Of a DNA stretch of 41,686 nucleotides, positions 1-41,686 are shown piece after piece. Location of the stretch: positions 1 to 41,686 of the forward strand of contig JANYDD010000010.1 of the NCBI GenBank assembly GCA_025359945.1, in the 5' to 3' direction. The notes beneath the pieces were generated by a model, which was not told the DNA's origin, did no database searches, and was given only the letters and a program-made list of their open reading frames with translations. The first letter of the stretch is position 1. The number at the start of each line of letters is the position of its first letter. A program made the position numbers and the translations under genes. Source of the DNA: Bdellovibrio sp. (GTDB taxonomy: Bacteria > Bdellovibrionota > Bdellovibrionia > Bdellovibrionales > Bdellovibrionaceae).

Positions 1-72
1 CGCTTTTACAGCGCGTACTCTCATATCTTCTAGGGTTTGATGGTCTAATTTTCTGCCGTCAGTTTTTTTCAT
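1..72 (-). CDS. IS630-type transposase, N-terminal fragment (runs off window edge)
   Basis: On the minus strand an ATG at 72 opens a frame that stays open to the window edge and gives 24 residues starting MKKTDGRKLDHQTLEDMRVR. This opening (TDGR-LDH-TLE--R-RAV) resembles the N-terminus of IS630-family transposases, where it leads into a helix-turn-helix. Only the first residues are visible, so neither catalytic residues nor terminal inverted repeats can be checked. It points away from the XRE regulator and recombinase and fits an accessory region. It could instead be another HTH protein sharing the same opening. Confidence 0.5.
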   Translation of the reverse strand, partial: MKKTDGRKLDHQTLEDMRVRAVKA

Positions 73-191
73 AACCAATTAAAACATATCTGAAAATTAA
101 ATCAATGTTTATGTATACTATCTAACGCACTTATTAATATAACTACGAAAATCTAGAGGTAATGTGAAAGAGATCTATTATTACACTATAA

Positions 192-446
192 ATGAAAGAG
201 ATGAAAGTGAAGACGGAATCCGAAACTGTGAATCGCTTGAAAGACGAGCTCTTTTCCATGATCGAAAAAACCATGGAGAAGGAAGCAATCAGCCAAGGGG
301 AAATGGCTCAGAGACTGGGAGCGCAGAGATACAACATCAACAAAGTGATGCGCGGGAAATTTGCTGTCACTTTGGATTTTCTGGTCAGGATGGCAGAAGC
401 TCTTGGGCTCGAAGTGGAACTGAAGACCAAGAAGGTGAAGGACTGA
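192..446 (+). CDS. Small XRE-family helix-turn-helix regulator
   Basis: This 84-residue protein is almost entirely one DNA-binding domain. Residues about 30-75 carry the pattern ISQGEMAQRLGAQRYNINKV followed by RGKFAVTLDFLVRMAEALG, the typical helix-turn-helix of the XRE/HigA-like class. Such proteins act as autorepressors, antitoxins, or control proteins of mobile elements. No RelE/HigB-type toxin frame is visible next to it; the gene downstream is a serine recombinase. It may therefore control the element, which is inference. ATG 192 is used; ATG 201 is an in-frame alternative. Neither has a strong ribosome binding site. Confidence 0.75.
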   Translation: MKEMKVKTESETVNRLKDELFSMIEKTMEKEAISQGEMAQRLGAQRYNINKVMRGKFAVTLDFLVRMAEALGLEVELKTKKVKD

Positions 447-619
447 TTGAAGGAGTCTCGCCGTAGGCCGACCTCCCCGGAGGAAGTCGATTCGGCATGG
501 CGACAAGGAACTTGAAATTAAATTTGAACTAACGGAGTTAAGCGAAGATGAAAACAAAAAACGAGTCGAGATTCTCGCCCGGCACATCCTCCGAGTCGTG
601 GAGGAATACCAACAAAGGG

Positions 620-2401
<1,782 letters not shown>

Positions 2402-2403
2402 GT

Positions 2404-2430
2404 CTTATAGATCCCGGCTCTGAAAGTCTA
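2404..2430 (-). promoter_or_regulatory. Possible sigma-70 promoter of tRNA-Pro
   Basis: On the minus strand a TATAAG (2409 to 2404) lies about 15 bases upstream of the tRNA 5' end, with a TAGACT-like -35 at 2430-2425. The 15-bp spacer is shorter than the ideal 17, so the call rests mainly on the -10 and its position. Confidence 0.25.
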
Positions 2431-2498
2431 TCCTTTTTAGGTGAAGGGACCTTGCTTTTGGAAAACAAAAAAAGTGAGAATTAATTTTGGGGAAAAAT

Positions 2499-3152
2499 AT
2501 GTTGGCTCGGCACAAAGGGTTAGTCGTCTTTTTTATTTTGTTATTTGGGGTTTTAAGTTTTTTTTTAATTCAAGAACCCCATTCACCGTGCGACACCACC
2601 TTCGAATCATTTAGAAAGGCTCAGGAAGGATTTCTATTTCCAAAAACGATCAAGAGCGTAACGCGGCAACCGCTATACAAAAAAACAATTGAAATGTGCA
2701 AACTAGGAAATAGCCCAGGCGCTTGTTACGAGCACTTTAACGGCCTAAAAAAAGTAATGCGCGATGTCTCTGGAATCCCAAACTCTTGCGGCGATCATCT
2801 TTCAAAACTTCCCGAGCTTTCATCATTGATCAGCGAAAATCTTAAGCTGATGATCGAAATCGCTTGGGGTGAAAGTCCCCCGGCCTCGAATTATGAAAAA
2901 ACCAATTGGTTAGAGGCCTCGGATCTAGCTTTGTTTTGCCAACTGCGCGATGAATGGATTCGATTAGCTGGCGACGAAAACTACACCGAATTTAAAACCA
3001 AAATTCAAAATGGGCTTCCCGGAGAAAAACCTACTTTTGCCGACGGTGAGTGCACGAATTGTGATCGACGAAAAAAAGCCATCCAGCTTTTGTCGATCGA
3101 GGAGATCTGGAAAGTCAGCCTGCTTTCTCTGGACTGCCGCCAATACCGCTAA
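2499..3152 (+). CDS. Hypothetical membrane-anchored or secreted protein
   Basis: Function not recognised. The protein is 217 residues from ATG 2499, preceded by GGGGA at a good distance; an in-frame TTG at 2487 is less likely. The N-terminus is basic (MLARHKG) and then strongly hydrophobic (LVVFFILLFGVLSFFLI), i.e. a signal peptide or single membrane anchor. The rest looks soluble and periplasmic, with several cysteines (PHSPCD, IEMCK, GACYEH, NSCGD, ECTNCDRR, LDCRQ) that could form disulfides. The CTNC pair near the C-terminus is notable. Its 3' end overlaps the convergent downstream gene by 38 bp. Confidence 0.7.
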   Translation: MLARHKGLVVFFILLFGVLSFFLIQEPHSPCDTTFESFRKAQEGFLFPKTIKSVTRQPLYKKTIEMCKLGNSPGACYEHFNGLKKVMRDVSGIPNSCGDHLSKLPELSSLISENLKLMIEIAWGESPPASNYEKTNWLEASDLALFCQLRDEWIRLAGDENYTEFKTKIQNGLPGEKPTFADGECTNCDRRKKAIQLLSIEEIWKVSLLSLDCRQYR

Positions 3153-3369
3153 AAATCTTTGAAGGTTTCAGCGAAAGTTCAAGCCACTCGCAACTGTGTT
3201 GCTGAACCTTGGCGCGTCCCAACAGCACGATGTCAGGATTGTTGCGGTGAGTGATCTTAAAAAAACTTTTATAAGAACGCTGAAGTCGCCAGTCATTGGG
3301 ATTCAGCCCAAAAGTTTGCAGTCGTTTGCTTAATCTTTCTTGAGTTGTGTCTTGAATACTTGCCGACAT
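3115..3369 (-). CDS. Small hypothetical protein
   Basis: Function not recognised. It is about 84 residues from ATG 3369, which has GGGGA seven bases upstream; ATG 3384 would add five residues but has no ribosome binding site. The protein is basic and soluble, with no signal peptide or membrane segment (MSASIQDTTQERLSKRLQTF, then ITHRNNPDIVLLGRAKVQ). The predicted alternation of helix and strand suggests a small folded domain. Its 3' end overlaps the convergent 2499-3152 gene by 38 bp. It could be spurious, but the translation looks protein-like. Confidence 0.55.
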   Translation of the reverse strand: MSASIQDTTQERLSKRLQTFGLNPNDWRLQRSYKSFFKITHRNNPDIVLLGRAKVQQHSCEWLELSLKPSKIFSGIGGSPEKAG

Positions 3370-3490
3370 CCGTTTTTCCCCCATTTGAATGCTCTGAATT
3401 GGAGCGTTTTGTTTTAAACAGATGAAGTTGCAATCGGAATGCCAAGATTCAAAAATTGACTTTAGAGTCTGTCATTGGCTTTGATGAGGT

Positions 3491-3886
3491 ATGAACAAAT
3501 ATCGGCTTTATCTTTTTTTGCAGGGTCTAACAGTGATCTTGGTTTTAGGGCTTTTTAGGTCGATCCCCGAACGACAACTAGCGGGTCTTATTGCCGGAAT
3601 CGTGTTCTTGTCGGTATCAGCTGGAATTTGTATTTATGAATTTAGATTTGGACAAAGTTTTAGGTCTTTGACCTTTTGGGGAACTTTAAGCTTTTTATTA
3701 TTTTCCGGACTCCCACTCTTTTTTTTAAGAATTGTAAATTGGGGAGTTCCGTTTGAAATGATTCAATGGGGCCCTTTTTCTGGCCCGCAACTTCACACAA
3801 TTTCCAACGTCATTTTTTTAATCATGCTGTTGGCAATTTTTGTGGATTCTTTAAAAGCTAGATTTCAAAAGGAATCGGAGAAATAG
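3491..3886 (+). CDS. Hypothetical four-helix membrane protein
   Basis: Function not recognised. The 131-residue protein has four evident hydrophobic segments: LFLQGLTVILVLGLF, GLIAGIVFLSVSAGICIY, LTFWGTLSFLLFSGLPLFF and ISNVIFLIMLLAIFV, joined by short polar loops, with a basic C-terminus (KARFQKESEK). It is therefore an integral inner-membrane protein. GAGG lies only one base before the ATG, an unusually short spacing. The last 29 bp overlap the convergent bS18 gene. Confidence 0.65.
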   Translation: MNKYRLYLFLQGLTVILVLGLFRSIPERQLAGLIAGIVFLSVSAGICIYEFRFGQSFRSLTFWGTLSFLLFSGLPLFFLRIVNWGVPFEMIQWGPFSGPQLHTISNVIFLIMLLAIFVDSLKARFQKESEK

Positions 3887-4118
3887 CTTCAGGGCGACCA
3901 GCCGTATCATAGGAATGACTGCCGGTTGGTACCAACGCTAAGTTACGAGCTTTCTTGATTTCTGCAGCTAATTTCTTTTGAAAAGTAATGGACATTTTTG
4001 AAATTCGAGCAGGAGTGATTTTGCCGCCATCAGTAATAAAACGAGCCAAAAATGTTGGATCTTTATAATCAAATTGGATTTCGCTTTTACTTTTTGAGTT
4101 TTTAGAGATTCTTTTCAT
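3858..4118 (-). CDS. rpsR: Ribosomal protein bS18, cysteine-free form
   Basis: The core FDYKDPTFLARFITDGGKIT, then PARIS, and KKLAAEIKKARNLALVP matches the bS18 pattern (IDYKD...L..YIT..GKI.P.RI......Q..LA..IKRAR.L.L.P). bS18 sits in the platform of the 30S subunit next to bS6. The N-terminus (MKRISKNSKSKSEIQ) lacks the RRK-C-R-C stretch found in many copies, and the protein has no cysteine. About 16 residues (SHSYDTAGRPEAISPIPFEI) extend the C-terminus. It is not next to rpsF or rplI, so it may be a paralogue of a canonical copy elsewhere, possibly used under zinc shortage; that is inference. AAGGA lies seven bases before ATG 4118. The 3' end overlaps the membrane protein by 29 bp. Confidence 0.88.
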   Translation of the reverse strand: MKRISKNSKSKSEIQFDYKDPTFLARFITDGGKITPARISKMSITFQKKLAAEIKKARNLALVPTGSHSYDTAGRPEAISPIPFEI

Positions 4119-4180
4119 CAGGGATCCTTCTTTCTTTATTGTCTTTAGTTCTTTTTTAATTCGTTCTTTAACTACTGTAC

Positions 4181-4271
4181 CTTAAGCCAAATCACCTTAA
4201 GCCGATCTATGTAAAGCCAATCTAAGTTAGGCTACTCTTTGTAAAGCTAAGCTACATAAAGCTACGTCTTT
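4181..4271. repeat. Six-copy degenerate tandem repeat, period about 15 bp
   Basis: Within the 362-bp gap between the divergent bS18 and bL28 genes, six consecutive 15-16 bp units share a TTAAGCC/TAAAGCT core: cttaagccaaatcac, cttaagccgatctatg, taaagccaatctaag, ttaggctactctttg, taaagctaagctaca, taaagctacgtcttt. The array starts about 60 bp upstream of the bS18 ATG. It may be a set of binding sites, part of the bS18 leader, or a decaying minisatellite. The rest of the gap (4272-4399) shows no gene. Confidence 0.7.
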
Positions 4272-4399
4272 AATTTGTCTTTTGGTAACCATTCTAGAAA
4301 CCATTCGTAAAAAAATATTTTTGCCGAAGTAGATTTACCAAATCAAAGATTGGTTGTGATCTAACGTCAACAGAGATTAGGGTCTACTCTATTTTTGAT

Positions 4400-4429
4400 T
4401 TGCCAACAAGCGGCTTTTCAGACTAATAA
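4400..4429 (+). promoter_or_regulatory. Possible sigma-70 promoter of the bL28-uL24 pair
   Basis: TTGCCA (4400-4405) and TAATAA (4424-4429) are separated by 18 bp. Transcription would begin about 45 bp before the bL28 ATG. This is a sequence match only. Confidence 0.35.
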
Positions 4430-4440
4430 AATCTTTCGGC

Positions 4441-4457
4441 TTCAGACTGAATCTGAA
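4441..4457. promoter_or_regulatory. Inverted repeat in the bL28 leader
   Basis: TTCAGA-CTGAA-TCTGAA is a perfect 6-bp inverted repeat with a 5-base spacer, 23 bp before the bL28 start. A related CGGCTTTTCAGACT occurs at 4411-4424 and CGGCTTCAGACT at 4437-4448, so the arm is partly duplicated. It could be a repressor operator or an RNA hairpin used in ribosomal protein autoregulation. The function is inferred. Confidence 0.3.
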
Positions 4458-4480
4458 ATGGAATCAAACACGGGGTATTT

Positions 4481-4861
4481 ATGAGTCGTTGCGAGCTTAG
4501 TGGTAAGGGTCCAGTTGTTAAAAACTTGGTCAGTCACTCGAATATTAAAACAAAAACAATTGCACAACCAAACGTTCAAAAAAAGCGGATTATGAGTCGT
4601 GCATTAAACGAAATGGTGCGACTTCAAATATCAACTAGCGCTATCAAGGATATGGAACACATGGGCGGGTTCGATATTTATATTCTGAACCAGGACAATA
4701 AAAAGTTGTCGCCGCGAGCTTTGACCGTGAAAAACAGAATTTTGCGAAAAATTAAGCCCAAAGTTGGTGCTAAGCCGGCAGAAACAGCTACAGAAACAGC
4801 ACTGACCTCAAAAACTGCAAAAGCCTCAAGAACCCCTGCTAAAAAAGGATCAAAAGCATGA
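4481..4861 (+). CDS. rpmB: Ribosomal protein bL28 with a basic C-terminal tail
   Basis: The N-terminal 75 residues match bL28: MSRCELSGKGPVVKNLVSHS, NIKTKTIAQPNVQKK, then VRLQISTSAIKDMEHMGGFD. bL28 is a 50S subunit protein. It has a single cysteine (Cys4) rather than the two CxxC pairs of zinc-binding forms, so it should not need zinc. The protein is 126 residues against the usual 60-80; the extra tail is rich in K, A and T (AETATETALTSKTAKASRTP). Its usual partner rpmG is absent. Its stop overlaps the start of the uL24 gene as ATGA, so the two are translationally coupled. It is divergent from the bS18 gene. Confidence 0.9.
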   Translation: MSRCELSGKGPVVKNLVSHSNIKTKTIAQPNVQKKRIMSRALNEMVRLQISTSAIKDMEHMGGFDIYILNQDNKKLSPRALTVKNRILRKIKPKVGAKPAETATETALTSKTAKASRTPAKKGSKA

Positions 4862-5121
4862 AACTGAAAGTAAAAAAAGGATCATCAGTTGAAGTGATCG
4901 CCGGGGCCGATCGAGGGAAAAAAGGCGCAGTGATCGAGGTTTTGCCTCAGTCCTTAATGGTTAAAGTGCAAGGTGTGAATATGAAAACCCACTTTGACAA
5001 AAAAGATGGTATCCTAAAGTCCGAAGGTTTTTTCGATTATTCTAACGTTCGTCTGGTTCAGCAGGCTGCAAAAGCGGCAACAAGGAAAAGTCCTAAAAAA
5101 TCAGAGTCCAAGTCGGCTTAA
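4858..5121 (+). CDS. rplX: Ribosomal protein uL24 (stand-alone copy)
   Basis: The KOW-type core KVKKGSSVEVIAGADRGKKG followed by VIEVLPQSLMVKVQGVNMKT and SNVRLVQ matches uL24, an assembly-initiating 50S protein that binds 23S rRNA. The protein is 87 residues with a short lysine-rich end (TRKSPKKSESKSA). In most bacteria rplX lies in the spc operon between rplN and rplE; neither is here, so this is a relocated or second copy. It overlaps bL28 by four bases (ATGA) and must be co-expressed with it. Whether a canonical copy exists cannot be told from this window. Confidence 0.88.
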   Translation: MKLKVKKGSSVEVIAGADRGKKGAVIEVLPQSLMVKVQGVNMKTHFDKKDGILKSEGFFDYSNVRLVQQAAKAATRKSPKKSESKSA

Positions 5122-5238
5122 ATTCCTTCTTAGTGATCGAAAAACTTCTTGAGTTTGCGGCATCTCATACCGATACATTTGTCATCGGTTGAGAGTCGCA
5201 TATCGCCGTACATCGCCTTAGTACGTCTAGGAGGGATC

Positions 5239-5610
5239 GTGTCGAGATTATCAAGTAGTAAAATGGTGGTCGTTTCGGTCCTGCTTTTCATTGGGTTTGG
5301 TCCCGTTGGAGCGAAAGCAGAAAACGAGCCTTCAAAAAAGTCAATAAAATCAGTCAACGCTAGTCCAGAGGAATTGAGTTCAGAGAAATACACTTTTTGT
5401 CGGGGCAGTTCCAAGTCCAGGACTATAAAAGTCGTTCAAAAGAAAAACGGTTGCCAAACGATTTATTCCAAAGATGGTGATGAAAAAGTGATGGCTACCG
5501 CCGCGTCAGTTGATGTTTGCAACGGTGTTCTTGCAAAGATTCAAAAAAATCTTGAGGAAAATAGTTGGTCTTGCCAGGATATCTCAGATTCCCGAATTTC
5601 TTCCTTCTAA
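5239..5610 (+). CDS. Hypothetical secreted protein
   Basis: Function not recognised. The GTG at 5239 is chosen because a strong GGAGGG lies at 5230-5235, and because the product then begins with a clear signal peptide: basic start (MSRLSSSK), hydrophobic core (VVVSVLLFIGFGPVG), cleavage after AKA. Longer in-frame starts would place the signal peptide internally. The mature part of about 100 residues has four cysteines (TFCRG, NGCQTIY, DVCNGVL, WSCQDI) that could form two disulfides in the periplasm. It is transcribed in the same direction as the nitrilase gene, which starts six bases after its stop. Confidence 0.75.
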   Translation: MSRLSSSKMVVVSVLLFIGFGPVGAKAENEPSKKSIKSVNASPEELSSEKYTFCRGSSKSRTIKVVQKKNGCQTIYSKDGDEKVMATAASVDVCNGVLAKIQKNLEENSWSCQDISDSRISSF

Positions 5611-5616
5611 GGTTGC

Positions 5617-6468
5617 ATGATGAAAGGTTGCATGACGAAAGATCTTTCCATCGCGATCGCCCAAATGAAGTCTTCTGATCAGTGGGAAGAAAACCTAGAT
5701 CAAATTTTTTCTTTGTTGCAAGATGTTCGGCCGCCAACAACTTGTGTCTTTTTTCCAGAAAACTCAATTTATTTTCGTCTGCAGGAAAACGCCGAAGTCG
5801 CCGCTTTTGAATTAGACCATCCGGCTTTCGCAAAGTTGTCAGAATGGTCAACTTTGAACAAAATTTGTCTGCATCTTGGATCGGTGCCACTACTGACATC
5901 CAAAACCCCCCGAGAACTTCAAAGCGCTTCGATTTTCATTCAACCGGGTCAAAAGCCTGAGCATACCTATTCAAAGATCCATCTTTTTGACATTGATCTT
6001 GAAGGTCAAAAACCGATTTATGAGTCTAAAATTTTCAAATCGGGAAAAGGACCAGGCATAATTAAAGTGAACGACTTTCAGCTGGGGCAAACGATTTGTT
6101 ACGACCTCCGCTTTGCCGAGCTTTTCAGTTATTACGCAAAACACCAGGTCGATGCTGTCTTGGTCCCAGCCGCATTTTTAAAAAAAACCGGAGAGGCCCA
6201 TTGGGAAGTTCTGGTTCGCGCACGTGCCATTGAAAGCCAATGTTATATTATTGCAGCGGCCCAGGCTGGAGTTCGAGAAACGTACGGGCGAGCCATGGTG
6301 GTCGATCCATGGGGAAACATCGTGGCCGAAGCCACAAGTTTACAGCCCCAAATTTTACATGCGGTTTTGTCGCGTGACCTTATCCAGAAAGTGCGCCGGC
6401 AAATGCCTGTTCATAGTCATCGAAAAATGGGGCTTCTAAAAAGTCTGATGACTTTTTTTTTGAACTGA
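5617..6468 (+). CDS. Carbon-nitrogen hydrolase (nitrilase superfamily, Nit1-like amidase)
   Basis: The catalytic triad of the superfamily is present: Glu48 in FFPENS, Lys120 in YSKIHLFDID and Cys161 in QTICYDLRF. The SKIHLFD motif and the 283-residue length fit the Nit1/deaminated-glutathione amidase branch, which hydrolyses the amide of deaminated glutathione as metabolite repair. An omega-amidase cannot be excluded. The protein is cytosolic. Two starts are possible, ATG 5617 and ATG 5632, because a 12-base stretch (AAGGTTGCATGA) is repeated 15 bp apart and each copy carries AAGG before its ATG. It probably forms a unit with the upstream secreted protein. Confidence 0.88.
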   Translation: MMKGCMTKDLSIAIAQMKSSDQWEENLDQIFSLLQDVRPPTTCVFFPENSIYFRLQENAEVAAFELDHPAFAKLSEWSTLNKICLHLGSVPLLTSKTPRELQSASIFIQPGQKPEHTYSKIHLFDIDLEGQKPIYESKIFKSGKGPGIIKVNDFQLGQTICYDLRFAELFSYYAKHQVDAVLVPAAFLKKTGEAHWEVLVRARAIESQCYIIAAAQAGVRETYGRAMVVDPWGNIVAEATSLQPQILHAVLSRDLIQKVRRQMPVHSHRKMGLLKSLMTFFLN

Positions 6469-6486
6469 GATTTCATAAGTTCAGAG

Positions 6487-6792
6487 ATGAAAAAAAAATT
6501 AGGTTTTTGGGTTTTCTTTTTTAGCTTTTTAGCAAATTTATCATTGCTGTCTGCAGCCCAGGCAGAAACGCCAGCGGACAATCCCCTAGAAAATGACATT
6601 AAGGTGCGTGCGAAAAAAAGACTCTATCCCGGCGGACGGGATGAGGAGTCGCTGAAAATTCAGACACCTTTGTTGATCCCGACGCGAAAGAAAGAAGTCG
6701 ACTACCAGTCAGAACTGCAGGTCGATCAAAAAAGCCAAGGCAGCGATTCGGCGCCAGAATCCACACCGGCCACCGAAGAACCGCAAGATTAG
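6487..6792 (+). CDS. Hypothetical secreted low-complexity protein
   Basis: Function not recognised. The 101-residue protein has a classic signal peptide (MKKKLGFWVFFFSFLANLSL, cleavage after AQA). A polar, probably disordered mature part of about 75 residues follows, ending in acidic SQGSDSAPESTPATEEPQD. No domain or cysteine is seen in the mature part. It starts 18 bases after the nitrilase stop and ends 20 bases before ETF-QO, so it likely belongs to a transcript with them. Confidence 0.65.
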   Translation: MKKKLGFWVFFFSFLANLSLLSAAQAETPADNPLENDIKVRAKKRLYPGGRDEESLKIQTPLLIPTRKKEVDYQSELQVDQKSQGSDSAPESTPATEEPQD

Positions 6793-6812
6793 TTTTTTCC
6801 CCAGGAGATTTT

Positions 6813-8501
6813 ATGAGTTCAGAAGTGATGGAAGTAGATGTTCTGATTATTGGCGGCGGATCAGCAGGCTTGGCGTGCGCCTATAAACTAAGCCAACTTA
6901 TTGAAACCCACAACCGGCAACTGGACAACGGCGAGGTCATGGGCCAGAAAATGGATGATCTAAATATCGTCGTGCTTGAAAAAGCTTCAGAGATTGGCGC
7001 TCATAGTTTATCTGGCGCAGTGATGAACCCGATCAGCTTGCAGGAGCTTATCCCTGATTTTAAAGAAAAAAACTGTCCTCTTGATTCAGAAGTTAAAGAA
7101 GACTCGGTGTACTATTTATCGGAACACAAGGCGATTCGTGCTCCCATCACACCGCCCCCTTTTCATAATAAAGGGAACTACATTATTTCGATTTCAAAAT
7201 TCAATCGCTGGTTAGCTGAGCAGTGCAATTCCAAGGGCGTGCAAATCTTTCCTGGGTTTGCAGCTGTTGAAGCCTTGTATGAAGGCGATCGCATCGTTGG
7301 GGTAAAAACCGGTGACAAGGGCCGCGACAAAAATGGTCAAAATAAACCTAATTTTGAAGAAGGTTTAACGATCAAATCCCAGTGTGTCGTGTTCGCAGAG
7401 GGAACCCGGGGTTCATTGTTCAAAAAAGTTTGCGCGAAACTAGACTTAAGAAAAGGCAAGAATCCAGAGGTTTTCGAGGAAGGTGTAAAAGAAATTATCC
7501 AAATGCCTCGGGGAACGGTAAAAGCCGGCCAAGTCATTCATACTTTGGGCTTTCCGCTGTCCAAATCGATTGGCGGAACTTTTATCTATACGCTGCCCGA
7601 AGATCGCATCGTTCTTGGCCTGGTTGTTTATTTGGATTCAAAAGATCCCTTGCTGGATCCCCATCGCGAGCTGCAAAGACTTAAAACCCATCCCTTTATT
7701 TACAAAATGATTCAAGGGGGGAGGGTCGTCGCCTATGGTGGTAAAACCTTGCCCGCTGGCGGATGGTATTCCATGCCAAAACTTTTTGGGAATGGCTGGA
7801 TGGTTTGTGGGGATTCAGCCAGCATGGTTGACGTGCAAAAGTTGAAAGGCATCCACCTTTCTATGAAATCTGGGATGTTGGCGGCGCAAACGCTATTTGA
7901 GGGTTTGCAAAATAAAGATTTTACAGAAAAAACCCTTCAGCGCTACGAGGCGCTTTTAAATAAAAGTTTCGTGAAAAAAGAGCTCTACAAAGTTCGCAAC
8001 TTTCACCAAACCTTAAGCCTAGGGCTTTTGCCGTCGTTGCCCCTAATCGCGCTTCAAGAGATCACCGGAGGGATGGGCCTAATTCCTAAAATGGGTTCGC
8101 ACCCGGATGCCAAAACCACCGAGAAAGTATCTGAGGTTTACGGAAGCTCTCAAACACCTAGCACTTTGCCCAAACCCGACGGGGTCTTGTTTTTTGATAA
8201 GCTTTCTAGCGTTTACCTGACGGGGACAATGCACGACGAAAACTCGCCCAACCATCTTTTACTAAAAAACGGCGACGTTTGTAGTACTGTTTGCGAGCCC
8301 CAATACAAATCGCCGTGCACTCACTTTTGCCCGGCCAGTGTTTACGAAATGGTCCCGGCAGCTGCTGCCCAAAGGTTTGACCTAAAGATTAATTATACAA
8401 ATTGTATTCACTGCAAGACTTGTGATATCAAATGCCCCTTCGAAAATATTGATTGGACCACCCCTGAAGGCGGGGGCGGGCCGCAATACCGAGACACTTG
8501 A
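6813..8501 (+). CDS. Electron transfer flavoprotein-ubiquinone oxidoreductase
   Basis: ETF-QO takes electrons from reduced ETF (fatty acid and amino acid oxidation) and passes them to the membrane quinone pool. The N-terminal FAD-binding motif VLIIGGGSAGLACA is followed by EKASEIGAHSLSGAVMNP. The middle contains the membrane-associated quinone-binding domain (YGGKTLPAGGWYSMP, then GDSASMVDVQKLKGIH). The C-terminus has the 4Fe-4S ferredoxin-like cluster, CIHCKTCDIKCPFENIDW, with all four cysteines, near residues 532-542. The length of 562 is normal for the family. Partner etfA and etfB are not in the window. The ATG at 6813 follows an AGGAG. Confidence 0.95.
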   Translation: MSSEVMEVDVLIIGGGSAGLACAYKLSQLIETHNRQLDNGEVMGQKMDDLNIVVLEKASEIGAHSLSGAVMNPISLQELIPDFKEKNCPLDSEVKEDSVYYLSEHKAIRAPITPPPFHNKGNYIISISKFNRWLAEQCNSKGVQIFPGFAAVEALYEGDRIVGVKTGDKGRDKNGQNKPNFEEGLTIKSQCVVFAEGTRGSLFKKVCAKLDLRKGKNPEVFEEGVKEIIQMPRGTVKAGQVIHTLGFPLSKSIGGTFIYTLPEDRIVLGLVVYLDSKDPLLDPHRELQRLKTHPFIYKMIQGGRVVAYGGKTLPAGGWYSMPKLFGNGWMVCGDSASMVDVQKLKGIHLSMKSGMLAAQTLFEGLQNKDFTEKTLQRYEALLNKSFVKKELYKVRNFHQTLSLGLLPSLPLIALQEITGGMGLIPKMGSHPDAKTTEKVSEVYGSSQTPSTLPKPDGVLFFDKLSSVYLTGTMHDENSPNHLLLKNGDVCSTVCEPQYKSPCTHFCPASVYEMVPAAAAQRFDLKINYTNCIHCKTCDIKCPFENIDWTTPEGGGGPQYRDT

Positions 8502-8529
8502 CCGGTTAAACGCGAATGGGTTGGTTCAC

Positions 8530-9657
8530 ATGCCAGAATTTTTTGCCTCTTGCCCCAAGGGGCTTAGTGAAGTTCTTGAAAAAGAAATTCGCGACTTGGG
8601 AATTGAAAATACAAAGTTGACTCAGCTAGGAGTCTTTTTTGAATCAAATTGGAAAGAGTGTTACCGAGTCAACTTGTCGTCCAGAATTGCATCAAGGATT
8701 CTAAAACCTATCAAAGATTTTTTTGCCTATCACCAGGATGAGCTTTACCAGCAGGTTTCTAAAATCGATTTTTCTAAACACTTTGATGTGACAAAAAAAA
8801 TTAAAGTCGAATGTTCTTTGCACGATTCCATATTGCACGACCAAAGGTTTGTCGCGATGAAAGTAAAAGACGCGATCGCCGATCATTTTCGCGAACACAC
8901 TGGTGGCGTCCGACCTGACGTCGACACCAAGGATCCTGATGTGCGAATTCATGTCCGCGGGATAAAAAACGAATTCTCGATAGCCCTGGACACCAGCGGA
9001 GAAAGTCTATTTAAGCGTGGCTATCGAATGGAATCAGGCCTGGCCCCACTGAAAGAAAATTTAGCGGCAGGGCTTTTGAAACTGAGCAGTTGGGATCAGC
9101 AGTCGCCGTTGATTGATCCCTTCTGTGGTTCCGGCACTTTTCTCATCGAAGCCGCCTTGATGGCTTTGAAAATACCTCCGGGCAGTTTCCGCAAAAGATT
9201 TGGATTTCAAAATTTAAAAAATTATGACCCAGAAGTTTGGAATATGGTGGTCTCTGAAGAGATCGCGAAAGAAAAAGATTCTTTGGATTTTAAGCTTTAC
9301 GGATTCGATTTGGATTCTCAGGTTTTAAAAAAAGCAAAAGCCAATGCCGAAAACGCAGGGGTTCTTCAGTATCTGCAGTTTCAGCGAAAAGACATCGCCG
9401 AGCTTGAATCGCCGGTCAGTTTGGGAACAGTGGTGACCAATCCGCCTTACGGAGCTAGGTTGGGCGAGGAAGACCTATTGCATGACACTTACAAGGATTT
9501 TTCGCACTCGTTGAAAACGCATTTTAAAGGTTGGAACGCTTGGGTTCTGTCTGGGAATAAAGAATTTTCCAAAGACTTTCATCTAAAGAATTCAAGAAAA
9601 TTTTTCGTGTTTAATGGCGCGATAGAATGCCGATTTTTAAGCTACGCCATCAAGTAA
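8530..9657 (+). CDS. THUMP-domain RNA (guanine-N2) methyltransferase, RlmL-like
   Basis: The protein is a SAM-dependent RNA methyltransferase resembling the N-terminal half of RlmL (YcbY), which makes m2G2445 in 23S rRNA. It starts MPEFFASCPKGLSEVLEKEI, has a THUMP region (VRIHVRGIKNEFSIALDTSG), then the catalytic Rossmann domain with DPFCGSGTFLIEAA (motif I) and VVTNPPYGARLG (motif IV). At 375 residues it lacks the second (RlmK) half of the enterobacterial fusion. ATG 8530 is the natural start; an earlier in-frame start at 8422 would lie inside ETF-QO. It follows ETF-QO by 28 bp and converges on the next gene. Confidence 0.88.
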   Translation: MPEFFASCPKGLSEVLEKEIRDLGIENTKLTQLGVFFESNWKECYRVNLSSRIASRILKPIKDFFAYHQDELYQQVSKIDFSKHFDVTKKIKVECSLHDSILHDQRFVAMKVKDAIADHFREHTGGVRPDVDTKDPDVRIHVRGIKNEFSIALDTSGESLFKRGYRMESGLAPLKENLAAGLLKLSSWDQQSPLIDPFCGSGTFLIEAALMALKIPPGSFRKRFGFQNLKNYDPEVWNMVVSEEIAKEKDSLDFKLYGFDLDSQVLKKAKANAENAGVLQYLQFQRKDIAELESPVSLGTVVTNPPYGARLGEEDLLHDTYKDFSHSLKTHFKGWNAWVLSGNKEFSKDFHLKNSRKFFVFNGAIECRFLSYAIK

Positions 9658-9665
9658 GAATGATT

Positions 9666-10049
9666 TTAATTTAAAATTAAAGCTGGCTTCCAGATCACGA
9701 TCGAAATCGTCAGAATGGCCAGTAGCCAAACAGTCAGCAAAGACACCACGGGCTTTTGCGCGTTCTTTCGAATAAATGTCATCAAAACCCCAAAGCTAAC
9801 CCATGAGAAAACTTTCAAGTAGACCCAAAGTGGAAGCGGGGTCTGAACGCGCGTCAGGTAAAGAAGCGCTAGCCCTGAAACAAGAATAACCACTAGGGAA
9901 GAACCATGCAAGGCCATAAGAACAACGCGAAGTTTGGTCTTTGCGAAATTTTGCTCAGGACGAAAATTAAGGATCACGGCAGAACCAAGGCTTAGCAAAA
10001 GTAAAGTGATGCCCACCCAGTGCAGCCATTTTACCAAATCATAATTCAT
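9666..10049 (-). CDS. Small four-helix membrane protein (SirB/CopD-like)
   Basis: The 127-residue protein contains four hydrophobic helices: LHWVGITLLLLSLGSAVIL, LHGSSLVVILVSGLALLYL, WVYLKVFSWVSFGVLMTFI and VSLLTVWLLAILTISIVIW. The first helix begins LVKWLHWVG and the second starts with a histidine, a layout seen in SirB-like and CopD-like membrane proteins, but no specific function can be claimed. Its start overlaps the end of the LpxD gene by 11 bp, so they are co-translated. It converges with the methyltransferase gene, leaving an 8-bp gap. Confidence 0.65.
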   Translation of the reverse strand: MNYDLVKWLHWVGITLLLLSLGSAVILNFRPEQNFAKTKLRVVLMALHGSSLVVILVSGLALLYLTRVQTPLPLWVYLKVFSWVSFGVLMTFIRKNAQKPVVSLLTVWLLAILTISIVIWKPALILN

Positions 10050-11100
10050 CCGGTTTCTCCTGATCCAATTTTAAAAACTTTGTAATTTTTGCTATCTGCT
10101 TTCTCATGTTCGTTAGGTTTCGCAAGTTTGCCAAAGTCCGTAAGCCATCATCAAAAGGCTCTAACGGATAACCTGTATAGGCGCCACTTTTTAAAGTGTC
10201 GCGAGTGACTGCCGAGCGCCCGCCGATAATAACGTTGTCGCCCACGCGAACGTGGTCCTGCATAACCACGGCCCCAGCGGCAGTGAAATTTGAGCCAATA
10301 TGACAAGACCCAGCCATCATAAATCCCGCAGCCATGATGGCATTGGGACCAATTGAACAATTGTGAGCCACGTGACTGTGGCTATCTAATTTCGTACCGC
10401 GGCCAATGCGAGTTTCAGACAAAGTGGCCCGATCTATGGTGCAAAGCGCGCTGATGACAACGTCGTCTTCGATCACCACCCGACCTACTTGCGCAATTTT
10501 TTTGTGCACTTGAGATTCCGTTGAGAAACCAAAACCACCACTGCCAATAACCGAATGCGAATAGATTTCGCAATTTTGTCCCACCTGGCAGTTTTCGCCA
10601 ATGACAACGAAGGGGTGCAAATAACTGTTGTCGCCCACACTGCAGTTTTTTTCTAGGACAACATAAGGGGCAAGCACCACATTATTACCAATAACAACAC
10701 CTTCGGAAATCACGCAGCCTTGGGAAATTGTTACCCCCTTGCCCATGGTGAATTTAGAAGTCTGAAGCGGCGCTTGGTTGTGCCACCTGGAAAATTTGCC
10801 ATCAAAGTAGGGTAAAACTTGGGCCATGACCTGCCGGATATTGCGGGTAGCAAATATCGTTTTTGTTGTGGAGGTTGTGGCGCCTACTAATTTTGCGTCA
10901 ATTATAATAGTTTTCGCAGATTCTGACTGCAACGCTTGGGTCAAGTCGTTCGTCTTAGAAATGAAGACTAACGACGGACTTGGTCCACTTACGGAAAGTG
11001 GGTCATCAGAAAGTTCACCGAATTTTTGGATCCAAAGATCAGCAAACTTTTCGAATAAAAATTGAGAACTTACTTTTTCAGAGGGTAAAAATGAATTCAT
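10039..11100 (-). CDS. lpxD: LpxD-family UDP-3-O-acyl-glucosamine N-acyltransferase
   Basis: LpxD adds the N-linked hydroxyacyl chain to UDP-3-O-acyl-glucosamine in lipid A synthesis. The N-terminal uridine-binding domain (about 1-110) is followed by a left-handed beta helix of hexapeptide repeats (VTISQGCVISEGVVIGNNVV and so on), the GSGGFGF loop, and His246 in HSHVAHNCSIG, which matches the catalytic histidine. A C-terminal helix (LANLRNLTNMRKQIAKITKF) completes the fold. The usual neighbours (bamA, skp, fabZ, lpxA) are absent, so it may be a paralogue with a different acyl or sugar specificity. It shares a transcript with the four-helix membrane protein. Confidence 0.88.
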   Translation of the reverse strand: MNSFLPSEKVSSQFLFEKFADLWIQKFGELSDDPLSVSGPSPSLVFISKTNDLTQALQSESAKTIIIDAKLVGATTSTTKTIFATRNIRQVMAQVLPYFDGKFSRWHNQAPLQTSKFTMGKGVTISQGCVISEGVVIGNNVVLAPYVVLEKNCSVGDNSYLHPFVVIGENCQVGQNCEIYSHSVIGSGGFGFSTESQVHKKIAQVGRVVIEDDVVISALCTIDRATLSETRIGRGTKLDSHSHVAHNCSIGPNAIMAAGFMMAGSCHIGSNFTAAGAVVMQDHVRVGDNVIIGGRSAVTRDTLKSGAYTGYPLEPFDDGLRTLANLRNLTNMRKQIAKITKFLKLDQEKPDEL

Positions 11101-11252
11101 GTCTTTTCCTTGATTAGTTTTTTTTCTTAAAAAAAGGAACTGATTGGATTTTTTTTCTAAGATTTGTTAATGCTGCGCACTGTGTGTATTTGGATGCCAA
11201 GAATCTGAAGCTGTAATAGAAAATGACTTTGGTCAATAGAGAGGGAGGCTTA

Positions 11253-11789
11253 ATGGCAAAAAAGGTGAATAAAAAACCTGCAAAATCCGAATCTAAATCT
11301 GAAACAAAATCTGGCGGAAAAAAAGAATTGAAAAAAGAAACCACTAAAGTAACCACTAAAGTAGCCAGTAAAGAAGCTAGTAAATTAGCTAAGAAAGAAA
11401 CAAAAGAAGTCGCGGCTTCAAAAGTCGAACCTCAATCTGATAAAAACACTTCCCCAAAAGCCGAAAAGCCCGAGAAAGCTGCAAAAGTTAAAAAGCCAAA
11501 ATTGACCGTCGAAGAAAAAAAAGCAAACAGCGACGCTAAAAAAGCAGAAAAAGTAGCCGCTCAAGCTGCCGCGACCAACGCAGAAGAAAACCGCCAGTGG
11601 CAAGAATTTAAGGACAAATACGACGGAGAAAAAGTGGCGCAGTATTCGATGAAAGCTGCTTTTCAAGCTCAGCAAGCCATTCAGCACAAAATTCTGGGCT
11701 GGGGTTTTATTTTAAGCAACGTCAACGATCGCCTTGAGGTTTTGTTCGAATCCGGTAAAAAGATTTTAATCAGCAACTACCAAGGTTAG
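11253..11789 (+). CDS. Lysine/alanine-rich protein upstream of IF-1
   Basis: Function not recognised. ATG 11253 is chosen for the GAGGGAGG just upstream; an earlier in-frame start at 11223 lacks one. The N-terminal 105 residues are low complexity, dominated by K, A, S, E and T (histone-tail-like, for example KKETTKVTTKVASKEASKLA). The last 70 residues look folded (NRQWQEFKDKYDGEKVAQYS, then GWGFILSNVNDRLEVLFESG). The basic tail suggests nucleic acid binding. It starts a plus-strand run with IF-1 (12 bp downstream) and Tex, so a link to translation or transcription is plausible but inferred. Confidence 0.75.
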   Translation: MAKKVNKKPAKSESKSETKSGGKKELKKETTKVTTKVASKEASKLAKKETKEVAASKVEPQSDKNTSPKAEKPEKAAKVKKPKLTVEEKKANSDAKKAEKVAAQAAATNAEENRQWQEFKDKYDGEKVAQYSMKAAFQAQQAIQHKILGWGFILSNVNDRLEVLFESGKKILISNYQG

Positions 11790-11801
11790 GAAAATTAGAA
11801 C

Positions 11802-12020
11802 ATGGCCAAAGACGACTTAGCTCAGATCGACGGAAAAATTAGTGACGCCCTAGCCGGGGGAATTTACAAAGTCATGCTGGATAATAAAGTTGAAATTCAG
11901 GCGAAGTTGTGCGGAAAAATGCGTCGGTTTAATATCAGAGTGGTCGTTGGTGACAAGGTTACAGTCGGTGTTTCCCCTTATGATCCTAGTCATGGTTTAA
12001 TCATGTACCGTCACAAATAA
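11802..12020 (+). CDS. infA: Translation initiation factor IF-1
   Basis: The 72-residue S1/OB-fold protein reads MAKDDLAQIDGKISDALAGG, then YKVMLDNKVEIQAKLCGKMR and GDKVTVGVSPYDPSHGLIMY, which aligns along its full length with IF-1. IF-1 binds the 30S A site and acts with IF-2 and IF-3 during initiation. The length is exactly the family norm. A weak GGA lies upstream of the ATG. It sits 12 bp after the lysine-rich gene and 5 bp before Tex, so the three probably form one operon. Many bacteria keep infA near secY or alone. Confidence 0.95.
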   Translation: MAKDDLAQIDGKISDALAGGIYKVMLDNKVEIQAKLCGKMRRFNIRVVVGDKVTVGVSPYDPSHGLIMYRHK

Positions 12021-12025
12021 TCTGA

Positions 12026-14659
12026 ATGGAAGCTCAATTACAAAGATATTTTAAATCGCAAGCTGGTGAAATCGACTTTCGTTCGGTACAGGTCGTTATC
12101 GAATTAACTGCTGAAGGCGCGACTGTTCCATTTCTGGCGCGCTACCGAAAAGATAAAACCGGAAACTTGGACGAAGTCCAAATCCGCAAAGTGATCGAAG
12201 TTCATGAAACTTTCCAAGAAATTGTGAAGCGAAAAGTCTTTCTATTAAAAGAAATTGGTGAACAAGGAAATCTTTCAGCTGATATACAGAAACGTATTGA
12301 AGTCAGCTGGGATTTGGGAGAACTGGAAGAAATTTATCGCCCGTTCAAAAAGAAAAAAAAGACCAAAGCGACTTTGGCTCGCGATGCGGGGTTAGAGCCT
12401 TTGGCTTTGTGGATTTGGGACGTTGGACACCAGCTTTTATCTGATGATACGGCCCTGGAAGTTAAAGCAAAAAATTTTTTAAATATTCCTGCAGGGGTTA
12501 TTAGTTACGAAATGGCTTTAAAAGGCGCGCAGGATATCGTTGTTGAAAAAATAGTCAATGAACCTGGATTGCGCGAAAAAGTTCGGGAAAATTATTTTTC
12601 CCATGGGCTGGTAGTTTCAAAACGCACTAAGAATTTTAAGCCTCATTCAAAATTTGAAATGTACGCCGATTTTCAAGAGCCCGTAAAAAGTCTTTTGGAT
12701 TCAAGGCATTCGCACCGATACTTGGCCATGCGACGAGGCTGGCAAGAAGAAGAATTATTGGTCGAAATCCAATTCGAAGAAGACTCAATGCTTGCGTCAT
12801 TCGAGATTTACGCCACTAGTACGCCGTCAACGACCGCAGGTTTATTTTTAAAAGACAGTGCCAGGCAGGCATTGAAAGTTTACGTCATTCCGTCGGTTTC
12901 GAATGAAGTCCACAAAGCCCTGAAAGATAAAGCTGACTTGGATTCGATCCAAGTTTTTGCTGAAAATGTGCGGAAAATTTTATTAGCGTCGCCTTACGGA
13001 CCAAGGGTCGTGCTGGGGCTGGATCCAGGGCTAAAAACGGGATGTAAGTTAGCGCTAGTAGATAAATCCGGCCAATATATTTCGCACACAGTGCTGGATA
13101 TTCTAGGATCAGAAGCTTTTTCAAAAGCCAAAACTTTGTTTTCGGAAGTTTTGAAACAAATAAAAATTGAAGCTATCGCAGTGGGTAATGGAACGGCTGG
13201 TCGTCAGGCTGAATCTTTTGTTCGAAAAGTTTTAAAAGATATTGGACAAGAAATTCCCGTCGTTATGGTCAGCGAAGCTGGGGCCAGCGTGTATTCGGCT
13301 TCGGAATTGGCGCGCGAAGAATTTCCACAATTAGATTTGACCGTAAAAGGGGCAATTTCTATTGCAAGGCGATTGCAGGATCCGCTATCCGAACTTGTAA
13401 AAGTTGATCCCAAAAGCATTGGGGTTGGTCAGTACCAACACGATGTGAATCAAAACCTTTTAAAAAAGAGTTTGGATCATGTTGTTGAAAGTTGCGTAAA
13501 TATGGTGGGCGTTGATCTGAATACGGCGTCCCCCGCATTGTTGGCGCAGATTTCGGGAATCGGACCTGCCTTGGCGCAAAACATCGTTGAGTTCCGCAAA
13601 GCGCAACTTTTTAAAGATCGGATGGAACTTTTGAAGGTTCCTAAGTTTTCTAGCAAAGCCTTTGAGCAGTCGGCGGGTTTTTTAAGAATTCCCCAAGCCA
13701 AAAGTTTTTTGGATACCACAGGAATTCACCCTGAGCGTTATCAGGCCGTAAAAGATATGACCCAAGAATTGGGTATCCCCGTCAATGAATTGGCAGGCGA
13801 AGGCGCAAAAAAGCTTTTGCCCCTGAAAGAAAAGTACGCACCTATTATCGGCGAGTTCACTTTCTTAGACATTATCAACGAGCTGACGAAACCCGGGCGC
13901 GATCCGCGCGATCCTTTTAAAGTTTTTCAATTCCGCGATGATATTTTTGAAGTGAAAGATTTGAAGGAAGGTATGATTTGTTCAGGGATCGTAACAAATG
14001 TGACCAACTTTGGGGCCTTTGTGGATATTGGCGTACATCAAGATGGTTTGGTCCATATTTCGGAATTGGCTCATCAATTTGTAGATGATCCTAGAAAAGT
14101 GGTGAGTCCCGGTGACCAAGTCAAAGTCAAAGTCAGGGCCGTAGATCTGGATAAAAAACAAATTTCTTTGTCGATGAAATTAGATGCCGCGCCTCAGGTC
14201 AATCAAAACCGAAATGATAGAAAAATTGTATTTAAAGAGCCTCGTGCGGCTCAGCCGCAGCAGCGACCTGTAGGAGGCTCTAATAATAATCGCAATGGAC
14301 AAGCACCTCGAGGTGCCAGGCCAAAACTTCAGAGCCAGACAGCGGGGATGCCTGTGGGGATGCCTGCGCCAAAGCCAGTGGTTGAGAAACCAAAAACAAG
14401 CGAGCGTTTTAAAAAGCCCGAAAAGCCTAAAATCCTTCCGAAAAATATCAAGCCCGAATTTGTGAGCCAGAAAAAATTTGAAAAGAAAAAAGATTCTCGA
14501 GGTGGGAAGGATTTTGCGCAGCCGATTTATCCTAATAGTCCGCCCAGCAGTTCTGCCAATGCTGCCGGCGCGAATAGACCAGGCCCAGCAGCAGCGAAAA
14601 CTACTTTCAACAATAATCCATTTGCAGCCCTGCAGTTAAATATTAAAAAAGACTCCTGA
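12026..14659 (+). CDS. tex: Tex-family RNA-binding transcription accessory protein
   Basis: Tex is a conserved RNA-binding protein related to eukaryotic Spt6. Visible in order: N-terminal helical region with GATVPFLARYRKDKTGNLDE; the YqgF-like nuclease fold (RVVLGLDPGLKTGCKLALVD); helix-hairpin-helix motifs (ASPALLAQISGIGPALAQNI); and the S1 domain (MICSGIVTNVTNFGAFVDIG, then QDGLVHISELAHQFV) near residues 650-725. About 150 residues beyond S1 form a P/K/N/Q-rich disordered tail ending NNPFAALQLNIKKDS, which makes the protein 877 residues against about 780 usually. It starts five bases after IF-1. Confidence 0.95.
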   Translation: MEAQLQRYFKSQAGEIDFRSVQVVIELTAEGATVPFLARYRKDKTGNLDEVQIRKVIEVHETFQEIVKRKVFLLKEIGEQGNLSADIQKRIEVSWDLGELEEIYRPFKKKKKTKATLARDAGLEPLALWIWDVGHQLLSDDTALEVKAKNFLNIPAGVISYEMALKGAQDIVVEKIVNEPGLREKVRENYFSHGLVVSKRTKNFKPHSKFEMYADFQEPVKSLLDSRHSHRYLAMRRGWQEEELLVEIQFEEDSMLASFEIYATSTPSTTAGLFLKDSARQALKVYVIPSVSNEVHKALKDKADLDSIQVFAENVRKILLASPYGPRVVLGLDPGLKTGCKLALVDKSGQYISHTVLDILGSEAFSKAKTLFSEVLKQIKIEAIAVGNGTAGRQAESFVRKVLKDIGQEIPVVMVSEAGASVYSASELAREEFPQLDLTVKGAISIARRLQDPLSELVKVDPKSIGVGQYQHDVNQNLLKKSLDHVVESCVNMVGVDLNTASPALLAQISGIGPALAQNIVEFRKAQLFKDRMELLKVPKFSSKAFEQSAGFLRIPQAKSFLDTTGIHPERYQAVKDMTQELGIPVNELAGEGAKKLLPLKEKYAPIIGEFTFLDIINELTKPGRDPRDPFKVFQFRDDIFEVKDLKEGMICSGIVTNVTNFGAFVDIGVHQDGLVHISELAHQFVDDPRKVVSPGDQVKVKVRAVDLDKKQISLSMKLDAAPQVNQNRNDRKIVFKEPRAAQPQQRPVGGSNNNRNGQAPRGARPKLQSQTAGMPVGMPAPKPVVEKPKTSERFKKPEKPKILPKNIKPEFVSQKKFEKKKDSRGGKDFAQPIYPNSPPSSSANAAGANRPGPAAAKTTFNNNPFAALQLNIKKDS

Positions 14660-14771
14660 GGGTGGACCAGCTACAAAATTTTTTGATCGGCGGTCTGTTG
14701 CCGGACGTCGGCGCCTGGCTAGCTGGACCTGCATTAATTAAGAAATTAGCCGCGGTTATTCTGTTATCGCA

Positions 14772-15554
14772 CTAACACAAATTGTTTTTGATTATAATTT
14801 TGGAAAGCTCGCGAAATCCTAAGCCGCCAGATCCCGTAGTGATAAATCGAGGTTTGTGCTGAATTTGCTTTTCAAAATTTTTGAAATTGGCCACAGCAAA
14901 AGTGTTCCGAAAATATTTCCACATCGGTTCGTCATTTGGGGAATCACCAATAAAGGCCACTTGGTTTTTAAATTCCGCTGTCTTTAACTTCATTTCCTTT
15001 TTTAAAAAAGTTAAGGTTGTCGTCAGTTTGTTAAAATCACCGAACCAACCGTTGATATGAATCGAACTGACTTTGGCTTGTGCGTGGTGCTTTTCAAAAA
15101 TGGAGACAATTTTTTTAATCTCGGTCGCGGACAAAGGCTTGACGTCCTCGCAGAAATCGATTGCCAAATCGAACAATCTGCAAAACTGGTCGGACGAAAC
15201 TGCGCATCCAGGAATTTTTTTTAAGATCTCAATCTGAATTTTCTTGAGTTTTTTTTGATGGGCTAATCGTTCTTTTTCAGTTTGCAGGAAAAAGCGATGC
15301 ATTTTTTTTTGATGGTACCGAAAATAAAAAGCGCCGTTTTCGCCGATGACTCCGGCCACTGGCCAATATCTGGCAATCATTTCACAATATCCTGCGGGCC
15401 GTCCGGTGATGGGAACAACGCGGACACCACAGTCCGCCAAATCCCAAACCGATTGATAAGCTTCGGGATGAAGTTGGCCTTCGTCGGTCATGGTGTCGTC
15501 AATATCCGTGCAAAGGATTGAAATTTTATTTTTAAATGCGTCCGCGTTTTTCAT
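14772..15554 (-). CDS. HAD-superfamily phosphatase (class IIB/Cof-like)
   Basis: The protein is a haloacid-dehalogenase-type hydrolase. Motif I is CTDIDDTMTDEG (nucleophile Asp17, acid Asp19), motif II is PITGRP, and motif IV is GDSPNDEPMWKYF. The C2B cap between them resembles sugar-phosphate phosphatases such as mannosyl-3-phosphoglycerate or sucrose-6-phosphate phosphatase, but the substrate cannot be fixed. It is 260 residues and cytosolic. It converges on tex with 112 bp between, and is divergent from topA. Confidence 0.85.
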   Translation of the reverse strand: MKNADAFKNKISILCTDIDDTMTDEGQLHPEAYQSVWDLADCGVRVVPITGRPAGYCEMIARYWPVAGVIGENGAFYFRYHQKKMHRFFLQTEKERLAHQKKLKKIQIEILKKIPGCAVSSDQFCRLFDLAIDFCEDVKPLSATEIKKIVSIFEKHHAQAKVSSIHINGWFGDFNKLTTTLTFLKKEMKLKTAEFKNQVAFIGDSPNDEPMWKYFRNTFAVANFKNFEKQIQHKPRFITTGSGGLGFRELSKIIIKNNLC

Positions 15555-15748
15555 TCTATTTTAACGCTACAGTTGGAAAAAAAAAACTCTACAAGTAATT
15601 GAGCTGAAGCCCCGAGTCGAAAAATAGTCTTGCTAAAAGAACTCAAAACGAATCAATTTCTTTACAGGATCCTGATTTCAATCTAAGACCTTCGTCCTAC
15701 ACGGCGCCGATTTTCCATTCGCTTCCAGAGAGGTATTCAAGACAAGAA

Positions 15749-18625
15749 ATGAAAAAAACGAATACTCAAGGCGGCCCAGCAGTAGCATCGGCAACTCAAA
15801 AAAATCAGACAAATTCTAAAAGGGCTCAGAAGCCAATCGCTGAAAAAAAACAAGCATCAAAGTCCTTTGAAATACCTTCAAAAAAGGTGACCTCAACCAA
15901 GAGTTCAAACCCATCAAAAGCGTCTGAAAAAGTTGCGAAAGCTCGCGCCGGCGGACGAAAATTAGTGATCGTCGAGTCCCCCACCAAAGCCAGAACAATT
16001 CGAAAATTTCTAGGCAACGACTTTATGGTGGAAAGCTGCATGGGGCACGTGCGCGATCTGCCGGCGTCGGCAAAAGAAATTCCTGAAAAGTTTAAAAAAG
16101 AAGAATGGGCGCACTTAGGAGTTAATGTCGATAAACAGTTCCAGCCCATCTATTGTGTTCCCAGTCGAAAAACTAAAGTGGTGCAAGATCTGAAACGAAA
16201 AATGAGCGAAGCTTCAGAATTGTATCTGGCGACGGACGAAGATCGCGAGGGAGAATCCATCTCGTGGCATTTGTTCGAACTTTTAAAACCTCAGGTGCCC
16301 ATTCATCGGATGGTTTTTAACGAAATCACCAAAGAAGCCATTCAAAAAGCCTTAAAAGACACTCGCAAAATTGATATTCATTTGGTGAAAGCTCAGGAAG
16401 CGCGGCGAATTCTGGATCGTTTGGTGGGATATACGATTTCGCCTTTGCTTTGGAAAAAAGTAGCTTACGGTTTGTCGGCGGGCAGAGTTCAATCAGTAGC
16501 TGTGTGTCTGATCTCAGAACGGGAACTTGAACGATTTAAGTTTAAGCGTTCGGTTTACTGGGGAGTTTCAGCTCGCCTTTCAAAAAATTTGCAAGAATTC
16601 GAGTCCAAGCTTCATAGCGTTTCGGGAAAAAAGATTGCCCTGGGCAAAGATTTTGATTCTTTGACCGGAAATCTGCAAAACCAAACTGTTCTTTTGCTGG
16701 ACGAGAAAAAATCAAAAGAATTGGCTGTAGGCTTGCAAAAAGAAAATTGGGTCGTTGAAAGCATTGAGGAAAAACCGCATTCACGAAAACCATCACCGCC
16801 TTTTATCACTTCGACTCTTCAGCAAGAAGCTAACCGAAAGTTGGGTTGGGGCGCTCGTGAGACTATGCAAGTAGCCCAGAAACTATACGAACAAGGTTTT
16901 ATCACTTACATGAGAACGGATTCGACCTTTTTGTCTCAAGAAGCTTTGCAAGCCGCGCGTGAATGCATTTTGAAAAAGTACGGAAAAGAATATTTGCCGC
17001 AAACAGCGCGCACGTATTCAGAGAAAAAAGTCAAAGGCGCACAAGAGGCTCACGAAGCCGTTCGACCCGCAGGTCAAAGATTTTTGGATCCCGACGAAAC
17101 CGGATTGGATCAACAGCAATTAAAGCTTTACGAAATGATTTGGAAGCGTACGATGGCCTCGCAAATGGTGAATGCCGAGCAAAAGTCGGTGTCGGTGCAA
17201 ATCAAGGCGGGATTGACACAGTTTTCTTCGCACGGTCTAACGATTATTTTTCCGGGATTTTTACGCGCCTACGTCGAAGGCTCGGATGATCCAGAGCTTG
17301 AATTGAGCGAAAAAGAAGTTCAACTTCCAGGTTTAAAAAAAGGCGATATTGTTAAGTGTTTGGCGACAGAAGCGACTGAACATGAAACCAAGCCTCCGGC
17401 TCGTTTTACCGAAGCCAGTCTTGTGCAGAAAATGGAAAAAGAGGGTATTGGCCGCCCATCAACCTATTCTTCAATTATCTCGACGATCATTGATCGAGGT
17501 TACGTTAAGAAAACAAACAACACTTTGGTACCCACTTTTACGGCCTTGGTCGTGTCACAATTGTTGAAAAAGTATTTACCCAAGTATGTGGATCTGGCTT
17601 TTACTTCTGAAATGGAAAATTCACTAGATACAATTGCTGACGGCGATTTAGACAGCGTCGCTTATCTGACTAAAATTTATTTTGGTTCCGACGGTCTAAA
17701 GTCCCAGGTCAAAATCCAGGAAAAAAAGATTGATCCAGCAACGTCAAGGTCGTTCCATTTAAATGGATTAAAAAAATATGAATTTCGAGTCGGAAAGTTT
17801 GGCGCCTACGTCTGCACTGAAATCGACGGGAAAGAAGTCTGCGCATCGCTTCCGGAATCTGAGGCCCCCGCAGATGTTACGGCTGCAAAAGTCGATCAAT
17901 GGATTGAACAAAAAATAAATGGTGCCGACGCTTTGGGAAAGGACCCTGCGACTGGAAAGTCGATTTATGTTTTGAGCGGTCGCTACGGACCGTATGTTCA
18001 GCTGGGTGAAAGTAATGGTGAAAAACCTAAGAGGGTATCGATCCCTGCGCAAATTCCTGTTGATCAAGTTCAGATGAAACAAGCGCTTGAGCTTTTGTCG
18101 TTGCCAAAAGTATTGGGGCTTCACCCCGAAACCAAGAAGGAAATTAAAGCTGGTCTTGGACGCTTTGGTCCCTACATTGTTTGTGATGGAGATTTTCGTT
18201 CCATTCCAAAAGGGGAAAGTGTTTTTGAAACCGAATTGGTTCGGGCCTTGGAACTTTTAGCCATGCCTAAAAAAGGCCGCGGCAAGAAAACTCCGATCAA
18301 AGAACTAGGTCCCCATCCAAAGGACAAGGAAAGCTTGCAAATTTTTGTTGGACCCTATGGACCTTATCTGAAGTGGGGTAAAAAGAATTTCAGTGTACCC
18401 AAAGAAATCAAGCCCCAAGAAATCACTTTTGAACAAGCCATTGGTTTGATAGGCAAAGGATCAGAGAATCCGGTGGAAGAACTGGATAAGCGACTCAAAA
18501 AATCGAAAACCAAAGAAAAATCCGCTAAAAAAAGTCTGTCGGCAGCCAAGAAAAAATTGGCAAAGATCGCGAAACCAGTTCCAAGACTGAAAATGGCTGG
18601 CAAAGCTAGTCTTGGTCTGGACTAG
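15749..18625 (+). CDS. topA: DNA topoisomerase I (type IA)
   Basis: This enzyme relaxes negatively supercoiled DNA. The Toprim domain begins near residue 70 (KLVIVESPTKARTIRKFLG) with the DEDREGE acidic motif. The active-site tyrosine lies in ITYMRTDST near residue 387, and GRPSTYSSI follows near 570. The C-terminus holds four TopI repeat units (VGKFGAYVC, GRYGPYVQLGE, GRFGPYIVCDG, GPYGPYLKWGK) and a lysine-rich tail, with no CxxC zinc fingers of the E. coli kind. About 65 residues at the N-terminus are a K/S/A-rich extension that is not part of the fold. At 958 residues it is on the long side. Confidence 0.96.
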   Translation: MKKTNTQGGPAVASATQKNQTNSKRAQKPIAEKKQASKSFEIPSKKVTSTKSSNPSKASEKVAKARAGGRKLVIVESPTKARTIRKFLGNDFMVESCMGHVRDLPASAKEIPEKFKKEEWAHLGVNVDKQFQPIYCVPSRKTKVVQDLKRKMSEASELYLATDEDREGESISWHLFELLKPQVPIHRMVFNEITKEAIQKALKDTRKIDIHLVKAQEARRILDRLVGYTISPLLWKKVAYGLSAGRVQSVAVCLISERELERFKFKRSVYWGVSARLSKNLQEFESKLHSVSGKKIALGKDFDSLTGNLQNQTVLLLDEKKSKELAVGLQKENWVVESIEEKPHSRKPSPPFITSTLQQEANRKLGWGARETMQVAQKLYEQGFITYMRTDSTFLSQEALQAARECILKKYGKEYLPQTARTYSEKKVKGAQEAHEAVRPAGQRFLDPDETGLDQQQLKLYEMIWKRTMASQMVNAEQKSVSVQIKAGLTQFSSHGLTIIFPGFLRAYVEGSDDPELELSEKEVQLPGLKKGDIVKCLATEATEHETKPPARFTEASLVQKMEKEGIGRPSTYSSIISTIIDRGYVKKTNNTLVPTFTALVVSQLLKKYLPKYVDLAFTSEMENSLDTIADGDLDSVAYLTKIYFGSDGLKSQVKIQEKKIDPATSRSFHLNGLKKYEFRVGKFGAYVCTEIDGKEVCASLPESEAPADVTAAKVDQWIEQKINGADALGKDPATGKSIYVLSGRYGPYVQLGESNGEKPKRVSIPAQIPVDQVQMKQALELLSLPKVLGLHPETKKEIKAGLGRFGPYIVCDGDFRSIPKGESVFETELVRALELLAMPKKGRGKKTPIKELGPHPKDKESLQIFVGPYGPYLKWGKKNFSVPKEIKPQEITFEQAIGLIGKGSENPVEELDKRLKKSKTKEKSAKKSLSAAKKKLAKIAKPVPRLKMAGKASLGLD

Positions 18626-18699
18626 ACGCTTAAAGTTAGACCTATTCTTTGATTCAAAAAATGTCGAAGCTAGAAAGAGGACTTCCGGAGGAATCATCA

Positions 18700-20730
18700 A
18701 TGTTTAAAACCAGCACAAAGCGGACTCTGGCAGCCGTTTTATTCACTACTTTTTTTATTTCGTCCAGCACTTGGAATCAAAATAAGGCGATCGCACAGGG
18801 TGTTTCGCAAGCCCCGCCAGCATTGGATTGCCGTTTTGTTTATCCGATTCAGATGCTGTATTTAAGCCAGCATATAAAAACTAACCAGTTCGACGCCGAA
18901 TTAGAAAAGCGAGTGATCGATCAATACATAAAGCATTTAGATCCCACCAAAATTTATTTACTGCAAAGTGATGTGGCGACGATCGAGACCAAACTTAAAA
19001 ATCATTTTGAGAAAATCAAAAACAGGGATTGTGGGTTTTTGGATGAAATCCAAAAAATGTTTGTCGACCGTGTGAAAAGCCGCGCGGAGTTTGCAAAGAC
19101 ATTTTTAGGAAAGAAATATAAATTTGATAAAAAAGTTGAGTTTGTATTTGATCCGCAGAAAAAACTTTTTCCAAAAACTGACACTGAAGCCGATGCATTT
19201 TTAGCCAATTATATTCACTTTCAAATTTCAAACTATTTGGCGACCGATATTAAGATTCCTGAAGCAAAAACCAATGTGATCAAGACTTGGGACAGGGCCA
19301 TCAAGCGATCCACCGAAGTGAAAAAAGATGAAGTGATCTCGAACTATCTAGACGCTTTTGGTGGGGCGTTGGATCCGCATTCGTCTTTCTTTTCGCGAGA
19401 CGGGAATGAAGATTTTAGAATTCAAATGGGTCTTAGTCTTGAGGGTATCGGGGCGACGTTGTCTTCGCAGGATGGATTTACTGTTGTCGAAGCTTTGGTT
19501 CCAGGGGGAGCAGCTGCGAAGTCAGGACTGATTCAACCCAAGGACAAAATTTTAGCCGTGGGTCAAGGACCTGCGGGGTCAAAAGGTCCGATGGAAAATG
19601 TGATCGAAATGGACCTTCGAGATGTGGTTAAAAAAATCCGTGGAAAGAAAGGGACTCCCGTTCGGCTTTTAATTTTGCGCCAAAAATCTGAGGGAAAATC
19701 TAGATTAGAAGTTTCCCTGATTCGAGAAAAAATAAATTTAAAAGATGAAGCTGCTCAGATTCATTACATCGATCGCGAAGCTGACGGAGTTAAGCGAAAA
19801 ATTGCGGTCCTGAATTTACCGGCATTCTATGCAGACGCACGCCGAGGCGGTCGATCTTCGGCTGCGGACATGAAAAAACTTTTAGCTGAAGCTAAAACTA
19901 AAAAAGCAGAAGGTTTGGTTCTGGATTTTTCTACAAACGGCGGTGGTAGTTTAGATGACGCAGTCAAGATTGCAGGTCTTTTCTTTAAGACCGGAAATGT
20001 CGTGAAGCAGTCATCTAGGGAAGAAGGCAAAAACGAAATTGTCTTAAAAGACGTTGACGCCCAAGTCGATTGGTCAGGGCCGCTAGTGATATTGACTTCA
20101 AGAATCAGCGCCAGTGCTTCGGAAATTGTGGCCGGCACTTTGAAGGATTATAAACGGGCACTGATCGTTGGCGGTGACCATACTTTTGGAAAGGGCTCAG
20201 TTCAGTCGGTTTTAGATATTCCGCCACAATCAGGTGAGATGGGTGCAGTCAAGATTACGATTGGAATGTTTTTTATTGCCGGTGGTAATTCGACCCAGCA
20301 TCGCGGTGTTGAAGGGGATGTGATTTTACCGTCGCCTTATAACATTGATGAAATTGGCGAGAAATCGTTGGATTATTCTTTGCCTCCCAAGCAGATTCCG
20401 GCCTTCTTATCGGCGGATGCTTATGTTCGTGAGGGCGCTGATGCCTGGAAAGAAATTAAGCCGGAATGGATCAAAGTTTTGGCGCAAAAGTCCAAAGAGC
20501 GTGTTGATAAAAACGAAGAGTTTAAAAAAATCATCACTGATTTAGAAAAAACCAAAACTAAGGGAAAGCTTATCCGAGTCGGTGATGCGGATAAAGAAAA
20601 AGAGAAAAAAGAAAAAATTAAAGCTTCGAAAATGGCCGATGAGACCGAGCGAGAGAAAGAGTATCTAAAGCGTCCTGAAATTGTCGAAGCTTCAAATATT
20701 CTCATGGACTTAATTAAGATTGAAAATTAA
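18700..20730 (+). CDS. Tail-specific (C-terminal processing) protease, Prc-type
   Basis: This is an S41-family periplasmic endoprotease that trims proteins from their C-termini. ATG 18700 follows GGAGGAA and starts a signal peptide (MFKTSTKRTLAAVLFTTFFI, cleavage near AIAQG). An N-terminal helical domain precedes a PDZ domain (VVEALVPGGAAAKSGLIQPK, near residues 260-290). The catalytic block is RISASASEIVAGTLKDYKRA with the serine, and HTFGKGSVQ with the general-base lysine near residue 497. The charged C-terminal region (KDKEKEKKEK) matches the Prc group. It is 676 residues long. An upstream start at 18649 would bury the signal peptide. It lies between topA and the E1 genes. Confidence 0.93.
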   Translation: MFKTSTKRTLAAVLFTTFFISSSTWNQNKAIAQGVSQAPPALDCRFVYPIQMLYLSQHIKTNQFDAELEKRVIDQYIKHLDPTKIYLLQSDVATIETKLKNHFEKIKNRDCGFLDEIQKMFVDRVKSRAEFAKTFLGKKYKFDKKVEFVFDPQKKLFPKTDTEADAFLANYIHFQISNYLATDIKIPEAKTNVIKTWDRAIKRSTEVKKDEVISNYLDAFGGALDPHSSFFSRDGNEDFRIQMGLSLEGIGATLSSQDGFTVVEALVPGGAAAKSGLIQPKDKILAVGQGPAGSKGPMENVIEMDLRDVVKKIRGKKGTPVRLLILRQKSEGKSRLEVSLIREKINLKDEAAQIHYIDREADGVKRKIAVLNLPAFYADARRGGRSSAADMKKLLAEAKTKKAEGLVLDFSTNGGGSLDDAVKIAGLFFKTGNVVKQSSREEGKNEIVLKDVDAQVDWSGPLVILTSRISASASEIVAGTLKDYKRALIVGGDHTFGKGSVQSVLDIPPQSGEMGAVKITIGMFFIAGGNSTQHRGVEGDVILPSPYNIDEIGEKSLDYSLPPKQIPAFLSADAYVREGADAWKEIKPEWIKVLAQKSKERVDKNEEFKKIITDLEKTKTKGKLIRVGDADKEKEKKEKIKASKMADETEREKEYLKRPEIVEASNILMDLIKIEN

Positions 20731-20743
20731 GTCTTGAATTCCA

Positions 20744-21904
20744 ATGATGACGACGAAATCGGTTCAAAAAAAAGCTAAAGAAAACGCTCATAAAAGAGCG
20801 CCAAAAAATGCAAAAGAGGCTTTAAAAAGACCATCGAAAACTGTTTTGCCACCAGCCATAAAAAGGCCTTTAAACGGATTCGTAAGGCAGAATAGTCTTG
20901 GATTATCAGATCTAAAGCTTTTGTCGAAAGAACTTTTACTAAAAATCTATGACCTTATGGTGAAGTCTCGAGTTTTAGAAGAGCGGCTGATTAAAATTTA
21001 TCGCGCTGGCGAATCTTTTTTTTGGATTGGTGGTCCCGGTGAAGAGGCCTGGGGCGTTCCGGTGGGTTTACAAATCCGAAAAGGGAGAGGACCCGCATTT
21101 GATTATTTACATTTGCATTACCGGGGCACGCCAACTTTGGTGGCCATGGGGATGGAAATGAAGGACTCGATCCGCTTGATGATGAATCGGGCAACAGATC
21201 CATCGACTGGCGGACGAAATTTTTCCAATCACTACTGCTTTCCTCAATGGAATGTGGTGCCAGTCAGTTCTCCGATCGAGGTTCAGTATTCGACCGCCTT
21301 AGGAACGGCTCACGTGCAAAAGCGAGCCTGCCAACAGGGTTTGACCCTGGTCACTGGTGGCGATGCAGGAACGGCAGAAGGCGATTTTGCGTCTTGTTTA
21401 GTTTGGGCATCTAGGCCGGGACGGGAGCTTCCGATGCTGATCACGGTGCAAAACAACCGGGTCGGAATATCGACTGCGTATGATGGACAGCATGGTGAAA
21501 AAGAGATCGCTGATCGGGCTCGGGCTTTTCAAATCCGATCACGCCAAATTGATGGAAACAACCCAATAGAAACCTATTTAGCAATCCAAGAGGAAATGAC
21601 TTACATTCGAAAAACTGGGCGTCCCAGCTTTATCGAAGCCAAAACTTCTAGATTGTACGGCCATTCATCGGCCAGCGGTGCAAATTTAGCCCAAGATGAA
21701 ATCGACGGTTTGAAAAATTTTGAGAATCTACTTCTTAAGGCTGATTTTCTTTCTGAAAGCCAACAGCAAAACACTTGGAAAAAATATGAAGTCGAAGGCA
21801 TTCAAGCTCAGAACGAGGTCCGCGCCGAAGTGCAACCCGCGGCCGATTCAGTGTGGGATTTAATTTATGTGAACAGTGAAAATGCCGATTGGAGAAAATT
21901 CTAA
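20744..21904 (+). CDS. 2-oxoacid dehydrogenase E1 component, alpha subunit
   Basis: This is the thiamine-diphosphate subunit of a branched-chain 2-oxoacid or pyruvate dehydrogenase. Features: GEEAWGVPVGLQI, the YRGTPTLVAMGM channel region, the TPP-binding motif GGDAGTAEGDF followed by VQNNRVGIST, and the phosphorylation-loop-like SRLYGHSSASG. The first 45 residues are a K/A/P-rich basic extension (QKKAKENAHKRAPKNAKEAL) unlike most E1 alpha proteins. The substrate cannot be settled; the alpha/beta split and SRLYGHSS suggest the branched-chain type. Its TAA overlaps the beta start as TAATG. E2 and E3 are not in the window. Confidence 0.9.
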   Translation: MMTTKSVQKKAKENAHKRAPKNAKEALKRPSKTVLPPAIKRPLNGFVRQNSLGLSDLKLLSKELLLKIYDLMVKSRVLEERLIKIYRAGESFFWIGGPGEEAWGVPVGLQIRKGRGPAFDYLHLHYRGTPTLVAMGMEMKDSIRLMMNRATDPSTGGRNFSNHYCFPQWNVVPVSSPIEVQYSTALGTAHVQKRACQQGLTLVTGGDAGTAEGDFASCLVWASRPGRELPMLITVQNNRVGISTAYDGQHGEKEIADRARAFQIRSRQIDGNNPIETYLAIQEEMTYIRKTGRPSFIEAKTSRLYGHSSASGANLAQDEIDGLKNFENLLLKADFLSESQQQNTWKKYEVEGIQAQNEVRAEVQPAADSVWDLIYVNSENADWRKF

Positions 21905-22959
21905 TGGCCACGATGGCGCAATCGATTCGTATGGCATTGCACTTTGCCGAAGAAAATTTGCAGGTCAAAGATATTTTCGGGCAAGACGTCGGCGCGCCCA
22001 TGGGCGGAGTTTTCACTGCAACTCAAGGGCTAAAAACAGCTTGGAATTCGCCGCTGGATGAACGGGGTATTATTGCTATGGCGACTGGGATTGCGATGGC
22101 CGGCGATCGTTGCGTCGCCGAAATTCAATTTTGTGATTATATTTTTAACACTATTGATCTTTTAAAAATTGCTGGAAACACTCACTGGGTTTCTCATGGA
22201 AATTATTCTGTGCCCATGGTGGTGATGACTCCAGTTGGTGCTGGAATTCGCGGATCCATTTATCATTCTCATTCGTTTGATGCTTGGGCATCGCGACTGG
22301 CAGGATGGAAGGTCGTCATGCCATCGAATCCGCTGGATGCGTACGGTTTACTTTTGGCAGCCGTTGAAGATCCCAACCCAGTTTTGTTTTTAAAGCCCAA
22401 AGCCCTAATGCGTGTTCGTGGTGAGGATTTAATTCCTGGGGAACCCGACAACGAAAAAGATCTTAAACGAATGATCGATGGTCCCATTGGTGATCGAAGT
22501 CAGTGGAAACCCACCTGGCCCAAACTTGAAAAATATTTGGTCCCCATCGGAAAAGCAAAAACCACGCGCGAGGGCCAAGATATTACTTTGGTGTCTTATG
22601 GCCGCCATCTTTTGCTGTGCAACCAAGTTGCCGACGATTTAAAAGAACGAAATATCTTGATTGAAGTGATCGATTTACGATCGATCTACCCTTATGATTG
22701 GCAAGCGATAAAAAATTCTGTTCTGAAAACAAAACGAGTTTTGTTCGTCAATGAGGACACCGAAGTTACTAATTTTGGCGAACATCTGTGTTACCGAGTC
22801 ACTCAGGAACTTTTTTACGATCTGCTGGCGCGACCACGAGTGCTGGCGGGTTTGCAAGTTCCGGGAATCGGTTTGCATCCCAATCTAGAAAGTGCTTCAG
22901 TCCCAGAACGGGCCGATATTGAAAAAGCAGTTTTAGAAATCATCGGCGAAGTTCCGTAA
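21904..22959 (+). CDS. 2-oxoacid dehydrogenase E1 component, beta subunit
   Basis: This subunit forms the heterotetrameric E1 with the alpha subunit. Visible: QSIRMALHFAEENLQVKDIF, the FTATQGLKTAWNSPLDERGI substrate region, the conserved EIQFCDYIFNTIDLLKI, and the transketolase C-terminal domain (DITLVSYGRHLLLCNQVADD, then EVIDLRSIYPYDWQAI). The length of 351 is close to normal. ATG 21904 overlaps the alpha stop by one base and is served by GGAG at 21891. It and the alpha gene form one translational unit. Confidence 0.92.
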   Translation: MATMAQSIRMALHFAEENLQVKDIFGQDVGAPMGGVFTATQGLKTAWNSPLDERGIIAMATGIAMAGDRCVAEIQFCDYIFNTIDLLKIAGNTHWVSHGNYSVPMVVMTPVGAGIRGSIYHSHSFDAWASRLAGWKVVMPSNPLDAYGLLLAAVEDPNPVLFLKPKALMRVRGEDLIPGEPDNEKDLKRMIDGPIGDRSQWKPTWPKLEKYLVPIGKAKTTREGQDITLVSYGRHLLLCNQVADDLKERNILIEVIDLRSIYPYDWQAIKNSVLKTKRVLFVNEDTEVTNFGEHLCYRVTQELFYDLLARPRVLAGLQVPGIGLHPNLESASVPERADIEKAVLEIIGEVP

Positions 22960-22980
22960 AAAATACTGAAAGGCCGCGAA

Positions 22981-23796
22981 GTGCTGATTCATAAGCAGAA
23001 AACGAATCTTAATAATTTTGATAAGTACGAATATTATCGGCTTTCGGTGCAGTCTCCGGATGTGGACACCGAATTTTTTGAAAAAGTTTACTACGATTTC
23101 AATGCCCGGAAAAAACCCGAAACCCTGCGCGAGGATTTTTGCGGAACTTTTCTTTTGTCTTGTGAATGGGTCAAGCGCGGAAAATCTTATCGGGCGTTGG
23201 CCATCGATCTAGATCCCGAGCCTTTGGACTACGGGCGAAGGCACAACCTTTCAAAACTCTCCACGCATCAGCAGAGCAGGCTTCACTTGGTGAAAGGCGA
23301 TGTTCTGGATTCACCGACTGAACTTGTGGATATTTTGGCAGCGATGAATTTTTCCTATTTTATTTTTAAAACTCGTTCGCAGATGAAAAAGTATTTACAA
23401 AAAGCTTTTCAAGGTTTGAAAAAAAACGGCGTTTTAATCCTGGATTGTTTTGGTGGATCGCTTTGCTACGATGCCAACCTAGAAAAAACAAAACTGAAAA
23501 ATTTCACTTATTTTTGGGAGCAAGAAGGGTATGATCCTATCAGCCACGAAGCGCATTTTCATATTCACTTTAAACCCCATGGAAAGAAGAAAATAGCACA
23601 GGTGTTTAGTTACGATTGGCGCTTATGGACCATAGCGGAATTGCGTGAACTTTTAGTGGAAGTCGGTTTTTCCGAGACCCACGTCTACTGGGAAGGAAAC
23701 AATAAAAAAGGCGGCGGAAATGGCGTCTTTACCCGAGCTCAAAAAGGCGAAGAATGTCAAAGCTGGATCGCCTACATTACCGCGAAAAAAATTTAG
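22981..23796 (+). CDS. Class I SAM-dependent methyltransferase
   Basis: The protein is a Rossmann-fold methyltransferase of unknown substrate. Motif I is unusual (REDFCGTFLLSCEWVKRG), followed by ALAIDLDPEPLDYGRRHNL as the acidic loop, KGDVLD, and LKKNGVLILDCFGGSL. The DFCGTFLLS pattern occurs in a set of uncharacterised methyltransferases. It starts at GTG 22981, 21 bases after the E1 beta stop, with AAGG upstream; no nearby ATG is in frame. It ends the plus-strand run and a clear terminator begins at its stop codon. Confidence 0.8.
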   Translation: MLIHKQKTNLNNFDKYEYYRLSVQSPDVDTEFFEKVYYDFNARKKPETLREDFCGTFLLSCEWVKRGKSYRALAIDLDPEPLDYGRRHNLSKLSTHQQSRLHLVKGDVLDSPTELVDILAAMNFSYFIFKTRSQMKKYLQKAFQGLKKNGVLILDCFGGSLCYDANLEKTKLKNFTYFWEQEGYDPISHEAHFHIHFKPHGKKKIAQVFSYDWRLWTIAELRELLVEVGFSETHVYWEGNNKKGGGNGVFTRAQKGEECQSWIAYITAKKI

Positions 23797-23815
23797 ACCC
23801 TTCAGGGTCTTTGTT
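23795..23815 (+). terminator. Rho-independent terminator after the methyltransferase
   Basis: AGACCC-TTCA-GGGTCT is a perfect 6-bp stem with a tetraloop, followed by TTTGTT. It begins within the stop codon of the methyltransferase and closes the topA-to-methyltransferase direction of transcription. Confidence 0.8.
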
Positions 23816-23934
23816 GCCATTCTAAAGATCCAGCTAAGCAACGCCCCAGTGTTTAACGGATTTAAAAGTAGTTACTTGTTTGATGAGGTTTAGCGCCCCA
23901 GCGCACAAGGCCTTTAACTAAAAGAGGTTCTCGC

Positions 23935-24927
23935 TCAGAGCAAGAAATTATTTGGCTCGGGTGACAATCCTTTTTGGCGCAAGAATTCTGGATCAAAGAC
24001 TTTCGATTGATAACGTAGGGCGGAATCACAAAGAATAGTCACGACGGTCTTGTCGGAATTCTGATTTTCCATGGCGTATCGATAGGCTGCAAACACGTTA
24101 AGGGCCGCAGAAGTCCCTACCAGAAGGCCCTCGTGCTGTGCCAAATAGTACAGCATGGAAATCATCTGCTGATCGGTAACTTGTACCGCATCGTCGATCC
24201 GAGCTTGCTTAAAATTTGCGGTCAGTCTCATGATTCCGATGCCCTCTGTGATAGACGTTCCTGTCGATTTCATCGCACCGGTTTTTAAGTAAGTAAAAAG
24301 CCCCGAGCCAAAGGGGTCAGCCAATCTAATATGCACGGACGGGTTTTTTTCCTTTAGGAACCTAGAAACTCCGGAAATGGTTCCACCGGTTCCGACAGCG
24401 GCTACAAAGGCGTCGACTTTTCCAAGAGTTTGCATCCAAATTTCTGGGCCCGTCGTTTGGTAATGAGCTTGATAATTTGCCAAATTCTCAAATTGGTTAG
24501 CCCAAAATCGATTGGGCTTTTCCGCGGCCAATCTGCCGGCCGTATGATAAAAGTGATTCTGATCGGAAAAAGGACATGCGGGCACCATGATAAGTTCAGC
24601 GCCCAAGGCTTTTAATACGGCATATTTTTCGTGTGACTGATTATCTGGAACGACGATTAAACACGAGTATCCACGCTGCGCCGCCAAGGTGGCTAAACCG
24701 ATCCCGGTGTTTCCAGCAGTGCCTTCCACCAAAGTAGACCCAACAGAAATTTTCCCCGATTTTTCGGCATCCAAAATAATTCCTAAAGCAGTGCGATCTT
24801 TAACGCTTCCACCGGGATTTAAATACTCGGCTTTGCCAAAAATTTCACAGCCAGTAGCTTTCGAAAGAGATTTAATTTTTACTAAAGGAGTTTCACCCAC
24901 TCCGGCAGAAATTTCTCCCGTGCGCAT
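23935..24927 (-). CDS. Cysteine synthase (PLP-dependent, CysK/CysM family)
   Basis: O-acetylserine sulfhydrylase makes cysteine from O-acetylserine and sulfide. The PLP lysine is Lys43 in NPGGSVKDRTALG. The substrate loop is EGTAGNTGIGLA, the phosphate cradle is AVGTGGTISGVSRFL, and the C-terminal serine that contacts the PLP ring lies in CDSALRY. The length of 330 suits the family. A cystathionine-beta-synthase-type activity is possible, as the sequences are related. Its ATG follows the peroxiredoxin stop by two bases on the minus strand, so the two are one operon. Confidence 0.92.
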   Translation of the reverse strand: MRTGEISAGVGETPLVKIKSLSKATGCEIFGKAEYLNPGGSVKDRTALGIILDAEKSGKISVGSTLVEGTAGNTGIGLATLAAQRGYSCLIVVPDNQSHEKYAVLKALGAELIMVPACPFSDQNHFYHTAGRLAAEKPNRFWANQFENLANYQAHYQTTGPEIWMQTLGKVDAFVAAVGTGGTISGVSRFLKEKNPSVHIRLADPFGSGLFTYLKTGAMKSTGTSITEGIGIMRLTANFKQARIDDAVQVTDQQMISMLYYLAQHEGLLVGTSAALNVFAAYRYAMENQNSDKTVVTILCDSALRYQSKVFDPEFLRQKGLSPEPNNFLL

Positions 24928-24929
24928 TT

Positions 24930-25592
24930 TCAGCCTTTGGGTTGTGGGGTGATTCGCAAATAGGGCTTTAAAGTTTTATAACCTTTTGGAAATAGTTTTT
25001 TAAGCTCTTCTAGGTCTTGCAAAGACGGAACAATAATCACATCGTCACCTGGTTTCCAGTTCACCGGAGTAGCCACTTTAAATTGATCCGTCATTTGCAG
25101 AGAATCAATCACCCGCAAAATTTCGGTGAAGTTTCTTCCCGTGCTGGCAGGATAGGTCAGGATCAGCCGAATTTTATTTTGAGGGTCAATAATAAATACT
25201 GATCGGACAGTGAAAGTGTCGTTGGCATTGGGATGAATCATATCGTACAAGCTTGAAACTTTTCGATCGTCGTCGGCCAACAGTGGAAAATTCAATGCTG
25301 TTCCTTGGGTTTCTTGAATATCACCCACCCATTTTTTGTGATCCTCAAGATGATCTACGCTTAATCCTAAAACCTTGACGGAACGGCGATCAAATTCAGG
25401 TTTTAGCCGAGAAGCCTCGCCCAGTTCAGTCGTGCATACAGGTGTAAAGTTTTTCGGATGGGAAAAAAAAATCGCCCACTTTCCAGTCTTCCACGCGTGA
25501 AAAGAAATCAAACCCTCGGTGGACTGTTGTTGAAAGTCGGGAGCGATATCACCCAATCGCAAAGGGAAGTGTTGCATGTTATTTTTAGTCAT
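24930..25592 (-). CDS. 1-Cys peroxiredoxin (Prx6-type)
   Basis: This thiol peroxidase reduces hydrogen peroxide and organic hydroperoxides. The peroxidatic Cys53 lies in HPKNFTPVCTTELGEASRL. There is no second cysteine, so it must be resolved by an external thiol. The long C-terminal arm (KVATPVNWKPGDDVIIVPSL) is the Prx6/AhpE-like signature PVNWKPGDDVI. It is 220 residues. A strong GGAGG precedes ATG 25592. It is first in a two-gene unit with cysteine synthase, which joins peroxide defence with cysteine supply. Confidence 0.93.
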   Translation of the reverse strand: MTKNNMQHFPLRLGDIAPDFQQQSTEGLISFHAWKTGKWAIFFSHPKNFTPVCTTELGEASRLKPEFDRRSVKVLGLSVDHLEDHKKWVGDIQETQGTALNFPLLADDDRKVSSLYDMIHPNANDTFTVRSVFIIDPQNKIRLILTYPASTGRNFTEILRVIDSLQMTDQFKVATPVNWKPGDDVIIVPSLQDLEELKKLFPKGYKTLKPYLRITPQPKG

Positions 25593-25899
25593 TAGACCTC
25601 CTGGTGGAAGCTTCTCACAAATTAAAGATTCAATCTACTACTGAAGATCAGCTAGTGTGGTTCCAGACGGTTTCCCTGAAGCGATCGAGACTATCGACAA
25701 AATCGAAAAACTCTAACGCCAATGTCCACATGGAGCGAACGTTTATCTTATTTCTGAATTTCTGTCGATCACAAAAAATTTGAACTATGGACCCAAAAAT
25801 GGGACGAGATTTTTTCCCCCAAAGTTCACCTTTAAATACTGCAGTCCCAGCGAGATACGGTATTTCGACTTTTTTTTTCGACGCCGTCGAAGTGGCCTT
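25593..25899. other. Intergenic region without a recognised gene
   Basis: This 307-bp stretch holds the ribosome binding site and presumably the promoter of the peroxiredoxin gene at its left end. The right end has a short palindrome, TTCGACGCCGTCGAA at 25877-25891, next to a run of T on the plus strand. The T run is on the wrong side for a terminator in either direction. No open frame looks like protein. Confidence 0.5.
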
Positions 25900-28800
25900 C
25901 TATAAATAATTTTTTTTGGAATTTATTTCTATAGCCACAACAGTGATATCATCTGAAATATTCGATTTTGGAATTTTTGCTTTTAGTTCTTCAATTAAAG
26001 TTGAAGTGGATTCCGTTTTTGAAAACAACTGACTTAAAAACATTTCCGGATTTCGCTTCTGAGCCAAGTTTTCCAACAGTCCATCAGAATAAAAAAGCAA
26101 GCTGCCTTGGAAATTTTTAAGACGGTGGCGGGATTGAAGCTCTTGGCTTCCTAACCCCAATGGGGATCCTGCGCCGGACAAAAATTCGACTTTACCATCA
26201 TGAAGTGCCTTCAACAAGACTCCGGGTGATCCTCCGCCCCAAATAGCAACATCCCCGGTTTGATTGATCAGAGCCGCTGTGTAGGGCATTAAAAAATCTC
26301 CCCGAGTTGTCTTCTGAAGGTTTTCATCTAGGACTTTAAAGAAATAACTGACTTCCAGTTCCAATAGATCAAAGCGATTCGAATCGGAAGTTTCCTTTGA
26401 AGCTGAATCTTTCAGTGCCACCAAAAACATTTGATAGGCGCCGGCCACTGTTGCTGTCACCATCGCAGGTCCTGGACCGTGCCCTGTCACATCGCCGATC
26501 AAGGCCAAAATAGTTCCTGGAAAAACTTCATCCGCGGCCCAAATATCGCCGCTGGACTGAGACGCTGAATTTAAAAATCCTTCGACACGAATGCCAGTGG
26601 TGAAAATTTGCGCTTTTTGAGGAAGCAAAAGTTTTTGTATCGCGCCGGTCAGCTCTAAATCCCTTTGTAAATCTGCGCGTTCGATTTCAAGCCTTGCAGA
26701 TCGGGCTGATTCCAAGGACGCGGCAAAAAGACTGGCCACCGACAAAATAAAACTTCGATCTGAATCTCGAAAAATTCCTTTCACGATTCGATTGTCTAAA
26801 TACAAAAGCCCGATCAGCCGACCTCGCGCTACCAATGGCGCCACCATCACACTTCTTAAATTGTAGGCCACCACACTTTCGGACGACAGCTGGTTATGAG
26901 CTTCGTCCAAGGTAAAAATTTGAAGTTCTTGATTCTGCAAAACGGTCTGCAGCGCTTTTTGAGAAATATCCTCGGCGGACGTCAGATCTTGACCGTTAGA
27001 ATCTCTCCCCACAAAAAAATGGCATTCTTTGTTATTGAGACCGTTGGAATCGCTGACCAAGAAAAGCAAAGCGCGTTCCGGAGAAAAGTATTTCACCGAT
27101 TCATCCAGCAGCTTTCGTGCGTGGTCTAAGTCATCGTAAAGTCCGATTGCAGAACCTGACATGTTCACTAATGCTTCAAATTGTCTTCGACGTTGAAGAT
27201 CCTGCAAGGCGGGTTCCCATCCAACGGGAGAAGTTTCTTCGTGGTTGACGCCAGAAAGACTTTCCGATTTCATTTGAAATTCTTTAACGATCCAATTTGA
27301 CTTGCCGATCCACGCATTGCGATGGCTAAGTTCTAAAGCCAAGCGTGCGTGCACCAAAGAACTTCGCAGCAAGCCCTGTTCCCTTAGGATATGCGCGCGC
27401 CATCGGTGGGCCTCGAAATGGACCCACGGCAAATCAAAAGTATCCGCCATTGCTTGGGCTTGATTTAACTTTTTCAAAGCCTTTCTTGAGTTCCCGCTAA
27501 AAAATTCTAGGGCGCCCTGTTGAATTCGCAAGTGAGCCCTTGCGGGCTTCCATGATTCCATCATTCCAACATAAGCCGTTCTCGAGCAAAAACTCTTCAA
27601 TTTGCCTAAATTAATTTTTTGAGTTTCAGCGGGCCAATTTAAATTCCGCCCAGCAAAAACGCGGTTTAAAAGACAGTAACCAGCAAAGACATAAAAAAAT
27701 CGAAAGTGAGGCATACATAAAAATTCTGGCGTGGGTGTCATCGAAAGACCTTTTGCAATGGCATCATCCACCGGCGTACCAGTCTCGCGAGTTTCATAGT
27801 AGTATCCCAGCAACGATCCATAAAATGCTAAATTGCCAGAATGGTCGTCGGGACTGCTTTCGACCAACGGTAGAATATGTTTAATTTTTTCTAAAGCTGA
27901 ATGATAATCTCCTAGACTGGCGGTCACTTGAATCCCAGTGCTTAGGGATGTGTGGCCCAACCTGCGATGAATATCATTTTCTGTTTTTAGCAAAAAAGCT
28001 TCGGCCGCACGAACGGCCACCATCGACTCTTTTTGGTGGCCACCCAACATCGCCACACAGGTGGCGCCTCCGTTGGTGGCATTCATAAAGTCTTGGCCAT
28101 CTAAGTATTGCGCGCTATTCTGCAGCAGATTCAAGATTTCTTCTCGGGATTGAATCCACTGATTATTAAATTGCAAAACAAAAACTCGGTACAGTTTTAG
28201 CCTAGTCGCCAAAAAGGGATCAGCGATTTCTGCAGCCACGACATTGGCTTTGGCCATGTATTTAAACGCAAGCTTTTTTAAACCTAGGACAGATACGCCG
28301 GTGGCAAACGCCATTTGAGCAAAGGCTAACTCGCCACACGCAGGTAACCTAGCTGACCAGTAAATGGATGAAAAAAGTATGGCGGTAAATTTCCACGGGT
28401 CGTTTAAAAAATACGCGGCCACGCCACCCACTTCTGTTAAACGCGCAGCCATTTTTAAATAATTTACTTTTACGGGATCTTTTTCTCGAAGCACTTTTAG
28501 CTGAAAAAAATCCGAAAGCGCACCCAACACTGTCATCTTGATTAAGTGAAGCAGGTTGATAGCTCGGCGCTTTTCGTTCCAAAATCCAAGTTCCGATAGA
28601 CCGCGTACGGTGTGGTGCCAGGCTTTGGCGATTTCTCTTCTAAAGACCGCGATGCGGCCCAGTTCGTAATGGGCTAGTGCGCGAAGAAGGGGATCAGATT
28701 CTCTTTCCAGAAAAGATGAAAACAAGGACCGGGCTTCTTCAAATCGGCCGACCAGTGCCGCACATGCCGCATACTCGCGAAGCGATTCAGTGCTGATAGA

Positions 28801-31032
28801 AGTTTCTAGAATAATGGCACTTTGATGGGCCCAGGTAAAATACTCGTAGCCTTTTTGAACGGCGTAGTCGTGCAAGGCTCTGCTGCCGGCGGCGGTAGCT
28901 GCCAACATAAATTCATTTTGATTCGTTTCGTACTGGCCCCTTCTTAAATGCTCCACACGTTCATAAAGAAATTCTTGGTCTAGTCCCAGCGCACGGATGG
29001 CGTCGGCAATTCGTTGATGCAGAACGGGCAGTTCGGCGGGCGCTACTGATGATTGAAGTGCTTCTTGAACGCGATCGTGCACAAACGAATAGGAATTTTC
29101 ATCGCGGGCCTCGATCAGACCAAACGACAGAGCCTCTTGAACCAAGGCTTGACCAAGTTTAGGTCGGGCACGAGTTTCAGGAATCGACTGAAAAATAATA
29201 TCCGTGGAAAATCGAGCTCCCCACAACGAAGCCACCTGTAAAAATTCTTGAGCCCCTTTTGATACATTTTCCAAACGTTTTAAAACCAGTTCAAAAAGAT
29301 TTTTAGGCAAGTTCAACGATTGCAGACTATCGATGTTCACTTGCCAAACTCCCCGGTGAGGCCTTAGGGCACCTCCGTTCAGCATCATTTTTAAAAACTG
29401 AAGGATCGCGAAAGGGACGCCTTCGGAGCGCACCATAATGTGCTTCACCAATGGGTAGTCGATGGATTTATTTCCCAACGATTTTGAAATCAACTGCGTG
29501 GCATCGCCCTCATTGAAAGAGCGCAGTTCGATTTGGGCCGCCAGCGCAGGTCGCACCGCTTCGATAAATTTTTTTCTAGCGGCTTCGTTCTCGAATTCAT
29601 TTCGAATCGATGCGACAAATAAAATTCGAACGCTGACCAGCTTCTCAGAAAGATATTTGAGCAAAACCGTTGTGGCTTCATCCATCCATTGAACGTCATC
29701 GATAAAAATAAGAACACTTTCGAATGTAGATTCCAAAGCTAATAAAAATTCGGTCAATACCGAGTAAAATTGCTCAAGAGCCATCGCGGTGGGAAGCGAA
29801 TTGACCGAACGAGATTCCATCGCCAAATCTTTTAAAAGCGGAAAGAAATTTTCCAACAACGAACGATTAGGTCCCATTGCAGAGATAAGTTTTTGAATAT
29901 TTTCACGGTTCAAATTTTTGGGATTGGATAAAAAGTCATCGAAGGCCTCGCGAAGACTTGCAAAAGGAATCAGCGCCCCAGTCTGCGTGCACTTTCCGGT
30001 CAAAATTAAAACTTTGTCGTTGTTGACTAAGGGTTTTATCAGTTCTCGGACCAGTTTTGTTTTTCCCATGCCCGACGCGCCTTCGACAAGAACCACGCTG
30101 CCTAAACCATTTTCGGCTTGCGACCAAAGGTCTTTCAGTGTTTTCAGATGAAATTCGCGCCCAATAAAAATCTGATCCGAGACCGCGCTGTGGACAGCCG
30201 CCAGAGAAACGTCGCAATTACTTTTGCTTAAAGGAAAAAGATCCTTGAGAAGTTCTTCCGTAGAAAAATATCGATCATCGGGATCTTTGAGGATCAATTT
30301 CGAAATAATTTTTGAAAGCTTTGGGTCTGTCGTTAAATCTGGCGGCGCTGTCTTTGCGTGATGAAGAATTAACTGGCCAGGATCCTTTGACGAGAAAGGC
30401 GGCTTTCCTGCCACGCACTCGTACAAAGTAATTCCTAGCGAATAAAGATCGGATCTTGAATCAACGGGGCGATCCAGACTTCCGTTTTGTTCCGGAGAAC
30501 TGTAGGTCAAAGTTCCAGAAACTTCGTTTTCAGGCCTTGCCGAAAGCGCCTGAATGGCCAGTCCAAAATCAATCAGGTGCGAACGCCCTTGCAGATCGAT
30601 CAAAATATTTTTGGGTTTGATATCGCGATGGACGTACCCTGCGCGATGGACCGGCTGCAGACTTAGCGTTAGTTCAATTGCCAACTGAATTATTTCATCA
30701 GGTTTCATCGGACCCTGATCGATTTTAGTTTGCAGACTGACGCCATCGATAAATTCTTCGATCAGATAGGCGCAATCACCGAATTCTCCCACATCTAAAA
30801 TTTTTGGAAGTCCTTCGGCATTTATCGTGGCTAAAAACGCGGCTTCTCTAAAAAAAGAAAGTTTTTGGTGGGCGTTTTGCAGCCGATCTGACTTTTGAAC
30901 CTTAACTACAACTATTTTGTCGAAGAGTTGCGCCTTGAAGACGGAACCTTGCGTCCCTGAATTTAAAAATTCCAACCATTTCAGGCCTTCGATGACAAGG
31001 CCCTCGGGAGGTTTTGGTAATCTGTCGATCAT
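25900..31032 (-). CDS. Giant signalling protein: Ser/Thr kinase, AAA-type ATPase, TPR-like region, GAF, SpoIIE/PP2C phosphatase
   Basis: This 1710-residue protein joins five modules. (1) A Hanks-type kinase at about 15-270: glycine loop SGTQGSVFKA, Lys44, HRD at 135-137, DFG at 155-157 and SSPEQ, all intact. (2) A STAND-like ATPase: Walker A GASGMGKT at 318-325 and Walker B VLIFIDDVQWMDE near 444. (3) About 700 residues of helical repeats, TPR-like. (4) A GAF domain at about 1310-1445 (VMVAPLVARGRLIGLLYLDN). (5) A SpoIIE phosphatase at about 1450-1705 with SSGDIWAADEVFPG, IGDVTGHGPGPAM, LLFYSDGLLE and SDDITVVAIE. There are no membrane helices. It is likely a cytosolic switch that reads a ligand through ATPase and GAF and signals by phosphorylating and dephosphorylating partners. 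It is a single gene, divergent from the ABC exporter. Confidence 0.93.
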   Translation of the reverse strand: MIDRLPKPPEGLVIEGLKWLEFLNSGTQGSVFKAQLFDKIVVVKVQKSDRLQNAHQKLSFFREAAFLATINAEGLPKILDVGEFGDCAYLIEEFIDGVSLQTKIDQGPMKPDEIIQLAIELTLSLQPVHRAGYVHRDIKPKNILIDLQGRSHLIDFGLAIQALSARPENEVSGTLTYSSPEQNGSLDRPVDSRSDLYSLGITLYECVAGKPPFSSKDPGQLILHHAKTAPPDLTTDPKLSKIISKLILKDPDDRYFSTEELLKDLFPLSKSNCDVSLAAVHSAVSDQIFIGREFHLKTLKDLWSQAENGLGSVVLVEGASGMGKTKLVRELIKPLVNNDKVLILTGKCTQTGALIPFASLREAFDDFLSNPKNLNRENIQKLISAMGPNRSLLENFFPLLKDLAMESRSVNSLPTAMALEQFYSVLTEFLLALESTFESVLIFIDDVQWMDEATTVLLKYLSEKLVSVRILFVASIRNEFENEAARKKFIEAVRPALAAQIELRSFNEGDATQLISKSLGNKSIDYPLVKHIMVRSEGVPFAILQFLKMMLNGGALRPHRGVWQVNIDSLQSLNLPKNLFELVLKRLENVSKGAQEFLQVASLWGARFSTDIIFQSIPETRARPKLGQALVQEALSFGLIEARDENSYSFVHDRVQEALQSSVAPAELPVLHQRIADAIRALGLDQEFLYERVEHLRRGQYETNQNEFMLAATAAGSRALHDYAVQKGYEYFTWAHQSAIILETSISTESLREYAACAALVGRFEEARSLFSSFLERESDPLLRALAHYELGRIAVFRREIAKAWHHTVRGLSELGFWNEKRRAINLLHLIKMTVLGALSDFFQLKVLREKDPVKVNYLKMAARLTEVGGVAAYFLNDPWKFTAILFSSIYWSARLPACGELAFAQMAFATGVSVLGLKKLAFKYMAKANVVAAEIADPFLATRLKLYRVFVLQFNNQWIQSREEILNLLQNSAQYLDGQDFMNATNGGATCVAMLGGHQKESMVAVRAAEAFLLKTENDIHRRLGHTSLSTGIQVTASLGDYHSALEKIKHILPLVESSPDDHSGNLAFYGSLLGYYYETRETGTPVDDAIAKGLSMTPTPEFLCMPHFRFFYVFAGYCLLNRVFAGRNLNWPAETQKINLGKLKSFCSRTAYVGMMESWKPARAHLRIQQGALEFFSGNSRKALKKLNQAQAMADTFDLPWVHFEAHRWRAHILREQGLLRSSLVHARLALELSHRNAWIGKSNWIVKEFQMKSESLSGVNHEETSPVGWEPALQDLQRRRQFEALVNMSGSAIGLYDDLDHARKLLDESVKYFSPERALLFLVSDSNGLNNKECHFFVGRDSNGQDLTSAEDISQKALQTVLQNQELQIFTLDEAHNQLSSESVVAYNLRSVMVAPLVARGRLIGLLYLDNRIVKGIFRDSDRSFILSVASLFAASLESARSARLEIERADLQRDLELTGAIQKLLLPQKAQIFTTGIRVEGFLNSASQSSGDIWAADEVFPGTILALIGDVTGHGPGPAMVTATVAGAYQMFLVALKDSASKETSDSNRFDLLELEVSYFFKVLDENLQKTTRGDFLMPYTAALINQTGDVAIWGGGSPGVLLKALHDGKVEFLSGAGSPLGLGSQELQSRHRLKNFQGSLLFYSDGLLENLAQKRNPEMFLSQLFSKTESTSTLIEELKAKIPKSNISDDITVVAIEINSKKNYL

Positions 31033-31144
31033 ACTCTTTTATCGGCCAGTTATAGCCAATTCTCAAAATTAAAATTCTATGAAACTAGACCTTTGTCTAT
31101 CGAAAGCCTTGTGAATTTTTCCAACAGTCTCTAGCGTGAAAAAT

Positions 31145-32911
31145 ATGAAACTCAATTCGACAACATGGAAAAGGTTTTTCTCTGTGGCCAAGACCGAAAA
31201 AAAAGCACTTCTGTGGGGATTCTTTTTTTTGATTCTGTCCAGTGCCGCTGGGCTGGTTTATCCCCAGCTGGTGCGGTGGATGGTCGACCACGTTTTACAA
31301 CCCAAAAACTTTGAACTTTTGACCCAGTCGGTAGTTCTTTTATTGCTGGCCTTTATTGTTCAAGCGATCACCTCAAGCCTAAGATATTATTTATTCACCT
31401 ACAGCGGAGAACGCATCGTCTTGCGGCTGCGACAAAGACTGTACGAAAGAATCTTGGGTCAAGACATTGTCTTTTTTGACTTCAATCGCACCGGCGAATT
31501 GATGAGTCGCTTAGCCTCGGATTGCACGACTTTGCAGAACACCGTCAGCGTGAATGTGTCGCAAGGCTTGCGAAATATAGGTCAGGTGGTTGGTGGCTTT
31601 GGATTTATGTTTTACACTTCTTGGAAACTTTCAGCGATGATGCTTCTGTTGATTCCGCCGGTAGCACTGTCGGCCGGTCTTTTTGGAAAACGGATTAAAA
31701 AATTCTCTAAAGAATTTCAGTCCACCATTGCTCAGGCTAGCATCGTGGCCGAAGAAACAATTTCCGGTGTGCGAATCGTAAAGTCTTTTGTTCAAGAAAA
31801 TTTCGAGACGCTTCGTTACCGCAAGGCTTTGGATCTAGCTTTGTCTTCGGCTGGAAGCCGCATTCTGGCCATCGCGCAATTTATGACTTTGGCAATGGTT
31901 ATGGGGTTTATCGCAGTCTGCTTTGTGCTTTGGTATGGTGGCCGCGAAGTTGTGCTGGGGAATATGACGATTGGCGATCTGACACAATTTCTTTTGTACT
32001 TGATGATCGTAGCCTTTGGGGTCGGAAGTTTGGGCAGCCTTTGGGGCGATCTAATGGCCGGTGTAGGTGCCAGCCAAAGAGTCTTCGAAATTTTAGAAAA
32101 AGAAATTTGGGATTCTGAAATTGGTTTGAAACTAAAAAGTTTGTCGGGGCAGATCGAGTTTAAAAATGTCAGTTTTTGCTATCCCAGTCGCAAGGACGCA
32201 GCGGTTTTAAAAAATCTTAATTTTTCAATTCAGCCCGGCCAGGTGATTGCTTTGGTCGGAAGTTCCGGAGGCGGCAAGACCACGGTATCTAGTCTAATCC
32301 CTAGATTTTATGATCCTGATCAGGGATCGATTTTAATTGATGGTCACGATTTAAAAAATCTAAATCTTCCCTGGATTCGCGATCAAATTGGAATTGTTTC
32401 TCAGGAACCGATTTTGATTTCGGCAACGATCGAAGATAATATTCGGTACGCACGACCGTCGGCGACTTTTGAAGAAATTGTCATGGCCGCCAAATCCGCC
32501 AACGCCTTTGAATTTATTAATTCATTTCCGGAAGCTTTTAGAACCGAAGTCGGCGAACGAGGCATCCAATTGTCGGGCGGCCAAAAACAAAGGGTCGCGA
32601 TTGCGCGGGCCCTTTTAAAAAATCCAAAAATTTTAATATTGGACGAGGCCACCAGTAATTTAGACACGGCCAGCGAGCATCTGGTCCAAGAGGCCCTTCA
32701 GCGATTAATGAAAGGTCGAACTACTTTAGTGATCGCCCATCGCTTGGCCACGGTCAAAGACGCCGATCAAATTTATGTGATCGATCAAGGGCAAATCGTG
32801 CAAAGCGGGCAGCACGAAAAGTTATCTCAGGATCATTCGGGTTTGTACTATCGGCTGTTGCAGCGTCAGTTTATTTCTGAGCAGCTTTCCACTTCAATTC
32901 TTCCATCGTAA
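31145..32911 (+). CDS. ABC exporter half-transporter (MsbA-like)
   Basis: This is a fused permease and ATPase that works as a homodimer in the inner membrane. Six transmembrane helices (LLWGFFFLILSSAAGLVYPQ onwards) are followed by a nucleotide-binding domain: Walker A GSSGGGKTT near residue 375, Q-loop IVSQEPIL, signature LSGGQKQR near 480, Walker B ILILDEATSNLD, and H-loop IAHRLATV. The length of 588 residues suits lipid or drug exporters of the MsbA/BmrA group; the substrate is unknown. ATG 31145 is used; GTG 31136 is an in-frame alternative. Its 3' end overlaps pyrE by 41 bp. Confidence 0.92.
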   Translation: MKLNSTTWKRFFSVAKTEKKALLWGFFFLILSSAAGLVYPQLVRWMVDHVLQPKNFELLTQSVVLLLLAFIVQAITSSLRYYLFTYSGERIVLRLRQRLYERILGQDIVFFDFNRTGELMSRLASDCTTLQNTVSVNVSQGLRNIGQVVGGFGFMFYTSWKLSAMMLLLIPPVALSAGLFGKRIKKFSKEFQSTIAQASIVAEETISGVRIVKSFVQENFETLRYRKALDLALSSAGSRILAIAQFMTLAMVMGFIAVCFVLWYGGREVVLGNMTIGDLTQFLLYLMIVAFGVGSLGSLWGDLMAGVGASQRVFEILEKEIWDSEIGLKLKSLSGQIEFKNVSFCYPSRKDAAVLKNLNFSIQPGQVIALVGSSGGGKTTVSSLIPRFYDPDQGSILIDGHDLKNLNLPWIRDQIGIVSQEPILISATIEDNIRYARPSATFEEIVMAAKSANAFEFINSFPEAFRTEVGERGIQLSGGQKQRVAIARALLKNPKILILDEATSNLDTASEHLVQEALQRLMKGRTTLVIAHRLATVKDADQIYVIDQGQIVQSGQHEKLSQDHSGLYYRLLQRQFISEQLSTSILPS

Positions 32912-33416
32912 AAAGCGGATGCATCTGCAAGCGCATTTTTGTAAAGGCGTCAAATTTTTCTGGAAGTTCGGGTCCGCGGTAAATCACACACAAAACATGG
33001 TCGATCACGGCGCCATTTTTTCGAAGCTCTTCAGTGCTTTCTAAAACTTGTCCGCCAGTAGTAATAACATCTTCGATCACGCAAACTTTGCGTCCTGAGA
33101 AATCCAACCCTTCAGCAATTTTTTTAGTTCCGTAATCTTTTGCTTTCTTGCGAACAAAAAGAGCAGGAATTCCAGTATTCAAAGAAAGGGCCGTTGCCAA
33201 TGGTATGCCCCCGGTTTCTAATCCGGCTAAAATTTCTGTTCCTGGCGGAATTATATTTTTAAATTCTGCGGCGATCGCCCGCAAAATTTTGGGTTGGGAT
33301 TCAAATCGATATTTATCAAAATATTCGTTGGAAATTTGTCCTGAACGCAGTTGAAAAGTACCAGTCAGATAAGAAACCTGAAATATTTCGCGAGCCAGTT
33401 GATCTTTGGTCATCAT
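32871..33416 (-). CDS. pyrE: Orotate phosphoribosyltransferase
   Basis: PyrE couples orotate with PRPP to form OMP in pyrimidine synthesis. The PRPP-binding motif is VCVIEDVITTGGQ, about residues 110-122. The flexible-loop lysines lie in FVRKKAKDYGTKK, and LAGLETGGIPLA is also conserved. The protein is about 182 residues from ATG 33416; ATG 33413 is the next codon. The frame extends to 33452, but MDYAFLCVSSFQ is not typical of the family start. The gene stands alone. Its end overlaps the convergent ABC exporter by 41 bp. Confidence 0.93.
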   Translation of the reverse strand: MMTKDQLAREIFQVSYLTGTFQLRSGQISNEYFDKYRFESQPKILRAIAAEFKNIIPPGTEILAGLETGGIPLATALSLNTGIPALFVRKKAKDYGTKKIAEGLDFSGRKVCVIEDVITTGGQVLESTEELRKNGAVIDHVLCVIYRGPELPEKFDAFTKMRLQMHPLFTMEELKWKAAQK

Positions 33417-33520
33417 TTGAAAAGAGCTAACACATAAAAACGCATAGTCCAACGTCCAGATCTTTTAACCTCTAGGCATGGTTTGTGCTTCTTCAACAAG
33501 AGGGGAAGAGAGGTGGCACC

Positions 33521-33694
33521 ATGGATGAATTAAAAAAAATAAAATTTAAACCAGTTGATTCAGATTTGGTGAGTTTTTTTGTAGTGTTAGCAATCTTAAG
33601 TGTATTTTTCGTCCTTGGACTTCGCGTGGTGCTTTTTGGCTCATCGAGCACACCCGTTTTGTTTCCCCCCGCCGAAATTTCAAAATCCAATTAG
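33521..33694 (+). CDS. Small single-pass membrane protein
   Basis: Function not recognised. The 57-residue product starts at ATG 33521, with GAGGTGG seven bases before it. After a short basic segment (MDELKKIKFKPVDSDL) comes one transmembrane helix (VSFFVVLAILSVFFVLGLRV) and a proline/serine-rich end. Such small proteins are often subunits or regulators of larger membrane complexes, but nothing here identifies a partner. The good ribosome binding site and clear helix support it as a real gene. Confidence 0.55.
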   Translation: MDELKKIKFKPVDSDLVSFFVVLAILSVFFVLGLRVVLFGSSSTPVLFPPAEISKSN

Positions 33695-33769
33695 ATACTT
33701 ACGGGCAAATCCAATACGATTTGGATCGCGGCAACCCAACTTGGCCGAAAGGAAATCTACTGCGAAAGC

Positions 33770-34810
33770 CTATCTTCGGACTTGGCTTTTTCGGGTTTGC
33801 CATTGTTCAAGGGCGAATTGTCGCATGTCCGAGACATGATCCAATTCATCGACGATTTCGACACCCAACAAGGTTTCAATCGCATCTTCTAAAGTGACTA
33901 AACCGGTGGTGACTCCGTATTCATCTTGAACCAAGGCCAAGTGTTCTTTTCGCTTAATAAAATAATCGATGGCGTGAGTGACAGTCATATTTTCGGGGAC
34001 CGAAGCAATCGGGACTAAAATTTCTGTGATCGTCAAGTCGTGGTGATCGCTAGAAACGGATTCGTGAATTCGATAGCGCATCACTAGCCCCACCATATTG
34101 TCCAGGGACCCTTCAAAAACCGGAATTCTAGAAAACCGAATGGGCTTAAACTTCTCGAAGACTTCTTCGACGGTCATTGAAGCGTCCAAAGCAAAGATCA
34201 CCGACCTGGGGGTCATGATGTCGGACACAAACATATTATCCATCATCAGAAGGTTTTTAATAATGGTGGACTCTTTGTGTTCAAGCTCGCCCTCATGCAT
34301 GCTGAGCTCGGCCGTGGCAATAACTTCTTCCCTGGTGACCGAGGCTTCCTCGTCACCGCTACGTTTAAAAGTGTTGCTTAGTTTTTCTCCTAACCAAACA
34401 ATCGGGTAGATTAAAATAATGATCAGCTGCAGAGTGTAGGTGGCAAACTCGGCCAAAGATTTCCAGTACATGGCGCCCAGAGTTTTTGGAATAAATTCGG
34501 CGAACACGATCACGCAAAAAGTAAAAATGGCCGAGAAAATTGTCAGCGCCGAATCACCCACGACTTCTTGAACTTTGGCACCAATCAGGGCCGCGCCAAA
34601 AGTGTTAGCGATCGTATTTAGGCTAAGGACCGCCAAAATCGGACGATTAATATTGTCCTTCAGATGCTCCATCAGCAGCCCGGTGCGGGGACTTTCTTTT
34701 TTCTCAATCGAAATGTAGGTCGGCGTGATCGAAAGAAAAACGGCCTCTACCAAAGAGCAAACAAAGGAAACGATCAGAACAATTACTATAAGAACCAAGA
34801 TGAGCGTCAT
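33770..34810 (-). CDS. CNNM/CorC-type membrane protein (DUF21 plus CBS pair)
   Basis: The N-terminal DUF21 domain has hydrophobic helices (LILVLIVIVLIVSFVCSLVE, then LTIFSAIFTFCVIVFAEFIP) with the conserved FAEFIPKTLG. Two CBS domains follow at about 195-320 (VSDIMTPRSVIFALDASMTV and EHLALVQDEYGVTTGLVTLE). Members move or regulate magnesium and other divalent cations. The protein stops right after the CBS pair and lacks the C-terminal CorC/HlyC domain of longer homologues, at 346 residues. It lies 43 bp downstream of EF-G on the same strand, so it may share its transcript. Confidence 0.88.
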   Translation of the reverse strand: MTLILVLIVIVLIVSFVCSLVEAVFLSITPTYISIEKKESPRTGLLMEHLKDNINRPILAVLSLNTIANTFGAALIGAKVQEVVGDSALTIFSAIFTFCVIVFAEFIPKTLGAMYWKSLAEFATYTLQLIIILIYPIVWLGEKLSNTFKRSGDEEASVTREEVIATAELSMHEGELEHKESTIIKNLLMMDNMFVSDIMTPRSVIFALDASMTVEEVFEKFKPIRFSRIPVFEGSLDNMVGLVMRYRIHESVSSDHHDLTITEILVPIASVPENMTVTHAIDYFIKRKEHLALVQDEYGVTTGLVTLEDAIETLLGVEIVDELDHVSDMRQFALEQWQTRKSQVRR

Positions 34811-34853
34811 ACTGTGACAATCATCCTAACAGAGAATTCAAATATATGAAGTA

Positions 34854-36959
34854 TTACTTGTGTTCGGCAGCCCGTTTTTCTTGGTACTTTTTCGAAAGCT
34901 CTTCTTGAATAAATTTTGGAACCGCTGCGTACTTTGCAAATTCCATTGTAAATTCGCCTTTGCCTTTGGTCGCTGAACGTAAATCTGTCGAATACCCAAA
35001 CATCTCTGAAAGCGGAACTTCAGCTTCGATAACTGCGTTCCCCTCCAAGGAACTGGTGTTCACAATAACACCGCGACGTTGATTGATCTGACCAGTGGCA
35101 GGGCCCTGATATTCTTCCGGAACAGTAGTCTCAAGTTTCATGATGGGCTCTAGTACTGTAGGTTTTGCTTTTAAGTAAACTTCTCGCATCGCTGCCATGG
35201 CGGCAATTTTAAAAGCCAAGTAACTTGAATCCACATCATGGTATTGACCATCATGCAGTTCCACTTTAACGCCAACGATAGGAAAGCCGATCAGACTTCC
35301 TTTTTTGCATTGCTCTTCAAAACCTTCTTCTACGCCAGGGATAAATTCTTTGGGAATTCGACCGCCGACCACTTTGTTTTCAAACAAAAAGGTTTCTTTG
35401 GCATCCGAAGGAAGCGGCATAATTTTTCCAACCACCTTCGCAAATTGACCGGCACCACCAGATTGTTTTTTGTGGACGTAATCATATCCAGCTTCTTGAC
35501 CGATAGTTTCACGGTAAGCCACCTGAGGTTGCCCTACAGTTGTTTCACACGCGAATTCTCGCTTCATACGCTCGATATAGATTTCTAAATGAAGTTCCCC
35601 CATTCCAGAAATAATGGTCTCGGCGGATTCTTCATCACGGTGAACTCTGAATGTAGGATCTTCTTTTCTAAATTTTTGTAAAGCTTTAGAAAAGTTATTG
35701 GCACCCGATTTGTCCTTAGGAGAAATCGCCAAAGAGATCACGGCCTCAGGAACAAACATCGACTGCATCGCCACATCATAACCTTCTTGAGTAAAGGTAT
35801 CGCCGGAAGCGCAATCAATACCAAACAGCGCCACGATATCGCCGGAATAAGACACATCTAGTTCTTCCATTTTCTCAGCGTTCATTCTGGCCAATCTTGG
35901 GATTTTCACCTGTCGTTTGGTGGTCGTATTGATGATAAAATCGCCCTTCGACATTTTGCCTTGGTAAACACGCATAAAAGTCAGCTGACCAAACGGAGTT
36001 TCCTGAAGTTTAAAAGCCAAAGCGCAAAGGGGCTTACTATTATCTGGGAACAATTCAAATTTTTCTTCGTTTTTGCTTAAATCCAGAGCGGATTCTTTTT
36101 TCTCAGCCGGAGTTGGCAAGTAAGCACCAACAGCATCCAGCAACAACTGAACGCCTTTATTTTTATAAGCAGATCCGCAGAAAACCGGAACCAATTTCAG
36201 TGCGATAACGGCTTTTCGAGTGGCTGCATTGATTTCATCTATTGTGACTTGTTCACCCATCAAGAACTTATCGCCGATCACTTCATCAACGTCGGCCAGT
36301 TTTTCAATCATCATAGCGCGGTATTCTTCGGCTTGAGCTTTATATTCCCCGGGGATTGCCATTTCCACAATTTTCTCGCCACTGGTACCTTCGAAAACAA
36401 AGGCCTTCATCGTGACCAGATCAATCGCACCCTTGTGCTGGTCTTCAAGACCAATAGGAATTTGAAACATCACTGCATTTAATTTTAATTTTTCAACCAA
36501 AGCATCTTTAACCCGAAAAGGATTGGCGCCCTGGCGATCTAATTTATTAACAAAAGCTAATCGAGGAACACCGTAACGCTTCATCTGGCGGTCGACAGTG
36601 ATCGACTGCGATTGGACACCGGCAACTCCGCAAAGGACTAGGATCGCTCCGTCCAAAACTCGCAAAGAACGTTCCACTTCAATGGTAAAGTCAACGTGCC
36701 CGGGGGTATCGATCAAATTGATCGTCCAGTCTTTCCAAGCCACTTGCGTACAAGCAGATTGAATGGTGATCCCTTTTTCGCGTTCCAGATCCATAAAATC
36801 CATGGTGGCGCCGACGCCGTCTTTACCTTTAACTTCGTGGATGGCGTGAATTTTTCCGCCGTAGAAAAGAATCCGTTCTGATAAAGTTGTTTTGCCCGAA
36901 TCAATATGAGCCGAAATGCCGACATTGCGAACTAAATTGATGTCCCATTTTTTGCTCAT
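34854..36959 (-). CDS. fusA: Elongation factor G, spd/mitochondrial-EFG1-like type
   Basis: EF-G is the GTPase that moves tRNA and mRNA during translocation. G1 is [21 protein letters not shown]3 is [20 protein letters not shown] and G4 is [13 protein letters not shown]. Domains II to V follow ([12 protein letters not shown], then [17 protein letters not shown]). The stretch [20 protein letters not shown] and [20 protein letters not shown] resembles mitochondrial EFG1 and the spirochaete/planctomycete/deltaproteobacterial EFG1 class more than the E. coli form. It is not in a str operon (no rpsL, rpsG or tuf). GAGG lies seven bases before the ATG. The length of 701 is normal. Confidence 0.94.
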
Positions 36960-37057
36960 AAATTTCCTCGAGTGATTGCGATTGGTTAAAGAATTTTGTT
37001 AGCATTAAAAAAAGGGAAGTGCAAAACAGGAGTCTAAGGGTGCTTGGAGCTAACGCT

Positions 37058-38530
37058 ATGAATAATCTTCGCTTCGAAATTCAGAACCAACTGCTCAAAA
37101 AATTTTTTGGCTTCGAAAAATTTCAAGGTCTGCAAGAGCAAACTCTCAGAAATTTGGCCAAGGGGCAATCGACTTTTTTGATTCAGTCGACCGGCTCTGG
37201 AAAAAGTCTGACCTATTTGTACCCCACAAAAATCGGGGCGGATTCGCCAGATTCAAGCGGGAAGACAATCGTTTTAACGCCTTTAATTGCCCTGATAGAT
37301 GATCAAGCGCGAAGTGCCTCGCAGTTTGGCCTTCGCAGTTTGGCCTTGCACTCGCAAAAGACAAGTGCTCAGAAAAAAGATGTTTTGGCCAAGATCCAGC
37401 AGGGGCAATTTGACGTTTTGTTTGTGACGCCAGAGCGTTTTCGAAACGCCGAGTTTTCGCAGGCGTTGACTTCGATTTCTGTGCAATTGCTGGTGGTGGA
37501 CGAGGCCCACTGCATTTCGCAATGGGGGCATGATTTTAGGCCCGATTATTCCAAAATTGGCGACATTCAAAAATCGCTTCAAAACCCAATGACGTTGGCG
37601 CTGACTGCAACCGCATCTCCGCGCGTGGAAAAAGAAATTCAAGATTCGTTGGGTATTAGCTCTGAAAACACGCTTAGGCTTCCGATCTACCGCGACAATC
37701 TGCATATTCAAGTGACCGAACTTTACGGAGCCGTTTCCAAAGTCGATCATTTTTTAGATTCGTCAAAACAGCAGGCCCGCGAGGTTTGCGAAATTGTTTA
37801 TTTTACTTTGATCTCAAGTCTTCGCGCATTTGCGTCCGAACTGTCGCGGCGGAAAATTCCTTTTTTAACTTATCACGGGGATTTACCTGCGGATGAGCGC
37901 CGGAAAAATCAACAGCAATTTATGGCGTCGTCGAATGCTCTGCTGCTAGCAACGCCGGCGTTTGGATTAGGCGTCGACAAAAAAAATATCCGTCGCATTG
38001 TGCATTTTGAAATTCCGGGTTCGTTAGAGGCTTATTCCCAGGAAATTGGCCGGGCGGGGCGCGACGGCCAAAAAGCGTATGTAGAGCTTTTTTTTGACGA
38101 CGAAGATTTGCTGAAGCAAATGGAATTTATTAAATGGGCACATCCCGAAATAGAGTTTTTAAAAAGTTTAGATGCGCTGGTGAAAAACAATGCCCTGGCC
38201 TTTCAGCAAGGGGGCGCACTGTTTTTAAAAGAACGTTTGCTGTTTAAAAATTCTCGCGACTATCGCGTGGAGGCCTCGCTGAATTTGTTAGAGAAACAGG
38301 GCTTCTATTCTCGCGATCCACGCACGCAAAAATTTGAGCGTCGAGATGAACCCGACTGGAATTTAATGTTAGCGGCCCTGGGCCCTGCAAGAATGAAGGC
38401 CCAGAACGAACATCTTCTAAAGCTAGTTCAGTGGGCCAAGCAATCGGAAGTTTGCAGGTGGAAATTGCTTAGCCAAGCTTTCGGAGAAACTTTAGAGGAA
38501 GACTGCGGCCACTGTGATATATGCCTATGA
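37058..38530 (+). CDS. RecQ-family DNA helicase (short form)
   Basis: This is an ATP-dependent 3'-5' DNA helicase for repair and recombination. Motif 0 region FFGFEKFQGLQEQTL, Walker A QSTGSGKSLTYL, DEAH box VVDEAHCISQWGHDFRPDY, then TATASPRVE, AFGLGVDKKNIRRIVHFEIP and QEIGRAGRDG are all present. The C-terminus ends with the RecQ zinc-binding cysteines (CRW...EDCGHCDICL), so there is no winged-helix or HRDC domain. ATG 37058 has GGAG at a good distance; GTG 37019 is possible but poorly served. The stop overlaps aat as ATGA. It is divergent from EF-G. Confidence 0.92.
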   Translation: MNNLRFEIQNQLLKKFFGFEKFQGLQEQTLRNLAKGQSTFLIQSTGSGKSLTYLYPTKIGADSPDSSGKTIVLTPLIALIDDQARSASQFGLRSLALHSQKTSAQKKDVLAKIQQGQFDVLFVTPERFRNAEFSQALTSISVQLLVVDEAHCISQWGHDFRPDYSKIGDIQKSLQNPMTLALTATASPRVEKEIQDSLGISSENTLRLPIYRDNLHIQVTELYGAVSKVDHFLDSSKQQAREVCEIVYFTLISSLRAFASELSRRKIPFLTYHGDLPADERRKNQQQFMASSNALLLATPAFGLGVDKKNIRRIVHFEIPGSLEAYSQEIGRAGRDGQKAYVELFFDDEDLLKQMEFIKWAHPEIEFLKSLDALVKNNALAFQQGGALFLKERLLFKNSRDYRVEASLNLLEKQGFYSRDPRTQKFERRDEPDWNLMLAALGPARMKAQNEHLLKLVQWAKQSEVCRWKLLSQAFGETLEEDCGHCDICL

Positions 38531-39198
38531 TTTTTCCTGACCCAAGAAATTTAGATCCCTCCGATTCGCAAGGTTTGGTGGCCCATGGCGGGGATTTAAC
38601 GCTTCCGTTTTTGCTGGAAGCCTACGCCCGTGGAATTTTTCCATGGCCCCAAGGGCCGATGGATCAGTTCCCTTTGCTATGGTTTAGCCCCGATCCCCGG
38701 GGCATTCTTGATTTCGCGCAATTGCATCTGGCGAAAAGTTTTCTGAAATGGAAAAAGTCGTGCGAATTGTCAGTGACATGCAACGCGAGGTTTACCGAAG
38801 TCATTCGCAGATGCAGATTGAAGGAACGAAAGGGTCAGTCCGGCACCTGGATCCTGCCAGAAATGGAAACCGCGTACGCCGAGCTTTTTCTTCAGGGCAA
38901 AGCCCTCAGCGTAGAAGTTTGGAAAAAGGATTTATTAGTGGCCGGCATCTACGGCGTGCTGAGCGAAAAATATTTCAGCGCTGAAAGCATGTTCACCGAC
39001 GTGCCCAATGCCTCGAAGCTAGCCTTCGTCGAGCTTGTAGAAGAACTGCGGCGCCGGGGATTCGCGTGGATGGACCTGCAAATGGTGACCTCGGTCAGCA
39101 AAGCTTTCGGCGCCAAGCTCATTCCGCGATCAGAGTTCTTGGACCGCATTATTGCCGGCCGACCGGGACGAAATATTTTGCGGAAGTTTACATTGTAG
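38527..39198 (+). CDS. aat: Leucyl/phenylalanyl-tRNA-protein transferase
   Basis: Aat moves Leu or Phe from aminoacyl-tRNA to the N-terminal Lys or Arg of proteins, marking them for ClpS/ClpAP degradation. Visible: FPDPRNLDPSDSQGLVAHGG, AYARGIFPWP, LLWFSPDPRGIL, GQSGTWILPEMETAYAEL, the SVEVWKKDLLVAGIYGVLSE core, SAESMFTDVPNASKLAFVEL, and the end MDLQMVTSVSKAFGAKLIPR. The length of 223 is normal and the gene looks complete. ATG 38527 overlaps the recQ stop; ATG 38521 is two codons earlier. Its last 47 bp are part of a 106-bp sequence repeated at 40918. Confidence 0.93.
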   Translation: MIFPDPRNLDPSDSQGLVAHGGDLTLPFLLEAYARGIFPWPQGPMDQFPLLWFSPDPRGILDFAQLHLAKSFLKWKKSCELSVTCNARFTEVIRRCRLKERKGQSGTWILPEMETAYAELFLQGKALSVEVWKKDLLVAGIYGVLSEKYFSAESMFTDVPNASKLAFVELVEELRRRGFAWMDLQMVTSVSKAFGAKLIPRSEFLDRIIAGRPGRNILRKFTL

Positions 39199-39257
39199 AA
39201 CGAAGACCTCTCCAAATTGTTTTCCGAGGAAAAAATTTTTTAGGGTTTGTCAAAATG
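39152..39257 (+). repeat. 106-bp direct repeat, copy A (3' end of aat)
   Basis: From ttgccggccgaccgggacga to gggtttgtcaaaatg this segment matches 40918-41023 at 103 of 106 positions (differences at a/t, c/t and c/a). It covers the last 47 bp of aat and 59 bp beyond its stop. Both copies end at an ATG codon, after which the sequences differ. The arrangement looks like an attachment-type duplication from an insertion. Confidence 0.92.
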
Positions 39258-39395
39258 TACATCGTCAAACCGTCGGTTGTGGCCATGTGGGTGGAAAATC
39301 CTTACTGGCAGAATTTCTGCGGGGAATTGAGGTTCCAGCACAAGCCTCCAATTGATCCGACGACGATGAATCAATGGAGAAAAAAAATTAAGGCC
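39255..39395 (+). pseudogene. IS5-family transposase remnant
   Basis: From the ATG at the end of repeat copy A, the frame reads VVAMWVENPYWQNFCGELRF, then QHKPPIDPTTMNQWRKKIKA. This matches the conserved N-terminal block of IS5-family transposases (VENPYWQYFCG..FQH..PIDP....RWRK). Beyond about 39395 the similarity is lost and no DDE catalytic part is present. It is therefore a fragment of about 45 codons. The frame itself stays open upstream through the aat 3' end and downstream to 39557, but those parts look like chance. The rest of 39199-39559 shows no recognisable gene. Confidence 0.75.
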
Positions 39396-39559
39396 ATAGC
39401 GAATGATGATTTCTTCACTGACAAATGGACCGACGTGAAGTATCAGGAAGTCTTAAAGTTGAAATTATGGGATGGCCAAAATTGGAAACATCCACTCAGA
39501 CACGCAAACAACTTTATTACGCCTATCCCGATTTTTTCCAGAAAAATTATTCGATAGAT

Positions 39560-40717
39560 CTAAGGCAAAAGGGATTCAACAAAGTGAAGCGGATCCGATT
39601 CAAAACTGGCAAAGTTTTCCTTGGTGATAAAGAGAGTTTTTGCCTTTGGAAATTTTTTGAGGAATTTATCTAGGCTTGTAGCCCGTTTTACTCTGCTTGA
39701 TTTTACCTCAATGGCAATAATTTGTCCTCGGTGTTCGACCACAAAGTCAACTTCGTAGTCCCCTTCTGCCCAATAATTCACTTTGTTCCAACTTTTCACC
39801 AAAGTTGCACCAACGACAGACTCAAAAACCCGCCCCATATATTCAGCAGGAAGGTTGTCCATCCGATGAAAGGTGTTCAGGGCTGGTGCCAAACAAATTA
39901 TTTTAGGAGAAGACTGCTTTTTTCGAATTTCATTGTTGCTGAACTTGTGAATCGGTTTGAACAAAAATGCGGATTCAAATAAATCTATGTAGTATTTGAT
40001 GATGTCGATGTTGCCACGATCTTGCAGTTGCCCTAAAATTTTATTGTAGCTCATCACTTGAGCGGGCAAGTTAGAGAGAATGTAAAATGTTTGCCGAAAG
40101 AGTCCGGGGGAGCTGACCTTGGCCTGAGTTAAAATGTCCTTGCCAATAACAGTTTCAACAATTGAGGACATCAAATAATTTTGCCATCGCAGAGGGTCGT
40201 TGATAAAAGTATAAGAACCCGGATAGCCGCCAAAAATTAGAAATTTATCCAAGACCATTTTAGACCTCAGGGATTTGGATTTGGCAAAACCCCAGTGGTA
40301 GGCGTGAATCATTTCAAATCGACCCGTCAGACTCTCCTGAATGCCAGCTTGCAGGTCCAGGGAACTTGAACCTAAAAAAACACATTTAATTTTTTGACCA
40401 TCTGAATCCCAGTTTTTCTTCACGGTCTCTGACCAGTTGGGAATTTTTTGAATTTCATCAATGATTAAAACTTTCTTTTCCAAACGAGCTTTTTGCCACT
40501 GTTCGTCGATAAATTTCGCATGGGATACGCCATCCGCGCTAACGAACAAAATACTCAAATCCTGTCGGTCATGGATCAAATTCTTGATCGTCGTCGTCTT
40601 CCCAACTTGGCGGGGCCCTAATAAAAACTGGATCAGGGGACTTTTTTCAGACAATCTTTTTTCAAGCGTTGCCAGAGGGCTATCAACCGATCTCTCTTGC
40701 TTCAATCTTTTTGCCAT
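39560..40717 (-). CDS. AAA-family ATPase with DUF4143 domain
   Basis: The N-terminal AAA_14 ATPase has Walker A LLGPRQVGKTTTIKNLI near residues 33-48 and Walker B KVLIIDEIQKIPNW, then VFLGSSSLDLQAGIQESLTG and GRFEMIHAYHWGF. The DUF4143 part contains the conserved FIFGGYPG-like segment LIFGGYPGSYTFI and ends with a nuclease-like core YWAEGDYEVDFVVEHRGQII followed by AIEVKSS, similar to restriction-endonuclease-like folds (E/D...EVK). These proteins are common orphan accessory genes with unclear function; a defence or mobile-element role is possible but unproven. It is 385 residues. It lies between the two 106-bp repeats, suggesting horizontal gain. Confidence 0.88.
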   Translation of the reverse strand: MAKRLKQERSVDSPLATLEKRLSEKSPLIQFLLGPRQVGKTTTIKNLIHDRQDLSILFVSADGVSHAKFIDEQWQKARLEKKVLIIDEIQKIPNWSETVKKNWDSDGQKIKCVFLGSSSLDLQAGIQESLTGRFEMIHAYHWGFAKSKSLRSKMVLDKFLIFGGYPGSYTFINDPLRWQNYLMSSIVETVIGKDILTQAKVSSPGLFRQTFYILSNLPAQVMSYNKILGQLQDRGNIDIIKYYIDLFESAFLFKPIHKFSNNEIRKKQSSPKIICLAPALNTFHRMDNLPAEYMGRVFESVVGATLVKSWNKVNYWAEGDYEVDFVVEHRGQIIAIEVKSSRVKRATSLDKFLKKFPKAKTLFITKENFASFESDPLHFVESLLP

Positions 40718-40729
40718 GACGAAATTTTC

Positions 40730-40765
40730 ACCTATAAAAAATTGTAGGTCAACCTATAAAAAATT
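40730..40765 (-). promoter_or_regulatory. Duplicated 14-bp motif and inverted repeat upstream of the ATPase
   Basis: ACCTATAAAAAATT occurs at 40730-40743 and again at 40752-40765, a 22-bp period (two helical turns). Between them TAGGT-CA-ACCTA forms a perfect inverted repeat at 40745-40756. The nearer copy lies only 13 bp from the ATPase ATG, and on the minus strand reads TATAGGT like a -10 element. It looks like a compact promoter and operator, perhaps autoregulatory. This is inference. Confidence 0.45.
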
Positions 40766-40917
40766 AAAGGCCAAAGATCGAGGGCGACTTCGAGTGAGGA
40801 ATGTTCGGACAGGGTGTCTGAATTTCGACTTTGATTGCGATCCGGTTCGCGCATTTGGTATCAATTCAATTTGAAAGTAGGGTGCACTTTTCTTTCAATC
40901 TCCAACTTTAAATTCAT

Positions 40918-41023
40918 TTGCCGGCCGACCGGGACGATATATTTTGCGGAAGTTTACATTGTAGAACGAAGATCTCTACAAATTGTTTTCCGAGGAAAAA
41001 ATTTTTTAGGGTTTGTCAAAATG
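40918..41023 (+). repeat. 106-bp direct repeat, copy B
   Basis: This is the second copy of the aat 3' end sequence, with 103 of 106 bases identical to 39152-39257. No aat coding sequence precedes it, so it is a detached copy of the last 15 codons plus the downstream region. It marks the right end of the inserted segment. Confidence 0.92.
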
Positions 41024-41146
41024 GAGATCAAAAAAAAACTTATGCTTGCTCAAGAAAAATTTAAATTGAAAAGATCGATACAAACTACTACACCTGGCTG
41101 AAATAAATTTTTTGGACAATGGCGTCTGAAAAAACAAAGAGACAAA

Positions 41147-41575
41147 ATGAAGAAAGCTAAAAGCTTTTTATCTTGGAAAATTTGGCGAGCCCTGAACAGA
41201 AAAATGTCAGTGATGACCAGTCTATTTGCCGTTTTGGCTTGTGCCTTTGCGATGATGGCCTCTGATCCAGCTTCAGCGCAAAATCAAGTGCCAGCAAAAA
41301 AGAATTTGATTTTCATTATCGATGATTCTGGCAGTATGGTGCCACATCAGAATCAGCTGGCTAAATCGGCGACTCCAATTTTAGTGGACGCCTTTAGATC
41401 GGGGATTTTAGCTAGTGTTACGGTGATCACCACAACTTCAAAAGCTGATGCCGGTCAGAATTTTAAAATATCGAGAGTCATCCCGCAGAATTTAAACTTA
41501 GAAGCCGATCTTAATGACGCATTGACTCCCGGATCAGGCGGGTCGACAGGGCCGACGCATTTAAAAGTCGAATGA
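41147..41575 (+). pseudogene. von Willebrand A-domain secreted protein, apparently truncated
   Basis: The 142-residue product has an N-terminal signal or anchor (MSVMTSLFAVLACAFAMMAS, cleavage near ASAQN) after a 19-residue basic leader. A vWA domain start follows: NLIFIIDDSGSMVPHQNQLA contains the metal-binding DxSGS motif. It runs about 75 residues (SVTVITTTSKADAGQNFKIS) and then stops at THLKVE, well short of a full vWA fold of 170-200 residues. No other frame continues the domain. It is probably a broken gene next to the inserted cassette, although a short functional protein cannot be ruled out. Confidence 0.6.
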
Positions 41576-41632
41576 TTACAAGCCTTTAATTTTGTGAAAC
41601 TATTTTGATTCAGCTTTGACAAGGAGGTCAAG

Positions 41633-41686
41633 ATGGTGAATCAAGCACAAATGTTAGTCGATCTTTTCGAAAAAATTGAAGACCCC
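41633..41686 (+). CDS. Start of an unidentified gene (runs off window edge)
   Basis: An ATG at 41633 preceded by AAGGAGGTC, a near-perfect ribosome binding site, opens a frame reading MVNQAQMLVDLFEKIEDP up to the window end. Eighteen residues are too few to name it. Confidence 0.5.
   Translation, partial: MVNQAQMLVDLFEKIEDP

Follow-up and report, generated by a model that had tools for sequence, protein, structure and literature searches.

The window analysed here, a stretch of 41,686 nucleotides (contig JANYDD010000010.1, assembly GCA_025359945.1), is part of a 2.74-Mb draft genome that is 96% complete and belongs to a relative of Bdellovibrio. The nearest matches of its bL28 protein come from Bdellovibrio and from Bdellovibrionales metagenome bins, one of the bins being labelled Streptomyces griseus, and no bL28 relative was found in viral contigs. 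The genes encoding the ribosomal proteins bS18 (rpsR) and bL28 (rpmB) are divergent and separated by 362 bp, and between them lie six 15-bp units arranged head to tail. The features, in window coordinates, are as follows.

3858..4118, minus strand: rpsR, encoding bS18; over the Pfam cut-off, with no other S18 match detected in the 96%-complete genome
4126..4131, minus strand: AGAAGG, resembling a Shine-Dalgarno sequence and 7 nt upstream of the rpsR ATG, read from the sequence
4167..4181, no strand assigned: a seventh, more decayed unit, TTTAACTACTGTACC, with a mean identity of 7.3/15 to the six
4182..4271, no strand assigned: six 15-bp tandem units with the plus-strand consensus TTAAGCCAATCTATG; in array order TTAAGCCAAATCACC, TTAAGCCGATCTATG, TAAAGCCAATCTAAG, TTAGGCTACTCTTTG, TAAAGCTAAGCTACA and TAAAGCTACGTCTTT
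4481..4861, plus strand: rpmB, encoding bL28; over the Pfam cut-off

Right after rpmB, the window encodes a small KOW-domain protein (4858–5121), uL24-like on inspection. Elsewhere in the window there is a serine recombinase gene (548–2401); its frame crosses a tRNA gene (2316–2389) encoded on the other strand, which suggests an element inserted at a tRNA.

The initial annotation had described six head-to-tail units of constant 15-bp period at 4181–4271, and this periodicity is real. At lag 15, the best stretch of 75 comparisons contains 50 self-matches (starting at 4177; 47 from 4182), while the best scores in 2000 dinucleotide shuffles of 4119–4480 averaged 27.5 and peaked at 38, none reaching 50. 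The same score was reached by none of 500 shuffles when all periods from 5 to 40 were considered. The annotated span does contain the array but starts one base early, the true start being 4182. TWARGCY, which covers the annotated core TTAAGCC/TAAAGCT, fits all six units. The mean identity of the seventh unit was matched by 182 of 20000 letter shuffles, and the 15-mers further out, at 4152–4166 and 4272–4286, show no match to the units.

Pairs of units are identical at 6–12 of 15 positions. Due to this divergence, the array is weakly detected by two repeat-finding tools: Tandem Repeats Finder reported only a 30-bp period at 4206–4271 (score 76), and a general repeat search of the intergenic region did not list the 15-bp array. 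There is also a weak 5-bp sub-periodicity (lags 5, 10, 20 and 25 at z 2.4–3.4), and the 15-bp unit itself may have come from a pentamer repeat. Still, the same lag test yielded z 3.2 at lag 10 in an unrelated 13-bp array from another genome (see below), so the sub-period is weak evidence.

To place the array in its genome, we scanned 440,686 bases, the window included (16% of the genome), for repeats of comparable strength with periods of 8–40. Five were found; four of them are within long open frames and have a period of 9 or 12, and the rpsR array is the only one outside. The array is therefore uncommon in this genome yet ordinary in kind. DNA similarity within the own genome was limited to matches of at most 26 bases with E of 0.036 or worse. 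A 12-bp tandem repeat within a long open frame is seen at window 11279–11421.

The internal structure of the array bears on its origin. Not only the cores but also the spacer columns are related: their mean pair identity is 0.41 compared to 0.26 in shuffles, a value reached by 34 of 20000. This means that whole 15-mers were copied, rather than just a core being placed at intervals; a fixed core selected at constant spacing would be expected to have unrelated spacers. Similarity is greater between units one or two steps from each other than between more distant units, and only 10 of the 720 possible unit orders equal that, the cut at two steps having been chosen after the identities were known. 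Units 2 and 3 are the closest to the consensus (1 and 2 mismatches, respectively) and unit 6 is the farthest (8 mismatches), a pattern that stepwise tandem duplication can give. The array thus bears out the earlier suggestion of an old minisatellite. Its counterpart, selection on spacing, is not supported: when three measures of core conservation were compared to simulations of uniform decay, the observed values were reached in 1088, 2285 and 3877 of 20000 runs, so that column variation fits uniform decay and the core shows no clear excess over it, the invariant-column count (1088/20000) being borderline.

We then compared the locus in relatives. The two genes are adjacent and divergent at every one of the 117 loci, the own one included: 52 of 52 genomes with both genes (own included) plus another 65 of 65 loci. 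By source, 77 of the loci are from whole genomes, the own one among them, and the other 40 come from a second, overlapping collection. Among the 59 genomes searched, own included, 7 had no match for each protein, and in a further search of 66 genomes 9 had none. The 117 loci yielded 99 distinct intergenic sequences, which are not 99 independent species. The array is present in one of the 99, the window's own. The relatives were compared at the family and order level, the closest one seen having a bL28 identity of 80–81%. Absence of the array from relatives with an unchanged gene order, which the initial annotation had named as the sign of neutral repeat decay, is thus observed across the family and the order.

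Similar arrays elsewhere were sought by the core. Double-core matches in the whole 2.74-Mb genome number six, five being the array itself and the sixth lying inside a gene; the reversed control gave nine. Triple cores at no more than two mismatches occur in 42 of the 59 genomes, and the reversed control also matches in most genomes; among the matches listed, exact ones occur only in the own array, and the remaining ones all lie away from the rpsR/rpmB locus. Two candidates for another TTAAGC-type array were rejected, as G023 C19 sits inside a gene and G010 C74 is a pentamer repeat next to a gene that we take to be cysK-like. The pentamer array of G010 beside the cysK-like gene is long, with TTAAG, TTAGA and CTAAG words and an N run inside (locus L176, 820–1085), and similar pentamer repeats are found in G004, G019, G027 and G048. 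In G055, from another family of the order, a 13-bp tandem array of 5.2 copies, TTCCTAGGACCTC, occupies the rpsR leader (locus L079, 452–519). It is unrelated to the 15-bp array; among the sequences seen, repeats have arisen in the predicted rpsR leader at least twice. Among the literature titles listed, none concerned the array described here.

These comparisons leave little room for a tandem operator, in which a regulator would bind several TWARGCY boxes and control rpsR, rpmB, or both. The core is indeed more uniform than the spacer across the six units, and the array lies between two divergent ribosomal genes. However, the other 98 distinct intergenic sequences lack the array at the locus, so that it is not kept in relatives as a conserved operator array would be, and the double-core survey revealed no second array in the genome: across the 2.74 Mb, the single further double core is intragenic, leaving no such double sites before other genes of a putative regulon. 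Spacers, like cores, are related to one another, and the array lies downstream of a promoter-like motif that is conserved, on its rpsR side (see below). Moreover, 15 bp is not a multiple of the DNA helical repeat, and hence successive sites would be on different faces of the helix. Binding of a regulator in several copies, as proposed initially, therefore seems very unlikely, although it is the least improbable of the alternatives that we considered.

The intergenic region contains one element that is common to the relatives. The sequence TTGCCA(A/T)CAAG is found at up to two substitutions in 69 of the 99 distinct intergenic sequences, 60 of them exact, and is missing at this threshold from the remaining 30. 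In the window, it is part of a promoter-like element at 4381–4429 of the form TTGCCA(A/T)CAAG...CTTTTT, common to rpsR and rpmB. We infer that the motif comprises the overlapping −35 regions of back-to-back promoters, TTGCCA for rpmB on the plus strand and TTGTTG (4409–4404) for rpsR on the minus strand, which gives the following features.

4119..4374, minus strand: predicted rpsR 5' leader of about 256 nt with the array inside, placed by the promoter position
4386–4381, minus strand: predicted rpsR −10 box TAGACC, spacing 17; TATAC- or TACAC-like in the aligned columns of relatives
4400..4410, no strand assigned: conserved element TTGCCAACAAG, an exact copy of the motif
4424..4429, plus strand: predicted rpmB −10 box TAATAA, spacing 18; from aligned columns

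The box on the rpsR side is at a constant spacing, with four positions kept in at least 90% of 64 sequences; the TATA-like boxes on the rpmB side are less uniform, 62–73% per position. A simple sigma-70 and terminator scan of 4050–4550 reported none, neither of the proposed promoters included. When 39 genomes were searched with the extended motif, 22 of the 28 matches were at the rpsR/rpmB locus, and the six at other sites each had one mismatch; the reversed control gave three matches. Such concentration at one locus makes the motif a testable candidate for the back-to-back promoter of two ribosomal genes.

From the start of the motif to the rpsR start codon there are 281 bp in the window, compared to a median of 61 bp (range 29–382) in the other 68 motif-bearing sequences, where the start was the ATG picked by a script as nearest to the expected position, so that single distances may be wrong. 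The rpsR side is thus about 220 bp above the median of relatives, and it is at least 150 bp long in 11 of the 69 motif-bearing sequences. As the motif is so far from rpsR, the array would be inside an unusually long predicted leader, with the decayed unit 48 nt and the first full unit 63 nt from the rpsR ATG. The array is likely transcribed within the rpsR leader, judging from its position downstream of the promoter-like motif that relatives share. The leader also seems to tolerate changes in length.

Alternatively, a mobile or foreign element may have inserted here and left a remnant, supplying both the extra leader length and the repeat. The roughly 220 bp by which the rpsR side exceeds the median of relatives would fit such an event, as would the serine recombinase gene, whose end is 1.8 kb from the array. 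On the other hand, no match was found in plasmids, and phages gave only 35 bp of pyrimidine-rich sequence, located outside the array and shared with three of them at E 8e-3. The repeats of the intergenic region are all short (one 11-nt direct pair and four inverted pairs of 10–17 nt) and none brackets the array, while several relatives have a long rpsR side without a strong repeat. We consider such an origin very unlikely, slightly more so than the operator.

To the same low degree we credit the possibility that the array contains a promoter for sigma28 (FliA). The sequence TTAAG-N15-CCGATC in units 1–2 (4182–4207, plus strand) would have TWARG as the FliA −35 box and form an attack-phase promoter, directing transcription antisense across the rpsR leader to rpmB. 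Its spacing of 15 is that of FliA promoters in E. coli. Still, when the cores were retained and the spacers randomised, 3023 of 20000 simulated arrays (about 15%) contained such a match. In the 440,686 bases scanned, the one-mismatch motif is not clearly enriched, with 8 and 9 occurrences at spacings 15 and 16 compared to 3 to 8 at others, and the respective counts for the TAAAG variant are 15 and 8 compared to 4 to 17; genome-wide, exact matches at spacings 14–17 number seven, as they do in the reversed control. The match to the attack-phase promoter consensus of B. bacteriovorus, TTAAG-N16-CCGATA, extends to 10 of 11 letters, but the published spacing is 16 rather than 15 (PMC3627812). A further FliA-like sequence, TTGAG-N16-CCGATA, with one mismatch to the published consensus (PMC3627812), is found at window 5149–5175 (plus strand). 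It precedes a small ORF, and the product of this ORF has a hydrophobic, signal-peptide-like start on inspection.

The array might also act as a cis-acting leader RNA controlling rpsR, either by binding bS18, in the style of the rpsF leader and the S6:S18 complex, or through a 25-codon upstream frame (4304–4227, minus strand) that runs into the array. The location within the predicted rpsR leader is in line with this. However, the leader and both array strands fold no better than shuffles, with MFE z-scores of +0.37 for the leader and +1.05 and +1.54 for the array strands, and this idea of the initial annotation is left unsupported. At the gathering score, Rfam had no match in the whole window other than a tRNA elsewhere, and below it, at E up to 5, the region 3400–5200 gave two weak, apparently unrelated matches. 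The upstream frame has no Shine-Dalgarno-like sequence before its start, as judged by eye, and most of the 68 motif-bearing relatives have a much shorter rpsR side (median 61 bp). A leader RNA is slightly less likely than an insert or a FliA promoter.

A coding repeat was rejected, as three of the six frames of the consensus contain a stop codon (by inspection) and the sole frame of at least 20 codons entering the array is the 25-codon one on the minus strand. Second bS18 copies under Zur control occur elsewhere; here such a copy was rejected, since the genome has one S18 match. The least probable reading of all makes the array a regulatory insert that is specific to this lineage and was acquired recently. 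Its TWARG boxes would recruit FliA, with a transcript antisense to the bS18 leader and towards rpmB, which would mean that ribosomal protein output is switched with the predatory cycle.

Taken together, we consider it probable that the array is a degenerate minisatellite that arose by slippage and decayed by point mutation in a tolerant leader, with no specific binding or RNA function. Replication slippage would most likely have multiplied a 15-bp stretch into tandem copies within the untranslated leader, which has the conserved divergent promoter on one side and the ribosome-binding site of rpsR on the other. The units would later have decayed through point mutation, the array at most making the leader longer. 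The array, its absence from the other 98 sequences, the conserved motif beyond it and the pattern of likeness between units are observed; slippage as the cause, as well as the promoter role of the motif, transcription of the array and its lack of function, is what we infer. Several observations argue against simple decay. Four of the 15 columns are invariant, and they are clustered (columns 1, 3, 5 and 6). The array is the only intergenic one of such strength in the 440,686 bases scanned. It also precedes a gene that is expected to be essential and was found once, so that drift might be constrained.

The locus shows that the leader of a single-match ribosomal gene accepts a repeat and large changes in length, while the intergenic motif is kept. 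A by-product of more use is the motif itself, TTGCCA(A/T)CAAG, flanked on either side by −10-like boxes whose spacing is nearly fixed.

Several known repeat and leader systems resemble the array in part. With the YTARR-type pentamer repeats in genomes of the family (for example G010, G004 and G019) it shares the weak 5-bp sub-period and similar words such as CTAAG; unlike the array, those repeats are near-perfect at 5 bp and located at other loci, and none was found in the own genome at the threshold used (three in the reversed-pattern control). With the rpsF leader it shares the position in the leader of a transcript encoding bS18. There, an S6:S18-binding structure precedes rpsF of the rpsF-rpsR operon, whereas here rpsR is divergent from rpmB, rather than in an rpsF operon, and no structure was found (PMC4647458). 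Units 1–2 resemble the FliA promoters of B. bacteriovorus in having a TTAAG box and CCGAT at a similar distance, and differ from the consensus in the spacing of 15 rather than 16 and in the last base, C (PMC3627812). The closest likeness is to the intergenic minisatellites and VNTRs of bacteria: the array is head-to-tail, above microsatellite size, intergenic and, here, seen in one lineage. It is much more diverged than VNTR loci used for typing, with the pair identity of 6–12 of 15, and a study of E. coli repeats required a unit of at least 20 bp and an identity of 90% (PMC2884548). Its period is nevertheless constant above chance, the whole unit is duplicated, and its pattern fits stepwise duplication, as theirs does.
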